Positions 1 to 64,000 of a stretch of 64,000 nucleotides of DNA are shown one piece after another (position 1 is the first letter of the stretch; each line of letters starts with the position of its first letter). Source of the stretch: Granulicella sp. 5B5 (GTDB lineage Bacteria; Acidobacteriota; Terriglobia; Terriglobales; Acidobacteriaceae); contig NZ_CP046444.1 in NCBI RefSeq assembly GCF_014083945.1, positions 2,852,001 to 2,916,000 on the forward strand, in the 5' to 3' direction. The notes below the pieces were generated by a model. It saw nothing but the letters and a program-made list of their open reading frames with translations, was not told where the DNA came from and ran no database searches. Position numbers and translations under genes: made by a program.

Positions 1-1167
1 AAGGAAAAGATCACGATGGCGGACCTGGCGTTCCGGGTGCAGCACGTGATCAAGACCGAGGTCGATGTGACCGAGGCGCAGCTCTCGCGGAACAACATCG
101 AGATGCTGGTGGGTGTGGCGAGTTTTGAAGATGCGACCCATGTGAAGGTGACCAATACCAAGGGTTCGACGGTGTATGAGGCGGCGAATATTTTGATCGC
201 GACGGGCACGAAGCCCGCGAGCTCGCCGAAGGTGCCGATCAATGGCACGTCGATTGTGAACAGCGACCTGGTGCTGAACCTGCCGACGCTGCCTTCGACA
301 ATGATTATTGTGGGCGGCGGCGTGATCGGGGTGGAGTACTGTTGCATGTTCGCGGCGCTGGGTGTGCGGGTGACGCTGATTGAGCGGCGACCGCGGCTGC
401 TGGAGTTCGCGGACCAGGAGATTGTGGAGGCGCTGAGCTATCACCTGCGGGATGCGCGCGTGACGATGCGGCTGAACGAAGAGGTGGAGTCGGTGGAGGA
501 GATCGACGGCAAGGTTGTGGCAAACCTTGAGAGCAAGAAGAAGCTGCAGGGCGATGCGCTGCTGTATGCCGTGGGACGCCAGGGCAATGTGGATGAGCTG
601 AACCTGTCGAATGCGGGCATCGAGGCTGACAATCGCGGGCGCATCCCGGTGGACAAGGACTTTCAGACGAAGACGCCGCATGTGTATGCGGTGGGCGATG
701 TGATCGGGTTCCCGTCGCTGGCGTCGGTGAGCATGGAGCAGGGGCGGATTGCGGCGGCGCGGGCGTTTGGCGATACGAGCATTGTGAGCAACCCAAGCTT
801 CTATCCGTATGGGATTTATACGATCCCGGAGATCAGCTTTATCGGCAAGACCGAGGAGCAGCTGACGGAAGAGGATGTGCCGTACGAGGTGGGTGTGGCC
901 TATTATCGCGAGATTGCTCGTGGGCAGATCCGCGGCGATACGACGGGGCGGCTGAAGATCATCTTCCACCGCGAGACGCATTACCTGCTGGGCGTGCATA
1001 TTATCGGCGAGGGCGCGAGCGAACTGCTGCATATTGGGCAGGCCGTGATGGCGCTGGGCGGCAAGCTGGAGTACTTCGTGGAGACGGTGTTCAACTATCC
1101 GACGCTGGCTGAGTGCTACAAGGTGGCTGCGTTCAATGGGTTGAACCGCGTGGCGAAGCTGGATTGA
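1..1167 (+). CDS. sthA: Soluble pyridine nucleotide transhydrogenase, 3' part
   Basis: FAD flavoprotein that moves reducing equivalents between NADPH and NAD+ in the cytoplasm. The gene is cut by the window edge: the frame is open from base 1, so the ATG at 16 is internal. About 388 residues are visible against about 465 in the family, so the N-terminal FAD-binding Rossmann motif and the redox-cysteine region lie outside. Visible are the NAD(P)-binding GGGVIGVEY motif, the second FAD motif (VYAVGDV) and the C-terminal dimerisation domain with HIIGEGASELLHIGQ. The segment near the start (SRNNIEMLVGVASF) matches SthA rather than lipoamide dehydrogenase or mercuric reductase, but these families are close. 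The stop is followed by about 155 bases before the ROK gene. Confidence 0.87.
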   Translation, partial: KEKITMADLAFRVQHVIKTEVDVTEAQLSRNNIEMLVGVASFEDATHVKVTNTKGSTVYEAANILIATGTKPASSPKVPINGTSIVNSDLVLNLPTLPSTMIIVGGGVIGVEYCCMFAALGVRVTLIERRPRLLEFADQEIVEALSYHLRDARVTMRLNEEVESVEEIDGKVVANLESKKKLQGDALLYAVGRQGNVDELNLSNAGIEADNRGRIPVDKDFQTKTPHVYAVGDVIGFPSLASVSMEQGRIAAARAFGDTSIVSNPSFYPYGIYTIPEISFIGKTEEQLTEEDVPYEVGVAYYREIARGQIRGDTTGRLKIIFHRETHYLLGVHIIGEGASELLHIGQAVMALGGKLEYFVETVFNYPTLAECYKVAAFNGLNRVAKLD

Positions 1168-1223
1168 GCACGGACCACTGGGACGGGAGCCGCGCTGGGC
1201 GGGCGATTTTCGTCATGTGGGCG

Positions 1224-1253
1224 TTGACGACGATGTCTTGAGCAAGCTACTGT
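1224..1253 (+). promoter_or_regulatory. Candidate sigma-70 promoter for the ROK gene
   Basis: TTGACG (1224-1229) is followed after 18 bases by TACTGT (1248-1253) in the gap between sthA and the ROK gene. Found by eye; a start near 1260 would leave a leader of about 65 bases. Confidence 0.35.
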
Positions 1254-1323
1254 CTGAAGTCCTATAGGGGTTGGCGATGGCGAAGAGCCTGAACAAGCCA
1301 GCTTTCGTGGGGGACTTGAGAGA

Positions 1324-2313
1324 GTGAGCGAGATGAGTGCAGCGGTGAGCGAGGCGATGCCAGGCATGGAAGAGACAGTCACGAACGGTACGACAAAGAT
1401 GGTCGGCGTGGTGATGGCCGAGCGGTTGTATGCAGGGTTGATTGTGGACCACCAGCTGGTGGGCGAGATGAAGAGCCTGCCGCCGGCCAGTGTGAAGCTG
1501 GGCGCGGATGAAGACAACTCGATGGTGGAGATGCCGACGGACGAGGTGATCGAAGCGATCTGCCGGCTGGTTGTGGATGTGGCGAAGGGCAGTGAGGCCC
1601 AACTGCTCGCGGTGGGCGTTGCGGTGCCGGGCCTGATCAAGAATGGCGTTGTGGAAGAGGCCCCGAACCTGCCGCAGCTGAAGGGCGCGCGCGTCGAGAT
1701 GAAGTTGATGGAGAAGCTGGCGACGCATGGCATTTCGGCGAAGGTGCATGTGGTGAACGACGCCGATGCGGTGGCTGCGGGACTCGCGAGCAAGCACGAC
1801 AAGCTCGATCACTTTTTGCGGGTGTGGACGCTGGGGACGGGCATTGGGTTTGGGACGTATCCGTTTACCGAGGGCGTTTGGGAGAATGGGCATACGGTGG
1901 TGACGCTGGATGATAAAGAGCGCTACTGCGGCTGCGGTGGGCGCGGTCATTTGGAAGGGATTATGGGGCACCGGTCGATGCGGCTGCGGTTTCTGGATAT
2001 GGAGCCGGAAGAGGTGTTTGCAGCGGCGAACCGGCATCCTGACCCAGACGCGCGGTGCCTGGACTTCAAGAAGCTGTGGCACAAGGCGCTGGCTGCGGCG
2101 ACGGCGAGCTCGATCCACTCGCGTGGTGCCGGGCGGTTTTACCTAACCGGCTATAACGTGCGGTTTCTGGATATGAACATGCTGAAGGACTACCTGCACC
2201 AGATGGTGAAGATGAGTCCGCTGCAGAGCTACATGCTGGAGGTGGTGGACGATAGCCAGTCGACGCGTGTGCTGGGGGCGGCGGTGGCCGCGGAGCAGGC
2301 TGTCGGGCGGTAG
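1324..2313 (+). CDS. ROK family protein (sugar kinase-like)
   Basis: 329-residue ROK (repressor, ORF, kinase) protein. The N-terminal ATPase segment is followed by VGVAVPGLIKNG, the VNDADAVAAG motif with the putative catalytic Asp, and a GTGIGFG phosphate-binding loop. Then comes the ROK metal-binding signature in a variant form, YCGCGGRGHLEG, where the usual second GCxE is RGHLE. There is no N-terminal winged helix, so it is more likely a cytoplasmic hexose or N-acylhexosamine kinase than a repressor. The substrate cannot be read from sequence. GTG at 1324 is the upstream start; ATG at 1333 is an alternative. It stands alone between sthA and the higBA pair. Confidence 0.8.
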   Translation: MSEMSAAVSEAMPGMEETVTNGTTKMVGVVMAERLYAGLIVDHQLVGEMKSLPPASVKLGADEDNSMVEMPTDEVIEAICRLVVDVAKGSEAQLLAVGVAVPGLIKNGVVEEAPNLPQLKGARVEMKLMEKLATHGISAKVHVVNDADAVAAGLASKHDKLDHFLRVWTLGTGIGFGTYPFTEGVWENGHTVVTLDDKERYCGCGGRGHLEGIMGHRSMRLRFLDMEPEEVFAAANRHPDPDARCLDFKKLWHKALAAATASSIHSRGAGRFYLTGYNVRFLDMNMLKDYLHQMVKMSPLQSYMLEVVDDSQSTRVLGAAVAAEQAVGR

Positions 2314-2329
2314 TACCGTATAGTGGTAC
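2313..2329 (+). promoter_or_regulatory. higBA promoter with overlapping palindrome
   Basis: A -10-like TATAGT (2319-2324) sits inside an inverted repeat GTACC-N7-GGTAC (2313-2329) directly after the ROK stop codon. Type II toxin-antitoxin operons are normally repressed by the antitoxin at such a site; binding here is inferred. The implied leader is only about 10 bases. Confidence 0.45.
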
Positions 2330-2340
2330 ACTGGAGCGCG

Positions 2341-2631
2341 ATGATCGAGAGCTGGCGCGATGCGTGGTTGCGAGAGTTCTTTGTCAACGATACCTACTCG
2401 AAGGAACTGCCATCAGAGCTGCGGGATCGCGTCTTTCGGAAGCTGCAGATGATCGACGATGCGACGTGCGATGCCGATTTGCGCGTCCCTCCGAGCAATC
2501 GCTTTGAACGCTTGAGCGGTCGGCTGGAGGGCTTCCGCTCGATCCGCGTGAATGAACGCTGGAGGCTGATCTTCAAGTGGGACGGGAGTGATGTTCGAGA
2601 TATTTATCTCGACGATCACTCGTATCGGTAG
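2341..2631 (+). CDS. higB: HigB-type toxin, RelE/ParE superfamily
   Basis: 96-residue RelE/ParE-fold protein of the HigB branch, a ribosome-dependent mRNA interferase in characterised members. The order is typical: an N-terminal helix (MIESWRDAWLREFF), a second helix over 'ELRDRVFRKLQMIDDA', then a beta-sheet with the conserved block LSGRLEGFRSIRVNERWRL and a terminal DIYLDDHSYR. ATG at 2341 is preferred over GTG at 2323, because 2323 lies within the -10 element and the family begins at the MIxSW segment. It lies 14 bases before its antitoxin in the toxin-first order that marks higBA. Confidence 0.88.
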   Translation: MIESWRDAWLREFFVNDTYSKELPSELRDRVFRKLQMIDDATCDADLRVPPSNRFERLSGRLEGFRSIRVNERWRLIFKWDGSDVRDIYLDDHSYR

Positions 2632-2645
2632 AGGGGGAGGACGAT

Positions 2646-2972
2646 ATGCTGCTGACGAAGAGGCGACCGGTATCTGTAGGGGAGATTCTGACGGAAGAGT
2701 TTCTGGAGCCGCTTGGGCTGACGCAGAGCGAGTTTGCGGTTCGGACGGGGCTGCCGCGCAAGCATGTGAATGAGCTGTGCCGCGACCGGCGCGCGGTTAC
2801 TGCCGACACGGCGCTGATCCTTGCGAGAGTGTTTGGGAATTCTGCCGATTTTTGGCTGAACACGCAGCGACGAATGGATCTGTGGGAGGCGCTGAATACT
2901 CCGAAGCGAGCCGAACGCATAGCCAGAGCGACTCCTCTGAACATGAAGTCCAAGCGGGCGAATGCGGCTTAG
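2646..2972 (+). CDS. higA: HigA-type antitoxin, XRE family
   Basis: 108-residue HigA protein. An XRE helix-turn-helix spans roughly residues 10-70 (GEILTEEFLEPLGLTQSEFA, then PRKHVNELCRDRRAVTADTA), and the family's ARVFGNSADFWLN motif follows. It neutralises HigB and is expected to repress its own promoter. GGGGGAGG upstream gives a plausible ribosome site for ATG 2646. Its last four bases overlap the end of the convergent mutM gene, so the two transcripts must overlap at their 3' ends. Confidence 0.9.
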   Translation: MLLTKRRPVSVGEILTEEFLEPLGLTQSEFAVRTGLPRKHVNELCRDRRAVTADTALILARVFGNSADFWLNTQRRMDLWEALNTPKRAERIARATPLNMKSKRANAA

Positions 2973-3790
2973 CGCTGGCAGGTGGGGCAGTAGATGGTGG
3001 TGCGGCCGCCTACGATGATTTTCTTGAGTGGGGTTTTGCAGTCGTGGCAGGGTTGGCCGGCGCGGCTGTAGACCTTGTGTTCGAGCTGGAAGAAGCCGCG
3101 GATGCCGTCGGCGTCGACGTAATCGGAGACGGAGGAGCCGCCGAGTTTGATGGCATGGGCGAGGACCTGCTGCAGCGCTGCGTGAAGCTTGTGGAGTTCG
3201 GCGTGGGTGAGGCGGCCTGCCTGTCGGCGCGGGCGGATGCCGGCGCGGAAGAGGCTCTCGTCGGCGTAGATATTGCCGACGCCGTGCAGGATGGATTGGT
3301 TGAGGAGCGCGGCCTTGATGGCGAGCTTGCGGCCTTTGAAGAGGACGGCGAAGTCGCCGGGTGAGATGGTGGTGGGTTCGGCGCCGGGGCCGAGGTAGGG
3401 CTCGTGCATGATAGAGAGGCGGCCGAAGCGGCGGGGATCGACGAAGCGGAGCTCGCGGGTGTCGGCGAGTGAGAGCACGAGGTGGGTGTGGGGCGGGAGC
3501 GGGACCTCGGGTTGAGAGACGAGCAGGCGGCCGGTCATGCCGAGGTGGATGAGGAGCTGCGTGGGTTGCGGGGCTTGCTCCTTCTTTGGGCGGACGATGT
3601 TGGCGACGATGGTTTTGCCGACGCGGCGGACGCGGTCGATGCGGCCGTTGGTGAGGGCATCGACGATCTCGGACTCGGGGGATTTGAAGGTCTGGGGTTT
3701 GCCGCTGGTCCAGACGCGGAGGATACGCTGGCCGCGGATGCGGGCGTCGACTCCGTTGGCGACGGTTTCTACTTCGGGGAGCTCGGGCAC
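2969..3790 (-). CDS. mutM: Formamidopyrimidine-DNA glycosylase
   Basis: 273-residue base-excision repair enzyme (Fpg) that removes 8-oxoguanine and FaPy and nicks the abasic site. It begins with the hallmark PELPEVE, so Pro2 is the Schiff-base nucleophile and Glu3 the acid. The VGKTIVANI segment carries the conserved catalytic Lys. The H2TH region contains LLNQSILHGVGNIYADE. The C-terminus is a CxxC...CxxC zinc finger (CHDCKTP... YCPTCQR). The start is GTG at 3790, because MPELPEVE must be the N-terminus. It is convergent with higA, overlapping by 4 bases. Confidence 0.96.
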   Translation of the reverse strand: MPELPEVETVANGVDARIRGQRILRVWTSGKPQTFKSPESEIVDALTNGRIDRVRRVGKTIVANIVRPKKEQAPQPTQLLIHLGMTGRLLVSQPEVPLPPHTHLVLSLADTRELRFVDPRRFGRLSIMHEPYLGPGAEPTTISPGDFAVLFKGRKLAIKAALLNQSILHGVGNIYADESLFRAGIRPRRQAGRLTHAELHKLHAALQQVLAHAIKLGGSSVSDYVDADGIRGFFQLEHKVYSRAGQPCHDCKTPLKKIIVGGRTTIYCPTCQR

Positions 3791-3842
3791 AGATTAAGGG
3801 TACTGCAGGTCTCTGCTCTTCTGCGTTGGTGCGGAACGTTCC

Positions 3843-4062
3843 GGGGCTGAAGCCCCTTTTCTTTGGGGCGTCGGTTTCAGGGGCCTGAAGGCCCCTGCTC
3901 CCTCCGAGGTATGCTCGCGCCTGCGCGCATCGCTGCGGTAGATGCAGTCTCTGCACCCCAGCGAGCAGAGAACGCTCGCCGGGGTCCCACTTCTCCGCTG
4001 CGCATCGCAAAGGCGCGATGCTTCGGTCGAGATGACACATCTGTGGTGGTGTCGTCGAGATG
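3843..4062. repeat. Intergenic stem-loop repeats (families C and D)
   Basis: Between mutM and the flippase are a GGGGCTGAAGCCCC palindrome (3843-3856), a second palindrome around AGGGGCCTGAAGGCCCCT, and then a block (about 3987-4062) with the inverted repeat GCATCGC...GCGATGC followed by CTTCGGTCGAGATGACACAT. The latter block recurs at 59300-59390 and, without its inner palindrome, inside rnr at about 25113-25180. No transposase or gene is visible here. Confidence 0.7.
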
Positions 4063-4169
4063 ACAATGTGGTGGGGTATGTCGTTGCGTAGGGGGTTAGG
4101 TTGTGGGCGAGTCGGCAAATTGTTTGTTGACGGTAAGATGGGTGCAAGTGCGGTGGGGCTGAGCGGAGC

Positions 4170-5582
4170 GTGGATGTGAGCAGTGAGGCGAAGATCGCGC
4201 CGGTGAGCCGTGATCGGTCGGCAGTGAAACGGCGGCTGGCGGCTGGGTTCAGCGTGAATGTCTTCAGTCGTGGTGTGTCCACGCTAGTGCAGCTGGTAAG
4301 CGTGCCGATCTTTCTGAAGCACTGGGGAGCGGACCTGTATGGCGAGTGGCTGCTGCTGAACTCGGTGCCGAGCAGTTTGGCACTGAGTGATATCGGGTTT
4401 GGGTCGACTGCCAGCAATGAGATGACCATGCTGATGGCGGTGGGCAAGCAGGCCGAGGCGCTGGAGGTGTTCCAGAGCGTGCTAGCCCTGACGACGGCGA
4501 TCAGCGCGACGATTGGCGCGGCATTCCTGGCTCTGGTGTGGTATCTGCCGTGGGACCGTTGGCTGCACACCTACAGCATCTCCAAGCACGACACGCGGAT
4601 GGTGATTCTGCTGCTGGTGCTGAGCACGCTGCTGACGATGCAGGAGCAGCTGTTTCAAGGGGCGTTCCGATGCGTGTCGAAGTATGTGCTGGGCACGTTT
4701 TTGAAGAGCCTGGTACTGCTGGCGAGCTTCATTGCAGTGAGCGGTGTGGTGCTGTTTGGCGGCGATGTGCTGCAGACGGCGTGGGCGTACTTCTGGGTGA
4801 ATGCGGTGGGGACGCTGTTTCTGTGGATGGCGCTGCGGCGCGAGGTGCCGTGGATACGGTTTGGGTTTGAGCATGCGAGGATGGAGTCGCTGAAGCGGCT
4901 GTGGATGCCGTCGGTGTCGTTTCTGGCGCTGCCGCTGGGGAACATCGTGAACCTGCAGGGGATGCTGCTGGTGGTGGGGCATGTGCTGGGGCCGGCGGCG
5001 GTGGCGATCTTTTCGACGGCGCGGACGGTAAGCCGCGTGGCGGTGCAGTTCATGAACATCATCAGCAATACGATCTGGCCGGAGCTTTCGACGGCGGTGG
5101 GGGCGGATGACTGGCAGCTGGCGCGGGCGATCCACCGGCGCGCGTGCCAGATTTCTATCGGCATCGGATTGGCGATTGTGCTGGCGATGGCAGCGGTGGG
5201 GCCGTGGATATGGCGGCGGTGGACGCTGCATGCGTTCCCGACAGATACCGTGCTGCTGGACCTGATGCTGCTGCTGGTGATCTTCTCGTCGCTGTGGATG
5301 ACGAGCCTGACGGCGCTGGTGGCGACCAACCAGCACCAGCGGATTACGCCGGTGTACCTTTCCGCCACGTTTGGGGCGCTGGGACTGGCGTGGGTGCTGG
5401 CGCATCCGTTTGGACTGCGCGGTGCGGCGGTGGCGCTGATCGGCGGGGAGATCGTGATCGCGTCGACGGTGCTGCGGACGAGCCTGAAGTTTCTGGGCGA
5501 TACGTTTGGCGGCTTTGCGCGGAGCATGTTTCAGGTGCCGAGGTTGCGGGGTGGGCCGCGAGAGGCTACGGTGGTGGAGTAG
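4170..5582 (+). CDS. Polysaccharide flippase-like membrane protein (Wzx/MATE fold)
   Basis: 470-residue integral membrane protein with about 12 predicted helices. It starts with the pattern usual for Wzx/RfbX-type exporters (NVFSRGVSTLVQLVSVPIFL, then KHWGADLYGEWLLL). Such proteins flip lipid-linked oligosaccharides across the inner membrane. No glycosyltransferases lie next to it, so the substrate is unknown. The start is GTG at 4170, preceded by GAGCGGAG; the first 25 residues are cytosolic and basic. Other members of the MOP superfamily remain possible. Confidence 0.75.
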   Translation: MDVSSEAKIAPVSRDRSAVKRRLAAGFSVNVFSRGVSTLVQLVSVPIFLKHWGADLYGEWLLLNSVPSSLALSDIGFGSTASNEMTMLMAVGKQAEALEVFQSVLALTTAISATIGAAFLALVWYLPWDRWLHTYSISKHDTRMVILLLVLSTLLTMQEQLFQGAFRCVSKYVLGTFLKSLVLLASFIAVSGVVLFGGDVLQTAWAYFWVNAVGTLFLWMALRREVPWIRFGFEHARMESLKRLWMPSVSFLALPLGNIVNLQGMLLVVGHVLGPAAVAIFSTARTVSRVAVQFMNIISNTIWPELSTAVGADDWQLARAIHRRACQISIGIGLAIVLAMAAVGPWIWRRWTLHAFPTDTVLLDLMLLLVIFSSLWMTSLTALVATNQHQRITPVYLSATFGALGLAWVLAHPFGLRGAAVALIGGEIVIASTVLRTSLKFLGDTFGGFARSMFQVPRLRGGPREATVVE

Positions 5583-5679
5583 ACAGCCAATTTTTATATT
5601 TCCGAGGATCTTTTCGATCAGCTCTTGCGCGATTCAGCTTTGCAACGTAAAGCTTGCTTGAGTGTCTGGAGGATGGGCG

Positions 5680-5856
5680 ATGAATCGGTCGGTTGGGTTG
5701 TTTCTGAAGCTGGTGACACTGGGTGGGCTGAAGCTGGTGATTCTTGCGACGCGGCGTGTGGACTGGTATGCGGTAAGCGGGGAGTCTCCGAAGCCGGGGA
5801 GCGATGCGGTACCGCCGGTGAGCGGAGGGAGCGGGTATACGTCGCTTCTGCGGTAG
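5680..5856 (+). CDS. Small hypothetical protein
   Basis: 58 codons with an ATG 7 bases after GGAGG (5668-5672). The first 25 residues are basic and hydrophobic (SVGLFLKLVTLGGLKLVILA), like a signal anchor or peptide, and the tail is Gly/Pro/Ser-rich. The third-position GC preference matches neighbouring genes. No family is recognised; it could be a non-coding frame, as other frames are also open here. Confidence 0.35.
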   Translation: MNRSVGLFLKLVTLGGLKLVILATRRVDWYAVSGESPKPGSDAVPPVSGGSGYTSLLR

Positions 5857-5890
5857 GCCGCACGACCTCGGAGTAACTTAGGATGGAGGC

Positions 5891-6400
5891 ATGAGCGATG
5901 CGGCGGTTTCAAAGGGTGTGGTGACGTTTGCGGCGAAGCAGATGCGGAAGACAGAGCGGGACATTCTGCGGTGCGTCGATCAGCTGAGCGAGGAGCAGGT
6001 TTGGGCGCGTGGTGGGGAGTGGGAGAACTCGGTTGGGAATCTGCTGCTGCATCTTGAGGGGAACATGAGGCAGTGGATTCTGCACGGGATTGGCGGGAAG
6101 CCGGATGTGCGGGAGCGCGATGCCGAGTTTGCTCTGGCCGTGACGGTGAGTGCTGCGGAGGCGCGAGCGAAGTTTTCGACGACGGTCGAGGAGTCGTGCA
6201 AGGTGATTGAGGCGGTGGCACCGGAGCGGCTGCTGGAGGTGATCGATCCGCAGCCGGGTGGGACGTGGCGGCATCCGACGGTGCTGGAGGCGATCCTGCT
6301 GGTGGAGGGGCACGTGCGGCAGCATATGGGACAGATCGTGGTGCTGGCCAAGCAGATGCTGGCGAAGGACCTGGATTTGAGCATGCCGAGGAAGCGGTAA
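5891..6400 (+). CDS. DinB-like / DUF1572 family protein
   Basis: 169-residue protein of the DinB/YfiT-like four-helix bundle superfamily. Helix one carries FAAKQMRKTERDILRCVDQL. GNLLLHLEGNMRQWILHGIGG supplies the first metal-ligand His region, and VEGHVRQHMGQI near the C-terminus supplies the others. Family members are often metal-dependent thiol transferases, but the reaction here cannot be told. A GGAGGC sits just before the ATG. A weak -10 (TAGGAT) lies 6 bases before the start, so the mRNA may be leaderless. Confidence 0.75.
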   Translation: MSDAAVSKGVVTFAAKQMRKTERDILRCVDQLSEEQVWARGGEWENSVGNLLLHLEGNMRQWILHGIGGKPDVRERDAEFALAVTVSAAEARAKFSTTVEESCKVIEAVAPERLLEVIDPQPGGTWRHPTVLEAILLVEGHVRQHMGQIVVLAKQMLAKDLDLSMPRKR

Positions 6401-6418
6401 GGCACGCTAAGGGGACGG

Positions 6419-6424
6419 TATAAT
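6419..6424 (+). promoter_or_regulatory. -10 element upstream of purA
   Basis: Perfect TATAAT at 6419-6424, 19 bases after the previous stop codon; no good -35 box is seen. The implied leader is about 65 bases. Confidence 0.45.
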
Positions 6425-6495
6425 TGATTAAGGGCGCGAGCTTTTGAGGCTGCGCGCACTTCCCCCCGAGCTACATCCCCCGGAGCCAATTCTTC

Positions 6496-7842
6496 GTGAG
6501 CCAGTCTTCCAGCGTTTCTGCCAAAGCCAAGCGTCCGTCTGCCGTCATCCTTGGAGCCCAGTGGGGCGATGAAGGGAAGGGCAAGATCGTCGATGTCCTG
6601 AGTGAGAAGTTTGATATTGTTGCGCGGTATGCGGGTGGGCATAACGCCGGGCATACGGTGATCATCCACGGCAAGAAGATCGTGCTGCAGCTGATTCCGT
6701 GCGGCGTTCTGCGCCCGGAGTGCAAGGGCGTGATCGGCAATGGTGTTGTTTTCGATCCGCAGGCGTTTTTGAACGAGGTGAAGAAGCTGAAGGAGGCCGG
6801 GTTGCCGGCGTATGATCCGGCGGCGAAGCAGCTTTTTGTGTCGAACCGGGCGCAGGTGATTCTGCCGTATCACCGGATGATCGAGCTGGCGGCGGAGACG
6901 GCTCCGGGGCGGCAGACGATTGGGACCACGCGGCGTGGCATTGGGCCAGCGTATGAGGACAAGATCCATCGCAACGGGCTGCGGGTGGTGGACCTGCTGA
7001 ACACTTCACTGCTGAGGACGCACATCAACAATGCGTGCCATGAGAAGAACACAATCGCTCATGCGCTGTTTGGGACGGAGCCGCTGGACCCGAAGCAGAT
7101 GTATGAGGAGTACGCACGGCTGGCCGACCAGATCGCTCCTTTTGTGGCGGACACGGCGGTGCTACTGAACGATGCGATCCGGGATGGAAAAAACGTGATG
7201 TTTGAGGGCGCGCAAGGGGCGCTGCTGGACATCGACCATGGGACGTATCCGTTTGTGACGAGCTCGTCGTCGACGGCGGGCGGCGCGGTGACGGGTACAG
7301 GCGTGGGGCCGACGAAGATTGGCACCGTGATTGGCGTGACAAAGGCCTATGTGACGCGTGTGGGCGAAGGGCCCTTCCCGACGCAGGACGATGGCGTTAT
7401 GGGTGAATTGCTGGCCCGGCGCGGCAACGAGTTTGGCGCGGTGACTGGGCGTCCGCGGCGTTGTGGTTGGCTGGATCTGCCGCTGCTGCGCTATTCGAAC
7501 ATGATCAATTCGACCGAGTGGCTGGTTGTGACCAAGATGGATGTGATGGACGAGTGCCCGGAGATTCCGGTGTGCACGGGGTACAAGATAGACGGCAAGG
7601 TGACGGACGTGATTCCGGCGGACATCGTCGGGTTCAAGAAGATTGAGCCGGTGTATACGACGATGAAGGGTTGGATGGCGCCGACTGAAGGGATTACAGA
7701 GTACGATAAGCTGCCGAAGCTGGCGCAGGAGTACCTGGAGTTCGTGGAGCGCGAGAGCGGGGCGAAGATCGGTATGATCTCGACCGGACCGGACCGGGTG
7801 CAGACGATGACGCAGCTGGCGTTTGCCGAGATGCTGGGTTAG
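6496..7842 (+). CDS. purA: Adenylosuccinate synthetase
   Basis: 448-residue enzyme joining IMP and aspartate with GTP, the first committed step to AMP. The N-terminal P-loop GAQWGDEGKGKIVD contains the catalytic Asp, followed by GGHNAGHT with the catalytic His. Also visible are the IMP loop (TTRRGIGPAYEDK), GAQGALLDIDHGTYPFVTSS, and the C-terminal GTP-binding STGPDR. Length is normal for the family. GTG at 6496 adds a 17-residue extension before the conserved core. The gene stands alone, and its stop is followed at once by a heptamer TAG repeat. Confidence 0.98.
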   Translation: MSQSSSVSAKAKRPSAVILGAQWGDEGKGKIVDVLSEKFDIVARYAGGHNAGHTVIIHGKKIVLQLIPCGVLRPECKGVIGNGVVFDPQAFLNEVKKLKEAGLPAYDPAAKQLFVSNRAQVILPYHRMIELAAETAPGRQTIGTTRRGIGPAYEDKIHRNGLRVVDLLNTSLLRTHINNACHEKNTIAHALFGTEPLDPKQMYEEYARLADQIAPFVADTAVLLNDAIRDGKNVMFEGAQGALLDIDHGTYPFVTSSSSTAGGAVTGTGVGPTKIGTVIGVTKAYVTRVGEGPFPTQDDGVMGELLARRGNEFGAVTGRPRRCGWLDLPLLRYSNMINSTEWLVVTKMDVMDECPEIPVCTGYKIDGKVTDVIPADIVGFKKIEPVYTTMKGWMAPTEGITEYDKLPKLAQEYLEFVERESGAKIGMISTGPDRVQTMTQLAFAEMLG

Positions 7843-7847
7843 TACAG

Positions 7848-7875
7848 GAAATAGGGAATAGGGAATAGGGAGTAG
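7848..7875. repeat. Heptamer TAG repeat after purA
   Basis: GGAAATAG, GGAATAG, GGAATAG, GGAGTAG in tandem, starting five bases after the purA stop. TAG occurs at 7852, 7859, 7866 and 7873, exactly 7 apart, so all three frames are closed. Confidence 0.8.
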
Positions 7876-7918
7876 AGTGATTGGCTCTGCTCCCTTTTCT
7901 GGTGCTAGGAGGATGGCG

Positions 7919-8206
7919 ATGGTTAGTTTTACGGTGCGGATGACGTTTCGGGCAGAGGACCGCGCGGAGATTGCGGAGGCCCTGCGGGTGCTGGCGGTGG
8001 AGTCGCGGAAGGAGCCGGGGTGCGTGAGTTATGTTCCGCATACGGTGGAGAGCAGCCCGGATACGGTGCTGATCTATGAGCAGTACATGGATGAGGCCGC
8101 GGTAGAGCACCATCGGGGGACGGCGCACTTTGCGAAGTATGCCATCGGCGGGTTGTACCAGAAGATGCTGGAGCGGCAGGTTGAGGTGCTGGTCGCACTT
8201 GCGTAA
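7919..8206 (+). CDS. ABM-domain (antibiotic biosynthesis monooxygenase-like) protein
   Basis: 95-residue single ABM domain of dimeric ferredoxin-like fold. Typical elements are VRMTFRAEDRAEIAEALRVL, the EPGCVSYVPH segment, and LIYEQYMDEAAVEHHRGTAH followed by HFAKY. Such small proteins act as cofactor-free quinol monooxygenases (YgiN) or heme-degrading enzymes; the substrate is unknown. ATG 7919 is chosen because AGGAGG (7907-7912) lies 6 bases before it; ATG 7913 would touch the Shine-Dalgarno. Confidence 0.83.
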   Translation: MVSFTVRMTFRAEDRAEIAEALRVLAVESRKEPGCVSYVPHTVESSPDTVLIYEQYMDEAAVEHHRGTAHFAKYAIGGLYQKMLERQVEVLVALA

Positions 8207-8385
8207 CGTTGACGGCATCCAAAGATTTACGGAAGTATCGTAGACTGCGATTGCATGGGCGGGTAAGAGCCGTCTAACGAAGCGTGGAGGCTGGCATGGG
8301 GGCAGGTGCGCAGCAGGGCGGCGGAGTGTGGCGGACGGCGGTCTTTGACGCGCCGCGGCGTTGCAGCTTACTATCCGGTACACCC

Positions 8386-8946
8386 ATGATTCGACCCGTC
8401 CGAGTACGAACGGCCTGCCTGATGGCGATGGCGGTGATAGCCGTGTTAGGGGTTCGTGGCACGGTGCGGGCGGAAGGTCAGGCCGGCTCGACAGCGCATG
8501 AGCACAAACGGACGCTGCACCCGAAGCGGGCCGAGCGCGAAGAGGTGGAGGCGCTGGAGCACCAGTGGGAGAAGGCGATGCTGGCCGGCGATGTGGCGAC
8601 GATGGACCGGCTGCTCTCGGACGACTACCTGGGCGTGACCATCACGGGCGATCTGCTGACCAAGAACCAGCAGCTGGACCGGATGCGCGACCGGCAGCTG
8701 ATGATGACCAAGCTGCAGACGACGGAGTCGCGGATTAAGCTGATTGGGCATATTGCGATTGTGACGTCGCTGGCGCAGATCTCCGGGCAGATGGACGGCA
8801 AGGCGGTGGATGGGAGCTTCCGGTATACGCGGGTGTATCAGCGGCTGTCGAACGGGAGCTGGCGGATTACGAGCTTTGAGGCGACGCGGGTGCAGCCTGG
8901 GTATCGGCTGGGACAGCACCCTGATAGCGAGACCGGGCAAGAGTAG
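8386..8946 (+). CDS. Exported SnoaL-like / DUF4440 protein
   Basis: 186 residues with a signal peptide (basic MIRPVRVRTA, hydrophobic LMAMAVIAVLGV, cleavage near VRAEG). One NTF2/SnoaL-like cone domain follows: VEALEHQWEKAMLAGDVATM, then LLSDDYLGVTITGDLLTK and a C-terminal VYQRLSNGSWRITSFEATRV. DUF4440 proteins are periplasmic or cytosolic ligand-binding or steroid isomerase-like folds with no settled role. ATG 8386 is preferred over upstream starts at 8284-8296 because it gives a proper signal peptide. Confidence 0.75.
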   Translation: MIRPVRVRTACLMAMAVIAVLGVRGTVRAEGQAGSTAHEHKRTLHPKRAEREEVEALEHQWEKAMLAGDVATMDRLLSDDYLGVTITGDLLTKNQQLDRMRDRQLMMTKLQTTESRIKLIGHIAIVTSLAQISGQMDGKAVDGSFRYTRVYQRLSNGSWRITSFEATRVQPGYRLGQHPDSETGQE

Positions 8947-8961
8947 CGGTCCCTCCCCCGG

Positions 8962-8995
8962 TTTGGGGCTATGATCCGCAGCGGATTGGGGTTAG
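8962..8995. repeat. 34-base palindromic element, copy 1
   Basis: Centred on ATCCGCAGCGGAT, a perfect 6-bp palindrome around one base. A copy at 58373-58406 agrees at 31 of 34 positions by eye. It lies just after the SnoaL-like stop codon. Confidence 0.65.
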
Positions 8996-9159
8996 CGGTG
9001 GTACTGTCTACTGGGGGGTGGGCTGTCTGGGTGGTTTTGGTTGTCAAGGTGATCCTATTAAAGGCCTGAGCCGTTGGGGGAGAGCCTGGCGTTGCCACGC
9101 GATCTTTCCCTGATTTTATTGTAGTGGGTGTGTCAAGCGGGCGCGCTTCGCGCGCGAGA

Positions 9160-9268
9160 AGCAGGTTCCTCGCTGCGCTCGGAATGACAGAAAGAAAGGC
9201 AACGGCAGAAGCAAAGGCAAAAGCAGAAGCAAAGGCAAAAGCAGATTCCCTGCGGGAATGACAAAGAA
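9160..9268. repeat. Intergenic repeats: 18-base tandem and family B stem-loop
   Basis: The gap 8947-9311 holds no gene. It contains two perfect tandem copies of an 18-base unit (9205-9222 and 9223-9240, GCAGAAGCAAAGGCAAAA). A family B element then follows: GCAGATTCCC-TGC-GGGAATGACAAAG. A related GGTTCCTCGCTGCGCTCGGAATGACAG lies just before. Similar blocks occur at 35867, 35911, 38521 and 62957. Confidence 0.65.
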
Positions 9269-9311
9269 AATAATAGAGGCGAAGGGAAGAGCGCCGGCGA
9301 GGCTTAGGGGG

Positions 9312-9773
9312 TCAGGCTACCTGGGGCTGGAGTGCGGGTTTGGCGTTGCGGGGGCGCGCGGTGTCGGGTGTTTTGCGCGGAGGAGCGGCTTCAGTGCGGT
9401 CCGAGGGCAGGGGCGTCAGTGAGGCGACGGGCTTCTCGGAGAAGTAGAACTCGGTCTGGAGGAGTGCGTCGGCTGGGCGGGACTGCATGACATTGAGGCC
9501 CTTGACGCGGCGCGCGAGGGAACGGAGGGAGCCGTTGAGGCGGGCGTCGTCGGCTTCGACGAGCGGATTGGCGAGAGGGCGGCCGTCGATGGAGCGGAGC
9601 GAGGAAGCATTGGCTGCGCCGTCCTGTGGCTGGCGGAGAGCCTGACCACGCGAAGGAAGCGACCAGGCGCAACTGCCGTGCGTGGTGCGGCGGGGTGCAG
9701 CGAGAGCAGCGGCTGCTTCAGCAGCCTGGAGGCGATCAGGTGGAAACGTGCGAGCAAACGATGTGTCCTTCAT
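9312..9773 (-). CDS. Hypothetical protein, Ala/Pro/Arg-rich
   Basis: 153 codons starting at ATG 9773 with a weak AGAGGA upstream. Third positions are almost all G or C, and the protein has a normal mixed composition (MKDTSFARTFPPDRLQAAEA at the N-terminus, ALLQTEFYFSEKPVASLTPL near the C-terminus). This supports coding against the opposite frames. No domain, signal peptide or membrane segment is recognised; much of it looks disordered. Confidence 0.5.
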   Translation of the reverse strand: MKDTSFARTFPPDRLQAAEAAAALAAPRRTTHGSCAWSLPSRGQALRQPQDGAANASSLRSIDGRPLANPLVEADDARLNGSLRSLARRVKGLNVMQSRPADALLQTEFYFSEKPVASLTPLPSDRTEAAPPRKTPDTARPRNAKPALQPQVA

Positions 9774-10097
9774 GGGATTGTCCTCTGTGGGGTCTTTCGC
9801 ACTAGTCGTTGAGATGCGGGATAGACCGGCACGGTTACATGCGCCGAGGGATGTTTCACGATAAGCGGACAGCGGCTGCTGAATGTTGGGGGTGGATTTG
9901 ATCTTCTATCGACCCGTTTGGGAGGCGGCTTGGAGCTTTGATAGCGGCAGGACGGCTTCGTGGCGATCCAACTAAGAAGATTCTGCCGGGAGAGCGGGTA
10001 TTTCGCTGTGTTCGGAATCACAGCTGAAAAATAGAGGGCCCGTGTGACGTAGTACATGCAGCGGTACAGGTTCGTTCCAGCGACGTTTGAGATCGTG
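9774..10097. other. Gap of about 320 bases without a recognised gene
   Basis: This is the upstream region of the leftward hypothetical gene ending at 9312. Base composition is somewhat lower in GC than the genes, especially around 9900-10060. I see no repeat, RNA gene or convincing promoter pair. Confidence 0.4.
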
Positions 10098-10766
10098 CTA
10101 AGCGAGCGAAGAGGCGAGGGGCTCGAAGGACTCAATGCCTGCCTGGGGTGCGGCTTCGAATGTGGCCTTTTCGAAGGGATCTTGCGCGAGTGCGGTGCGG
10201 AGGCGCTGCCAGGAGTCGTGGAGCATCTCGGGCAGGGTACGGGTGTCGGCGAGGACGGCGAGGAAGTTGTTGTCGCCGTTCCAGCGGGGGACGGCGTGGA
10301 GATGCAGGTGCTGGGCGATGCCGGCGCCGGCGGCTTCGCCGAGATTGAGGCCGATGTTGAGGCCGTGGGGGTGGTAGACGGTGCGGAGGGCACGCTCGGC
10401 GCGACGTGCGAGGCGAAGGAGGTCTTCGGCGACGTGCAGAGGGAGGGCGGCGAGGGAGTCCTGGTGAATGTAAGGGACGGCCATGACGTGGCCGTTGTTG
10501 TAGGGAAAGGCGTTGAGGACGAGATAGCCGTGGGGGCCGCGTTCGAGGAGCCAGACGGCGGCTTCCGCCTCGTCGGAGGGCATGTTGTGGGCGATGGCGT
10601 AGTCGACGGCGGCGATCTGGTTGCAGAAGACGCAGCCGAGGTCGCCGGGGAAGGCGTCGAGCGCCGGGGGCACGCCGGGGCGCTGACGGCTGCGGTCGGC
10701 GGTGACGTAGGCGTGGCGCCAGGGGGTCCAGAGCCGCTGCGTTCCCGGGTTTTCGCCGGTGCTCAT
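10098..10766 (-). CDS. HIT family hydrolase (Ap4A phosphorylase/FHIT-like)
   Basis: 222 residues. A CVFCNQI zinc-type motif appears early, and the HIT triad QHLHLHAVPRW carries the catalytic histidines. The flanking NAFPYNNGHVMAVPYIHQDS and LNIGLNLGEAAGAGI are characteristic of HIT proteins that cleave dinucleoside polyphosphates. ATG 10766 is chosen because a TATACT -10 ends 6 bases upstream and the family begins near the LWTPWRHAYV segment. An upstream in-frame start at 10796 would put the -10 inside the gene. Confidence 0.87.
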   Translation of the reverse strand: MSTGENPGTQRLWTPWRHAYVTADRSRQRPGVPPALDAFPGDLGCVFCNQIAAVDYAIAHNMPSDEAEAAVWLLERGPHGYLVLNAFPYNNGHVMAVPYIHQDSLAALPLHVAEDLLRLARRAERALRTVYHPHGLNIGLNLGEAAGAGIAQHLHLHAVPRWNGDNNFLAVLADTRTLPEMLHDSWQRLRTALAQDPFEKATFEAAPQAGIESFEPLASSLA

Positions 10767-10772
10767 GTGCGA

Positions 10773-10801
10773 AGTATAGGACTGAAGTACCGTCATGGTA
10801 C
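10773..10801 (-). promoter_or_regulatory. Promoter of the HIT gene with GTACC palindrome
   Basis: On the minus strand TATACT (10778-10773) ends 6 bases before the ATG, so transcription would start at or next to the start codon. Upstream lies GTACC-N5-GGTAC (10787-10801), similar to the palindrome at the higBA promoter. Confidence 0.4.
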
Positions 10802-10895
10802 GTTGCTGGCGGAAGAAATTTTGTACGGTAACGCTAAAGTGAGCGATTGGCGCGGGTCTGAGGGAGGTTGGGACGGGGTTGTGAGACGGGTTGGG

Positions 10896-11002
10896 GGTAC
10901 GCTCGCGCCTTCGGCGCTTGCTACGGCAAGAGCGAGAACGCAGAGGGCGCAGTGTAGAAGCGCGCAGAGGGCGCGGAGGAAAACAGACAACGGCAAAGGC
11001 AA
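10896..11002. repeat. Family A dispersed element, copy 1
   Basis: About 105 bases beginning GGTACGCTCGCGCCTTCGG, with the stem-loop GCGCC-TTC-GGCGC, then a purine-rich stretch ending in ACAACGGCAAAGGCAA. Copies lie at 35758-35862 and 61241-61345 in the same orientation. The rest of the 10802-11217 gap holds no gene I can support. Confidence 0.75.
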
Positions 11003-11217
11003 TGGAACATCACGAAGAAAAATTGCGACCTGCGGAGCACGACATTCGTCTTTAGTACAGGACCCTACGGTGCTACGAAGTGGCTGTTGGCAGCCGAAGA
11101 CGATCGAACGGCGATGACCGGACGACATATAACGACGAGGCGGTAAGACTGGCGGGGAGCGGACGCGGAAGCGACTGTATCAAGCCAGTGAAAGCGACGG
11201 ACGACATCGGCCTCTCG

Positions 11218-11246
11218 TTGACCCTGCACTATACGACTGCTACACT
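11218..11246 (+). promoter_or_regulatory. rpsA promoter
   Basis: TTGACC (11218-11223), exactly 17 bases, then TACACT (11241-11246). This is the best sigma-70 match seen in the window. It predicts an untranslated leader of about 175 bases before the ATG at 11429. Confidence 0.6.
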
Positions 11247-11428
11247 TGTAACGAGAGTGCCTGCGCGCGGGACCCAGTCGCAGCCTCCCTCTTCAAAAGC
11301 AATACTCTTCCCGCTGACATCACGAGCTTGCACGGACCCTCTTCGGGAGGCAGGATTTGCTGCCGTCTGTAGAGACCGGGGTTGGTGGACGGCGAGAAAA
11401 CCGGGTCCCGGAGCAGACAAAGAAACCC

Positions 11429-13417
11429 ATGGCCGACCACGACCACAATTCCTTATCAACCGAGAGCACAGCCCTGAACACGACATTGGAACCAACCGCC
11501 CCCGAAGCCGCGGCCGAGACGCCGACTGAAGTATCCACCACGCCTGAGACCGTAGTTGCCGAGACTGCACCCGCAGAGACCGCACACGTCACAGACCCCA
11601 TCCCCGCAGTGCCCGAGCCGGTTTCGCTCGAGGCGGCTGAGGAGCACGAGCCCGAGTACAGCGATGAAGATTTCGCAAAGGCGCTCGAGAGCTTTGACCG
11701 CGAGCAGGCAGCCGAGAAGGACGCTGCACAGTCGCTGACCGCCGAAGAGGTGGTGGTGACGGGTACGGTGGTGAAGATCACCGACAAGCACATGGTGGTG
11801 GACATCGGCCTGAAGTCCGAGGGACTGATTCCTCTGGACCAGGTGGTGGACCACACGGGCGCGCCGAAGTTTGCGGTGGGCGATTCGATCGAAGTTGTGG
11901 TCGAGCGTGAGGAGAGCGAGGGCGGCTATCTCGTAAGCCACGAGAAGGCCCTGCGCCATAAAGTTTGGGACAAGCTGGAAGAGGCTGCCAACACCAAGAC
12001 CCCTGTGAAGGGCATGGTGGTGAGCCGCGTGAAGGGCGGCCTGACGGTCGACATCGGCATCAAGGCGTTCCTGCCGGGCTCGCAGGTTGAGGTCCGCCCG
12101 GTTCGCAATCTTGACGGCTATATCGGCACGGAGCTGGAAGTCCGTGTGATCAAGCTGAACAAGAAGCGCGGCAACGTGGTGATCTCGCGCAAGGAGATCC
12201 TCGAAGAAGAGCAGAACGCGAAGAAGGCTGTGACGCTCTCGACGCTTGAGGAAGGCTCGGTGTTCACCGGTGTGGTGAAGAACCTGACCGACTACGGCGC
12301 GTTTGTGGATATGGGCGGGCTGGACGGCCTGCTGCACATTACGGACATGAGCTGGGGCCGGCTGACGCACCCCCGCGATCTGGTGAACGTCGGCGACGAG
12401 ATCCAGGTGAAGGTGCTGAAGTTCGACAAGGAAAAGCAGCGCGTGTCGCTGGGCTTCAAGCAGTTGACGCCTGACCCGTGGCTGGACGCGATCGAGCGCT
12501 ACCCGGTGGGTGCGCAGGTGCGCGGCCGCGTGTTGAGCGTGACTGACTACGGCTCGTTCGTAGAGCTGGAGCAGGGCATTGAAGGCCTGGTCCACGTGAG
12601 CGAGATGACGTGGTCCAAGCGGATGAAGCACCCGAGCAAGATGGTGAAGCCGGGCGATGAGGTGGACACGATCATCCTGAGCGTGAACCCGACCGACCGC
12701 CGGATTTCGCTGGGCATGAAGCAGCTACAGGACAATCCGTGGGAGGCGCTGGAGGACAAGTACCCGGTGGGTGCTGTGATCGAGGGCCGCGTGCGGAACC
12801 TGACGGACTTCGGTGCGTTCATCGAGATCGAAGACGGCATCGATGGCCTGGTACACGTGTCGAACCTGAGCTGGACCAAGCGCATCAAGCATCCTTCGGA
12901 GGTCCTGAAGAAGGGCGAGAAGGTGAAGGCTGTCGTTCTGGGCGTTGAGCCGGAGAACCGCCGCCTGTCGCTGGGCGTGAAGCAACTGCAGCCGGATGTC
13001 TGGGACACGTTCTTTGCCCAGCACCGCGTGGGCGACGTCATCAAGGGCAAGGTGCTGCGCACGGCGCAGTTCGGAGCCTTCGTTGAGATCGCTGAGGGCG
13101 TTGAGGGCCTGTGCCATGTGTCCGAGGCTGTGGATGATCACGGTAAGCAGATCGATCTTCAGGTTGGCGATGAGCACGAGTTCAAGATCGTGAAGATGAA
13201 CCAGGAAGAGAAGAAGGTCGGCCTGAGCATCAAGGCGATCGGCGAAGAGGCGACTCGCGCCGAGGTCGAGAGCTACAAAGAATCGGCTGGCAAGGGTGGG
13301 GGCAAGAGCGGCAAGGGCGGCTCGAGCTCTTCCTCAAGCTCCAACTCTGGTTCGACTACGCTGGGCGACTTGCTGAAGTGGAAGCAGAGCGAGAGCGAAG
13401 ACCACGAAAACGAGTAA
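11429..13417 (+). CDS. rpsA: 30S ribosomal protein S1
   Basis: 662-residue ribosomal protein that binds mRNA and helps initiation. After an acidic, Pro/Thr-rich N-terminal region of about 105 residues come six S1 (OB-fold) repeats. The last four are the most regular, with repeated YGAFV or FGAFI cores, HVS motifs and SLGxKQL endings. The C-terminus is a Gly/Ser/Lys-rich tail. Length is greater than E. coli S1 (557) because of both extensions. ATG 11429 is chosen because it begins the MADHDHNSLS segment; an in-frame frame upstream to 11357 lacks support. A long leader could allow autoregulation, as known for E. coli rpsA. Confidence 0.95.
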   Translation: MADHDHNSLSTESTALNTTLEPTAPEAAAETPTEVSTTPETVVAETAPAETAHVTDPIPAVPEPVSLEAAEEHEPEYSDEDFAKALESFDREQAAEKDAAQSLTAEEVVVTGTVVKITDKHMVVDIGLKSEGLIPLDQVVDHTGAPKFAVGDSIEVVVEREESEGGYLVSHEKALRHKVWDKLEEAANTKTPVKGMVVSRVKGGLTVDIGIKAFLPGSQVEVRPVRNLDGYIGTELEVRVIKLNKKRGNVVISRKEILEEEQNAKKAVTLSTLEEGSVFTGVVKNLTDYGAFVDMGGLDGLLHITDMSWGRLTHPRDLVNVGDEIQVKVLKFDKEKQRVSLGFKQLTPDPWLDAIERYPVGAQVRGRVLSVTDYGSFVELEQGIEGLVHVSEMTWSKRMKHPSKMVKPGDEVDTIILSVNPTDRRISLGMKQLQDNPWEALEDKYPVGAVIEGRVRNLTDFGAFIEIEDGIDGLVHVSNLSWTKRIKHPSEVLKKGEKVKAVVLGVEPENRRLSLGVKQLQPDVWDTFFAQHRVGDVIKGKVLRTAQFGAFVEIAEGVEGLCHVSEAVDDHGKQIDLQVGDEHEFKIVKMNQEEKKVGLSIKAIGEEATRAEVESYKESAGKGGGKSGKGGSSSSSSSNSGSTTLGDLLKWKQSESEDHENE

Positions 13418-13420
13418 GAC

Positions 13421-13448
13421 AGTAGTGAGTAGATAGTAGTGAGTAGAG
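13421..13448. repeat. Heptamer TAG repeat after rpsA
   Basis: Four tandem 7-base units AGTAGTG, AGTAGAT, AGTAGTG, AGTAGAG begin three bases after the rpsA stop. TAG falls at 13423, 13430, 13437 and 13444. Confidence 0.8.
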
Positions 13449-13450
13449 CG

Positions 13451-13479
13451 AAGGCCGCCGAAGAGATTCGGCGGCCTTT
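13451..13479 (+). terminator. Rho-independent terminator of rpsA
   Basis: Stem AAGGCCGCCGAA, loop of five bases (GAGAT on one reading), and complementary TTCGGCGGCCTT, followed by TGTGTTTGT. It sits between rpsA and the convergent membrane-protein gene, and its symmetry may serve both. Confidence 0.85.
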
Positions 13480-13490
13480 GTGTTTGTGGG

Positions 13491-14855
13491 CTACGGTTCG
13501 AGGGTGAAGCTCTGGATGGCGACCTGCGGGCCGGCGCGGGAGCGCGAGCGCTCGGGGAGGATGCGGACGGTGATCTCGTCGAAGGACTTGAGCGAGGTTT
13601 GGCGGGGGAAGCGGAAGCTGAGGGAGTCGTCGACGGGTGGGCGCTGCAGCGGCATGGGCGAGACGGCGCTGGAGGCGAGGACCTGCGTGCCAAGAGAGAT
13701 GCTAGCTGGCTTTTTCTGGCTGGTGTCGCGGAGGAGGAGTTCGATAGAGATGGAGCCGGGGACGTTGTCGGCGTTTTTTACGTTGATGCGGAGCGCGTGG
13801 CAACAGTCGAGTGGGACGGGGTTGGCGAGGTGTTGATGGGCCTCCATGATGAGCGGGCGGGCGTTTGTGGAGAAGATGTGGTTCTTGATGGGATCGCCGT
13901 GCGCCCGGCGGGCGTTGACCTCGGGCGCTGTGTCCGGGGCTTTGAAGTACCAATAGACTCCGTCAAATTCAATGAGGCGGGGTTTGCCGGAGAGGGTTGA
14001 GTTCTCCGGTGTGGGGGCTATTAGTTTGTGGGGCTTCGGCGGTGCGAACAGGATGATGCCTGAGTAGCCGTGGCCTTCGTGCGGGCGCGCTTTGATGGGG
14101 ATGGCCGCCTGGGTGCTGTGGGCGATTGCGAGCAGTCGTGCGAGCGCCATTGCGCCGGGGCCGGGCTTGAGAAAAGCCGTCAGCGCCAGGAGCATGAGCA
14201 GGAACGCCAGCGAGGTGGTGACGCCCGCGGCTCTTCCGTCGAAACGGACGCGCGACCGGGTGACCCAGGGCAGACGCACCATGCAGCCTACGGCGAAGAG
14301 CGCGCCTCCGAGCCAGGTTTGACCGCGCAGCAGCGCCAACAGGCCGAGTTGCAGCGCGAGAGATACGACGATGGTCGGGAAGATTGTTGGCGTCGCCGCG
14401 CCTGGAACGTTGAAGACGCTCTGCAGATCGCCTTCCAGCCGGATGTCAGGAGCAGGGCCGCCGTCCACGCGCAGCTTCCATTGCCGCACCAGCGCCACCA
14501 CAAGCCATGCGATCCAGGGCAGCAGTGCCGATACCCATAGAGACCTGGCCATACCGAGGATCATCAGTGCGGGAATCCAGGTTGCCGGAATCCAGATCTC
14601 GTATAGAAGCCGCCACAGCGCTGACCCCTGCACATCGACGACGTTGCCGGCAATCCAGACGGTGAGCGAGTGGATGCAGGCTGCGACTGTGAGACATATC
14701 AAGGCGAAGACGAAGAGCTCGCGCCATGTGAGCCGCGACGTGAGCTCGAGGCGGCAGACGAAGAGCATCACCCAGCCGGTCGCGAGAAAGCTTGCGGCCA
14801 ATGGCCGGGAGAGGATTCGCGGTGAAGGTGTCTGTGCAGCGACCTCGGTGAGCAT
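13491..14855 (-). CDS. Membrane protein of unknown function
   Basis: 454 residues. The first about 240 contain six to seven hydrophobic helices (for example ELFVFALICLTVAACIHSLT and TIVVSLALQLGLLALL). The C-terminal about 210 residues form a soluble domain, likely periplasmic, with an IEFDGVYWYFKAP segment and a final beta-rich part (FRFPRQTSLKSFDEITVRIL). I do not recognise a family. It begins 50 bases after the start region of the TonB receptor on the same strand side and ends against the rpsA terminator. Confidence 0.65.
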   Translation of the reverse strand: MLTEVAAQTPSPRILSRPLAASFLATGWVMLFVCRLELTSRLTWRELFVFALICLTVAACIHSLTVWIAGNVVDVQGSALWRLLYEIWIPATWIPALMILGMARSLWVSALLPWIAWLVVALVRQWKLRVDGGPAPDIRLEGDLQSVFNVPGAATPTIFPTIVVSLALQLGLLALLRGQTWLGGALFAVGCMVRLPWVTRSRVRFDGRAAGVTTSLAFLLMLLALTAFLKPGPGAMALARLLAIAHSTQAAIPIKARPHEGHGYSGIILFAPPKPHKLIAPTPENSTLSGKPRLIEFDGVYWYFKAPDTAPEVNARRAHGDPIKNHIFSTNARPLIMEAHQHLANPVPLDCCHALRINVKNADNVPGSISIELLLRDTSQKKPASISLGTQVLASSAVSPMPLQRPPVDDSLSFRFPRQTSLKSFDEITVRILPERSRSRAGPQVAIQSFTLEP

Positions 14856-14904
14856 GGGATTTTCCCGATGCTGGTTATCGTAACGCGTTTTGCTGGGCGC
14901 GAGG

Positions 14905-17900
14905 TTAGAAGCGGAGGCGCAGGGCGAATTGGACCTGTCGTGGGGTGCCTGTGCCGACGGGGCCGGTGTTGACGGTGGCGATGATCTGGCCGAAGGTGCT
15001 GGTGGAGACGTCGGCGAGCGGCAGGCCGTACTGGGCGCGGTTGAAGAGGTTGAAGAATTCGCCGCGGAACTCTAGTTGCGCGAGCTCTTTGAGGGGGATG
15101 ATCTTGCTGAGAGCGAGGTCGGCCTGCCAGAGAGACGGGCCGCGCGCGATGTTGCGAGGGGCGTCGCCGTAGCCCGATCCTGTGACGAGGGTGAAGGCGG
15201 CAGGGTTGATCCAGCCGGAGATGCGATGACCGCCCGGAGGCGTTAGCGAGACGCCGGGGACGATGTTGGGGCGCTGGCTGGTGGTGTAGCCGGTGGCGAC
15301 GGAGGAGCTGGAGCGGTCTTCGGTGACGTTGACGGGGAGGCCGGTGCGGTCGGTGACGATGGGGGAGATTGTCCAGTTGCCGAGGACCGCGGCCGCAGCG
15401 CGCTGGCCGAAGGGTGCGGAGGCGCTGGGGCTGAGGTAGGTGCGTCCGGGGCCGAAGGGGAGATCGTAGACGACGTTGGCGGAGAAGACCTGGCGGACGT
15501 CGAAGTCTCCGGAGGCGCGCTCGCAGGGCAGGCAGGCGGGGTTTTGCGGATAGTCGGAGTCGCCGCCGCCGGCTGCGTCCTGGTCGATCTCGTGCGACCA
15601 AGTGTAGTTGGCGCGGACGAGGAGGCCGTGGGTGAAGTTACGTTGCAGGCCGTCGACGAGCGCCTGGTAGGAGCTGTTGTTAATGTTGCCGCGCCATTGG
15701 ATCTGTCCGAAGGCGGGGTAGGGGCGGAGGCCGGTGGCGGGGTCGATGAGATTGACGTAGGAGGTGGTGAGGAGATACGTGCCCTTGCTGCCGACGTAGG
15801 AGAGCGTGTTGACGAAGTGGCTGGGCAGGGCCTGTTGCACGGAGAGCCCCCACTCGGTGAAGTAGGAGTCCTTGCGGGTGCGGTCGTCGTCGCGCGCGCT
15901 GACGGTGCCGGGGCCGTTGAGGAACGGAGTGATGGGGAAGGCGAGTGCGGGTGTCGATTTGAGGCTGAGGGAGTACTGGCCGACCTCGTTGTTGGTGGGG
16001 AGGTTCTGGTCGTCGAGCTGGCCGTCGCCGTGGTAGAGGCCGAAGCCGCCGCGCAGGACGGTGTTGTTGCGCAGAGCCAAGGGGGACCAGGTGAAGGAGA
16101 CGCGGGGATCGATGTCGAGCGTGTTGGGGTTGCCGAAGCTGGCGCCAGCGCCGCAGAAGCCCTGCGGGCCGCAGGTGGCGAAGTCAAAGGGAACGGCTTT
16201 GCCGAAGACCTCGTGGAAGAGGTTGAAGAAGGTGTAGCGGACGCCAAGGTTGAAGGTGAGGTTGGGGCGGAGCTTCCACTCGTCCTGTGCGTAGCTGTAG
16301 ACCTCGGTTTTGCGGAGACCGTTGGTGGGGAGCGCGTTGGCGTAGGACGCGCTGCTGACGGAGTTGGCGAGGAAGCTGGCGGTGGAGGAGAAGGTGGCCG
16401 TGCCGTTGGCGGTGTTGCCCTGGTTGAGTTGAATGCGGCGGACCTCGACGCCGACCTTGAAAGTCTGGGTGTTGTGGACGAGGGTGAGGTTGTCGATGTA
16501 GGAGAAGGTGTTGCCGACGCCAACCTTGTACTCGTTGTTGGCGAGGGTGGTGAAGCCGGAGACGGCGACTGCGGTGGCGAGGTTGAGAGCACTCTGATTG
16601 GTGGTGTAGACGTTGCCGCGGTTGAATCCGAAGCGGGTTTCGTTGATGAGAGTAGGAGAGAAGATGTGCAGGAACTCGAGCTCGCCGTTGACGGGACGCG
16701 AGGAGATCTGCTGGCGGTCGTTGAGGTAGCTGCCGCCTTCAGAGAGCGGGGCGTCGCTGACGGCGGCGTCGAAGCTGAAGCGGAGGAAGGCCGAGTTGCG
16801 CTGGGAAAAGTGCTGATCGAGGCGCAGGATGGCGGAGTCTTCGTGATCGAGCTGACGGCCGGAGCCGACGAACTCGGCGATCTGGGTGCTGCCTGTGACA
16901 GGCAGGGTGCCCTTTGGGTAGGCGTTGAGGACAGGTACGAGGGCGGGGCTGGCGGCGGCGACCTGCGCCTTGAAGGTGTCGGTGGGGACGAAGCCGGGGA
17001 GCGTTTGGCCGAGTGTCTGGCGGAGGCCTTCGTAGGCGAAGAAGTAGAAGCTGCGGTCGTGCACGATGGGTCCGCCGAGAGAGCCGCCGAATTGGTTGAG
17101 GCGGAAGGGCGGTTTGCTGGCGTCGAATGTGTCGTCGGGCTGGCGGGCGTCGAAGATGTCGTTGCGGAGGTACTCGAAGAGGCTGCCGTGGAGCTGGTTG
17201 GAGCCGGTCTTAGTGACGACGGCGATCTGGCCGCCGGGTGAGACGCCCTTTTCGGCGGTGAAGAGCATGGTGTCGATCTGGAATTCGGCGATGGAGTCGA
17301 TGGGGATGGCGACGCGGACGAAGGGTTGCTGCGCCTGGTTGACGACGTTGGTGGCGTCGATGCCGTCGAGGGTGACGGCGTTGTCGTCGAGGCCTTTGCC
17401 GGCGAAGCGGATGGTGCGCTGATTGCTGCCGCCGGTGTCGACCGCGCCGGGGACGAGAGCGGTGAGGGTGGACCAGTTGCGGCCGTTGAGCGGAAGCTGC
17501 TTGAGTTGCGCGGGTTCGGTGCGGGCGTCGAGGGCGTCGGAGCTTTTGTCGAAGTCGGCCTGGGTGTCTTCGACGGTGACGACCTGCGGGGCGCTTGCGA
17601 TGCCGAGACGGACGTCGATGGTGCTGGTGTGGCCGACGGTCAGTTGCAGATTGTCGTAGATGTGGTCTTGAAACCCAGGGGCGGAGATGGTGAGGCGGTA
17701 GGAGCCGATGGGGAGATTGGGGATGTCGTAGGTGCCGGTGGCGGAACTGACTGTGTCGCGATGCAGGCCGGTGGCGGTTTGCGTGGCCGTGATGTGGGCT
17801 GCTAGGACGCGGCTGCCGGAGGGGTCGCTGACGGTGCCGTTGAGGCCGGCGAGGTCGACTTGCGCGTGAGCGGTGCCGGTGAAGAGAGCAGCGAGTGGCA

Positions 17901-17928
17901 AGATGACAAGGAGTTCATAAAGACGCAT
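14905..17928 (-). CDS. TonB-dependent receptor with carboxypeptidase-regulatory domain (1)
   Basis: 1007-residue outer-membrane receptor of the Oar-like group that is expanded in Acidobacteriota. Signal peptide LLVILPLAALFTGTAHA, then a CarboxypepD_reg-like beta-sandwich (LNGTVSDPSGSRVLAAHITA to LTISAPGFQDHIY). A plug domain (LKQLPLNGRNWSTLTALVPG, VTLDGIDA) and a long beta-barrel ending in the outer-membrane signal QFALRLRF follow. It probably takes up an oligosaccharide or other large ligand using TonB energy. ATG 17928 is chosen because it gives the signal peptide; the upstream frame to 18159 does not. Confidence 0.9.
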   Translation of the reverse strand: MRLYELLVILPLAALFTGTAHAQVDLAGLNGTVSDPSGSRVLAAHITATQTATGLHRDTVSSATGTYDIPNLPIGSYRLTISAPGFQDHIYDNLQLTVGHTSTIDVRLGIASAPQVVTVEDTQADFDKSSDALDARTEPAQLKQLPLNGRNWSTLTALVPGAVDTGGSNQRTIRFAGKGLDDNAVTLDGIDATNVVNQAQQPFVRVAIPIDSIAEFQIDTMLFTAEKGVSPGGQIAVVTKTGSNQLHGSLFEYLRNDIFDARQPDDTFDASKPPFRLNQFGGSLGGPIVHDRSFYFFAYEGLRQTLGQTLPGFVPTDTFKAQVAAASPALVPVLNAYPKGTLPVTGSTQIAEFVGSGRQLDHEDSAILRLDQHFSQRNSAFLRFSFDAAVSDAPLSEGGSYLNDRQQISSRPVNGELEFLHIFSPTLINETRFGFNRGNVYTTNQSALNLATAVAVSGFTTLANNEYKVGVGNTFSYIDNLTLVHNTQTFKVGVEVRRIQLNQGNTANGTATFSSTASFLANSVSSASYANALPTNGLRKTEVYSYAQDEWKLRPNLTFNLGVRYTFFNLFHEVFGKAVPFDFATCGPQGFCGAGASFGNPNTLDIDPRVSFTWSPLALRNNTVLRGGFGLYHGDGQLDDQNLPTNNEVGQYSLSLKSTPALAFPITPFLNGPGTVSARDDDRTRKDSYFTEWGLSVQQALPSHFVNTLSYVGSKGTYLLTTSYVNLIDPATGLRPYPAFGQIQWRGNINNSSYQALVDGLQRNFTHGLLVRANYTWSHEIDQDAAGGGDSDYPQNPACLPCERASGDFDVRQVFSANVVYDLPFGPGRTYLSPSASAPFGQRAAAAVLGNWTISPIVTDRTGLPVNVTEDRSSSSVATGYTTSQRPNIVPGVSLTPPGGHRISGWINPAAFTLVTGSGYGDAPRNIARGPSLWQADLALSKIIPLKELAQLEFRGEFFNLFNRAQYGLPLADVSTSTFGQIIATVNTGPVGTGTPRQVQFALRLRF

Positions 17929-18040
17929 GGTGTGAATGAGGGTATCTGGAAGCGGGAGGATGCACGTTAGCGGCGGATTAATTGACGCTGGCCGGGGCCG
18001 TCGCAACGGGAGAGAGATGTCGATCAGGTATGGTGACGCC

Positions 18041-18523
18041 ATGATGTGCTGGCGAACCGAGTGGAAACGAATTGTGATGGTGCTGTTTGTGCTTGCCGGT
18101 GCTGTGGCTGCCAATGCGCAGACGCGGCCGGAGTTTTCGGGGACCTGGCAGCAGGACAACGCGCACAGTGTGCCTGCGCGGACAGGCGATACGACGTTGA
18201 AGATCGTTCAGCATGATCCGTAGTTCAGCGTGGAGACGACGATCGTTCGCGCGGGATATGCTGACCGGCATGCGCTGCAGAGGTATACGACGGATGGACA
18301 GCCTTCGACCAGCACAGGAGCGGACGGCGATAGCTTTGAGACCCGGATTGTGTGGGACGGGCCGGTGCTGGTGTTTACGCTCGTTGAGCAGGAAGACGGC
18401 CGGACGATCCACTCTGCGGAAAGGTGGTCTGTCAGCGAGGATGGGCAGACGCTCAAGCGCGACCGGCGGAGCTCGAAGGCCGAGGGAGAGTCGGTGATCG
18501 TTTATCAGCGTGTGCGTGGATGA
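18041..18523 (+). pseudogene. Exported small protein gene interrupted by an in-frame TAG
   Basis: The frame from ATG 18041 encodes a signal peptide (IVMVLFVLAGAVAANAQ) and then RPEFSGTWQQDNAHSVPA up to KIVQHDP. It meets TAG at 18221-18223 and continues in the same frame with FSVETTIVRAGYADRHALQ to the stop at 18521-18523. The lead-in LKIxxxxP followed by a VET strand is a pattern of a beta-barrel lipocalin-like exported protein in this phylum, so the two halves belong together. One base change (for example CAG or AAG to TAG) explains it. Function is unknown. Confidence 0.65.
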
Positions 18524-18578
18524 TGGGGGATTGCGGGTGCTGAAAGGTGTGGGGCGGGAGTGCTATTCTGCCTGCACT

Positions 18579-20015
18579 ATGCGTTCTTTGATGGCTGTTG
18601 CCCTGATGGGTGTTTGTGTTTTCGCGTCTGCTCAACTTGTTGTTGCTCAATTGCCTGCCGATACGGAGGCGAAGGTGGCCGCGGCGGCGGAGAAGGTGCT
18701 GAAGGAGACGGGCGTGCCTTCGGCTTCGGTGGTGATTGCGGTGGATGGGAGGGTGGTCTACGCGAAGGCGTTTGGGATGGCGAAGATTGCACCTGCTGGT
18801 TCCGGAGAGGCGGTGAAGGCGGAGGCTTCGATGGCGTATCCAATCGGGTCGATCTCGAAGCAGTTTACGGCGCAGGCGGCGCTGCTGTTGCAGCAGGAGG
18901 GGAAGCTGTCGCTGGATGACAAGGTGGGGAAGTATTTTCCGGAGCTGACGCGGTCGAATGAGGTGACGCTGCGGAACCTGATGACGATGACCAGCGGCTA
19001 CGAGGACTTTGCGCCGCAGGATTACATCATCCCAGCGTGGCGGAAGCCGGTGAAGCCGATCGACAATATTCATGAGTGGGCGGAGAAGCCGCTGGACTTT
19101 GAGCCGGGGACGGACTGGCAGTACTCGAATACGAACTATGTGCTGCTGGGGCTGATTGTGGAGAAGGTGAGTGGGGAGCCGCTGTACCAGTTTATCCGCG
19201 AGCATGTGCTGACGCCGCTGGGGCTGGAGGGCGTGTTCAACACGTATACCGAGCGGCAGAGGCTGCAGGTGGATGGCTACGTGTCGTATGCGATGGCGCC
19301 GGTGCGCTTGCAGCCGCTGGAGGGCACGGGATGGTACTTCGGCGATGGGGATTTGGCGATGCCGGCGGCTACGCTGGTGAAGTGGGACCTGGGGATCATC
19401 AATCACTCCTTATTGAGTGCCGAGAGCTATAAGGAGTTTGAGACGCCGTATGTGCTGAAGAGTGGGCGTGACTCGCACTATGGGCTGGGGATCTTTATCC
19501 GGCGGGTGGATGGGCGGCTGGAGTTTGAGCACTCGGGCGAGGTGGGTGGGTATGTGAGCGAGAATGTCGTTTACCCGGACGACAAGGCAGCGGTGGTGGT
19601 GCTGACGAACGAGGTTGCGAGTGGCGCGGCGAGCGAGATTGCTGCCGCGATTGCTCCGCTGATTCTGCCGCCGGCGAAGGCCCCGGAGGTGAGCGGGCCG
19701 ACAGAGGTGGTTGCGGCGTTCGCGCCGAAGCTGAAGGGGATTATGACCGGGCTGCAGACGCAGCAGATCGACCGCGGGCTGTTTACATCGGACTGCAATG
19801 ACTACTTCGGGAAGGATGCGCTGGCGGATTTCGCGTCGACGCTGGGGCCGCTGGGGACCGTGACGACGGTGGCTCCGATGCGGAATGCGCTGCGCGGCGG
19901 GATGACGTTCGGGCTGTACAAGGTGACGTTCTCCGGCGGTGAGAGCGTGCTGGTGACGGTGTACCTGGAGCCGGATGGGAAGATCGAACAACTGCTGGTG
20001 GTAGGGAAGGCGTAA
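18579..20015 (+). CDS. Exported serine hydrolase, class C beta-lactamase-like
   Basis: 478 residues. A signal peptide (LMAVALMGVCVFASAQLVVA) is followed by a beta-lactamase/DD-peptidase domain with the three motifs in order: S91-I-S-K94 (nucleophile and Lys), YSNTNY, and EHSGEVGG as the HxG equivalent. The spacing fits the esterase/D-aminopeptidase-like branch rather than true AmpC. A C-terminal domain (from about residue 380) looks like a lipocalin-like add-on common in this family. ATG 18579 is preferred to the upstream frame start at 18510. The substrate is unknown. Confidence 0.82.
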   Translation: MRSLMAVALMGVCVFASAQLVVAQLPADTEAKVAAAAEKVLKETGVPSASVVIAVDGRVVYAKAFGMAKIAPAGSGEAVKAEASMAYPIGSISKQFTAQAALLLQQEGKLSLDDKVGKYFPELTRSNEVTLRNLMTMTSGYEDFAPQDYIIPAWRKPVKPIDNIHEWAEKPLDFEPGTDWQYSNTNYVLLGLIVEKVSGEPLYQFIREHVLTPLGLEGVFNTYTERQRLQVDGYVSYAMAPVRLQPLEGTGWYFGDGDLAMPAATLVKWDLGIINHSLLSAESYKEFETPYVLKSGRDSHYGLGIFIRRVDGRLEFEHSGEVGGYVSENVVYPDDKAAVVVLTNEVASGAASEIAAAIAPLILPPAKAPEVSGPTEVVAAFAPKLKGIMTGLQTQQIDRGLFTSDCNDYFGKDALADFASTLGPLGTVTTVAPMRNALRGGMTFGLYKVTFSGGESVLVTVYLEPDGKIEQLLVVGKA

Positions 20016-20026
20016 GGGGCCAGGTG

Positions 20027-20195
20027 TCAGGCCGCTTTGCTGAAGAGCGGCTTGATGGTCGTGAGCTTCTTGCGTCGGGCCTGAGCGAGGTCGTAGTTGT
20101 GAAGCGAAAGGTCAAGCGCCAGTTGCCGTTTAAAAGAAATGCGAATTTCAGCCTGATTCCGGGACGCCATTTTTGAGGCGTAGGGAGGTTGCCAT
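20027..20195 (-). pseudogene. Small divergent gene, apparently frameshifted at an A5 run
   Basis: On the minus strand AGGAG (20207-20203) lies 7 bases before ATG 20195. That frame gives MATSLRLKNGVPESG and stops. Removing one A from the A5 run at 20174-20170 joins it to a frame with normal codon choice to 20027, encoding MASRNQAEIRISFKRQLALD and a basic C-terminus (QARRKKLTTIKPLFSKAA). The product would be about 55 residues. No family is recognised. It may instead be a short leader plus a separate 47-codon gene starting at 20170. Confidence 0.35.
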
Positions 20196-20203
20196 CTTCT
20201 TTC

Positions 20204-20262
20204 TCCTAAGTTTTTAGTTGACAGCGAGGCGGGTGTGGGCATAATGTCCTAATTTATTAGGA
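20204..20262 (+). promoter_or_regulatory. blaI promoter and two operator-like palindromes
   Basis: TTGACA (20218-20223) is followed after 16 bases by CATAAT (20240-20245). A perfect palindrome TCCTAAT-TT-ATTAGGA (20247-20262) covers the expected transcription start. A related site TCCTAAGTTTTTAG (20204-20217) abuts the -35 box; the two agree at 12 of 16 positions. This is the layout expected for BlaI/MecI autoregulation, and it could also control the leftward small gene. Confidence 0.7.
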
Positions 20263-20270
20263 GACTGGCA

Positions 20271-20648
20271 ATGGCAAAACGTGAGAAGAGCGGGTTGACG
20301 AAGCTGGAGCTGCAGTTGATGCAGGTGATCTGGCGGCGTGGGGCGAGCACGGTGAGCGAGGTGCAGGAGGGGCTGAAGCAGGAACTGGCGTATACGACCG
20401 TACAGACGATGCTGAACATCCTGGAGCGGAAAGGGAAGCTGAGGCGGCAGCTGGAGGGGCGGGCGTATGTGTACAGCGCGGCGGTGAGCGAGGAGAAGGC
20501 GTCGAGCCATGCGGTGCGGGACCTGATTGACCGGATGTTTGGGGGGTCCAGTGAGGAGCTCGTGATGAGCCTGATCAAGAGTAAACAGATTGATGCGAAG
20601 ACAGTGGCAGAGCTGACGAAGCGGGTGGCGGATGAGGAGGAAGCATGA
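20271..20648 (+). CDS. blaI: BlaI/MecI/CopY family transcriptional repressor
   Basis: 125-residue winged-helix repressor. The DNA-binding domain (LTKLELQLMQVIWRRGASTV to YTTVQTMLNILERKGKLRR) is followed by a C-terminal dimerisation segment with VRDLIDRMFGGSSEELVMSL. Family members are inactivated when cleaved after a signal from the membrane peptidase partner. The ATG follows GGAGAC. It overlaps the M56 gene by ATGA, so the two are translationally coupled. The palindromes just upstream are its probable operators. Confidence 0.93.
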   Translation: MAKREKSGLTKLELQLMQVIWRRGASTVSEVQEGLKQELAYTTVQTMLNILERKGKLRRQLEGRAYVYSAAVSEEKASSHAVRDLIDRMFGGSSEELVMSLIKSKQIDAKTVAELTKRVADEEEA

Positions 20649-21982
20649 GGGAGTTTGAGGCGTTTGTGCTGACGTACCTGGTGAATTCGTTGTGGCAGGT
20701 TCCGATGGTGTTTGCCACGGCGTGGGTGGCGGCGCGGCTGGTGCGGCGGCTGGGGCCGATAGAGGAGCATCGCGCCTGGTGCGGTGGACTGCTGGTGGCT
20801 GTGGGGCTGCCTGCAATCGTGACGGATGTGCATGCGGCTGCGTTGTGGGCCGAGGCGGTGTCGTGGTTTACGCGTGGCGATGGAGCGACGGGCCGGGTGA
20901 ATGCGGTGGTTGGAAGCGGTCATGCAGGTGGCGCATTGAGGGTCTCGTCCGTGTGGGTTAGCGCGGTTGTGATGGTTTATGCGGCGGTAACGGCTTACTT
21001 TGTGGCGCGGCTGGTGTGGGGGATGTGGAGGGCTCGGCTGCTGCGGCGTAGTGCAGTTGCGGTGCCGGAGGAAGCGGTGGTGCGGGCTGCGTGGGTGCGG
21101 CATCGCAGGAGCTTTGGCGTGGAGGACGCTGTAATCGCTGCGGTGCCGGATGCAGAGGGGCCGATGACGGTTGGGGTGTTTCGGCGGGTGCTGCTGCTGC
21201 CGATGACGTGGCTGGGTGCAGTCGCTGAAGAGGACATGGAGGCGGCGATTGCGCATGAGTGCGCGCATATGCAGCGGCGGGACTTTGCGAAGAACCTGCT
21301 GTATCGCGTGCTGACGCTGCCGATTGCGTATCATCCGGCGACGTGGATGCTGCAGGCGCGGGTGGTGGAGACGCGGGAGATGACCTGCGATGCGATGGCG
21401 TCGGATGCCGTCGCAGGGCGGGAGAGGTATGCACGATCGCTGCTGCGGCTCGCGGAGAACCTGCTGGAGGGCAGGCGCGGGCAGAACATTCACGCCATCG
21501 GAATCTTCGATGCCAACGATTTTGAGAGGAGAGTTATGAAGCTGACGATGAAACGGATGGAGGTTGGTAGGGTGCGTCGTGTGGTGATTGCTGCGTCGTG
21601 CTTGGCGTTGGGAATGGGGACGGGCGCTTCGGCGATGATGCTGCATATGCGCGTGGCTACGCCGACAGCGACGCAGGATGAGGGCCAAGGGAAGACGTTG
21701 CCTGTAAAAGCGGGTGTGATGGCGGGGCAGATTGTGAGTAATGTGAACCCGGTGTATCCGAAGGAGGCGAGGGCACAGAAGATACAGGGTGCGGTGGTGC
21801 TGAAGGCGGTGATTGGCAAGGATGGGCATGTCCAGAATCTGGAGGCGGTGTCCGGGCCGGATGAGCTGCGGGCATCGGCGCTGGATGCGGTGAAGCAGTG
21901 GGTGTTCAAGCCATATCTGCTGAACGGCAACCCCGTAGAAGTGGAGACAAAGATTGAGGTGAACTATTCGCTTGCGAAGTAG
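20645..21982 (+). CDS. M56 (BlaR1/MecR1-type) peptidase with C-terminal TonB domain
   Basis: 445 residues. N-terminal membrane helices (YLVNSLWQVPMVFATAWVAA and others) are followed by the zinc peptidase motif EAAIAHECAHMQRRD (HExxH). There is then a further membrane segment (VVIAASCLALGMGTGASAMM). A C-terminal TonB-like domain (SNVNPVYPKEARAQKIQGAV to EVNYSLAK) takes the place of the penicillin-binding sensor of classic BlaR1. It may sense through the TonB-like domain and cleave or trigger loss of BlaI; this is inference from family and operon. Confidence 0.85.
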   Translation: MREFEAFVLTYLVNSLWQVPMVFATAWVAARLVRRLGPIEEHRAWCGGLLVAVGLPAIVTDVHAAALWAEAVSWFTRGDGATGRVNAVVGSGHAGGALRVSSVWVSAVVMVYAAVTAYFVARLVWGMWRARLLRRSAVAVPEEAVVRAAWVRHRRSFGVEDAVIAAVPDAEGPMTVGVFRRVLLLPMTWLGAVAEEDMEAAIAHECAHMQRRDFAKNLLYRVLTLPIAYHPATWMLQARVVETREMTCDAMASDAVAGRERYARSLLRLAENLLEGRRGQNIHAIGIFDANDFERRVMKLTMKRMEVGRVRRVVIAASCLALGMGTGASAMMLHMRVATPTATQDEGQGKTLPVKAGVMAGQIVSNVNPVYPKEARAQKIQGAVVLKAVIGKDGHVQNLEAVSGPDELRASALDAVKQWVFKPYLLNGNPVEVETKIEVNYSLAK

Positions 21983-21985
21983 CCC

Positions 21986-22028
21986 GATGGCGGCGGATGA
22001 GGAGTGGGCCTCATCTGCCGCCTCCATC
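21986..22028 (+). terminator. Imperfect hairpin after the M56 gene
   Basis: GATGAGG-AGTGGG-CCTCATC forms the top of a longer imperfect stem (GATGGCGGCG... GCCGCCTCCATC) right after the stop codon. There is no T run, so termination is uncertain. Confidence 0.45.
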
Positions 22029-22169
22029 GAAGGGATGAGTTATAGATCAACCGCGAGAGGCAGGACGTGTGCAGGTGAGATGGGTATTATCCGCATGCGA
22101 TGAGAAAAGCGATTTTGCGGTCGACAACATTTGGTGGACGTGTCCATGGTGCGTGGCGCGTTGAGGTAA

Positions 22170-23456
22170 GTGGAGCGAGGGTGCGAGTTGCCTGAGCTGC
22201 CGCTTGCAGAAGACCGGCCATCCTATGCGGGGTGGCGTATGGTGGCTGCTGCGTTCGTGGGTGTGATGGTGAGCTTTGCGGCCATGGTGCCGTTCACCTT
22301 CAGTCTGTTTCTTGTGCCTCTGCAGGGGGCGTTCGGCTGGAAGCGGGAGGCGATCTCGCAGGCGTTTGCGATTGCAGCGTTGACGGTTGCAGCGTGCTCG
22401 CCAATGATCGGCACGTTGCTGGACCGTTTGCCACCGCGCCGTATCCTTCTGCCGAGTATCGTAGTGTTTGCCTGTGCGATGGCTTCGCTTTCGCTGCTGG
22501 GCGGGCACATTGCGCAGTTCTATGGGACCTATATGGTGCTCGGCATCGTGGGCAATGGGACAGCGCAGTTGGCTTACTCGCGGGCGGTGCTGACCTGGTT
22601 CGAGCGGCGGCGTGGATTGGCGCTTGCGATTGTGCTGACGGGCAGCGGGACGGGCTCGATCGTGCTGCCGATGCTGGCGCAACACATGATCTCTCAGCAT
22701 GGATGGCGTGCTGCGTATGTTGCGCTGGGAGCGGTGGCGCTGCTGGGGCTTCCGCTGACGGCGCTGTTGGTACGCAACCGGCCCGACGCGCCGAAAGAGG
22801 TTTCAACCGCGACTGTCGCGGTGAAGATTGGCGAGGTGCTGAGAACACGTGTCTTCTGGCTGATTGCGATTCCGGTGATGCTGTCGGCGCTCAGTTTGAA
22901 TGGGGCGATTGCTCACCTTGCGGCCCTGCTGATAGGGCGCTCGGTGACACCTGCGAGCGCTGCGCTGGCGCTGTCGATGCTCGGAGTATCGGGGATTGTG
23001 GGGCGGCTGATGACGGGGCACCTGCTGGACCGCATGTTTGCGCCGCTGGTGTCGCTGGGTGTTTTGTTGATTGCGGCCATGGGCATTGTGACGCTGGCGT
23101 ATGCGACGACCGCCGCTGCGGGAATCTTTGGTGCGTTCATGATGGGGTTCGGTTCGGGGAGCGAGGCGGACGTGGTTCCCTACCTGATCGCAAAGTACTT
23201 TGGACGTGCTCGGTTTTCGACGCTGTATGGGCTAAGCTGGACGGCCTATGCCGTGGGCGGCGCGACTGGACCTGTGCTGATGGGACACGCCTTTGACAAG
23301 GCCGGGACGTATCTGACGTCGAGTGTGCTGCTGCTTGCAGTGCCTCTGTTTGCGGCAGCGGCGCTGCAACTGCTGTTGCCGTCGTATCCGGTGGCGGTGG
23401 CAGGCCGCGACACCAACCTTGCGCTCGAAGATGAGTTGCAAACGATTCAAATTTAG
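22170..23456 (+). CDS. MFS transporter
   Basis: 428-residue major facilitator with 12 predicted helices. TM1 carries VAAAFVGVMVSFAAMVPFTF. GTLLDRLPPRR provides the loop 2-3 signature, ERRRGLALAIVLTGSGTGSI the TM4-5 region, and YFGRARFSTLYGLSWTAYAV the TM10 part. The pattern resembles the monocarboxylate/oxalate-formate antiporter branch. The start is unsettled: GTG 22170 gives a short acidic N-terminus. It is 10 bases before the first AhpD-like gene and probably co-transcribed with that pair. Confidence 0.82.
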   Translation: MERGCELPELPLAEDRPSYAGWRMVAAAFVGVMVSFAAMVPFTFSLFLVPLQGAFGWKREAISQAFAIAALTVAACSPMIGTLLDRLPPRRILLPSIVVFACAMASLSLLGGHIAQFYGTYMVLGIVGNGTAQLAYSRAVLTWFERRRGLALAIVLTGSGTGSIVLPMLAQHMISQHGWRAAYVALGAVALLGLPLTALLVRNRPDAPKEVSTATVAVKIGEVLRTRVFWLIAIPVMLSALSLNGAIAHLAALLIGRSVTPASAALALSMLGVSGIVGRLMTGHLLDRMFAPLVSLGVLLIAAMGIVTLAYATTAAAGIFGAFMMGFGSGSEADVVPYLIAKYFGRARFSTLYGLSWTAYAVGGATGPVLMGHAFDKAGTYLTSSVLLLAVPLFAAAALQLLLPSYPVAVAGRDTNLALEDELQTIQI

Positions 23457-23466
23457 AGGAGAGAAC

Positions 23467-24045
23467 ATGCCCCACATTGAACTTCCGAACCTTCCTGGAA
23501 TCCGCGGCCCGATGGCGTTCCGGCCCGAGACGTCGAAGCCGCTGAATGAACTGGTGGAGGTGCTGCTGCGCCATCCGAACTCGCTGACGCAGGGCGAGCG
23601 TGAGTTGATTGCGACGTATGTTTCGACGCAAAACAACTGCCACTACTGCCAGTCGATCCATGGAGCGATTGCGGCGGCCCACCTGAACGGGAATGAAGAA
23701 CTGGTGCAGTGCGTCAAGAACGACTTTGAATCGGCGGAGATCACGCCGAAGTTGAAAGCCCTGTTGGTGATCGCGGGGAAGGTGCAGCAAGACGGCAAGA
23801 AGGTGACAGTGGAGGATGTGGAGCGCGCGCGATTGCAGGGCGCGACCGATATGGAGATCCACGATACCGTTCTGATCGCGGCCGCCTTCTGCATGTATAA
23901 CCGCTATGTGGATGGACTGGCGACGGTGCAGCCGCAGGACCCGGAGCTCTACCGTTCACGGGGGAAGATGGTCGCGCGTGAGGGGTATGTCGCGGCGAAC
24001 CTGACCAACGTTGCGCCATCGACCACAGAGCTGGTCACGAGGTAA
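23467..24045 (+). CDS. AhpD-like / carboxymuconolactone decarboxylase family protein (1)
   Basis: 192 residues. The active-site-like motif NNCHYCQSIHG (CxxC followed by SxxH) is typical of the peroxidase-related AhpD-like family. RERELIATYVSTQ-type helices precede it (GERELIATYVSTQNNCHYC), and EIHDTVLIAAAFCMYNRYVD comes near the C-terminus. GAGGAGAG lies before ATG 23467. It sits 2 bases before a paralogue and downstream of an MFS gene. The role is likely redox or peroxide handling, but the substrate is unknown. Confidence 0.85.
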   Translation: MPHIELPNLPGIRGPMAFRPETSKPLNELVEVLLRHPNSLTQGERELIATYVSTQNNCHYCQSIHGAIAAAHLNGNEELVQCVKNDFESAEITPKLKALLVIAGKVQQDGKKVTVEDVERARLQGATDMEIHDTVLIAAAFCMYNRYVDGLATVQPQDPELYRSRGKMVAREGYVAANLTNVAPSTTELVTR

Positions 24046-24047
24046 CT

Positions 24048-24593
24048 ATGCCGCATATTGCACTTCCACCCAATGTTCCTGGAATTGGCGGAGCGTTCGC
24101 GTTTCGCCCGGAGACGGCCAGGCCGATGCGTGAGCTGGCGCATGTCCTGCTGTTTGAGCCTGGCGGCGAGGCGAGCCTGAGCTCGCGCGACCGCGAACTG
24201 ATCGCGAGTTATGTGTCGTCGCGCAACAACTGCTACTTCTGTCAGACCAGCCATGGTGCGGCTGCCGCCAGCCATGCGGGAGGCAGCGCAGAGCTGGTCG
24301 CCGCTGTGTGGCAAGACCCAGAGACCGCGGAGATTTCGCCGAAGTTGAAGGCACTGTTAGCGATCGCGGGGCAGGTGCAGGGCGATGCGAAGGGCGTGAG
24401 TGAAGCGCATATAGAGGCTGCGCGGCTGCAAGGCGCGACGGACCTCGAGATCCACGATACCGTTCTGATCGCGGCCGCCTTCTGTATGTACAACCGCTAT
24501 GTGGATGGCCTGGGCACATGGCAGCCGCGCGACGAGGACATGTATCGGGCGATGGGCAAGCAGCTTGCCGAGCAGGGGTACGCGCGACGTTAG
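24048..24593 (+). CDS. AhpD-like / carboxymuconolactone decarboxylase family protein (2)
   Basis: 181-residue tandem paralogue of the preceding gene, with the same organisation: RELIASYVSSRNNCYFCQTS with CxxC and a following His, SPKLKALLAIAGQVQG, and EIHDTVLIAAAFCMYNRYVD. A 61-base stretch encoding this last block (24447-24507) differs from the first copy at only two bases, far closer than the rest. It ends inside the convergent rnr gene with a 4-base overlap. Confidence 0.85.
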   Translation: MPHIALPPNVPGIGGAFAFRPETARPMRELAHVLLFEPGGEASLSSRDRELIASYVSSRNNCYFCQTSHGAAAASHAGGSAELVAAVWQDPETAEISPKLKALLAIAGQVQGDAKGVSEAHIEAARLQGATDLEIHDTVLIAAAFCMYNRYVDGLGTWQPRDEDMYRAMGKQLAEQGYARR

Positions 24594-27445
24594 CGATTTT
24601 TGCGCTGGCGGGTCTTGGCTTTGCCGGTGAGCTTCTTTTCTTTGACCTTCGCTTTGGCGCGGTCCTTCTTTGAGGCGGTCTTTGGCTTGCCGGGGGCGCC
24701 GGTGTTGGCGACGGGTTCGGTGCCGGGGAGCAGGGCGAACTGGAGGCGGCGCTGCTGGCGGTCGATGCGGTCGAGGATGACTTCGACGCGCTGGCCCAGT
24801 GAGAAGACATGGCCGGTGCGGGAACCGACGATGGTGCGGTCGGTGTCGCGGAAGGTGTAGTGGTCGCCGGTGAGCGAGGTGAGCGGGACGAGGCCTTCGA
24901 TGAAGAGCTCGTTCAGCTCGACGAAGAAGCCGTACTTGGTGCAGGAGAGGATGACGGCGGGGAAGTCTTCGCCGACCTTGTCCTGCATGAACTTGATCTT
25001 CTTCCACTCGATGAGCTCGCGCTCGGCGTCGGCGGCGCGGCGCTCGGTCTGGGAGGTCTCGGCGGCGATGTCGTTGAGCTCTTCGGCGGAGATGGGTTCG
25101 GGCAGCGTTGCCTGGCTCGATGAAGCAGGTCTCTCCACGGCGCTGCGCTTCGGTCGAGATAACACATCATGGGTGGTACTGCTGTTGCCGCTTGCGGCGT
25201 GCTTGCCGCGTTTGCGGTCGAACTCGGTCTGCCAGGGCTGGGGGTCGGTGGAGAGGATGGGGACGCCGTGGGGGTTTGCGCCGCGGCGGAGCATCTCGCG
25301 GGTGAGGCGGTGGACGATGAGGTCGGGGTAGCGGCGGATGGGTGAGGTGAAGTGCGTGTAGCTGGGGCTGGCGAGGGCGAAGTGGCCTTCGTTCTGTTCG
25401 GCGTAGCGGGCCTGCTTTAAGGAGCGCAACATTAAGTAGGCGAGGATGCGCTCTTCCGCTGTGCCGCTGATGCGGCGGACGAGCTTTTGATAGAGCTGCG
25501 GGGTGACGGGGATGGATTCGGGGATCTCGTGTTGTTGAGGGGCGCGGGAGTCGCGACCGCGCGTGCTGCGCTGACGGCTGTCGCGGCGGTCGGACTTCAT
25601 GGTGAGCTTGCGGACGGGCAGGTTGCCGAGGCCGAGGGAGTGGCCGAAGGTGGCGGCGGTCTCTTCGAAGTCGACGATGCGTTTGGGGTCGGGCATCTCG
25701 TGGATGCGGTAGAGGGAGGGGATGGCGAGGGCTTCGAGCCAGTGGGCGACGCACTCGTTGGCGGAGAGCATGAACTCTTCAATGAGGCGATGAGACCAGC
25801 CTCGCTCAGAGCGGATGATGGCCTGCATGTTGCCGTCGGGATCGAATTGGACGATGGGCTCGGGCAGGTCGAAGTCGATGGAGCCGCGACGAACGCGCTT
25901 GGCGTTGAGGCGGAGCGCGAGCTCGAGCATGGCATCGAAGGCGCCGATCAGCTCGGGTTGTTCGAGGGCGATGCGTTCGCGCTCGGCGAGGTCTTCGGCG
26001 GTGGGTTCGGAGGTGATTTTGGTGTGCTGGTTCCAGTGAGACGCGTTGGGGCTGGCGTTGATGCAGTGCTGGACGCTGGTGTAGGTCATGCGGCGGGCGC
26101 TGCGGATGATGCCTTCGGTGACTCGGTAGGTGATGATTTCGCCGCGTGGGTCGACCTCCATGATGCAGCTGAGGACGAGGCGGTCTTCCTTGGGGAGGAG
26201 GCTGCACATGCCGCTGGAGAGCGCGTGCGGGAGCATGGGGACGGCGCGGTCGGGGAAGTAGACGCTGTTACCGCGGACGCGGGCTTCGGTGTCTAGCGCG
26301 GAGCCGGGGCGGACGTACCAGCTAACGTCGGCGATGTGGACCTGGAGCTCGGTGTTGCCGTTGGGGAGCGGGCGGACGAGGACGGCGTCGTCGAAGTCGC
26401 GGGCGGTTTCGCCGTCGATGGTGACGATGGGGAGACCGCGGAAGTCTTCGCGTGCAGCGAGATCTTCTATAGATAGAGTCGCTACGGTTTCCTGAGAGCG
26501 GTCGCTGGCTTCGGCGAGGACGGGCGCGGGGAAGGTGTGAGGGATGTGGTGCTTGCGGATGATGATCTCGACGTCGACACCGAAGGCGTCGGGCGGGCCG
26601 AGGACTTCGAGGATGCGGCCGCGGGCGGGGCGACCGGGCGTAGGGAAGGCGGTGATCTCGACGTCGACGGCGAGGCCTTCGAGGGGGAAGTCGGGATTGG
26701 CGGGCTGCCAGTCACGCTGGGTGTGGCGGGCTTCGTCGCCGAGCATGCGGTGGGGGGTGTCGGCGGCGAGAGGGACGGCCTCGTCGCCGGGTGGGATGCT
26801 GATGGCGCCGGAGATGCGCTCGTCGAGCGGAGTGACGTAGTTGCCGGTGGGGGCTGTGGGTGCCTGATCCGAAGTGCGGCGACCGTGGGGGCGGGCGTAG
26901 TGGAAGATGCCGACGACGGTGGGATTGCGACGGGTAAGAATGCGGGCGATGCGACCACTGCGGCGGCCATCTCGGGCGGGGGGCGCTTCGTCGACGAGGA
27001 CGAGGTCGCCCTGCATGGCGCCGTTGATCTCGTTTGGAGGGATAAAGATATCGCCATCGCGGCCTGCGGAGGGGGAATCGGGACGGACAAAGCCGAATCC
27101 GTCGCGATGAAGATCGAGCCTGCCACTGATGAGACGGTCGCGAGACGACTTTAAAGAGGCCTCCATGCCCTTAAAGGGTTGAAAACGGGGGGTACGTTGG
27201 TCGCTAGGGGATACATCCCTGGGTTTGGGGTCTGACCCGGGAATGGACCAGGCGTCGTCGCCTGCGCGGACGAGTTCACCACGGGCAACCATGCGTGTGA
27301 GCTGCTCGAGGAGTAAGCGCCGCTCGCGCCCGCCACCCAGGCCAAGCTCGCGGATGAGCTGCTTATAGCCGGCGCGATGACCGGCAGAACGGCTGATTCT
27401 ACTGAGTAAATCGCGGTCGGAGCGTGGATAGGGGGTGTGAGCCAT
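24590..27445 (-). CDS. rnr: Ribonuclease R
   Basis: 951-residue processive 3'-5' exoribonuclease of the RNB family. An N-terminal winged helix (LLSRISRSAGHRAGYKQLIR) precedes cold-shock/OB domains to about residue 340. The RNB catalytic domain has DGETARDFDDAV near residue 345, whose aspartates bind the metals, and ends with FTSPIRRYPDLIVHRLTREM. A C-terminal S1 domain (about 828-910) and a Lys/Arg-rich tail follow. Residues about 756-781 (SSTTHDVLSRPKRSAVERPA) are encoded by a dispersed repeat element, absent from the family core. Longer than E. coli RNase R (813). Confidence 0.95.
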   Translation of the reverse strand: MAHTPYPRSDRDLLSRISRSAGHRAGYKQLIRELGLGGGRERRLLLEQLTRMVARGELVRAGDDAWSIPGSDPKPRDVSPSDQRTPRFQPFKGMEASLKSSRDRLISGRLDLHRDGFGFVRPDSPSAGRDGDIFIPPNEINGAMQGDLVLVDEAPPARDGRRSGRIARILTRRNPTVVGIFHYARPHGRRTSDQAPTAPTGNYVTPLDERISGAISIPPGDEAVPLAADTPHRMLGDEARHTQRDWQPANPDFPLEGLAVDVEITAFPTPGRPARGRILEVLGPPDAFGVDVEIIIRKHHIPHTFPAPVLAEASDRSQETVATLSIEDLAAREDFRGLPIVTIDGETARDFDDAVLVRPLPNGNTELQVHIADVSWYVRPGSALDTEARVRGNSVYFPDRAVPMLPHALSSGMCSLLPKEDRLVLSCIMEVDPRGEIITYRVTEGIIRSARRMTYTSVQHCINASPNASHWNQHTKITSEPTAEDLAERERIALEQPELIGAFDAMLELALRLNAKRVRRGSIDFDLPEPIVQFDPDGNMQAIIRSERGWSHRLIEEFMLSANECVAHWLEALAIPSLYRIHEMPDPKRIVDFEETAATFGHSLGLGNLPVRKLTMKSDRRDSRQRSTRGRDSRAPQQHEIPESIPVTPQLYQKLVRRISGTAEERILAYLMLRSLKQARYAEQNEGHFALASPSYTHFTSPIRRYPDLIVHRLTREMLRRGANPHGVPILSTDPQPWQTEFDRKRGKHAASGNSSTTHDVLSRPKRSAVERPASSSQATLPEPISAEELNDIAAETSQTERRAADAERELIEWKKIKFMQDKVGEDFPAVILSCTKYGFFVELNELFIEGLVPLTSLTGDHYTFRDTDRTIVGSRTGHVFSLGQRVEVILDRIDRQQRRLQFALLPGTEPVANTGAPGKPKTASKKDRAKAKVKEKKLTGKAKTRQRKNR
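25113..25180. repeat. Family D repeat inside rnr, in frame
   Basis: GCAGGTCTCTCC then GCGCTGCGCTTCGGTCGAG and ATAACACATCATGGGTGGTA match the flanks of the intergenic elements at 59304-59365 and 4000-4050, without their inner GCATCGC palindrome. The insertion keeps the rnr frame open and lies in a linker between the RNB and S1 domains. Confidence 0.65.
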
Positions 27446-27544
27446 CTATGTATTCGCCTTTGCTTGAGGATACGCGGAGCTGAGACGAAGCGTGCAGGAG
27501 GTGCGGGAAGGATGGCTTACCGATCAATAAGTACGCCTGAAACG

Positions 27545-27727
27545 AAGTTACCAAAAGCTCTAGTGGTGGTTCTAAGCGGAAAGTTACCGTCATGACATAG
27601 GTAATGGTTACGGAATAGACGATCCGTATCCTCTTCTGGCATATGGACTTAGCGCGGTGCTGCCGATAGCTTGATGACAGCTAAACAACACGGCGAAAGA
27701 TTCTGAACTACCCAAATTGAAGTTACC
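27545..27727 (+). promoter_or_regulatory. Three AAGTTACC boxes upstream of the small exported peptide
   Basis: Identical octamers at 27545-27552, 27581-27588 and 27720-27727 in the 300-base gap between rnr and the peptide gene. The gap is lower in GC than its surroundings and has no gene. The last box ends 4 bases before the ribosome site, so these may be operators; no protein is known. Confidence 0.35.
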
Positions 27728-27745
27728 TGACAAGGAGAAATCATC

Positions 27746-27922
27746 ATGAAGAACAATATCGTCCGCCTTTTCGTCCTGTCCCTTACTGTTGCCGGCTTCG
27801 GTGCCGCTTCGGTTGCCGCCCATGCCCGCACGACGAACAAGGCTTCGGTTGCCCCGATGGGCATCGTAGGTTCGCAGTCGCTCTGCGCCCCCAGCGATCC
27901 CTCAGCCTGCGGCATGCAGTAA
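27746..27922 (+). CDS. Small exported peptide, 58 residues
   Basis: ATG 27746 lies 8 bases after a strong AAGGAG (27732-27737). The product has a clear signal peptide (MKNNIVRLFVLSLTVAGFGA then ASVAAHA). The mature part is about 30 residues and ends LCAPSDPSACGMQ, with two cysteines eight residues apart. No family is recognised. It lies upstream of the seven-helix protein on the same strand, with two hairpins between them, so the two may form one regulated unit. It could be a secreted signal, a processed peptide or a small periplasmic partner; none of these is shown by sequence. Confidence 0.7.
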   Translation: MKNNIVRLFVLSLTVAGFGAASVAAHARTTNKASVAPMGIVGSQSLCAPSDPSACGMQ

Positions 27923-27931
27923 GAAAAATGG

Positions 27932-28016
27932 CGGTCTGGGGTGAGACCGAACCATAAAAATATCTTTGTGCTCTGTTGATTCTCCGGGTTCAGCCTCTTA
28001 TGATCGAGGCTGAACC
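27932..28016 (+). promoter_or_regulatory. Two hairpins between peptide and 7TM genes
   Basis: First hairpin CGGTCT-GGGGTG-AGACCG (27932-27949). Second, perfect 11-bp stem GGTTCAGCCTC with an 8-base loop and GAGGCTGAACC (27987-28016), ending 7 bases before the GGGGGGA ribosome site of the next gene. They could attenuate read-through or stabilise the upstream message. Confidence 0.55.
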
Positions 28017-28035
28017 TTCCCTGGGGGGATTCGTG

Positions 28036-28986
28036 ATGAGCACGATAGCGCTTCTGAAATACGCAGACTTTGTCGTGATAATCGTGACCGTTTGCGCTTT
28101 GGTCGTGATGTGGCGTAAATCGCTGGTCACCAGGTTCAAGGCGCTGGCACTCTACTTAGTTTCCATCGTCGTCATCGAATCGATTCAGATTCCTCTCCTC
28201 TTCTTTCGCAGATCAATGGGAATTGACCTGCACGTTGCGTACAAGGTGTTTTTCTATAGCAACGAAGTTCTTGCTGTGATCCAGGCTGTGTTGATGGTTG
28301 CGATCATCTACAGCATCTTTCAGAATGCCATGAGGCCGTTGAAGGGCTTGCAGCGCATGGGAACCCTGGTGTTCAAGTGGGTTGCGGCGGTATCGGCTCT
28401 TCTTGCAGGTGTGCTGGCCCTGGGGCCGCATGTGTTCTCGACGGGCTTTGCTTTGACGATTGCCGTCACCACCGTGATTGAACGTGCGCAGGAAGGGATC
28501 AATGTGCTGACCCTCTGCCTGCTGCTGTTTGTGTGTCTCGCGATCAAGCCGCTGGGATTGACGTTCCGTAGCCATGTGTTCGGTGTTGCGCTCGGACTGG
28601 GGATTATCTCGACGACAGAACTGGTGCAGGCGGCGTGGTTCTGGACGAGTGGAGCCCATTCGGTCTACTCGCCGATCTACCTGTTTGGCACGATCGGCTA
28701 CATTGTGGCGATGGGTACGTGGGGTGTGTACCTGGTGATTCCAGAGCCGGAGCGGAGGATGATTCTGCTGCCGACGACGTCGCCGTTCTTTCACTGGAAC
28801 CGCATCTCGGAGGCGCTGGGTGATGCTCCCGGCCATGTGGCGATCGGTTTCAAGCCGAGCATGATCTCGCCGACTGAGGTGAAGGTGATGACGGCCATGA
28901 GCAGAGCTGCGCGGGAGCGCGAGGCTGCTTCGGTAGCAGCGGAGTCCAAGGCACAGGCTGAGATGGATTCGATCGCAGTTTCGTAA
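28036..28986 (+). CDS. Seven-helix membrane protein of unknown function
   Basis: 316 residues with seven hydrophobic helices between about residues 7 and 245 (for example FVVIIVTVCALVVMW, YLVSIVVIESIQIPLLFF and YLFGTIGYIVAMGTWGVYLV). A cytosolic C-terminal tail of about 70 residues is rich in Ala, Glu and Arg (MSRAAREREAASVAAESKAQ) and may coil. ATG 28036 follows GGGGGGA by 7 bases; an earlier in-frame start at 27976 would place the hairpin inside the gene. Receptor-like topology beside a secreted peptide gene is suggestive, but I know no matching characterised family. Confidence 0.72.
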   Translation: MSTIALLKYADFVVIIVTVCALVVMWRKSLVTRFKALALYLVSIVVIESIQIPLLFFRRSMGIDLHVAYKVFFYSNEVLAVIQAVLMVAIIYSIFQNAMRPLKGLQRMGTLVFKWVAAVSALLAGVLALGPHVFSTGFALTIAVTTVIERAQEGINVLTLCLLLFVCLAIKPLGLTFRSHVFGVALGLGIISTTELVQAAWFWTSGAHSVYSPIYLFGTIGYIVAMGTWGVYLVIPEPERRMILLPTTSPFFHWNRISEALGDAPGHVAIGFKPSMISPTEVKVMTAMSRAAREREAASVAAESKAQAEMDSIAVS

Positions 28987-29014
28987 GGTCAAACACTAAG
29001 TTAGTACTTCAGAG

Positions 29015-29042
29015 CGAGCAGGGCGAATGATCGCCCTGCTCG
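29015..29042 (+). terminator. Rho-independent terminator after the 7TM gene
   Basis: Perfect 12-bp stem CGAGCAGGGCGA, loop ATGA, and TCGCCCTGCTCG, followed by TTGTAGTTT. Confidence 0.85.
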
Positions 29043-29093
29043 TTGTAGTTTGAGGTGGGTTGTGTTCGAGAGGGTGAGGAACAGGATGCTGCG

Positions 29094-30434
29094 ATGGAGC
29101 CGGTAACGCATGTGCTGACAGGAGCCTGTCTTGCGCGGGCCGGTTTCAATCGGCGGGCGGCGTATGCGACGCTGACGATGGCGATTGCGGCGGAGATGCC
29201 GGACATCGATACGCTGTGGAGCCTGCGTGGGCCGGTGGAAGGGTTTGCGCACCATCGGGGGATTACGCATACGTTTGTGGGGCTGCCGTTTGAGGCGGCG
29301 GCGCTGGTGGGTGCGGTGTACCTGCTGCATCGGTGGCGCGTGGCGCGGGCGAAACGAGTGCGGATCGGGCAGAAGTTTTCGGCGAAGCCGCTGACGAAGG
29401 CCCCGGTGCGGTGGTGGGCGTTGTATGGGTGCGCACTGGTGGCGCTGTTGAGCCATCTGCTGCTGGACTATACGAACAACTATGGGCTGCGGCCGTTTTA
29501 TCCGTTCAATACGCACTGGTATGCGGCGTCGATTGTGTTCATCTTCGATCCGGTGATGTTTGGTCTGCTGCTGGTGGCGCTGGCTGTGCCGTCGCTGTTT
29601 GGGCTGGTGAGCGCGGAGGTCGGGGCGAAACGCCCGGTGTTCCGCGGGCGCGGATGGGCGATCGCGGCGCTGCTGTGCGTGCTGGGATGGTGGACGCTGC
29701 GGTATATGGAACGGCAGCGGGCGGTGGAGATCGCGATGTTGCAGAGCTATGAGCAGCAACAGGCGCCGGTCGCTATGCCGGTGCCGAGTCCGAGCGCTCC
29801 TGCGCCAGAGAGTTCGCCGGATGCTTCGGGTAGAGAGGCGGGGACGCAGACGGCGGCGGATGGGGCTATGGGCGAAAGAACGGCGGCTGTGGTGTCCGTG
29901 CCGCCGGCACAGCAACAGAGCGAATTGGTGCAGCCGCCGCCGGTGCTGTTGACGGTGCAGCGGGTTGAGGCGAGCCCGGAGCCGGTGAACCCGTTTCACT
30001 GGGCGGTCGTGATGGACTTTGGGCCGCTGTATCAGCTGGCGACGATCGAGGCGCGGTCCGGGACCGTGCTGATGAGCGAGGTGACGTATCCGAAGCCACC
30101 GAGCGATGCGGCGATTCGGGCGGCAGAGGCTAGTGCGTTGGGGCGCGCGTATCTGGACTGGTCGGCGATGCCGGTGATTACCGAAGATGAGCCGACGGTG
30201 GGTGGTGCGGCGTCTTCGACCAGGAAGGTGACGTTTCGCGATCCGCGGTTTATGGGCAGCGTGTCCTGGCTGGAGCGGTCTGGCAGGACGCCGTTGACCG
30301 CTGAGGTGAAGGTGAATGCCGCGGGGCGCGTGGTGGAGGAGACGATGGACGGTCGCGTGGAGACGCGGCGGCCAATCCTGATGCCGGATGTGAGCCGCTT
30401 TCGTTGGAGCGACTTCGGCTTGAGCCGGAAGTAA
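29094..30434 (+). CDS. YdjM-type metal-dependent hydrolase family membrane protein
   Basis: 446 residues. The N-terminal half matches the LexA-regulated YdjM-like inner-membrane family: MEPVTHVLTGACLARAGF, EMPDIDTLW, HHRGITHT and LSHLLLDYTNNYG, with four or five helices and conserved His/Asp that suggest a metal site. Residues about 220-305 are a Pro/Gln/Ser-rich linker. A C-terminal domain (NPFHWAVVMDFGPLYQLATI onward) is added. The linker and extra domain make it longer than E. coli YdjM (about 196). ATG 29094 follows AGGA. The enzymatic role is unproven in the family. Confidence 0.8.
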   Translation: MEPVTHVLTGACLARAGFNRRAAYATLTMAIAAEMPDIDTLWSLRGPVEGFAHHRGITHTFVGLPFEAAALVGAVYLLHRWRVARAKRVRIGQKFSAKPLTKAPVRWWALYGCALVALLSHLLLDYTNNYGLRPFYPFNTHWYAASIVFIFDPVMFGLLLVALAVPSLFGLVSAEVGAKRPVFRGRGWAIAALLCVLGWWTLRYMERQRAVEIAMLQSYEQQQAPVAMPVPSPSAPAPESSPDASGREAGTQTAADGAMGERTAAVVSVPPAQQQSELVQPPPVLLTVQRVEASPEPVNPFHWAVVMDFGPLYQLATIEARSGTVLMSEVTYPKPPSDAAIRAAEASALGRAYLDWSAMPVITEDEPTVGGAASSTRKVTFRDPRFMGSVSWLERSGRTPLTAEVKVNAAGRVVEETMDGRVETRRPILMPDVSRFRWSDFGLSRK

Positions 30435-30540
30435 GCTTTCATTAGATAGTGGCTGCTTCCGCGGATGAGATGAGCGCGCAGATTGACGGTTCTTCCGGAG
30501 TGTATCCGTGGCGTGTTCCGTTACAATCTAGGCAGGCGTT

Positions 30541-31119
30541 ATGTTGCGCCGATTTTTCCTGTACAGCAAAGGCCCAACGATCATGCTAGCCTTCCTCGTT
30601 CTCTTTCTCGCAGCCCTGAGCCGCCTGATCCCGCACGTGAACCACGCGGTTGCGTTCAACTTCACGGCGGTAGGCGCGGGGTTGCTGTTCTTCGGGTCGC
30701 GGCGTCCACGATGGCAGACGGTGGTGGCGGTCGCGGTGATGGCGCTGATGGATGTGTACCTGACGACGCAGGTGTACTCCTATCCGTTCCATGTGCGGGC
30801 GTACCTGGTGACGTGGGTCTGGTATGCGGCGGTGTGTTTGACGGGCAGTGCGCTGCTGCGGAAGGTAACGGCGCTGCGTGTGGTGGCCGGTGTGCTGGCT
30901 TCGGCAACGAGCTTCTTTGTGTTGAGCAATTTTGTGGTGTGGGCTGGCAGCGGGATGTATCCGCACAGCATGGCTGGACTGGCGAGCTGCTATGCGTCGG
31001 CAGTGCCGTTCTATGTGAATGATCTGATCTCGACTGCGATGGTGTCGGCGGTGCTGTTTGGGCTGCCCGCGCTGGCGGTGAAGATGCGCGAAGAGCAGAG
31101 CGTTGCGGGCAGAGTGTAG
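30541..31119 (+). CDS. DUF6580-like membrane protein
   Basis: 192 residues with five to six helices, starting IMLAFLVLFLAALSRLIPHV and HAVAFNFTAVGAGLLFFGSR. The pattern resembles ECF transporter S-component-like DUF6580 proteins, whose ligand is unknown. A TACAAT at 30522-30527 precedes ATG 30541. ATG 30583 is an alternative that begins directly with the first helix and fits the family better, though it lacks a good ribosome site. Confidence 0.7.
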   Translation: MLRRFFLYSKGPTIMLAFLVLFLAALSRLIPHVNHAVAFNFTAVGAGLLFFGSRRPRWQTVVAVAVMALMDVYLTTQVYSYPFHVRAYLVTWVWYAAVCLTGSALLRKVTALRVVAGVLASATSFFVLSNFVVWAGSGMYPHSMAGLASCYASAVPFYVNDLISTAMVSAVLFGLPALAVKMREEQSVAGRV

Positions 31120-31123
31120 GGAT

Positions 31124-31154
31124 CAGGAAGTAGGAGATAGGAAGTAGGAAATAG
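31124..31154. repeat. Heptamer TAG repeat after the DUF6580-like gene
   Basis: Units AGGAAGT, AGGAGAT, AGGAAGT, AGGAAAT with TAG at 31131, 31138, 31145 and 31152, closing all three frames five bases after the stop. The last unit is part of the terminator stem. Confidence 0.8.
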
Positions 31155-31180
31155 AGGCTGCCAGGTGGCGGCCTCTATTT
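31149..31180 (+). terminator. Rho-independent terminator
   Basis: Stem AAATAGAGGC/GCCTCTATTT extended by TGCC-AGGT-GGCG, then TTGTTTG. Terminates the DUF6580-like transcript before the mog gene. Confidence 0.85.
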
Positions 31181-31205
31181 GTTTGCGGTCGGATATGCTG
31201 GAGCG

Positions 31206-31706
31206 ATGAGTTTGAGTTCGCTGACAGGTAGACATGCGGTGGTGGTGACGGTGAGCGATCGCTGCTTTCGGGGTGAGCAGGTGGACCTCTCCGGGCCGGC
31301 GCTGGTGGCGGTGTTGCAGGATGCTGGCGCGGATGCGGTGGACCTGCTGGTGGTGCCGGATGAGCAGGCCGAGATCGAGGCTCTGCTGCGATCGCTGGCC
31401 GGGTGGGCGGAACTGATTGTGACAACCGGTGGAACGGGAATTGCGGCGCGGGATGTGACTCCTGAGGCGACGCTGGCGGTTTGTGAGCGGATGGTGCCGG
31501 GGCTGGCTGAGGTGATGCGTCAGGATGGGATGAAGTACACTCCGTTTGCGGCGTTGAGCCGGGGCGTTTGCGGCGTATGTGCCGGTGCGCTGGTGGTGAA
31601 TGTGCCGGGGAGCCCGGCGGGTGCGAAGAGCTCGTTGCTGGCGGTGCTGCCGCTGCTGGGACATGCGCTGGATCTGCTGGCGGGCAAGACCGAGCACACG
31701 GGCTAA
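31206..31706 (+). CDS. MogA/MoaB family molybdopterin adenylyltransferase-like protein
   Basis: 166 residues of the MoCF-binding fold. [20 protein letters not shown], the nucleotide-binding [17 protein letters not shown], and [20 protein letters not shown] are all conserved. In MogA this adenylates molybdopterin before molybdenum insertion; MoaB homologues are closely similar and cannot be excluded. ATG 31206 is preceded by TATGCT 6 bases upstream and a close GGAG. No other molybdenum-cofactor gene is in the window. Confidence 0.87.
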
Positions 31707-31770
31707 GTGGTGTATGTCCATCTGGGTGTAACGTTCGTGCGGGCGGCTGCGCGGTAAGATAAAGGGACAC

Positions 31771-32418
31771 GTGAAACTCGGACCGATCGCTCTACTGCAC
31801 AAGTTTTCGACTGTCATCTTTGCCGTGCTGAAGCCGCTGGGGCTTTGGGGCGTGGGCGGGCTGGCGCTGCTGGATTCGGCGCTGATCCCGATACCGGGCT
31901 CGATGGACAGCGTGATTGTGGGCTATGTTCATGCAGAGCCGCACAAGTTTTTTCTGTACTGCCTGATGGCGGCGGGGGCTTCGACGGTGGGGTCGCTGGT
32001 GCCGTTTTATGTCGGGCGCGCGGGCGGAGAGCTGTTTCTGCTGAAGCGCGTAGACCGTGAGCGCTATGAACGGATGCGCGACCGGTTCGAGAGGCAGGAG
32101 TTCTTCGCGATCCTGATCCCGTCGCTGGGGCCGCCGCCGACGCCGTTGAAGGTGTTCCAGTTTGCGGCTGGGGTGTTCGAGATGCGGCCGGGGCCGTTTC
32201 TGCTGGCGACGTTTACGGGCAAGATGATGCAATACCTGGTGTTCTCGCTGCTGACGATCTGGTTCGGGCCGACACTGATTCATCAGATACGAGAGATGAT
32301 GAGGGACCACCACAGTGTGGTGCTGGGCGTTTCGGTGGCGGCGGTGGCGTGGCTGGCGTTCTACATCGTGCGGAAGGTGTTCGACCGGCGCAAGGGCGAG
32401 ACGCTTCCGGGCGAGTAG
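31771..32418 (+). CDS. DedA/YqaA-like VTT-domain membrane protein
   Basis: 215 residues with four to five helices. Family landmarks are LLDSALIPIPGSMDSVIVGY, ASTVGSLVPFYVGRAGGELF and the segment FFAILIPSLGPPPTPLKVFQ where DedA proteins carry their re-entrant loop. Related proteins move undecaprenyl phosphate or phospholipids across the inner membrane. GTG 31771 follows AAAGGG. The first residues MKLGPIALLHKF are cytosolic or begin the re-entrant helix. Confidence 0.8.
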   Translation: MKLGPIALLHKFSTVIFAVLKPLGLWGVGGLALLDSALIPIPGSMDSVIVGYVHAEPHKFFLYCLMAAGASTVGSLVPFYVGRAGGELFLLKRVDRERYERMRDRFERQEFFAILIPSLGPPPTPLKVFQFAAGVFEMRPGPFLLATFTGKMMQYLVFSLLTIWFGPTLIHQIREMMRDHHSVVLGVSVAAVAWLAFYIVRKVFDRRKGETLPGE

Positions 32419-32616
32419 GCGCGGGGAGGCAAAACGGCTCCGGGATGAGAGAATAGAGGGAGCCCGCGTGGCCGCACCCTGACGGTGTACTCCGGTTTTA
32501 GCCGGATTCGTTGTGAAGGGTCCGAATGTACAAGTTTTCCCACGGCGCGTGCCGGTTTCCTACTTCGGACGCGCAACATTCTGTGGGGGAAAACCGTCAG
32601 AGACCTAAGTAACCGA

Positions 32617-33711
32617 ATGCCAACGAGCACCCAACAACGAGATCCAGAACGTATCGAAACTGAGACCGAGCTGCCGATCCAGGCGGTCGAGACGCCGTTT
32701 GTCGCAAGCGCGACGGATGAACAGCTGCATGTGGTGCCACCTTCGCCGCAACCGGCAGGGCAGGTGCGGATACGGACAAGGCGCGGCGAGCTGGACGAGC
32801 ATGAGCTGATGCGCATGCTCGACTCGATCGAGGACGAACTGGCGCGGCGGCGGTTTCGTGAGTCGCTGTATATCTCGTTCTTTATCTGCGTGGCGATGGC
32901 GTTGGTAGTGCTGTATGGGCCACGGTATCTGTGGCATGCGCCGCAGCTGGTGAACCCGGCAGACGTGCTGAAGAACCGTGAGATGATCGCGCTGAATGCG
33001 CCGGTGCTGCCGCATCCGGCGCCGCATATTGCGCCGAAGATGGACACGAAGACGCTGGAGCACCTGCGTGAGGAACGGCCTACGCCACCGGCTCCGACGC
33101 CCCGGCCTGCTGAGCCCACACCACCGCAGCCTGCCGCAGCAACACCACCTGCTCCTGCGCCGACAGCGACACCTGCTGCACCGTTGCCCTCGGCCCCGAA
33201 GCCTGCGCCTGCACTGGCGGAGGCTCCTGCGCCGCAGCCGACGACGAGCCGGCCGACGTTTGGGACCCCAAGCACGAGCGACGCGATGAAGGACCTGCTG
33301 CACAGCTCGCGCGGCGGCTCGACAGGGACGCGCGACATGGTGCGGACAGGTAAGGGCGCGTTTGCCGGAGGCGGCGTGACGGTTCTCTCGGATACGCAGG
33401 GCGTGGACTTCTCGGACTACCTGCGGCGGTTGCAGATGGATGTGTACCGGAACTGGATTCCGCTGCTGCCGGAGGAGACCGAACCGCCGCTGATGAAGCA
33501 GGGCGAGACATACATCCGGTTTACGATCCTGCCGGATGGCAAGATCGGGAACATGGTGCTGGAAGGGTCGTCGCATGATGTGGCGATCGACAAGGCAGCG
33601 TGGGGCTCGATCATCAGCGAGGGGCAGTTTCCGCCGCTGCCGAAGCAGTTCCATGGACCGAACCTGGAGCTGCGGTTCCACTACATGGTGAACAAGAACC
33701 TGCCGCAGTAA
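32617..33711 (+). CDS. TonB-like energy transducer with C-terminal TonB/TolA-type domain
   Basis: 364 residues. The cytosolic N-terminus of about 82 residues is followed by one membrane helix (SLYISFFICVAMALVVLYG). A long periplasmic Pro/Ala-rich stretch (about 145-215) fits a TonB or TolA spanning arm. The C-terminal domain (YLRRLQMDVYRNWIPLLPEE, FTILPDGKIGNMVLEGSSHD) has the TonB-C fold with WPxxPxE-like features. It may energise the TonB-dependent receptors here. ATG 32617 was chosen over the frame upstream; the ribosome site is weak. Confidence 0.8.
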   Translation: MPTSTQQRDPERIETETELPIQAVETPFVASATDEQLHVVPPSPQPAGQVRIRTRRGELDEHELMRMLDSIEDELARRRFRESLYISFFICVAMALVVLYGPRYLWHAPQLVNPADVLKNREMIALNAPVLPHPAPHIAPKMDTKTLEHLREERPTPPAPTPRPAEPTPPQPAAATPPAPAPTATPAAPLPSAPKPAPALAEAPAPQPTTSRPTFGTPSTSDAMKDLLHSSRGGSTGTRDMVRTGKGAFAGGGVTVLSDTQGVDFSDYLRRLQMDVYRNWIPLLPEETEPPLMKQGETYIRFTILPDGKIGNMVLEGSSHDVAIDKAAWGSIISEGQFPPLPKQFHGPNLELRFHYMVNKNLPQ

Positions 33712-33721
33712 GACGAACGAC

Positions 33722-33952
33722 ATGGATTCGCAGACTGAGCCGCGCGCTGGTGCACCGCAGGCCCCACCGGCTACGCGGGCGCTGGAGCGTGCGCGGGTGG
33801 AGCAGGCGGCGTATCGTGCGGAGCGGGCCAGGCTGGAGCGGCGGAGTATGGTGCGCGGGCTGGTATTGCTGGCGCTGCTGGTGCTGGTGGTGAGTATGCT
33901 GCGGGCTGGCGTGCACAATGTGTTTCTGCCGGGTTGGTGGAGGCACTGGTGA
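33722..33952 (+). CDS. Small single-helix membrane protein
   Basis: 76 residues. A charged N-terminal half rich in Ala, Arg and Glu (ALERARVEQAAYRAERARLE) is likely helical, followed by one membrane segment (GLVLLALLVLVVSMLRAGV) near the C-terminus. It starts 10 bases after the TonB-like gene. Its TGA overlaps the GTG of miaA, so these three genes look like one operon. The family is not recognised. Confidence 0.6.
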   Translation: MDSQTEPRAGAPQAPPATRALERARVEQAAYRAERARLERRSMVRGLVLLALLVLVVSMLRAGVHNVFLPGWWRHW

Positions 33953-34926
33953 GCGAGTCTGCATTGGGTGAATCTCCTTTGATTGTTGTGGCTGGGCCGA
34001 CGGCGAGCGGGAAGACAGCGCTGGCCATGTGGCTGGCCGAAGCCTTACGGCGCGGAGGTAAAGGCGGCGGCGAGATTGTGAGCTGCGACTCGGTGGCGGT
34101 GTACCGGGGGATGGATATCGGGTCGGCTAAGCCGACGGCGGAGGAGCGGGCGCGGGTGCAGCACCACTGCCTGGACCTGTACTGGCCGAATGAGGAGTGC
34201 ACGGCTGGGGACTATGCTCGGCATGCACGGGCGGCGATTGCGGGCATCCGCGAACGGGGCAAGGTGCCGATTGTGGCTGGCGGAACCGGGTTGTATCTGC
34301 GGGCGCTGCTGCAGGGGCTGGCACCGGCTCCGCAGCGGGATGAGGCGCTGCGGGAGCGGCTGCGGTTGCGGGTGGAGCAGCGCGGGGCTGCGTGGCTGCA
34401 CAGGATGCTGCAGCGGCTGGATGCGAGGGCAGCGGCGGCGATCCATGAGAACGATGTGCCGAAGGTGATCCGGAGTATTGAGGTGACGCTCGCGGGGCGG
34501 GCTCCGCAGACCGTGCAGTGGGAGGCGGGGCGTGAGCCGTTGACTGGATACAAGGTGACGCAGTTCGTGCTGGGGCCTCCGCGGGAGGCGCTTTATGAGC
34601 GGATCAATGCCCGGGCGGCGGCGATGTTCGATCGCGGGCTGGTGGAGGAGACTCGTGGGTTGCGGGACCGGTTTGGGGGTGGGTGCCGGGCACTGGGGGC
34701 GTTGGGGTATGCGCAGGCGATGAGCGTGCTGCGGGGAGAGATGCCGGTTGCGGAGGCTGTGGCGGCGGCGCAGCAGGGGCACAGGAACTATGCCAAGCGG
34801 CAGTTGACGTGGTTTCGGCGGGAGCCGGAGATGATCTGGCTGAATGGGTTTGGGGATGAGGCTGCGGTGCGAGAGAGTGTTGAGGGGGCTCTGATACCCC
34901 CACCCCTCCCCCCGGATACTTTTTGA
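33949..34926 (+). CDS. miaA: tRNA dimethylallyltransferase
   Basis: 325-residue enzyme adding a dimethylallyl group to A37 of UNN-reading tRNAs. P-loop GPTASGKT near the N-terminus, the DSVAVYRGMDIGSAKPTAEE substrate loop, GGTGLYLRALLQGL, and the C-terminal QQGHRNYAKRQLTWFRR with the conserved arginines. GTG 33949 is chosen because GGAGG (33939-33943) lies 5 bases before it and GTGA overlaps the previous stop; a TTG at 33934 is less likely. The C-terminal tail ends at a Pro-rich LIPPPLPPDTF. Confidence 0.94.
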   Translation: MSESALGESPLIVVAGPTASGKTALAMWLAEALRRGGKGGGEIVSCDSVAVYRGMDIGSAKPTAEERARVQHHCLDLYWPNEECTAGDYARHARAAIAGIRERGKVPIVAGGTGLYLRALLQGLAPAPQRDEALRERLRLRVEQRGAAWLHRMLQRLDARAAAAIHENDVPKVIRSIEVTLAGRAPQTVQWEAGREPLTGYKVTQFVLGPPREALYERINARAAAMFDRGLVEETRGLRDRFGGGCRALGALGYAQAMSVLRGEMPVAEAVAAAQQGHRNYAKRQLTWFRREPEMIWLNGFGDEAAVRESVEGALIPPPLPPDTF

Positions 34927-35377
34927 TCGAAAATATTGATTTGGCGGGGCTTGGGGGTGGACTTGTGGAGGTCTGATCCCCGGTGACCGGCCATGTGATT
35001 TGTGCTTGATCTCTACTTCTATTTTAGTGGGTTGAGGGGGATGATTTGTTAGGTTTTTTCGGCGTGGAAGTGGTTTCGTTTGTTGTGGTTGGATCTGGAA
35101 AGCCGCGGCGTGGGCTTGACAGCGAAGAGGCATACCTGAGGGCTAAAGCCCTGCTTTCATTCCGGGCTATGAGACCCGAGGCTGAAGCCTCGGGGTACCT
35201 GATCGTCGCCTGGTCAAGAGAGTGCGCGGCCGAAAATGGGTGAAAGTTGGGCGGGGCTTTGAGCCTCGGGGTTCCTTGACTCCGCTGCGCTTCGCTCAGA
35301 ATGACGGCAGTTTTCATGCGCTCTGCTTGCCTCAGAATGACGGGCTTGGTGGGTAAGAATGAGAAGAGGAGTTTCGT
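34927..35377. other. Intergenic region with repeats between miaA and the S4 gene
   Basis: About 450 bases with no gene supported. It contains the two-stem family C element at 35137-35203, and TCCGCTGCGCTTCGCTCAG followed by AATGACGG (about 35281-35306), a short relative of families B and D. No promoter pair was identified. Confidence 0.5.
35137..35203. repeat. Family C two-stem element
   Basis: GAGGGCTAAAGCCCTGC, then TATGAGACCCGAGGCTGA and AGCCTCGGGGTACCTGAT. It has two short palindromes (AGGGCTAAAGCCCT and CCCGAGGCTGAAGCCTCGGG). Copies lie at 37211-37279, 61541-61610 and, in partial form, 3843, 37307 and 59404. Confidence 0.75.
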
Positions 35378-35758
35378 ATGGATGGGGTGAGGCTGGATAA
35401 GTGGCTTTGGGCGGCGCGGTTCTTTAAGACCCGGGCGTTGGCGGCGAAGGCCTGTGAGTTGGGGCGGGTGATATCGGGAGAGGTGGTGGCGAAGGCAGCG
35501 CGGGAGGTTCGCGTGGGGGACATGCTGCGGGTGAAGACCGAGGCGGCGACGTTTGGGGTGGAGGTGCTGGCGTTGAGCGAGGTGCGTGGGCCGGCGGCGG
35601 TGGCTCAGGGGTTGTATCGCGAGACGGAGGAGAGCAAGGCTGCGCGGGAGAAAGAGGCGGCGGAGAAGAAGGCTATGTTTGCTTGGGATGTGCCGGTGAC
35701 GGAGGGGCGGCCGTCGAAGAAAGACCGGCGGTTGATTCATCGGTTCAAGGGACGGTAG
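35378..35758 (+). CDS. hslR: S4-domain RNA-binding protein, Hsp15-like
   Basis: 126 residues. An S4 fold from about residue 4 (VRLDKWLWAARFFKTRALAA, GRVISGEVVAKAAREVRVGD) is followed by a basic C-terminal helix with KKDRRLIHRFKGR. The order and length match Hsp15, which binds stalled 50S subunits carrying peptidyl-tRNA. Its TAG shares its last base with the first family A repeat base at 35758. RBS GAGGAG lies about 8 bases before ATG 35378. Confidence 0.85.
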   Translation: MDGVRLDKWLWAARFFKTRALAAKACELGRVISGEVVAKAAREVRVGDMLRVKTEAATFGVEVLALSEVRGPAAVAQGLYRETEESKAAREKEAAEKKAMFAWDVPVTEGRPSKKDRRLIHRFKGR

Positions 35759-35862
35759 GTACGCTCGCGCCTTCGGCGCTTGCTGCGGCAAAAGCGTTCA
35801 CGCGAAGTGCGCAAAGGAGAAGCCCGCAAAGGTCGCGAAGGAAAACAAACAACGGCAAATAC
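35758..35862. repeat. Family A dispersed element, copy 2
   Basis: Begins at the last base of the S4 gene stop codon with GGTACGCTCGCGCCTTCGG, stem-loop GCGCC-TTC-GGCGC, and the purine tail ending AACAACGGCAAATAC. Collinear with 10896-11002 and 61241-61345. Confidence 0.75.
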
Positions 35863-35866
35863 AGAC

Positions 35867-35938
35867 GCAGATTCCCTTCGGGAATGACAAACCTGAAGAG
35901 ATGAGGGCAGACGCAGATTCCCTCTGGGAATGACAAAA
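35867..35938. repeat. Two family B stem-loops
   Basis: ACGCAGATTCCC-TTC-GGGAATGACAAA at 35867-35891 and a second GCAGATTCCC-TCT-GGGAATGACAAA at 35913-35937. They lie just downstream of the convergent VWFA-type gene. Confidence 0.7.
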
Positions 35939-35947
35939 CCAGAGAGA

Positions 35948-37162
35948 CTATTGTTTAGGAGTTACAGGCGCGTTGGAGGCTGGAGGGGTTGCGGTGGTGG
36001 TGTCGTCGACCCAGTAGCTGCTGCGGGCTTCGATGGTGAGGTGGTCGTAGTTGGGGAGAGTGAGAGAGACGGCGTGGAGGCCAGGGTGGGGGTTCTGCGG
36101 GTGGAAGCTGAGGACGTAGCGGTTGGGGATGTGGTTGGCGATGGTGAAGAGGTCGCGGTCGAGGGTTTTGACGTCCTTGAATTTGAAGCTCTCGCCGCCG
36201 GTGAGCTTGGCGACGGACTCGGAGATGTTTTTGCGGAGCAGGTTGCGGGCGGCGATCTCGGCCATGCGGGCGAGGACGAGCGGTGGGGCTAGCTCGGCGG
36301 CGCAGTCGAAGTACTGGGTGCCTTTGGACTCTTCGGCAGGACCGACGCTGCCGTCGGTTTTGACGACCTTGTCGGTCTTGGGGTCGTGGGAGAAGCAGCC
36401 GTGGTCGGGGCCGGGCTCGTCGGAGGAGAGCTTGGAGGCGGCGCCGGCTTCTTCGACGCGGTTGGAGGAGAAGGCGACGGAGTAGATGGCGGTGTTGGTG
36501 TCGGAGATGGCGCGGAGGGCCTGGCCGAGGGTGGTGTGGCTGCCGTTGTCCTTGGTTTCGGAGAGGAGAAGAATCGCCCGGCGGTAGGTGGTAGGGACGG
36601 GGCGCAGGAGATTGACGGAGAAGTTGACGGCGTCGAGGACGGCTCCGCCGGAGTCGCCGGGGTCCTGCGAGGCGAGAGTCTGGGAGATGCTGTCGAGGTG
36701 TGAGCTCCAGCGATGGACGAGCGTGGGGGTGGAGTCGAAGGCGACGATGGAGACCTTGTGGGGGATGCCGCCGAGCATGTTGTCGAGCATGGGGCCGAGG
36801 CCGTCGTAGTCGTGGAGATGATTGCGGCCTGCACCGCCGACCTCGACGCAGATGACCATGGCGAGCGGCTGGCCGCCGTTGTCCTCTTCGAGGCGGAGAG
36901 GCTGCGGGATGCCGTCGTCGGTGAGGCGAAAGTCGGAGGCTTTGAGGGTGTAGATGAGCTTGCCGGACTTGTCCTTGACGAGCGCGGGGACGAGCACGAG
37001 AGTGCTGCGCGCGGTGATGGAGTAGCCCTGGTCGGTGGGGGTGAGGTCGGGTTGCTGTGCGGGCTCCGCTGCGGTGCTGGGGGGTGCGGGTGTCTGCGCG
37101 GGCTGCTGAGCCTGCATGAGGGTCGCGGCGGAGAGGAGCGTGATGGTGGCGCGGAGCTTCAT
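35948..37162 (-). CDS. VWFA-related acidobacterial-type exported protein
   Basis: 404 residues. Signal peptide (MKLRATITLLSAATLMQAQQ), then a short Pro-rich linker and the typical lead-in TLVLVPALVKDKSGKLIYTL, KASDFRLTDDGIPQPL. A von Willebrand A-like domain follows (MVICVEVGG, VSIVAFDSTPTLVHRW, AILLLSETKDNGSHTTLGQA). The MIDAS-type DxSxS is altered: the usual DxSGS is replaced by EVGGAGRN. The last part has a C-terminal beta-domain. The family is expanded in Acidobacteriota (TIGR03436-type), with role unknown. ATG 37162 is preferred to TTG 37174. Confidence 0.82.
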   Translation of the reverse strand: MKLRATITLLSAATLMQAQQPAQTPAPPSTAAEPAQQPDLTPTDQGYSITARSTLVLVPALVKDKSGKLIYTLKASDFRLTDDGIPQPLRLEEDNGGQPLAMVICVEVGGAGRNHLHDYDGLGPMLDNMLGGIPHKVSIVAFDSTPTLVHRWSSHLDSISQTLASQDPGDSGGAVLDAVNFSVNLLRPVPTTYRRAILLLSETKDNGSHTTLGQALRAISDTNTAIYSVAFSSNRVEEAGAASKLSSDEPGPDHGCFSHDPKTDKVVKTDGSVGPAEESKGTQYFDCAAELAPPLVLARMAEIAARNLLRKNISESVAKLTGGESFKFKDVKTLDRDLFTIANHIPNRYVLSFHPQNPHPGLHAVSLTLPNYDHLTIEARSSYWVDDTTTATPPASNAPVTPKQ

Positions 37163-37210
37163 CGGTTGTCTCAAGTTTAGCGGGATGTGCGGACCAGAGG
37201 CGAAAGCAAA

Positions 37211-37341
37211 CCCCGGGGCTGAAGCCCCTTTTCAGGGACGGTTATGAGACCCGAGGCTAAAGCCTCGGGGTACCTGATTGGTGGCGGGGCAAAGAGAGAG
37301 AACGTTGTGAGACCCGAGGTTGAAGCCCTGGGGTACCTGAT
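37211..37341. repeat. Family C elements upstream of tdh
   Basis: Complete two-stem unit (37211-37279) followed by a half unit (37307-37341), both containing TGAGACCCGAGG, A or T variants of GCTGAAGCC, and GGGTACCTGATTGG. The intergenic region between the VWFA gene and tdh (37163-37442) holds nothing else that I recognise. Confidence 0.75.
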
Positions 37342-37442
37342 TGGCGGCGAGGGTGATGAGCCTCCAAGATGAGGGCTACCATAGGGTGTTTGACGCGCAG
37401 GCTTGATTTGAGTTGCCGCGCGAGCAGGAGTGAGGGCTGAGC

Positions 37443-38498
37443 ATGATTCCGAAGACGATGAAGGCGCTGGTGAAGACGCAGGCCGCGCCGGGGATGGAGA
37501 TGTGTGAGGTATCGGTGCCGGAGATTGGGCCGAGCGATGTGCTGATTGCAGTGGAGACGGCGAGTGTATGCGGGACGGACCTGCACATCTATCACTGGGA
37601 CGAGTGGGCGCAGAGGCGGATCAGGACGCCGTATACGCCGGGGCACGAGTTCTGCGGGACGGTGACGGCGGTGGGTGCGATGGTGCAGGGTGTTGCTGTG
37701 GGGGATTTCGTTTCAGCCGAGATGCATGTGGCCTGCGGGCATTGCTTGCAGTGTAGGAGCGGGCAGGCGCATGTGTGCCAGTTTGTGAAGATCCTGGGGG
37801 TGGATGCGGATGGGGCGTTCGCGGACTATGTGAAGGTTCCGGCGAGCAATGTGTGGAAGCTGGATAAGGCAATACCGCGGGAGTGGGGGTCGCTGTTCGA
37901 TCCGTTTGGGAATGCGGTGCATACGGTGCTGAGTGGAGCGATTGCGGGGCAGACCGTTGCGGTGATGGGGTGCGGACCGATTGGGCTGTTTGCGATTGCG
38001 GTGGCGAAGGCGTGTGGGGCGGGGACGGTGTTTGCTATGGAGCCGAATGCGATTCGGCGGGCGTTGGCGGTGACGATGGGGGCGGATATTGCGTTGGATA
38101 CAGGTGCGAGCGATGTCGAGAGGCAGGTGAAGGCGGCGACGGGTGGCAACGGGGTGGATGTGCTGCTGGAGATGAGTGGACATCCGGCGGCGATTCGACA
38201 GGGGTTCAAGCTGCTGCGGATGGGGGGAAGAGCGAGCCTGCTGGGAATCCCAGCGCGCGCGGTGGAGTTGGATTTAGCCGATGCGGTGATCTTCAAAGGG
38301 GCGACGGTGCTGGGGATCAATGGACGGAAGATGTATGAGACGTGGTACGAGGCCGAGGCGCTGCTGAAGGGCGGGAAGATTGACCTGGGGCCGGTGATTA
38401 CGCATCGGCTGCCGCTGGAGCGGTTTGATGAGGCGATGAGGCTGCTGGAGTCGGGTGAGGCGAGCAAGATTTTGCTGGAAGTAGGGAATAGGGAATAG
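37443..38498 (+). CDS. tdh: L-threonine 3-dehydrogenase
   Basis: 351-residue zinc-dependent medium-chain dehydrogenase making 2-amino-3-ketobutyrate from threonine. Catalytic-zinc ligands lie in TASVCGTDLHIYHWDEW and TPGHEFCG. The structural zinc lobe is HVACGHCLQCRSGQAHVC. The NAD-binding GCGPIGLFAIAVAKACGAG follows, and a conserved GINGRKMYETWYEAEALL near the C-terminus is specific for TDH. The last codons (VGNRE) are made by a heptamer TAG repeat that also supplies the stop. It acts with kbl 1.5 kb downstream. Confidence 0.95.
   Translation: MIPKTMKALVKTQAAPGMEMCEVSVPEIGPSDVLIAVETASVCGTDLHIYHWDEWAQRRIRTPYTPGHEFCGTVTAVGAMVQGVAVGDFVSAEMHVACGHCLQCRSGQAHVCQFVKILGVDADGAFADYVKVPASNVWKLDKAIPREWGSLFDPFGNAVHTVLSGAIAGQTVAVMGCGPIGLFAIAVAKACGAGTVFAMEPNAIRRALAVTMGADIALDTGASDVERQVKAATGGNGVDVLLEMSGHPAAIRQGFKLLRMGGRASLLGIPARAVELDLADAVIFKGATVLGINGRKMYETWYEAEALLKGGKIDLGPVITHRLPLERFDEAMRLLESGEASKILLEVGNRE
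38478..38498. repeat. Heptamer TAG repeat forming the 3' end of tdh
   Basis: TAG at 38482, 38489 and 38496, 7 bases apart, within GGAAGTA GGGAATA GGGAATA G. The third TAG is the tdh stop codon; the first two are out of frame. Confidence 0.75.
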
Positions 38499-38520
38499 AA
38501 AAGGCGAGATGGGAACGGAA

Positions 38521-38547
38521 GTAGATTCCCAGTGGAAATGACAAACG
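38521..38547. repeat. Degenerate family B element
   Basis: GTAGATTCCC-AGT-GGAAATGACAAAC, 22 bases after tdh. One arm has diverged from the GGGAATGAC form. Confidence 0.5.
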
Positions 38548-38587
38548 AAATGAGGCGGGAGTAGTATTTTGCGGCGTGGAGGGTGCG

Positions 38588-38785
38588 ATGACCGAGATCG
38601 TTACCTGTGCGCGGTGCCACTGCAAGTTCGAGAGGACCTGCGTGGAGAATGAGGCAGGTGTGATGGAGGCTGTGCTGCGGCCGATACGGACCCAGGCACT
38701 GGATCTGAAGACAGGGCATCAGCCTGTGTGCGAGGAGTGCGAACACGAGTTTCTGGCGTGGACGGGGTGCATGCCGATCGTGTGA
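38588..38785 (+). CDS. Small Cys-rich (zinc-ribbon-like) protein
   Basis: 65 residues starting at ATG 38588, 4-5 bases after GGAGGG. CARCHC near the N-terminus and CEECEHEF near the C-terminus could bind zinc as two knuckles; a further CV lies between. Otherwise no family is recognised. It is followed by a strong terminator. Confidence 0.6.
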   Translation: MTEIVTCARCHCKFERTCVENEAGVMEAVLRPIRTQALDLKTGHQPVCEECEHEFLAWTGCMPIV

Positions 38786-38811
38786 GGGGATGAAGAGGTG
38801 TGCAAACAGTG

Positions 38812-38835
38812 AGGCCCATCGTTGCCGATGGGCCT
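38812..38835 (+). terminator. Rho-independent terminator
   Basis: AGGCCCATCG-TTGC-CGATGGGCCT followed by TTGTG. Terminates the small Cys-rich gene; the opposite gene ends at 38870. Confidence 0.85.
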
Positions 38836-38869
38836 TTGTGCTGCCTCGGAGGAGGGCGAGCGTGAAGCG

Positions 38870-39802
38870 TTAAGGATTTTGGACGACGAGATCGTCGGCG
38901 AGGCGGAAGCGGACGACGGACTCGGCGGGGATGGTGATGTCGCGGTTGCCGGTGGCACCGGCGAGGAGTGTGCCCGCGCCTGCGCCGGCAGCGCCGCCGA
39001 TGGCGAGGCCGACACCGCCGGTGGCGAGGCCTCCGATCAACATGCCGGCACCGGTCATGCCGCCGATGAAGCCGGCGGAGCGCCTGCCCTTGCCTCTCTT
39101 GGACTCGACGTTGTCGTGGGTGTCGATGGGGTACTCGCTGCCGTTGAGGGTCATGGCGGTGAGGCGAAGCTCGAGGATGGAACGGCCTTTGAAGTGGCCG
39201 CGACGGTGGGACTCGTCGATGCGGCCGGAGACGGGAGTGCCGCGAGGGATGATGACGGAGCCGTTCTGGGAGACGGGTTCGGCGAACTCGCCGGTGAAGC
39301 GGTCACCCGCGCGGGCGGTCTTGACGCTGATGCGCTCGTTGATGCGGATGGAGAGACCAGTGCCCGCAGGGACGGTGATGGAGACGGGCACGGGCTGGGG
39401 GTTCGGCACAGGTTTGCCGGAGGAGCTGACGACCGCCGTGTTGTTGGGGCCGAGCGGCGTGATGACGGGGTTGGTGCTGGGAGGAACGGGGGCTCCGGCT
39501 GCGGGCGGCGTAACTGTGCGGGTGACGGTGGCCTTGCCACCTTGCGTGGCGGGGGGCTGAACGACGTCGGTGACGGTGTCGCCCTTGCTGTCGACGTACT
39601 GAACCTGTTGTGGGGTGTTGGTGGTGACGGCCTGAGACTTGGCCTGTTCGACGGCGCTGGCGTCGCGGCTGCTGCAGCCGGTGAGAAGAGCGAGAAGTAC
39701 AACACCGAGAACAGCGGTGGTGCAGACGAGATGCAAGATGGTGCGCTGGCGCTGGGTCAACTGATGTGGTTCGCTGAAGTGCCGGTCGTGCGTGGTGTTC
39801 AT
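38870..39802 (-). CDS. Lipoprotein with glycine-zipper C-terminus
   Basis: 310 residues. A 24-residue basic/polar N-terminus precedes a hydrophobic segment and lipobox (VLLALLTGC). Then come a Thr/Pro/Val-rich linker and a beta-rich domain (SITVPAGTGLSIRINERISV, PRGTPVSGRIDESHRRGHFK). A Gly/Ala zipper (GFIGGMTGAGMLIGGLATGG and on) lies before VVRFRLADDLVV. Glycine zippers often insert in membranes. It faces kbl head to head and lies between tdh and kbl. Start and family role are uncertain. Confidence 0.7.
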   Translation of the reverse strand: MNTTHDRHFSEPHQLTQRQRTILHLVCTTAVLGVVLLALLTGCSSRDASAVEQAKSQAVTTNTPQQVQYVDSKGDTVTDVVQPPATQGGKATVTRTVTPPAAGAPVPPSTNPVITPLGPNNTAVVSSSGKPVPNPQPVPVSITVPAGTGLSIRINERISVKTARAGDRFTGEFAEPVSQNGSVIIPRGTPVSGRIDESHRRGHFKGRSILELRLTAMTLNGSEYPIDTHDNVESKRGKGRRSAGFIGGMTGAGMLIGGLATGGVGLAIGGAAGAGAGTLLAGATGNRDITIPAESVVRFRLADDLVVQNP

Positions 39803-39971
39803 GGATGTCTCCTCCGCGAGGGCGCTTGAGGTTTGCCGGCGGTCTTTGCGGGTTGCATGATGCAGGTATCCAGTTGGATGCGGGGTGGGGGTGCGGTGCT
39901 GCCTGAGTCGCCGGAGGAAGAACAGGACGATCTGTGGGAATGAGGTGCAAAAGGACTAAGATGTGGGGCAT

Positions 39972-41204
39972 ATGAGCGCTGCGGCACCACTCCACCACGA
40001 GACGACGAAACGGCAACAACTGGCACATCTGACGACCCAGCTGGATGAACTGCGGGCCAAGGGTACCTACTTCAAACTGCGGGTGTTAGACGACGAACAG
40101 GGACCGATCTGCCGCTATGACGGACGCGAGGTGATCAATCTGGCGAGCAACAACTACCTGGGGTTGTGCGACCACCCGAAGCTGCGCGAGGCGGCGATTG
40201 CGGCGACGACGAAGTATGGCGTCGGGTCGGGTGCGGTAAGGACGATTGCCGGGACGATGAAGATCCATATGGAGCTGGAGGAGAAGATTGCCGCGTTCAA
40301 GGGCGTGGAGGCCTGCGTGGTGTTTCAGTCAGGCTTCACAGCGAATGCAGGGACGGTGTCGTCGATTTTGGGGAAGGAAGACTTCATCCTGAGCGATGAG
40401 CTGAACCATGCTTCGATCATCGATGGGGCGAGGTTGAGCCGCGCGAAGATCAAGGTGTTTCGGCATAAGGATGTTGCTCATGCTGAAGAGCTGCTGAAGG
40501 AAGTGCAGAACGAGCCGGGGCGGAAGCTGGTGATTACGGACGGCGTGTTCAGCATGGATGGCGACATTGGGCCGGTGAAGGAACTGTGCGATCTGTGCGA
40601 CCGGTATGGCGCGATCATGATGGTGGATGATGCTCATGCGAGTGGTGTGCTGGGGCGCAATGGGCGCGGGAGTGTCGATCATTTTGGATGCACGCAGAGG
40701 GTGGATGTGCAGGTGGGTACGCTATCGAAGGCGATTGGTGCGCTGGGTGGGTATGTGTGCGGGAGCCGCGATTTGATTGACTATCTGCATCATCGGGCGC
40801 GGCCGTTTCTGTTTTCGACGAGCCATCCGCCGAGTGTGGCGGCGAGCTGCATGGCGGCGTTCGACATTTTGGAGAATGAGCCGGAACGGATTGGGCGGCT
40901 GTGGGTGAATACAAAGTATTTTCAGGCGCAGCTGGCGGGTGCGGGATTTGATATCGGCGGGAAGAGCACGCCGAAGAGTGAGACGCCGATTACTCCGATT
41001 ATTGTGGGCGATGGACGGCAGACGATGGAGTTCAGCAAGGCGCTGTTTGAGCAGGGTGTGATGGCGACGGGGATTGCGTTTCCGACTGTGCCGGAGGGCA
41101 AGGCCCGTGTACGCTGCATTATGACGAGCGAGCATATGCAGTCGCAGATCGATACGGCGCTGGAGGTATTGACGAGTACGGCGAAGCGGATGGGGATTTT
41201 GTAG
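39972..41204 (+). CDS. kbl: 2-amino-3-ketobutyrate coenzyme A ligase (glycine C-acetyltransferase)
   Basis: 410-residue PLP enzyme of the alpha-oxoamine synthase family. Visible motifs are NNYLGLCDHPKLREAA, GSGAVRTIAGTMKIHMELEE, DDAHASGVLGRNGRGSVDHF, and TLSKAIGALGGYVCG with the PLP lysine. The sequence fits KBL better than AKB/8-amino-7-oxononanoate synthase, and tdh is nearby. KBL splits aminoketobutyrate, made by TDH, into glycine and acetyl-CoA. A TAAGAT at 39957 ends 9 bases before ATG 39972. A heptamer repeat follows the stop. Confidence 0.92.
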   Translation: MSAAAPLHHETTKRQQLAHLTTQLDELRAKGTYFKLRVLDDEQGPICRYDGREVINLASNNYLGLCDHPKLREAAIAATTKYGVGSGAVRTIAGTMKIHMELEEKIAAFKGVEACVVFQSGFTANAGTVSSILGKEDFILSDELNHASIIDGARLSRAKIKVFRHKDVAHAEELLKEVQNEPGRKLVITDGVFSMDGDIGPVKELCDLCDRYGAIMMVDDAHASGVLGRNGRGSVDHFGCTQRVDVQVGTLSKAIGALGGYVCGSRDLIDYLHHRARPFLFSTSHPPSVAASCMAAFDILENEPERIGRLWVNTKYFQAQLAGAGFDIGGKSTPKSETPITPIIVGDGRQTMEFSKALFEQGVMATGIAFPTVPEGKARVRCIMTSEHMQSQIDTALEVLTSTAKRMGIL

Positions 41205-41208
41205 GTGC

Positions 41209-41224
41209 AGGGAATAGGGAGTAG
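41209..41224. repeat. Heptamer TAG repeat after kbl
   Basis: GGGAATA GGGAGTA G directly after the kbl stop, with TAG at 41215 and 41222. The rel gene ends opposite at 41244. Confidence 0.7.
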
Positions 41225-41243
41225 CGGCGATCAATGAGGGGCG

Positions 41244-43661
41244 TTAGATTTTCTGGACGCGGAGGACGTCGCGGACGCCTGGGACTTTGCGGAGGTTCTG
41301 GGTGAGGCGTTCGAGGTGGCGGAGGTCGAGGGTTTCAATGACGAAGTCGACGTTGACGACGCCGTCGACGGCGGGCTTGGTGTCGACCGAGCGGATATTG
41401 GTGCCGTCCTCAGAGATGATGGCGGTGAACTCTTTGAGGAGGCCGGAGCGGTCGTCGCAGACGATGATGAGGCGGACGGGGTAGGTGGCCGCCTTGGGGC
41501 CGCCGGTGGAGATGGGTTCGGATTCGGCCCAGGCGACGTCGATGCGGCGGTCGGCTTCGTAGAGAAGGTTCTGGACGTTGGGACAGCTGCGGGCGTGGAC
41601 GGCGACGCCCTTGCCGCGGGTGACGTAGCCGATGATGGCCTCGCCGCGGATGGGGTTGCAACATCGCGCGCGGTAGACGAGGAGGTCGTCCTGGCCTTCG
41701 ACCTGAAGGGACTCGGAGCCCTTGCCGAAGAAGACGCGCTTGACGCTCTCCGACATGTGGGCGAGGGCGTTGTGCCGCTCATGCAAAGGATCGTTGGAGG
41801 CGGGCTCTTCGACGGGCATGGTGCTGCCGGGTTCGAGCTTGTTGAGGGTCTGGCGGGCGGAGTATTTGCCGAAGCCGATGGCGGCGAGGAGGTCGGCGTG
41901 GGCGGCGAGGCCGTACTCGGAGGCGATGCGGTCGAAGTCGGCGGGCTTGAACTTGTCGAGTGAGACTTTGAACTTGCGGGCCTCGCGATCGAGGAGCTTC
42001 TGGCCGACTTCAATGGCGCGGGCGCGCTGGTTTTCGTTGATCCAGTGCTTGATCTTGTTGCGGGCTCGGGAGGATTTGGTAAAGCTAAGCCAATCGCGCG
42101 AGGGATTATGACCGGTCTGGGTGGTGATCTCGACGATGTCGCCGTTGCGGAGCTTGTGGCGGAGAGGGACGATGCGGCCGTTGACCTTGGCGCCGGTGGT
42201 GGCGTGGCCGACGTCGGTGTGGATGGCGTAGGCGAAGTCGACGGGCGAGGCGTCCTTGGGCAGGACGATGACCTTGCCCTTGGGAGTGAAGGTGTAGACC
42301 TCTTCGGGGTACAGGTCGACTTTGAGGGTCGACATGAACTCGTTGGGGTCGGCCATGTCGCGCTGCCACTCCATCATCTGGCGGACCCAGGCGAGGCGCT
42401 GCTCGTCCTTGGCGGAGACCTCGTCGGAGGCCTTGTACTTCCAGTGGGCGGCGATGCCCTCTTCGGCGATCCGGTGCATGTCTTCAGTGCGGATCTGGAC
42501 TTCGAAGTGGTGGCCGTCCTCGGTGATGTAGGAGTTATGCAACGACTGGTAGCCGTTGGGGCGGGCGATGGCGATGAAGTCTTTGTAGCGGCCGGGGACG
42601 GGACGCCAGGCGGTTTGATTTTGCAGGAGGCCGAAGACGGCGTAGCAGTCCTGCTCGCTTTGCGTGATGACGCGGAGGGCGAAGAGGTCGAAGACCTGGT
42701 CGACGGGTATGTTGTGCTTGGCGAGCTTCTGCTGGATGGAGTAGAGGCGCTTGATGCGGGCCTGGACGCGGGCCTGGACGTGCGCGGCGGCGAGCTTCTC
42801 TTCGATGGTGCTGACGATCCTGTCAAGGAAAGAGGTGCCTTCGGCGCGGAGGCTGTCGACCTCGGTGGTGAGCTGGTTGTAGGCGATGGGGTCGGTGTAG
42901 CGGAAGGCGAGGTCTTCGAGCTCGCCGCGAAGTTTGCCCATGCCGAGGCGGTGCGCGAGCGGAGCGTAGACATCGAGGGTCTCACGGGCGATGCGCTGCT
43001 GCTTTTCCGGCTTGAGGAACTCAAGCGTGCGCATGTTGTGCAGGCGGTCGGCGAGCTTGATCATGACGACGCGGAGGTCGGTGACCATGGCGAGGAGCAT
43101 CTTGCGGATGTTTTCGGCCTGATGGTCTTCGCGGTTGGCGAACTTGATCTTGTCGAGCTTGGTGACGCCTTCGACGATGTGGGCGACTTGTTCGCCGAAG
43201 CGCTTGCCGATCTCGGCGGTGGTGACGTCGGTGTCTTCGACGGCGTCGTGGAGGAGGCCGGCGGCGATGGCGGTGGAGTCCATCTTGAACTCGGCGAGGA
43301 CGAGAGCGACTTCAAGAGGGTGGGCGATGTAGGGATCGCCGGAGGCACGCTTCTGGTCGGCGTGCTGATGGATGGAAAAGGCCCAGGCGTTGCGGATGAG
43401 ATCGAGGTCGTCGTTGGGGCGGTTGGCGCGGACGGTGTCGAGAAGTGTGTGGAAGTCGGCGTCGAGCTTGGGGTTGCCGGTGACGGGGTCAGGCGATGCG
43501 GAGGGGGGCACGGCAGGCACAGCAGAGAGCGCCGGAGCGTCGGGCGGCGCGGTCGCGCCGACCGGATTAGCTTCGCTGGCCGACAGGTCGGCCTCGCCGG
43601 CAGGCGGCGCGGGATTCTCTGGCGCAGCAGACTGGGCTGCACCCGGCGGAGCGATTGCCAT
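41244..43661 (-). CDS. rel: Bifunctional (p)ppGpp synthetase/hydrolase
   Basis: 805-residue RelA/SpoT-type enzyme. A 65-residue Ala/Pro-rich N-terminus precedes the HD domain, where HPLEVALVLAEF and LLHDAVEDTDVT (HDxxED) are intact, so hydrolase activity is expected. The synthetase domain contains YKDFIAIARPNGYQSLHNSY near residue 370. A TGS domain (VYTFTPKGKVIVLPKDASPV, about 455) is followed by a zinc-finger/CC region and a C-terminal ACT domain (about 730-800). It controls the stringent response. A perfect TATAAT ends 5 bases before the ATG, predicting a leaderless mRNA. Confidence 0.95.
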   Translation of the reverse strand: MAIAPPGAAQSAAPENPAPPAGEADLSASEANPVGATAPPDAPALSAVPAVPPSASPDPVTGNPKLDADFHTLLDTVRANRPNDDLDLIRNAWAFSIHQHADQKRASGDPYIAHPLEVALVLAEFKMDSTAIAAGLLHDAVEDTDVTTAEIGKRFGEQVAHIVEGVTKLDKIKFANREDHQAENIRKMLLAMVTDLRVVMIKLADRLHNMRTLEFLKPEKQQRIARETLDVYAPLAHRLGMGKLRGELEDLAFRYTDPIAYNQLTTEVDSLRAEGTSFLDRIVSTIEEKLAAAHVQARVQARIKRLYSIQQKLAKHNIPVDQVFDLFALRVITQSEQDCYAVFGLLQNQTAWRPVPGRYKDFIAIARPNGYQSLHNSYITEDGHHFEVQIRTEDMHRIAEEGIAAHWKYKASDEVSAKDEQRLAWVRQMMEWQRDMADPNEFMSTLKVDLYPEEVYTFTPKGKVIVLPKDASPVDFAYAIHTDVGHATTGAKVNGRIVPLRHKLRNGDIVEITTQTGHNPSRDWLSFTKSSRARNKIKHWINENQRARAIEVGQKLLDREARKFKVSLDKFKPADFDRIASEYGLAAHADLLAAIGFGKYSARQTLNKLEPGSTMPVEEPASNDPLHERHNALAHMSESVKRVFFGKGSESLQVEGQDDLLVYRARCCNPIRGEAIIGYVTRGKGVAVHARSCPNVQNLLYEADRRIDVAWAESEPISTGGPKAATYPVRLIIVCDDRSGLLKEFTAIISEDGTNIRSVDTKPAVDGVVNVDFVIETLDLRHLERLTQNLRKVPGVRDVLRVQKI

Positions 43662-43666
43662 AGTTC

Positions 43667-43672
43667 ATTATA
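43667..43672 (-). promoter_or_regulatory. -10 element of rel
   Basis: Minus-strand TATAAT (43672-43667), five bases before the ATG at 43661. No good -35 is visible. Confidence 0.5.
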
Positions 43673-43875
43673 CGGGGAGAGTGCGGCAGGCGTATAAGAG
43701 CCCGGAAATGAAGGCTGAAAACTGAGGACTGTTTTGGGCGGCGGAGCCCGTCTTCATGCCGATGTTCATCCCACCGTAGCGACGATAGAACTGTCGCGAA
43801 GATGGGGCACCCAATATTGTGCGAACCCATATCTCAGAGGCGAGACATGGGGCACCCATTCGTGAGGGCTCGCTG

Positions 43876-45096
43876 CTATTTGCGGTTGGTTTCGGCGGGC
43901 TCTTCGGGCTTCTTGATTTTGAGAAGGCCGGGTGTGGGTGGCGGGCCGCCGTGGGTCCAGTGGACGAGCTCGTCGAAGGCGTCGCCGATCTGGTCTTCGG
44001 TGAAGTTGCAGTGGCCTTCACGGTCAACATACTGCTGGACAAAGTTGCGACCAGCGCCTGCAGCCTGGACGTGTCTCTGATAGGGCGGAAGCTGCGAGAG
44101 TTGGACGATGGGGTCGTAGATGGTGTGGATTGCGAGCATCGGGCGACCGAGGTTCCCGGTGGGTGTGTAGTGGTGGACGAGGTAGGCCTGGGCCCTGGGG
44201 TCGGCGGCGTAGCGGTGGACGCGCTGGTTGAGATCGAGATCCGAGGCGGAAGAGGCAGGATCGGTGCCGGAGTAGATGAGGTTGCGGTTGTCGAAGGGGT
44301 TGCCGCCGCCGCGGCGCTGAAGGTCCTCGGTGATGAAGGTCCAGTAGGACATGTTGTGAGCCAGGTCGACGTCTGAGTGCAGTCCGGTAAGGTTGCGCAG
44401 GAGTGTGGCGGCTGCAGGGTTGGTGCGGAGGGCAGCGAGGACGCGGCTGCGATCGGCCGCGGTATCCTCGAAGCCGGTGGGGACCGGGTCGAGCGGGGGC
44501 AGCACGCCGGGGAAGTAGACGTCGAAGGCGGCACGGTCGGCGAAGCGGCGGTTGAAGTTCTGATAGGAGGCACCGACGGAGCCGCAGAGATCGAGCCCGC
44601 CAACGTAGGGCCTGGGGTTGAGCTCGAGAGTGATGGCGACGAGCTGTCCGCCCATGGAGCCGCCTGCGGCGTAGGTCTCGCGGGGCTGGCCGTAGCGCTT
44701 GATAAAGTAGCGGCGAAGGTCTTCGGTTTCGGGGTAAGCCTGCTCGAGCGCCCAGCCTGTCTGTGAGTAACCACTCTCGATGACAGCGTAGCCGCGCTCG
44801 AAGAGAGGGAGAGCCTGCGAGTTGATGTGGTCAGTGATGCGGTAGAGGTAGGGCTGTTCCGCGTAGCCGTGGTAGAAGACGACGAGAGAGTGGTTCCAGT
44901 TGTTGGGGATGTCGATGCGGTAGGGCGCGTCGTCGAGGTAGCCGGTTTCGACGGTGCCGTCGGATGTTTTGAGGATGGTGGGCTCGACGGGCTTTTTGAC
45001 CTTGGCGGGCGAGAGAGCGTGCGAGGCGATGGCAAGAGCCAGCAGAGGCGCGGGCATGAGGGAGGCGAAGAGGCGTCGTCGCACAGAGATGGACAT
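43876..45096 (-). CDS. Exported alpha/beta-hydrolase
   Basis: 406 residues with a signal peptide (LFASLMPAPLLALAIASHAL). The alpha/beta-hydrolase core has an early oxyanion-type SLVVFYHGYAEQPYLYR, the nucleophile elbow GGSMGG (GxSxG), IYDPIV as the acid candidate, and REGHCNF as the catalytic His. C-terminal PPPTPGLLKIKKPEEPAET is low complexity. Similar to esterase/peptidase-like periplasmic hydrolases; substrate unknown. It lies opposite manA. Confidence 0.75.
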   Translation of the reverse strand: MSISVRRRLFASLMPAPLLALAIASHALSPAKVKKPVEPTILKTSDGTVETGYLDDAPYRIDIPNNWNHSLVVFYHGYAEQPYLYRITDHINSQALPLFERGYAVIESGYSQTGWALEQAYPETEDLRRYFIKRYGQPRETYAAGGSMGGQLVAITLELNPRPYVGGLDLCGSVGASYQNFNRRFADRAAFDVYFPGVLPPLDPVPTGFEDTAADRSRVLAALRTNPAAATLLRNLTGLHSDVDLAHNMSYWTFITEDLQRRGGGNPFDNRNLIYSGTDPASSASDLDLNQRVHRYAADPRAQAYLVHHYTPTGNLGRPMLAIHTIYDPIVQLSQLPPYQRHVQAAGAGRNFVQQYVDREGHCNFTEDQIGDAFDELVHWTHGGPPPTPGLLKIKKPEEPAETNRK

Positions 45097-45190
45097 GGTT
45101 GGATGGAGACGATTTTACGCCGGAATATGGCGGCTGCACAGGTGTCTTTGGAGTAGCAGCGCTGATAGCCTAAAGAGGAGACCAATTGAG

Positions 45191-46129
45191 GTGAATGTTT
45201 TGATCCAGGGTGTTGCGCCGTTTCGATTGAAGCCGTTGATGGTGGAGCGGGTGTGGGGTTTTCATGACCTGAAGCCGTGGTACGCGTATACGAGCGAGAC
45301 AGCGATCGGCGAAGCGTGGCTTTCGGGCGATAAGTGCGTGGTGGAGACCGGTCCGCTGGCAGGCAAGACGCTGGACGCGGCTGCGGCTGCGGAGCCGTCG
45401 TTGCTGGGTGCGCGTCGCGATGGGACGGCGTGGGAGTACTTTCCGCTGCTGATCAAGTATTTGTTCCCGAAGGAGAAGCTGTCGGTGCAGGTGCATCCGG
45501 ACGATGCGTATGCGGCGCTGTTTGGCGGGACGACGCAGGCAAAGACGGAGTGCTGGTATGTGCTGCAGGCCGAGCCGGATGCGGGGATTCTGCTGGGACT
45601 GAAGCCGGGGACGAGCAAGGACGATGTGCGGCGCGCGATCGGCGATGGGACGCTGGAGCAGCTGATGGTGCGCGTGCCGGTTGCGGCGGGCGACATGGTG
45701 TATGTGTCGGCTGGAACGATGCATGCACTGGAGCCGGGTGCGGTGATCCTGGAGATCCAGCAGAACTCGGATACGACGTACCGGCTGTACGACTATGGGC
45801 GGCCGCGGGAGCTGCATCTGGAGCGCGGGCTCGAGGTGTTGAAGCTGGAGACGGATGCGGGCAAGGTTGTTCCTCAGTCGATTGCGGGTGGTGAGCGGCT
45901 GATACAGGTGCCGCACTTTACGGTGGAGAAGTATGCGCTGACGAGTGAGGCCCTCACTGTGGCGTCGAAGGGTGCTGAGTGTTTGATTGCGCTGAAGGGT
46001 TCGGGCACGGCGAGCAGTGCTGCGGGCGATGTGGAACTGGTGGCAGGTGCGGCGGTGATTGTGCCGGCGACGGTGGGGCAGTACTCGTTGAGGGGTGATG
46101 CTGAGGTGGTGCGGGCGTTTGTGAGCTGA
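45191..46129 (+). CDS. manA: Mannose-6-phosphate isomerase, class I-like (short form)
   Basis: 312-residue cupin enzyme interconverting mannose-6-P and fructose-6-P. Zinc-site segments include LSVQVHPDDAYAA, ECWYVLQAEPDA and VSAGTMHALEPGA, as in the short class typical of Bacillus YvyI-like enzymes. C-terminal cupin ends VVRAFVS. GTG 45191 is chosen: AGGAG sits 10 bases upstream and the conserved core begins soon after. A decayed copy of its 3' end lies at 48663-48758, beyond the GH106-like gene. Confidence 0.9.
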   Translation: MNVLIQGVAPFRLKPLMVERVWGFHDLKPWYAYTSETAIGEAWLSGDKCVVETGPLAGKTLDAAAAAEPSLLGARRDGTAWEYFPLLIKYLFPKEKLSVQVHPDDAYAALFGGTTQAKTECWYVLQAEPDAGILLGLKPGTSKDDVRRAIGDGTLEQLMVRVPVAAGDMVYVSAGTMHALEPGAVILEIQQNSDTTYRLYDYGRPRELHLERGLEVLKLETDAGKVVPQSIAGGERLIQVPHFTVEKYALTSEALTVASKGAECLIALKGSGTASSAAGDVELVAGAAVIVPATVGQYSLRGDAEVVRAFVS

Positions 46130-46209
46130 GGGCGCTACCCAACTAACTTCAAATAGGAAATAGTTTCTCTCCGTCTGCTATAGTGTGGTCGCGGTCAAGG
46201 AGAGAGACG

Positions 46210-48423
46210 ATGCGGTTGTGTGTTTCGGCGATGTGGGTGGTGGGTGTTGTGGCGACGGCGGCCCTGGCGCAGACAAGTGCGCGACCCTGGCAGAGACTGA
46301 ACATGCCGACGGTGGAGCAGGTGCGCGGCGTGTGGGCTGATCCTCCGCCGGAGTATGGGCCGGAGCCGTACTACGGGCTGAATGGGGCGGCGACGATTGA
46401 GACCGTGCAGCGCGACCTGGATACGATGAAGTCGCTAGGGTTTCGAGCCGTGACTGTGCAGTACGGGTATGGCAGCGACAGGAAGTATCTTTCGCCCGAG
46501 TGGTTTGCGTTCTTCAAGCAGTTTGTGGCCGCGGCGAAGAAGCGCGATATGCGCGTATGGATCGTGGATGACGCGGGGTATCCGAGCGGGTTTGCGGGCG
46601 GGTTGTTTACGAGTGAACATCCGGAGCTGCGGATGCAGGCGCTGGTGGTGGCGAAGAAGGTTGCGGTGAGCGCGGGGGCGGGCTTCGATGAGAGCGTGGG
46701 GCCGGATACGGTGGCGGTGACGGCGGTGCGCGCGAGCGATGGGGAGACGGTGCAGGTGCCGGTGAAGGATGGTCGGGCGCAGTGGACGGCGACCGGGGGC
46801 GAGTGGACGGTATATGTGGTGGAGCATGCGTTCAAGACTTCGCCGACGCGTTCGGACACGAACCCGAAGAGGGTGAAGGATGGCGAGCAGTCGCTGGAGG
46901 ATTATCTCGATCCGGCGGCGACGGCGCAGTACCTGGCGTTTACGCATGAGGGTTACAAGAAGGCTGTGGGGGATGAGTTTGGGAAGACGATCCTGGGGTT
47001 CCGTGGGGATGAGCCGGATTTTTCGATCAGCGGGCTGCCGTGGACTCCGAAGCTGTTCGCGAAGTTTGAGGCGATGAAGGGGTACGATGTGCGTCCGTAT
47101 GTGGCGGTGTTTCTGCAGGGGCGCGATGCTGTGCTGACGCCGGAGCAGTTGCGGGTGCGCGCGGATTACTACGATGTGTTCTCGGACATGTTTCGCGATG
47201 GGTTCTTCAAGCCGCAGGGGGAGTGGTGCGCTGAGAACGGGCTGGAGTACCAGGTGCATCTGAACCATGAGGAGATGCAGCTTCAACTGGCGCACAGCGA
47301 AGGGGACTTCTTCCGCGATATGCAGTATGTGGAGGTGCCGGGGATCGATGCGATCTGGCACCAGATATGGACGGACACGGTTTCGGACTATCCGCGGTTT
47401 GCGTCGTCGGCTGCACATGTGTATGGGCATCCGCGGGCGTTTACGGAGAGCTTTGCGGCGTACAGGCCGGAGCCGGATGTGACGATGGCACGGTACATCC
47501 TGAATGAGCAGTTTGTACGCGGGGTGAATCTGGTGGAGACGATGTACTTTCCGGCGTCGAGCACGCCGGGGCGCGGCGGGCCAAGTGCGCTGATGCGCGA
47601 TGCGGCGTGGCCTGCGCTGATGCAGTACACGAGCCGGATGAGCTATCTGATGAGCCGCGGAAGGCCGGCCGCGCGGGTGGCGCTGCTGCTGCCGGCGGAA
47701 TCGTTGTGGATGGGCGACAAGAAAGCCGATGATACGTTTGTGTCCGCCGAGCGGTTGCTGGGAGAGCAGCAGGTGGACTTCGACATTGTGGGTGAGGATG
47801 CGATTGGGTCACAGCTGACGATGGCTTCGGGAGCGTTCGCGAGTGAGAGCGGCAACCGCTACAAGACAGTGATTGTGCCCGATGCAGAGCTGCTGCCGGA
47901 GGCTGTGGTGGCGCGTCTGCTGAGCTTTGCGAAGAGTGGCGGCAAGGTGGTGTTTCTGGGTGCGGTGCCGGAGTTTGTGGGAGGGCGGAACGATCTGCAT
48001 TCGCGGAAGGTGAGCGCGGAAGATTTTGTATGGGCGACGGTGATTCCGGGCGAGCTGCCGGTGACGCCGACTCCGCCGGCACAGCCGCCGGCGTCGGCGC
48101 CCGAGCCTATGGTTGTCCCGCAGGGGTATGTGGAGGCGGTGGAGCGCGAACTCCCCGCCCGTGAGGTGAAGCTGGAGACGCCGAATACGGCGCTGCGAGT
48201 GATGACGCGGCGGCTGAAGAATGCGAGGGTGGTGCTGCTGTTCAATGAGTCGAGTACAGCGTTGGACGACCGGTTGATGGTGGGGAAGAAGGGGACTCGT
48301 GCGGAGGTGTGGGACGTGGAGAGTGGGAAGAGCAGGTCAGTGCAGACGATCGATACAGGCGATTATGCAGGTGTGCGGATTACACTCGCGCCCTATGCGA
48401 CCGAGGTGCTGGTGTTGCGATGA
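46210..48423 (+). CDS. Exported glycoside hydrolase, GH106-like (rhamnosidase family)
   Basis: 737 residues. Signal peptide VVGVVATAALAQT, then a TIM-barrel-like start (VRGVWADPPPEYGPEPYYGL) and motifs resembling the alpha-L-rhamnosidase GH106/GH-like family: DDAGYPSGFAGG, LGFRGDEPDF, YQVHLNHEE and NEQFVRGVNLVETMYFPAS. It would release rhamnose or a related sugar from plant or microbial polysaccharide in the periplasm. AAGGAG (46198-46203) precedes ATG 46210. It follows manA by 80 bases and is flanked on the other side by a manA remnant. Confidence 0.72.
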   Translation: MRLCVSAMWVVGVVATAALAQTSARPWQRLNMPTVEQVRGVWADPPPEYGPEPYYGLNGAATIETVQRDLDTMKSLGFRAVTVQYGYGSDRKYLSPEWFAFFKQFVAAAKKRDMRVWIVDDAGYPSGFAGGLFTSEHPELRMQALVVAKKVAVSAGAGFDESVGPDTVAVTAVRASDGETVQVPVKDGRAQWTATGGEWTVYVVEHAFKTSPTRSDTNPKRVKDGEQSLEDYLDPAATAQYLAFTHEGYKKAVGDEFGKTILGFRGDEPDFSISGLPWTPKLFAKFEAMKGYDVRPYVAVFLQGRDAVLTPEQLRVRADYYDVFSDMFRDGFFKPQGEWCAENGLEYQVHLNHEEMQLQLAHSEGDFFRDMQYVEVPGIDAIWHQIWTDTVSDYPRFASSAAHVYGHPRAFTESFAAYRPEPDVTMARYILNEQFVRGVNLVETMYFPASSTPGRGGPSALMRDAAWPALMQYTSRMSYLMSRGRPAARVALLLPAESLWMGDKKADDTFVSAERLLGEQQVDFDIVGEDAIGSQLTMASGAFASESGNRYKTVIVPDAELLPEAVVARLLSFAKSGGKVVFLGAVPEFVGGRNDLHSRKVSAEDFVWATVIPGELPVTPTPPAQPPASAPEPMVVPQGYVEAVERELPAREVKLETPNTALRVMTRRLKNARVVLLFNESSTALDDRLMVGKKGTRAEVWDVESGKSRSVQTIDTGDYAGVRITLAPYATEVLVLR

Positions 48424-49242
48424 CGAGGAATGGCCGGTGCTATTGGATGACTTTCCTATGCAATCCGTGCAAAGCTCGCCGCGTGAATCTCCTGAATCTC
48501 CAGGGACCGCGCCTTTATCTGCCCTGCATCGGCGAGGTGACTTGCTTATAGTGGCAGGGTCTTGAAAGACAGAGGTGGGGCAGCTTGGCTTAAGTAAGGA
48601 GGTCTCCTGCTGGAGTCATCTCCATCATGGTGGCATGAGTGTTGGCTGAGTGGATGTTGCGGTAGCTGGTGGCGGGTGCGGCGGTGATTGTGCCGGTGAC
48701 GGTGGGAGAATATGCGTTCGGCGGGGATGCGGTAGTGGTACGGAGTTTTGTGAGCTGAGGGGTGTTGCTCGAACAGGCAGCTTGAAGAGGAAAGAGTGTC
48801 TCCTGTTTGCGGTCGTTTGGCTGCTGTCGTGGAGAGAGGCAAGCCGGCTGTGCATTCAGCGTTCGTGTTTCAAGATGCTTGATCGTCGCCGGGCCGGGCT
48901 GTGTGGCCGCTGAGCGCTGTGCCTTGAGGATGCGCTCTTTAAACATGATTGGAATGATGTGGGGCGTTGGCGGAATCGGCAACGATGAACGCGCACGGCC
49001 AGACGTCGGTGTTGCGCTTTACGACGATCCATTGCCTGAAATCAAGGTGATGGTGTCGCAGGTCCATGGAGAGAAAGTCTCGCTGCACCAGGATGGGAGC
49101 GCTGCTTTTCCAATTTCAATAGTTTTATTAGCAGATCGTTTTTTTCATTGACACTCGTACGAACCCTGAACTAACGTGTCGAGCTGACTGATCGAAGGCA
49201 TAAAAGTTTGAAGGAAACCGACTAACTTCCGGAGGATTTAGC
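48424..49242. other. Region between the glycosidase and TonB receptor 2
   Basis: About 800 bases. It contains the manA remnant (48663-48758) and the leader of the TonB receptor gene. Several frames are open but none has convincing codon use or a ribosome site; 48807-49151 is the longest. TTGACA at 49148-49153 has a poor partner (TAACGT, 18 bases on). Confidence 0.45.
48663..48758 (+). pseudogene. Remnant of a second manA 3' end
   Basis: From 48666 the frame reads LVAGAAVIVPVTVGEYAFGG and ends VVVRSFVS with a TGA, aligning with the last 31 residues of manA (LVAGAAVIVPATVGQYSLRG ... VVRAFVS). A TAG replaces the codon just before (48663). Nothing upstream resembles the rest of manA. Confidence 0.75.
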
Positions 49243-52200
49243 GTGATGAACCCCATGGTCCATGCAGTTCCATTGTTTTGGAGAGAGCGCACCCCAAAGT
49301 GGGCGGCGATTTTGGCAGTGGCCGCGATATTCGGGTGCTTTACGGCGGCCGCACAGAGCGGTGCCGGCGCCATCCAGGGCACAGTTGCCGATCCTACGGG
49401 TGCTCTCGTACCTCAAGCGAAGATCCACGTCGTCAATAACGCAACTTCACAGGCAGAGGATGCAACTTCAAATACCGTTGGCTTTTACCAGGTGCTGGGG
49501 CTCTTCACCGGCTCCTATACCGTTACCATCTCGGCGCCGGGAATGCAGACCTACGAGCGCAAGATCGACCTGCTGGTAGGACAGAACCTGGTGCTCAACG
49601 CGAGACTGACGACGGGCTCGGTCAATCAGAAGGTAGATGTAACCGCAGATACCGTTCAACTCGCGACCCCAGATAGCGGCACGATCTCAGCCACGCTTGA
49701 AAATCAGCGCATCAACGAACTGCCTATGAATGGGCGCAACATCATTTCGCTGGTGAACGAGACGACTCCAGGACTTGAGAGCTGCCCCGAATCCGGTTCT
49801 TGTGCGAATGGCCTATCAGGGCCGGCATTGGAATATGAGACGGATGGCGTAACGCTGGCCAACCGAGAATTTGGCGGCGTTCATGAGGGTCCGACCCAGA
49901 TGGTTGACCCCGATGCGATCCAGGAGGTCCGTGTTGAAACGGAGATCTCGGGCGCTCAATTTGCGGCCCCTGCAACGGCGATCATCACCACGAAATCGGG
50001 AACAAACCGAGTCCATGGCTCGATCTTTGAGACGGCGCGCAACAATGCGTTCGGAATCGCCCGTAGCCGGCAGGAGGCGTCGAATTATGCGGCTCCGGAA
50101 TATGTCCGCAATGAGTTCGGCGGCTCGGTTGGTGGCCCAATCGTTATCCCGCACGTCTACAACGGGCGCAATAAGTCTTTCTTCTTCTTTGCGTATGAAC
50201 GCTACTCACTGGCGCAAAAGGCCTCTCAGAACGAGACGGTGCCGACGATGGCTATGCGTCAAGGTGACTTCAGCGGACTGGTCAATAGTTCAGGTGTGCT
50301 GCAACAACTCTACGATCCGGCAACAACAGCCAACAGTCCCACTTGCGCTAACGCAGGTGCCACCGGGACCAACACGTATTGCCGCACAGCCTTTGTTAAT
50401 AATCAGATCCCCATGAGCCGCGAATCTCCGACAGCTGCTGTATTCAATGCCATGACGCCGGCCCCATCGAATACGAACAATCCACTAGTGAAGTCGAATC
50501 TCGCAGCTTTGGTGCCTGAACTCCAGATCGAACCGCAAATCACCTTCAGGCTCGATCAGGTTTTCAATGAAAGCAACCGCGCATATCTGCGCTACACGCA
50601 GAATATTTCTACGAGCACCTCTCCACGGAACGACCCTGTCAAAGAGTCATACAGCCTGGCTGCTACAACCCCCTCGGGATTCAATATTCCAGCAGGTGTC
50701 AGCGGCATTTCTTATAACCCCGACGCCTTATTTGCCGCTGCCCTTGGGTTCGACCACGTTTTTTCGCCGACGTTTTTCTCTGAAACCATCCTGAGTCAAC
50801 AGTGGAACGGCGAGCAAAATTATGCCGGCGGCTCACCCTTTGTCAACTACGAAGCCCCGCTGGGATTGCCGAACAATTTCGGCGAAACCGGCTTCCCATA
50901 CATCGAGAGCATCTTTCAGCCCTTTGATGGAACGCAGTTTCAGTACGGTATGACTGCCAAGATCTCTCAGATCGACGAAAATTTGACTAAGACATTAGGT
51001 AGGCATCAGCTGCAGTTCGGAGGCCGGTATCGCCTGGAGCAGTTTGGTTCACGGCCAGACCAGATCAAGGACTCGGTCAATTTCAACGGCGAGGATACAG
51101 GTCTTGGCAATCCTTCAACCTACACCAGTTCGACGCCGGCTGCCTTTACGAATACGGGCCAATTGAATGCCGACGAGTTTCTGGGCGGTGCATCGAGTTA
51201 TGGCGTCAATCTTCAACCTCCCTACCAGCATCTTCGCGATCAGGAGATAGACGCCTACTTCCAGGACAACTTCCACGTCCGTTCTAACGTCACGGTCAAC
51301 CTCGGACTTCGTTATGAGGCTCATCCAGCCGCGTGGGAAGGCCAGGGTGCCATGATGGGCTTCGACCTCAAAAACGATGCGATCGTAACCTCCGCTTCTG
51401 TCTCAAAGTTGATTGCCGAGGGCCTCACGACGCAGGCCATTATCAATAATGACGAGCTTAACGGTGCGCACTTCGAAACGCCGGACGAGGCCGATCTGCC
51501 TCCCATGCTGGTGAATAACTACAACTCCACCTGGGGACCTCGCGTTGGAGTGGCCTGGCAGCCGTTTCCGGTCAAGTGGGGAACGGTCGTGCGAGGGGGC
51601 GTTGGACGGTATATCTATCCCATCCCCATCCGCGAGGGATATCGCGAGATCAACCGCAATAATCCATTTACCGCTTCGTATTCGGAGAGCTACACAAGCG
51701 TTCAATATGCTCCCAGAAACAGCTATCTGCTCACCAGCACTCCGAACAGTTCATCCGGCTATAACTATGCCACGACCCTGGCTGGGGGTGGAACACCGAT
51801 CATGGGTGTGAACAGTGCGAACGCCATCAATAGCGACAGCACGAATGCCATCGCCCCTGGCATGGGTATCGTAAGTATTGATCCCGTCGATCCTCCATCC
51901 TATGTCGATGAGGCCAACTTCACCGTTGAGCAACCCACTAAATGGAACTCTGTCGTTCGTTTGAGCTACCTCTACACACACGGCACGAACCTGCTCAATT
52001 ATTTCTTCTATAACGACCATCCTTCGGCCTTCAGTTGGGAGGTCTCGACAGGCCAGACCCCGCCTGCATCCAGTGCGATTGGACCGACGAATACGAGCAC
52101 TGGCGAGGGCCCTTACGACAACGTCACTTATGGAACGGGAAGCTATCAGATCCAGAAGAGCGGTTGGTCGAATTACAACGCGTTGCAAGCCACTTGGCAG

Positions 52201-53283
52201 CGTCTGTACCACAACGGCAAGGCCTGGCAGATTATGTATGTGTGGTCGAAGTCCATGCGGACGGGCGGTGATTACGGCGGCGAAAATGCGGATGAGGTCG
52301 ATCCTTATAGCGCTTACGCATTTTCAGGCGCGAGTTCGGTGAGCTATGTTCCGCAAGGGGGTACTGTATTGACTCAGCCCAACCTGCCGCCACCACCACC
52401 GCCAGGAACGCCGAAATGGGGTTACTACAAGGCTTTGAATCGCTGGGAAAACTATATGGTGGACACCAATAATCCACCCCAGCATCTTCAGGTCAACGGC
52501 CTCATTGATTTGCCGTTTGGACGTGGCAAGCGCTGGCTGGGGAACTCAAACCGCGCTTTGAATGAGATCATCGGCGGCTGGCAGTTAGCAGGAGCCGCAC
52601 GCTTTACTGTGACAGACTTCCAGATCACAACCACGAACTGGGGAGCAACAAATCCGCTGAAAGTGTACAAGCACGGCGCACCCATTACGGACTGCCGCAG
52701 TGGCACTTGCCTGAAGAGCTACGAATGGTTCAATGGGTATCTTGCACCGACTGTCGTGAACAATAGTACCTGTGCTGCAGGACTCGCCGCGGTCGTCAAG
52801 GGGCTGCCTTCTAACTGGGCTCCTTATCAGTCGCCCATCGATACGGAATGCAGTGCTCCTGTCGCAGGCAAAACCGTGGTGGACAAATATTTCGGCACAA
52901 ACGATGTGGCGATGACAGGCGTCATCAACTCCACAACCGGCCAGCAACAAGCAGCAGGGACGGTTCTTGCGTATGGCGTTGTCCCCTCCGAGAACAATAA
53001 CGGCTCCTCACAGGGCGCTATCGATGTAACCAACCCGTACGGTCATACTGTCCTGAACGGGCCGTGGAACTGGAGTGTGGACGCCTCGTTGTTCAAGGTC
53101 TTTCCCATCACGCAGGGCTTGCTCCTTCGTGTCAACGTAGATGCGTTCAATGTATTCAACAACCAAGGACTTCCTAATCCCAGCGGGACCGACGGTACGG
53201 TGTGCACAACACCAGGTGGCCTTGGCTGCTCATCCTACAACACTCCGCGTCAGCTGCAATTCTCTGCGCGCCTTTCATTCTGA
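49243..53283 (+). CDS. TonB-dependent receptor with carboxypeptidase-regulatory domain (2)
   Basis: 1346-residue outer-membrane receptor of the same class as the one at 14905. Signal peptide (AILAVAAIFGCFTAAAQS), CarboxypepD_reg-like domain (GAIQGTVADPTGALVPQAKI to GSYTVTISAPGMQTY), plug (INELPMNGRNIISLVNETTP), long barrel, and C-terminal LQFSARLSF. Codon use is less GC3-biased and richer in AAC, AAT and ACA than that of neighbouring genes. GTG 49243 is 7 bases after GGAGG; ATG 49246 is the alternative. Probably an importer of a glycan released by nearby hydrolases. Confidence 0.9.
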   Translation: MMNPMVHAVPLFWRERTPKWAAILAVAAIFGCFTAAAQSGAGAIQGTVADPTGALVPQAKIHVVNNATSQAEDATSNTVGFYQVLGLFTGSYTVTISAPGMQTYERKIDLLVGQNLVLNARLTTGSVNQKVDVTADTVQLATPDSGTISATLENQRINELPMNGRNIISLVNETTPGLESCPESGSCANGLSGPALEYETDGVTLANREFGGVHEGPTQMVDPDAIQEVRVETEISGAQFAAPATAIITTKSGTNRVHGSIFETARNNAFGIARSRQEASNYAAPEYVRNEFGGSVGGPIVIPHVYNGRNKSFFFFAYERYSLAQKASQNETVPTMAMRQGDFSGLVNSSGVLQQLYDPATTANSPTCANAGATGTNTYCRTAFVNNQIPMSRESPTAAVFNAMTPAPSNTNNPLVKSNLAALVPELQIEPQITFRLDQVFNESNRAYLRYTQNISTSTSPRNDPVKESYSLAATTPSGFNIPAGVSGISYNPDALFAAALGFDHVFSPTFFSETILSQQWNGEQNYAGGSPFVNYEAPLGLPNNFGETGFPYIESIFQPFDGTQFQYGMTAKISQIDENLTKTLGRHQLQFGGRYRLEQFGSRPDQIKDSVNFNGEDTGLGNPSTYTSSTPAAFTNTGQLNADEFLGGASSYGVNLQPPYQHLRDQEIDAYFQDNFHVRSNVTVNLGLRYEAHPAAWEGQGAMMGFDLKNDAIVTSASVSKLIAEGLTTQAIINNDELNGAHFETPDEADLPPMLVNNYNSTWGPRVGVAWQPFPVKWGTVVRGGVGRYIYPIPIREGYREINRNNPFTASYSESYTSVQYAPRNSYLLTSTPNSSSGYNYATTLAGGGTPIMGVNSANAINSDSTNAIAPGMGIVSIDPVDPPSYVDEANFTVEQPTKWNSVVRLSYLYTHGTNLLNYFFYNDHPSAFSWEVSTGQTPPASSAIGPTNTSTGEGPYDNVTYGTGSYQIQKSGWSNYNALQATWQRLYHNGKAWQIMYVWSKSMRTGGDYGGENADEVDPYSAYAFSGASSVSYVPQGGTVLTQPNLPPPPPPGTPKWGYYKALNRWENYMVDTNNPPQHLQVNGLIDLPFGRGKRWLGNSNRALNEIIGGWQLAGAARFTVTDFQITTTNWGATNPLKVYKHGAPITDCRSGTCLKSYEWFNGYLAPTVVNNSTCAAGLAAVVKGLPSNWAPYQSPIDTECSAPVAGKTVVDKYFGTNDVAMTGVINSTTGQQQAAGTVLAYGVVPSENNNGSSQGAIDVTNPYGHTVLNGPWNWSVDASLFKVFPITQGLLLRVNVDAFNVFNNQGLPNPSGTDGTVCTTPGGLGCSSYNTPRQLQFSARLSF

Positions 53284-53330
53284 ACAGTGTCGGCCACACG
53301 TAGAGATTCGCCGCTGATTGTGCTGGAACG

Positions 53331-53379
53331 GCAAAAGGGTGGCTGGCGCAGCTTTCGAATGCGCCAGCCACCCTTTTGC
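53331..53379 (+). terminator. Strong hairpin terminator of TonB receptor 2
   Basis: Perfect 20-bp stem from GCAAAAGGGTGGCTGGCGCA with a 9-base loop containing TTTCGAA. It contains GGGT and CCCTTTTGC on the 3' arm; the loss of a T run is offset by the long stem. Confidence 0.85.
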
Positions 53380-53470
53380 GACATTCGTAGCATTCGTTAC
53401 GTTGCATAGCGATGATTAACCACAAATAGGGCTAAGCGGCTTGCCAGAAGCTAAGTTGTCAGAGGGAAAA

Positions 53471-56234
<2,764 letters not shown>

Positions 56235-56246
56235 TGCGATGAGTTG

Positions 56247-56289
56247 AAAGCAGAAGGGCGTGGAGATGAACTCCACGCCCTTCTGCTTT
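56247..56289 (+). terminator. Terminator between ligA and the M61 gene
   Basis: Perfect 19-bp stem AAAGCAGAAGGGCGTGGAG, loop ATGAA, and the complement ending in CTGCTTT, followed by T. It serves ligA; the convergent M61 frame runs through it. Confidence 0.85.
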
Positions 56290-56301
56290 TGGATGGGTTG
56301 G

Positions 56302-58279
56302 TTACTTTTCTGAGTGCCGCCCTTCGGATTTGTAGCCGGGGCGTGTTCGGTTGTGGTGAGCGGTGCGGCGATGTCCATGAGGTAGTCGGGGGTGCCAGCC
56401 ACTCGCTCGAGGGTGGGGTATTTGTTGCCGTCGTGGTAGTTGATGTCGTAGGTGGTGAGGGTGCCTTCATGCTCTGCGACGATGTGGATGGGCTCAGTCT
56501 TGCCGACGGCGTCCTTGATGGCCTCGGTGAGAAGCTCGGGGGTGAAGGACTGGCCGTTGATGCCAATGATGCGCTCGCCGGGGTAGAGCTTGGCTGCATC
56601 GGCCGGGCCGCCGTAGCGGACGTCGGAGATGGTGCCTTCGGCCCCGCCGCCGCGTCCACCGCGTCCAGGACCACCGCCGCTGATGCGGAGGCCGATGGAG
56701 TACCAGACGTTGGGCCCACCGAAGCCGCGGCCGCCCGCGCCAGCGCGATCAGATGGCGGCTCGTGATCGAGGTAGACGAGCTTGTAGCCGCCTTGCGTGA
56801 TGCCGTCCGTGTCGGCGTGCGGGTTGATGCCGTTGACCTTCTCACGCAGCATCTTGTCCCAATCGTAGGGAACAACCTTGTTGAGGTCTTCGACGAGCTC
56901 GGGGAACTCATAGCCGAGGATCATGGGGCCAGTGTTGCCGCCCCTGCCGAGGAAGATGCGCTGGAAGTCGGTGAGTGACTTCTTGTTGTTGGTGAGCTGG
57001 CGGATCTTGGTGTCGACATCCATCCAGACGAGGGTGCCTTCCTGGTAGTAGTCCTGACCGCGCTTCCAGTTGGACCACTCGGGATTACCGCCACGGAGGA
57101 CGCTGGCGGCGATGGCGGTGTCCTCTGTGGAGCGCCAGTCGCGGCCGGGCTTGTAGTCGAGCGAGGCGGCGGTGTTGGCGATGGTGTCGAGGTACTGGCG
57201 CTTGGTCTTGAAGTCGGCGCGGGCACCGAGGACGTTGCCCATGTACTGCGTCATGCCTTCGTAGACCCAGAGGAGATTGCCCTGCTCGGGTGTGGCGAAG
57301 GTGGGCTGGTAGAGGCGGGCGGGACGGCGGTACTTGCCGTTCCAGGAGTGGGTGTACTCGTGGGCGAGGAGGTCGGAGCCGCCTTCGGGCATGCTGAAGC
57401 CCTTCTCGCCGACGCCGTTGTCGGAGGACTGGCCGTGCTCGAGGCCTTCACCGCCTGCGACGTCGGAGAGCGTGAGCAGGAAGTGGTAGACGTTGTAGTG
57501 GTGCGAGCCGTAGGCGGCGTTGGCTTCGCGGACGAGGTTGGAGCACTCGGCGATGACCTCGGGCTTGAGGTCCTGATCGCCGGGCTTGTCGGCGACGACG
57601 TCGATGTAGTGCTTGGGCGACATCTCGGGCGCGAGGGCGAACTCGTGAAAATACTGGCCGGCGATGACGGGCGAGTCTTCGAGCTGCTCGACGTTGGTTT
57701 CGGCGTAGTGGGTGGTGACGGCCCCTGCCGGGGGGGTGTGGTCCTGCTCGTTGACGCCGGTGGTGGGCGGGGGTGCGCCGGTGCCGGTGGGCTGGAGGGC
57801 GGTGCCGATGCCCCAGCCGGCGGGGACGGTGACGCTAGGGATGACTGGGATCTCCTTGCCGGGCTTGTCAGCGGGGTACATCAGCAGGCGCTCCCACTCG
57901 AGGCAGGCGAGATGGTCGCTGACGCGGGTGAGGGCGATGTCGTCGAGGTGGACGTGGATGCTGGTGACACCCTTGGGGACGACGAGGTGGAAGTTGTAGA
58001 GGTCGACGTCGTCGCGACGCCACTTGAGGGTTTCGCCGTTAGCGGTGAAGACGACGCCGGTGATCTCATCGACGGGGCCGGTGGGGCGGTGGTTGCCGGG
58101 AATCCACTTGGGGGTGGTGAGGGTGAGCGGGCCGGGGTGACCGGGATGTCGATCTCGGCGTGGTAGAGGCGGCGGGGCGCTTCGGAGAGATCGGCGGTGA
58201 TCTTGATCGGCGCGGTCTGGGCAAAGGCTGCGGCCGAGAAGAGTGCGGCGGCGAGCAGCGCGGCGGGGCGAATCGTCAT
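56302..58279 (-). pseudogene. M61-like (glycyl aminopeptidase) gene, frameshifted
   Basis: The signal peptide (MTIRPAALLAAALFSAAAFA) and IKITADLSEAPRRLYHAEID start at 58279. Around 58130-58136 the frame is lost; adding one base to a CCGGCC/GGCCGG run there would continue it into PLTLTTPKWIPGNHRPTGPV. The rest carries the zinc motif LAHEYTHSWNGK, a VYEGMTQYMGNVLG helix and a C-terminal PDZ domain (ISDVRYGGPADAAKLYPGER). The frame then lacks a stop and runs on to 55989 through the ligA terminator into antisense ligA. Another frame has a TAA at 56302. Peptidase family M61 in a mutated or misread form. Confidence 0.7.
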
Positions 58280-58372
58280 TCAAGGAACCTCAGTTGGAGA
58301 ACTTGCTGGTGATTCCTACTGTACGTCCATGGAGGCGATTTTGACGCAAGCGGTGGGAGGCCCCCCGGCCCG

Positions 58373-58406
58373 TTTTGGGCTAAGATCCGCAGCGGATTGG
58401 AGTTAG
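58373..58406. repeat. 34-base palindromic element, copy 2
   Basis: ATCCGCAGCGGAT centre with the flanks TTTTGGGCTAAG and TGGAGTTAG, 31 of 34 identical to 8962-8995. It lies 94 bases upstream of the M61-like start on the opposite side. Confidence 0.65.
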
Positions 58407-58479
58407 ATCCGTAACCAGAGTGTGGAAACTTTAGTCAGAGGGAGGCTAGAGTGGGTCGGTTGAGAACGATCTGGAGATG

Positions 58480-58508
58480 ACGAAACCCGGCGCTGGGCCG
58501 GGTTTCGT
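58480..58508 (-). terminator. Terminator of the His/Gly-rich gene
   Basis: 12-bp stem ACGAAACCCGGC with a 5-base loop and its perfect complement, 48 bases after the stop of the leftward gene ending at 58557. Confidence 0.7.
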
Positions 58509-58556
58509 TGTAGATGCTTCTACTCTTTAAGGATATCAGCGTTGTCAAGCTGACGG

Positions 58557-59099
58557 TTAGTGGTGACCGCCGCCGTGACCGCCGCCGCCGTGACCACCAC
58601 CGCCGTGGCCGCCACCGTGGGAGCCGCCGCCGCCAGCATGCGATCCTCCGCCATGTGATGCTGCGGCGTGTGCAGAGCCGCGGGGTGCTGCACCATGAGT
58701 TGCCGCTGAATGGCGGCTGCCGCCGGAGGCCCTCGAAGAGCGGGCTCCGCCGTTGCCGCGTACTGCCGATACTCCAACTCTGCGGCTTCCACGGTTGGCC
58801 GCGATGCCGCCACCACCTCTGTAGCTTCCGCCACCACCATTGCTGAAGCGATGGCCGCCCCAACCGTGGCTATAGCCCCAGCCAGACCACGGGCCCATGC
58901 CGAGGAAGATGCCGTTGTAGAAGTATCCCGGGCCGTAAAAACCCATAGGGGAGCAGGCGTAGGGGGCGTAGTCGTAATAGCCGTATGGGCAGATGGGTTG
59001 AGCGCCTATGTTGACGACGAGCTGTGCGTTAGCCGCAGGCAACACGGCCAAGGATGTCGTTACGATTGCTGCACAGAGGAGAACCTTCAGTCCACGCAT
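58557..59099 (-). CDS. Exported His/Gly-rich protein
   Basis: 180 residues. Signal peptide (KVLLCAAIVTTSLAVLPAANA) is followed by an aromatic segment (CPYGYYDYAPYACSPMGFYG, GMGPWSGWGYSHGWGG) and a long Ser/Gly/Ala-rich stretch. The tail is almost pure Gly-His (GGGHGGGGHGGGGHGGGHH), likely binding Ni, Cu or Zn. ATG 59099 gives the signal peptide. Function is unknown; similar acidobacterial exported proteins carry comparable aromatic repeats. Confidence 0.7.
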   Translation of the reverse strand: MRGLKVLLCAAIVTTSLAVLPAANAQLVVNIGAQPICPYGYYDYAPYACSPMGFYGPGYFYNGIFLGMGPWSGWGYSHGWGGHRFSNGGGGSYRGGGGIAANRGSRRVGVSAVRGNGGARSSRASGGSRHSAATHGAAPRGSAHAAASHGGGSHAGGGGSHGGGHGGGGHGGGGHGGGHH

Positions 59100-59259
59100 T
59101 GGAACCTTTCCGACGGTGGCTGCGGCTCCTAGCAATGTCCTGGGATACGGCGGTGTCCCGTGTTTGCCGATCTCAGGCTTTCGTCTGTAGAAGAGCTACT
59201 GAGGTAGATGGGAGCTGTACAAAGAAGGGTGCCCCTGGCTTTGCACAATCTTCTCTATC

Positions 59260-59425
59260 GCTGCTCGCGTCTTCGGCGCATCGCTGCCACAGATGCAGGT
59301 CTCTCCGCTGCGCATCGCAAAAGCGCGATGCTTCGGGCGAGATGACAGATTTGTGGTGGTAGTAGTCGAGATAACAGACTTTGTGGTTGGGTAAGCGAAG
59401 CAAGGCCCGGGGCTGAAGCCCCCCT
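59260..59425. repeat. Intergenic stem-loop cluster (families D and C)
   Basis: CGCTGCGCATCGC-AAAA-GCGCGATGC and CTTCGGGCGAGATGACAG, with a second TCGAGATAACAGAC after it; then CCCGGGGCTGAAGCCCCCC (59407-59425). It lies downstream of the CNB-flavoprotein and upstream of the His/Gly-rich gene. Closely parallels 3919-4062. Confidence 0.7.
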
Positions 59426-59427
59426 AC

Positions 59428-61182
59428 CTATTGAGAGGCTGTTGCGGCGCTGACGGAGCGGAGGGCTGCGAGGGCTGAGTTGGGTTCGGCGGCGAAGTGG
59501 TTGCGGTGGTCGGCGAGGTAGCGGTGGACGTCGGAGATGACGACGGAGCCTTCGCCGACTGCGGAGGCGACGCGCTTGACGGAGTTGGAGCGGACGTCGC
59601 CGACGGCGTACATGCCGGGGACGCTGGTGGCGTAGGGGGTGGTCTCGAAGCCGTCTTCGCCGCCGGTGAGGATGAAGCCCTTCTTGTCGAGCTTGACGGT
59701 GCCGAAGAGCCAGCCGGAGTTGGGCTCGGCGCCGATCATGACGAAGATGCTGCCGATAGGGCGCGTGGTCTCTTCGCCGGTGCGGCGGTTGACCCAGGTG
59801 ACGCATTCGAGTGAGTTGGCGCCGGTGAGTTTTACGATCTCGGATTCGGTGTAGAGGGTGATGTGGGAGGAGCTTTCGATGCGGGAGATGAGGTACTGCG
59901 ACATGGTGGCGGCGAGTGACTTGCCGCGGACGATGTGATGGACGTGCTTCGCGATGCCGGAGAGGAAGACGGCGGCCTGTCCGGCGGAGTTGCCGCCGCC
60001 GACCACGATGACCTCGTTTTCGCGGCAGAGGACGGATTCCATTGCGGTAGCGGCGTAGTAGATGCCGCGGTTTTCATACTGGCTGTAGTTTTCGACGGAG
60101 AGCTTGCGGTACTGCGCGCCGGAGGCGATGACAACTGCGCGGGAGCAGACGGGGATGCCGCCGGCGAGGGTGAGCTGGTGGATGCCGTCGACCTGCTCGG
60201 CGGTGACGACGTCGCGGGAGATGGCGAAGCGGACGCCGAACTTGAGGGCCTGCAACTGGGCGCGGCTGGCGAGGCGCTGGCCGGCGATGCCGGTGGGGAA
60301 GCCGAGGTAGTTTTCGATCTTGGAGCTGGTGCCGGCCTGGCCGCCGGGGGCGGTGCCTTCGATGACGATGGTGCAGAGGCCTTCGGAGGCCGCATAGACG
60401 GCTGCCGCGAGGCCGGAAGGACCGGCACCGACGACGGTGACGTCGTAGATCATGTGCGGGTCGGGGAGCTCGGTGATGCCGAGCTCGTCGGCGAGCTGGG
60501 TGATGGTGGGGCGGTGCAGGGTGCGGCCGTCGGTGAGGGTGACGGCGGGGTAGAGGGACTCGCGCTCGGTGAGGAGGTCGGTGGGCTGCGGAGCTTCTTC
60601 GACGGGGGCTTCGGCGAGCTGGTGGGGGTAGCTGTTGCGGACGAAGAAGCGCTGTAGCTCGATGGTCTCCGCGTCGCCGGTGTTGCCGGTGAGGATGACG
60701 CCGCTGTTGGCTTCGCCGATGATGCCGATGCGGCGCCAGACGGTGGCCGAGGTGATGATGTTGGCGATGTCGCCTTCGGCGCGCATGAGGCGCTGGAGCT
60801 CGTTGCGTGTGATGCGAAGGAGGCGACTGACGCCGGTGGTGTGGGCTTCGGCGAGCGAGCCCTGTGAGTTGAGCATGTTCAGCTCGCCGGAGAAGCTGTA
60901 GGGGGGATGGTGGGCGAAGATGTGGGGACGGCCGTCCGTGGCCGGCAGAGAGATGTCGATGCCGCCTTCGAGGACGACGAACATGTCGACCTGGCGCTGT
61001 CCCTGGGTGAAGAGGACGGCGCCGTCAGGGAAGGTCTCTTCGCGGCCGTAGGCGCGGAGGCGCTCGACCATCTCCTCGGTGAGCTTGGGGAAGGCGAGGT
61101 CCGGGCGGAAGTCCGGGGTGTTCCAGGCGCTGTTTTTGCTGCGGGCCTCTTCGATGGAGAGAGCGCGGTCCTGTTCTGACAT
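59428..61182 (-). CDS. CNB-domain fused to a thioredoxin reductase-like flavoprotein
   Basis: 584 residues. The N-terminal cyclic-nucleotide-binding fold (about 40-165) contains FPDGAVLFTQGQRQVDMFVV and HPPYSFSGELNMLNSQG. The C-terminal half has both Rossmann motifs: VVGAGPSGLAAAVYA for FAD and EVIVVGGGNSAGQAAVFLSG for NADPH, plus VPGMYAVGDVRSNSVKRVAS. The redox CxxC of thioredoxin reductase is replaced by ENRGIYYAATAMESVLC, so it cannot work on thioredoxin in the usual way and may be a ferredoxin-NADP+ reductase-like enzyme gated by a ligand on the CNB domain. Confidence 0.85.
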   Translation of the reverse strand: MSEQDRALSIEEARSKNSAWNTPDFRPDLAFPKLTEEMVERLRAYGREETFPDGAVLFTQGQRQVDMFVVLEGGIDISLPATDGRPHIFAHHPPYSFSGELNMLNSQGSLAEAHTTGVSRLLRITRNELQRLMRAEGDIANIITSATVWRRIGIIGEANSGVILTGNTGDAETIELQRFFVRNSYPHQLAEAPVEEAPQPTDLLTERESLYPAVTLTDGRTLHRPTITQLADELGITELPDPHMIYDVTVVGAGPSGLAAAVYAASEGLCTIVIEGTAPGGQAGTSSKIENYLGFPTGIAGQRLASRAQLQALKFGVRFAISRDVVTAEQVDGIHQLTLAGGIPVCSRAVVIASGAQYRKLSVENYSQYENRGIYYAATAMESVLCRENEVIVVGGGNSAGQAAVFLSGIAKHVHHIVRGKSLAATMSQYLISRIESSSHITLYTESEIVKLTGANSLECVTWVNRRTGEETTRPIGSIFVMIGAEPNSGWLFGTVKLDKKGFILTGGEDGFETTPYATSVPGMYAVGDVRSNSVKRVASAVGEGSVVISDVHRYLADHRNHFAAEPNSALAALRSVSAATASQ

Positions 61183-61240
61183 GGAGGTATTGTCTCAGGG
61201 AATGGGGCGGCAGAGCTTGCACGTTTGGCGGTTGTGCGGG

Positions 61241-61345
61241 GGTACGCTCGCGCCTTCGGCGCTTGCTACGGCAAAGGCTTTCACGCAGAGGGCGCAAAGT
61301 AAAAGCCCGCAGAGGTCGCAGAGGAAAACAAGCAACGGCAAATGC
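61241..61345. repeat. Family A dispersed element, copy 3
   Basis: GGTACGCTCGCGCCTTCGG, GCGCC-TTC-GGCGC, then GCTTTCACGCAGAGGGCGC and ending CAAGCAACGGCAAATGC, 59 bases after the flavoprotein start on the far side and next to the APC permease stop. Confidence 0.75.
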
Positions 61346-61352
61346 GGGGAAG

Positions 61353-62903
61353 TTAACTGGGCTTGCGGGAGCGAGAGAAGGCCAGCCAACCGAGCGCGAG
61401 GGAGAGGTACGACAGATAGATGAAGGGGAAGTAGCGGAGCGGGGCGGGTGGGACGGGGTAGAAGTTGCTGGCCATGGCGAGGAGCATCGCGAGGGTGGCG
61501 GAGGCGGTGAGGAGGATGGTGGCGATCACACGAAAGCGCTCCCCGAGGGCTAAAGCCCCCCATTTTCTGGGTGCACTATGAGACCCAAGGCTGAAGCCTT
61601 GGGGTACCTGGGTCTCCGTTTCGAGGCTGAAGCCTTGGGGTACCTGATTTTTGGCTGGGAGGCAGAAGCCCTCGGGCTTGATGCGGTGGAAGAAGAGGGC
61701 GACGGCGACCATTCCGTAGGCGGTGAGGAAGGCGTAGACGGCGAGGGTACCCATCCAGCCGTAGATGTTGGCTCCGGAGGTGTGGCCGAGGGCGAGGCCG
61801 GCGGCGGGAAGGAAGGCTAGAACGGCGGCGAGGATGCCGGCGGCGGCTGGGGTTTCGTGCGTGGAGCTGGTGGTGGAGAGGCGTTTGTGAGCGAGGCCGT
61901 GGTGGGCCATGAGGAGCAGAACGCGGGAGGCGGCGATGACGCAGGCGAGCGTGGCGGCGAACATGCTGATGAAGACGCCGATGTCGATGAGGAGACCTAG
62001 CGGAGTGACGCCGGCCTGTGCGGCGAGGAAGTGGAAGGGTGCGGGGGACTGGTCGAGGGTGATGGAGGAGGAGCGGAAGCCGAGGGTTTCGCCGTAGCTG
62101 CAGAGGACGAAGAAGAGGCCGGAGAGGAGCGCGGACTGGACGACGGCTCGGGGGATGGAGCGGAGAGGGTTTTTGGCTTCGGCGCCGAGGGTGGTGGCGG
62201 ACTCGAAGCCGACGAAGCTGAAGATGGCGAGCATGACGCCGAGGCCGATGCCTCGGAAGCTGAGATGGTTGAGGGCGAACTGGGCGTGGTCGAGGTGCAG
62301 GCCGTGCTTGAACAGGGTGACGGCGATGACGGTGGCGATCAGGCAGACGGAAAAGGCCTCTATATAGAGCATGAGGCGAGCGGAGATCTGGACGTCGCGC
62401 CAGGCGACCCAGCCGGCCCCGGCGGCGGCGATGAAGACGAGCAGGAGCGGCGGGACGGCGGCAGCGTGGGCACCGAGGAGGACGTCGGCGAAGGCAACAA
62501 AGCCTCCGATGACGGCGGACGCGGTGGTGATGTAGGCGAAGAAGAGCGCCAGGGCGGTGATGGAGGAGCAGATGGGCGGGAGCGAGATGCGGGTGTAGAC
62601 GTAGAGCGAGCCGGGCGAGGAGGACTCGCGCGCGAAGGCGGCGATGGTGAGGCCGATCAAAATCATGAGCAGCATCGCGATGAGGTAGGCGAGGGCTGTG
62701 CCCTGGCCGGCGAGCGCAAAGACGAGCGGGATGGTGAGCGCGGGCGAGGTGCTGGGGGCGATGGTGGAGATGGACTGGGCGAGGGTTTCGACGGGCGAGA
62801 GGATGGCGTGGCGCAGGCCGAAGGTTTCGGGCTCAAAGGACTCAAGGGCGAGGAGCTTGGCGCCGTCGGGGTGGGGGGCGGATTCGAGGGTGTCGGTGGG
62901 CAT
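61353..62903 (-). CDS. APC family amino acid permease
   Basis: 516 residues with 12 or so helices. The TM1 signature is SISTIAPSTSPALTIPLVFA, and a helix-breaking GTALAYLIAMLLMILIGLT with a FAYITTASAVIGGFVAFAD follow. The fold is LeuT-like and the family moves amino acids. Between TM10-11 and TM11-12 the loop (residues about 408-453) is extended by QVPQGFSLETETQVPQGFSL, encoded by family C repeats. The N-terminus starts at ATG 62903. A heptamer repeat lies upstream. Confidence 0.82.
   Translation of the reverse strand: MPTDTLESAPHPDGAKLLALESFEPETFGLRHAILSPVETLAQSISTIAPSTSPALTIPLVFALAGQGTALAYLIAMLLMILIGLTIAAFARESSSPGSLYVYTRISLPPICSSITALALFFAYITTASAVIGGFVAFADVLLGAHAAAVPPLLLVFIAAAGAGWVAWRDVQISARLMLYIEAFSVCLIATVIAVTLFKHGLHLDHAQFALNHLSFRGIGLGVMLAIFSFVGFESATTLGAEAKNPLRSIPRAVVQSALLSGLFFVLCSYGETLGFRSSSITLDQSPAPFHFLAAQAGVTPLGLLIDIGVFISMFAATLACVIAASRVLLLMAHHGLAHKRLSTTSSTHETPAAAGILAAVLAFLPAAGLALGHTSGANIYGWMGTLAVYAFLTAYGMVAVALFFHRIKPEGFCLPAKNQVPQGFSLETETQVPQGFSLGSHSAPRKWGALALGERFRVIATILLTASATLAMLLAMASNFYPVPPAPLRYFPFIYLSYLSLALGWLAFSRSRKPS
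61541..61676. repeat. Family C elements inside the APC permease, in frame
   Basis: GAGGGCTAAAGCCCC, TATGAGACCCAAGGCTGA, AGCCTTGGGGTACCTGG (61541-61610), a second unit CGAGGCTGAAGCCTTGGGGT (61621-61649) and a degenerate third near 61660-61676. On the minus strand two units encode VPQGFSL. The reading frame of the permease is kept. Confidence 0.75.
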
Positions 62904-63378
62904 GTTTGAAGAGGAGTAGATGAGTAGTGAGTAGAGAAAGGTAACGGCAGAAGCGGATTTGTCCTTCCCTCTCGACTTCGCTTAGGGGAATGACAAGCCA
63001 GAAACGCAAAAGCAAAAGCAACGGCAAGTGCGAAATACAGGGGTCTCTCTGCTCCGGCTGCGCCTCCGGTCGAGATGACGGACGTCTTGTGGGAGGTGGA
63101 GATTCTTGTTGCGCCGGGGTTGAGGAGCGTCGGGGCTTCCATTGAGCCGGGTAGGGGGTTGCGTTGTGGTTCTCCACAGCATACCTTGATCGGGAATGGA
63201 GTAAGAGAGGGGTATGTCACAGGATTCATCGTCCTTTAGCAAAGGTGAGGGCCGGACGCGCTAGGCTTTTAACTGGAAAACCGGCGTGTGAAGAGACCGA
63301 AGGGCCGCGCAGTGGCACGGTAGGGAACGGACGAAGGCTTCGTAAGAGACTGGTTCGGAAGAGACAGGAGCGACACAG
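62904..63378. other. Intergenic region upstream of the response regulator
   Basis: About 475 bases. It includes a heptamer TAG repeat (62913-62936), a family B relative at about 62957-62998, CAAAAGCAACGGCAAG tracts, and a family D relative (GGTCTCTCTGCTCC ... GGTCGAGATGACGG, 63049-63082). The AGGAG at 63365-63369 is the ribosome site of the next gene. No gene is supported. Confidence 0.5.
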
Positions 63379-64000
63379 GTGACTCAGGCGATCTATGTCC
63401 TGGAAGACGATGCGGACATCCGGCGGCTGGTGCAGTATCAGCTGGAGGGTGCGGGGTATACGGTGCGGGCGTATCCGCAGCTGAGCACGATCGTGCAGGA
63501 CGCGGAGCGGCAGCGGCCGGCGCTGTTTCTGCTGGACATTATGTTTCCTGGGGGCGACGGGCTGGACCTTTGCCGCCGGTTGCGGCAGAACCCGACCCTC
63601 GCCAGCGTGCCGATCATTTTTTTGACGGCGCGGGCGGCGGAGAACGACCGCGTGACTGGGCTGGAGCTGGGCGCGGACGACTATATTACGAAGCCGTTTG
63701 CGATGCGCGAGCTGCTGGCAAGGGTGAAGGCCGTGCTGCGGCGGTTCGAGCGGCCGGAGACGCCTTCGACCAGCGCGGTGCTGTCGATCGAGGCTCTGGA
63801 GATCGATGGGAACTCGATGCAACTGCGGGTGAACGGCGAGCTGGTGACGACGACAGCGACGGAGTTTCGGCTGCTGGATTATCTGGCACGGCACCCGGGA
63901 CGCGTGTTCAGCCGGGACCATCTGCTGGATGCGGTGTGGGGCGATGCGCGGTTTGTGACGCCGCGCAGCGTGGATGTGTATGTGCGGAGAATCCGGGAGA
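63379..64000 (+). CDS. Two-component response regulator, OmpR/PhoB type, 5' part
   Basis: Truncated at the window end after 207 codons. The receiver domain has the acidic cluster EDDADI, the phosphoacceptor D53 in LLDIMFPGGDG, and the conserved Thr (FLTARAAEND) and Lys (YITKPF). A linker is followed by a winged-helix DNA-binding domain (LSIEALEIDGNSMQLRVNGE, TTTATEFRLLDYLARHPGRV, VDVYVRRIRE). PhoB-like length and layout. GTG 63379 follows AGGAG by 9 bases. The partner kinase is probably downstream of the window. Confidence 0.9.
   Translation, partial: MTQAIYVLEDDADIRRLVQYQLEGAGYTVRAYPQLSTIVQDAERQRPALFLLDIMFPGGDGLDLCRRLRQNPTLASVPIIFLTARAAENDRVTGLELGADDYITKPFAMRELLARVKAVLRRFERPETPSTSAVLSIEALEIDGNSMQLRVNGELVTTTATEFRLLDYLARHPGRVFSRDHLLDAVWGDARFVTPRSVDVYVRRIRE

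Follow-up and report, generated by a model that had tools for sequence, protein, structure and literature searches.

The window, by which we mean the whole 64-kb stretch of DNA that was analysed, comes from the genome of Granulicella sp. 5B5, a single contig of 3.93 Mb. Between the divergent rnr gene and a YdjM-family gene, it carries a short peptide gene followed by a gene for a seven-helix membrane protein (7TM), and the features of this locus are collected in Table 1. An earlier note on this DNA had described a predicted exported peptide of 58 residues with a ribosome site, two hairpins and a seven-helix protein with a charged cytosolic tail, and all of these were present. The lower GC content that it had reported was also seen, with 52-53% over positions 27500-28499 compared with 59-71% in the flanking 500-base blocks (61-71% in the preceding and 59-66% in the following ones). 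The terminator said to close the unit was not supported: the perfect 12-bp stem (29015-29026/29031-29042) is real, but its T run is poor and it is absent from the terminator scan. A search of positions 27400-29100 against Rfam gave nine matches, all with E of at least 0.5 and far under the gathering scores.

Table 1. Features of the peptide-7TM locus of Granulicella sp. 5B5, in coordinates of the window
Feature	Position	Strand	Description
rnr	24590-27445	-	recognised by eye
Operator-like site TGACATAGGTAATGGTTACG	27593-27612	+	family consensus TTACN4GTAA, then TTAC-like half
Putative promoter TGGACT (27644-27649), 17 nt, TAGCTT (27667-27672)	27644-27672	+	putative role
AAGGAG, peptide-gene ribosome site	27732-27737	+	sequence
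Peptide ORF	27746-27922	+	58 aa; signal sequence, then ...SQSLCAPSDPSACGMQ
First intergenic hairpin	about 27928-27955	+	minimum-energy fold
Second hairpin, contains 7TM ribosome site	27978-28031	+	z -3.1 at the 5B5 locus
7TM ORF	28036-28986	+	316 aa, cytosolic tail; AlphaFold2 model mb73c45c57367, alignment A2, loop charges
12-bp inverted repeat 3' of 7TM gene, possible 3' end	29015-29042	+	weak T run

The peptide and the seven-helix protein

Neither product matched a family in Pfam or NCBIfam, in agreement with the earlier statement that no characterised family is known for either one. For the 5B5 peptide, no match was found in NCBIfam, PHROGs or PADLOC, and one Pfam match lay below the cut-off. 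Related peptides were compared in alignment A1, which holds 51 sequences and was built from ORFs located beside 7TM genes. The seed peptides were mostly picked by a pattern with two cysteines; this pattern did not find the 5B5 peptide or its two nearest relatives, which lack P-x-P, and wrong ORFs that it picked (e.g., L054 and L057) were left out of the alignment. NCBIfam matches of the 51 peptides were sporadic (best E 4.5e-4, each family in at most five peptides) and were judged to be chance; one PHROG match (E 0.075, for one relative's peptide) and no PADLOC family were found. Cys 47 is invariant in A1, and M1, K2, R7, P43, P45, P49 and Cys 55 occur in at least 90% of the sequences; the mature region is variable among the 51 peptides. 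Most peptides share the core P-x-P-x-C-x-P..C, of which the 5B5 peptide, with Ser instead of Pro at 43 and 45, keeps only C-x-P..C, and this family core around the two cysteines agrees with the attention that the earlier note had drawn to the CAPSDPSAC end. Two cysteines were present in 88 of 89 peptides, at a variable spacing, and an AxA-like site was present in 86 of the 89 (lenient pattern, no control). Coding constraint on the peptide frame, which had been named beforehand as a test, was observed: the dN/dS values of the 5B5 peptide against its two nearest relatives were 0.18/0.71 and 0.14/1.07, and the median ratio was 0.42 over 103 genus pairs, many of them with high dS.

The 7TM protein was modelled with AlphaFold2 using 58 relatives (mean pLDDT 87.9, pTM 0.79). 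The model contains seven long membrane helices, a short helix at residues 250-260 and a C-terminal helix at residues 279-315, and no known domain is found in the predicted tail of about 80 residues. Lys and Arg are abundant in loops 1 and 5 and in the tail but not in loops 2, 4 and 6, and loop 3, with little charge (0.72 K+R compared with 0.90 in loop 2), gives no information on orientation. Because of the loop charges taken together, the N terminus is predicted to lie outside and the C terminus inside, and the model favours this orientation with a GPCR/rhodopsin-like order of helices. The best fold matches were GPCRs and rhodopsins, with Foldseek E values of 0.05 at best and 0.03 for a second model, which are not significant; VIA-align gave Z up to 13.7 with an rmsd of 4.0 over 198 residues, values that generic helical bundles also reach. 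By sequence, the 5B5 protein had no Pfam family at E <= 10 and no match in NCBIfam, PHROGs or PADLOC. When the 58 relatives were compared with Pfam, 35 families appeared at E <= 1, sporadically (best 9e-4, each in at most three members), and no GPCR family was among the 25 listed of those 35. The best PDB sequence matches of the 5B5 protein were protein kinases at E >= 0.013 and were judged to be chance. No Lys occupies an invariant or nearly invariant column of the 58 sequences, and a retinal-binding lysine in helix 7, as in microbial rhodopsins, is thus not conserved. A read-through fusion of the peptide and 7TM protein of the close relative L031, modelled without a control, gave a mean pLDDT of 82 for peptide residues 51-60, the cysteine-loop end, with 65 before and 51 after them; this is no more than suggestive of a defined position for that end.

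In alignment A2 (58 sequences), the nearly invariant residues are Trp, Phe, Tyr, Gly and Asn, among them the cytosolic Trp-Asn at residues 254-255 of the 5B5 protein. The earlier note had interpreted the locus as a two-gene unit whose peptide is either sensed by the 7TM protein or matures with it; the unit stood, but maturation became less likely because these residues form no obvious catalytic set. Adjacent genes for a peptide and a membrane protein are typical of maturation systems, and the 7TM protein might accordingly be a transporter or intramembrane enzyme that matures, exports or degrades a peptide with another target. We consider this quite improbable, since besides the absence of obvious catalytic residues among the conserved ones, the peptide carries its own signal sequence and the 7TM protein has no Pfam or NCBIfam family.

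Distribution, pairing and duplication of the two genes

Relatives of the 7TM protein were found in 136 of 150 Acidobacteriaceae genomes and in 104 of the 110 of good quality. Among the fetched loci, the nearest named species is Granulicella paludicola (L032), with a 7TM protein 68% identical to that of 5B5, and the protein of the Acidobacteriaceae isolate L031 is 71% identical. In a sample of the phylum, the 7TM profile had a match in 30 of 31 genomes of the family and in 4 of the 266 others (E 3e-6 to 4e-4), a count that treats unlisted negatives as lying outside the family, as suggested by the order of the listing. The 7TM superfamily is rare outside Acidobacteriaceae (9 of 266 genomes, E 5e-15 to 4e-4); the nine loci outside the family were read, and P-x-P-x-C-like ORFs lie upstream in L252 and L253. 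By eye, an apparent second small membrane-protein ORF was seen about 900-1000 nt after the 7TM start in L250, L251, L252, L255 and L256, all outside the family. In L248, likewise outside the family, a short ORF about 360 nt before the 7TM gene has three DGMTGIPP-like repeats and no clear signal sequence.

Among the first 32 loci, 26 had a predicted exported ORF of 50-80 aa starting about 240-360 nt before the 7TM gene. A peptide was present on closer look in two more (L009 and L013), two were cut by the contig end (L007 and L021), and no peptide ORF was found in L022 and L029. When 150 whole genomes were searched with the peptide profile, 93 hits reached E <= 1e-4, many of them the rows of A1 itself, and 89 of the 93 adjoin a 7TM gene on the same strand, the other 4 being cut by contig ends; part of this adjacency arises by construction because A1 was drawn from ORFs beside 7TM genes. 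By position, a listed 7TM gene follows 76 hits and precedes 6, another 6 lie beside additional 7TM genes and 5 fall otherwise: the hit in G120 adjoins a 7TM gene (L143), the contigs of G094 and G130 break off within the peptide or right after it, and the last two come from the edge of a single 4.6-kb contig of G097. There is no clear exception to the adjacency among the 93 hits. The gap between the two genes is 60-140 nt in 53 of 55 loci, and together with the neighbourhood in relatives this strongly supports the two-gene unit proposed earlier.

Within the genus, the 7TM gene was found in 22 of 28 genomes, and the peptide was present in all 17 newly read loci with a tailed 7TM gene and enough upstream sequence. 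Of the other newly read genus loci, three begin at a contig edge and one, L183, is a tailless paralog without a peptide. The good genomes G428, G429 and G435 had no tailed 7TM gene and no convincing peptide, and in G439 the contig ends inside the peptide. No peptide was detectable at some 7TM relatives, e.g., L022, L034, L041, L052, L065, L069, L070 and L087. At the genome level, the peptide occurred in 74 of 137 genomes with a 7TM gene and in none of 13 without (p = 1.4e-4), a test weaker than it appears because the profile finds a 7TM gene, mostly tailless, in 6 of those 13. Some loci were counted twice from two collections (the peptides of L031/L163 and of L032/L164 are identical).

A small exported cysteine peptide with a variable mature region beside a membrane protein might also be a bacteriocin-like toxin with the 7TM protein conferring immunity. 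The pair is near-core in the family and not patchy, the peptide has a conserved core and its own conserved leader site (described below), and the databases offered no PADLOC family and only the PHROG match mentioned above, so that this explanation appears very unlikely.

The peptide gene is repeated in tandem in several relatives, with six copies in L005, three in L006 and L178, and at least two in L008 and L030. One clade has the order swapped: in its 14 loci the peptide gene lies 156-494 nt behind the 7TM gene, and a G-x-P-x-P-like core is kept. In three genomes with two 7TM types, the peptides are 64-90% alike within a type across genomes and 43-55% alike between types inside one genome; as judged from the sequences, the peptides in these genomes follow receptor type and not genome. 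Of 22 distant 7TM paralogs, mostly tailless, 19 are preceded by a small exported ORF, compared with 14 of 93 control ORFs (Fisher p = 3e-10), the counted ORF of L161 looking spurious by eye. Many of these ORFs have a G-x-P-x-P-like core, with cysteines optional, and the core is repeated internally in the peptides of L153, L213, L215 and L142. Genome G050 has eight 7TM genes, seven of them with a peptide ORF. The pair has been kept together across most of Acidobacteriaceae, and it has been duplicated, diversified and re-ordered as a pair. Two tandem 7TM genes behind a single peptide gene were observed in L023, L026, L028/L085 and L033, the second being short and tailless in L023, L026 and L085.

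Strict pairing suits a subunit equally well. MgrB has a short N-terminal K/R stretch plus a hydrophobic segment, and the peptides resemble it in their N-terminal K/R, hydrophobic segment and two extracytoplasmic cysteines. The peptide could thus act on the 7TM protein as a small membrane-anchored subunit or modulator, with no diffusible signal: its hydrophobic N terminus would stay in the membrane, and its cysteine loop would regulate or stabilise the 7TM protein in the periplasm. We regard this as unlikely. Nearly all peptides have an AxA-like cleavage site by the lenient pattern, tandem copies and repeated cores are unusual for a stoichiometric subunit, and the partner of MgrB is a sensor kinase, whereas the 7TM protein has no kinase domain.

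An XRE-type regulator (domain HTH_3 or HTH_31) adjoins 14 of 39 tailless and none of 61 tailed 7TM genes, counted where at least 1.4 kb was available on each side and with a profile trained on loci later counted. Regulators of about 245-270 aa were seen beside the tailless gene in L064, L090, L154-L157, L159 and L183, and likewise in L210, L213, L215, L229, L230 and L253; the order is regulator-peptide-7TM in several XRE loci. With one XRE regulator as the query, no homologue was found in 11 of 20 genomes, 5B5 among them, and in G130 and G047 the homologue found by whole-genome search was not placed beside a 7TM gene. The 7TM protein itself has no effector domain, and no downstream partner is known for the tailed type. 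These data suggest that some members of the family signal to transcription, and the tailed ones would act through another partner.

Leader site and hairpin around the peptide gene

An exact TTACN3-5GTAA was found in 33 of 89 peptide leaders compared with 1.4 in shuffled sequences, and the TTACN4GTAA site lies mostly 125-165 nt before the peptide start in relatives. The 5B5 copy reads TGACN4GTAA and is therefore outside the 33. An RGACTT box follows the TTACN4GTAA site by 39-41 nt at 18 matched peptide loci and by 40 nt in 5B5, and in the genus a TATGTT-like box follows 16-17 nt after the RGACTT box. The consensus promoter scan of the 5B5 locus does not list the putative promoter of Table 1. 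In 24 whole genomes, chosen because they carry the pair, the operator pattern matched 22 places in 18 genomes; 18 of these places lie before a peptide gene by coordinates, a 19th is the same leader of G140 read on the opposite strand, and three lie elsewhere. Because a backward control pattern matched 13 times, it is the position of the site that carries information and not the number of matches. The pattern derived from TGACATAGGTAATGGTTACG has its only match in the 5B5 genome at the tabulated site. A leader weight matrix was trained and scored on the same leaders. A conserved control region thus precedes the peptide gene, and we infer that the TTACN4GTAA site and the RGACTT and TATGTT-like boxes represent an operator and a promoter. 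A sigma-70-like match (TTGATT-17-TATGAT, 27976-28004) overlaps the hairpin before the 7TM gene, and separate transcription of the 7TM gene is therefore possible.

To compare the hairpins at 7TM starts, folding energy was measured against shuffled sequences and against 59 control ORFs, with start codons chosen by script. At 85 of 94 loci, at least 6 of the 11 ribosome-site nucleotides of the 7TM gene lie in an upstream stem (median z -2.4). The corresponding counts were 31 among 59 control ORFs (median z 0.04) and 42 among 92 peptide starts, and the z values of 7TM and control ORFs differed with a Mann-Whitney p of 1e-13. An earlier comparison of pairing with 17 ORFs of the window gave p = 0.03, and shuffles with a fixed ribosome site, a weak test, gave 0.60 for the 7TM gene compared with 0.48, with 9 of 74 loci at p <= 0.05. 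Stem sequences differ between relatives. The hairpin is less clear where a tailless 7TM gene has the peptide before it (15 of 20 loci, median z -1.3), and it is mostly missing where the peptide lies downstream of the 7TM gene (3 of 16, median z 0.03). It may set the ratio of receptor to peptide or couple their translation.

In SecM, VemP and MifM, an exported arrest ORF precedes a membrane-related gene whose ribosome site is covered by a hairpin. The peptide ORF could similarly be an export-monitoring arrest or leader peptide whose translation opens the hairpin and so regulates the 7TM gene in cis: it is a short exported ORF with a proline-rich C terminus, the hairpin behind it buries the ribosome site of a membrane protein, and the hairpin accompanies upstream and not downstream peptides. 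The pairing arm, however, starts a median of 52 nt and a minimum of 16 nt after the peptide stop (85 loci; alternative folds may exist), which weakens the explanation: a ribosome that stalls at the end of the peptide would not reach the arm, and the distance from the stop is too large for direct melting. The clade with reversed order keeps the core, only the last copy of a tandem array could act in this way, and the cysteine spacing is variable. We therefore think an arrest peptide rather improbable.

A candidate peptide-receptor module and known systems

The explanation that we prefer is a module of a cognate peptide ligand and its 7TM receptor. The pairing was observed directly; that the peptide would bind the 7TM protein and signal through it we judge to have slightly better than an even chance. 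That the peptide is sensed by the 7TM protein explains the data best because of the co-diversification, the tandem copies, the core repeats and the receptor-like topology. The 58-aa product would be exported via its own signal sequence and then processed to a short core from its C terminus, which is rich in proline in most relatives and which a disulfide probably closes. The 7TM protein, N-out/C-in in the inner membrane, would bind this core on its outer face, and binding would alter the state of its cytosolic tail; where paralogs have no tail, the output may pass to a neighbouring XRE-type regulator. The dedicated upstream operator and promoter, to judge by their conservation, would set expression, and the hairpin over the 7TM ribosome site would hold receptor synthesis low relative to the peptide. 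Because the cell is Gram-negative, a peptide exported through Sec may remain in the periplasm, and cell-to-cell signalling is therefore hypothetical. More tentatively, and with somewhat less than an even chance in our estimate, Acidobacteriota may have an extensive, as yet undescribed family of receptors for peptides, GPCR-like in topology, with each receptor genetically linked to an exported ligand of its own; duplication of the pair would have led to many paralogs in some genomes, as in G050, and a linked XRE regulator would provide the output in part of the family.

If the 7TM protein has the peptide as its ligand, a genetically encoded peptide-receptor system without a Pfam or NCBIfam family would exist in a phylum abundant in soil, receptors with seven helices that recognise exported peptides would not be confined to eukaryotes, and a Gram-negative phylum would have peptide-hormone-like signalling. 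Most 7TM paralogs adjoin a candidate ligand, and ligand specificity is therefore directly testable from sequence. Should the signalling interpretation fail, there is still a peptide-7TM unit that is conserved and co-duplicated, has a conserved leader site and lacks known relatives, and this near-core two-gene unit with its translational hairpin represents unstudied acidobacterial biology.

In the open-access literature returned by the searches, taken as titles, abstract openings and some passages, no description of this peptide-7TM pair was found; AHL-type quorum sensing is mentioned for Acidobacteria in a passage of one article (PMC7661733). In the quorum-sensing systems ComQXPA and RRNPP, a propeptide gene adjoins the gene of its cognate receptor, according to parts of two articles (PMC4008528, PMC10075063). 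Unlike the 5B5 7TM protein, the receptors of agr, ComQXPA and RRNPP are histidine kinases or cytosolic receptors, typically Gram-positive, and the two 5B5 proteins had no family match to the components of these systems. In agr, too, the propeptide gene lies beside the cognate receptor gene; neither 5B5 protein had a Pfam or NCBIfam match to an AgrB-like peptidase or a histidine-kinase receptor of the agr type, and the flanking genes are rnr and the YdjM-family gene. The bacterial seven-helix receptors 7TMR-DISM carry a periplasmic DISMED domain and/or cytosolic kinase, GGDEF, EAL or PAS modules, as an excerpt of one article states (PMC6107284), whereas the 5B5 protein has neither DISMED nor a signalling module and no Pfam match. 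The two periplasmic cysteines of MgrB are needed to inhibit PhoQ, as given in part of another article (PMC8404706); the peptides share two cysteines (88 of 89) in a predicted extracytoplasmic location, whereas PhoQ is a kinase and the adjacent protein here has no kinase domain.

Compared with GPCRs, the 5B5 7TM protein has seven helices in the N-out/C-in orientation by prediction, and it differs in having no sequence family match, no significant Foldseek match and a different cytosolic tail; heterotrimeric G proteins of the GPCR kind are not known from bacteria. The yeast receptor Ste2 is a seven-helix receptor whose exported peptide ligand, alpha-factor, is encoded with repeated copies. Eukaryotic peptide GPCRs of this type resemble the 5B5 pair in their seven helices, their N-out/C-in orientation and their cognate exported peptides in repeated copies.
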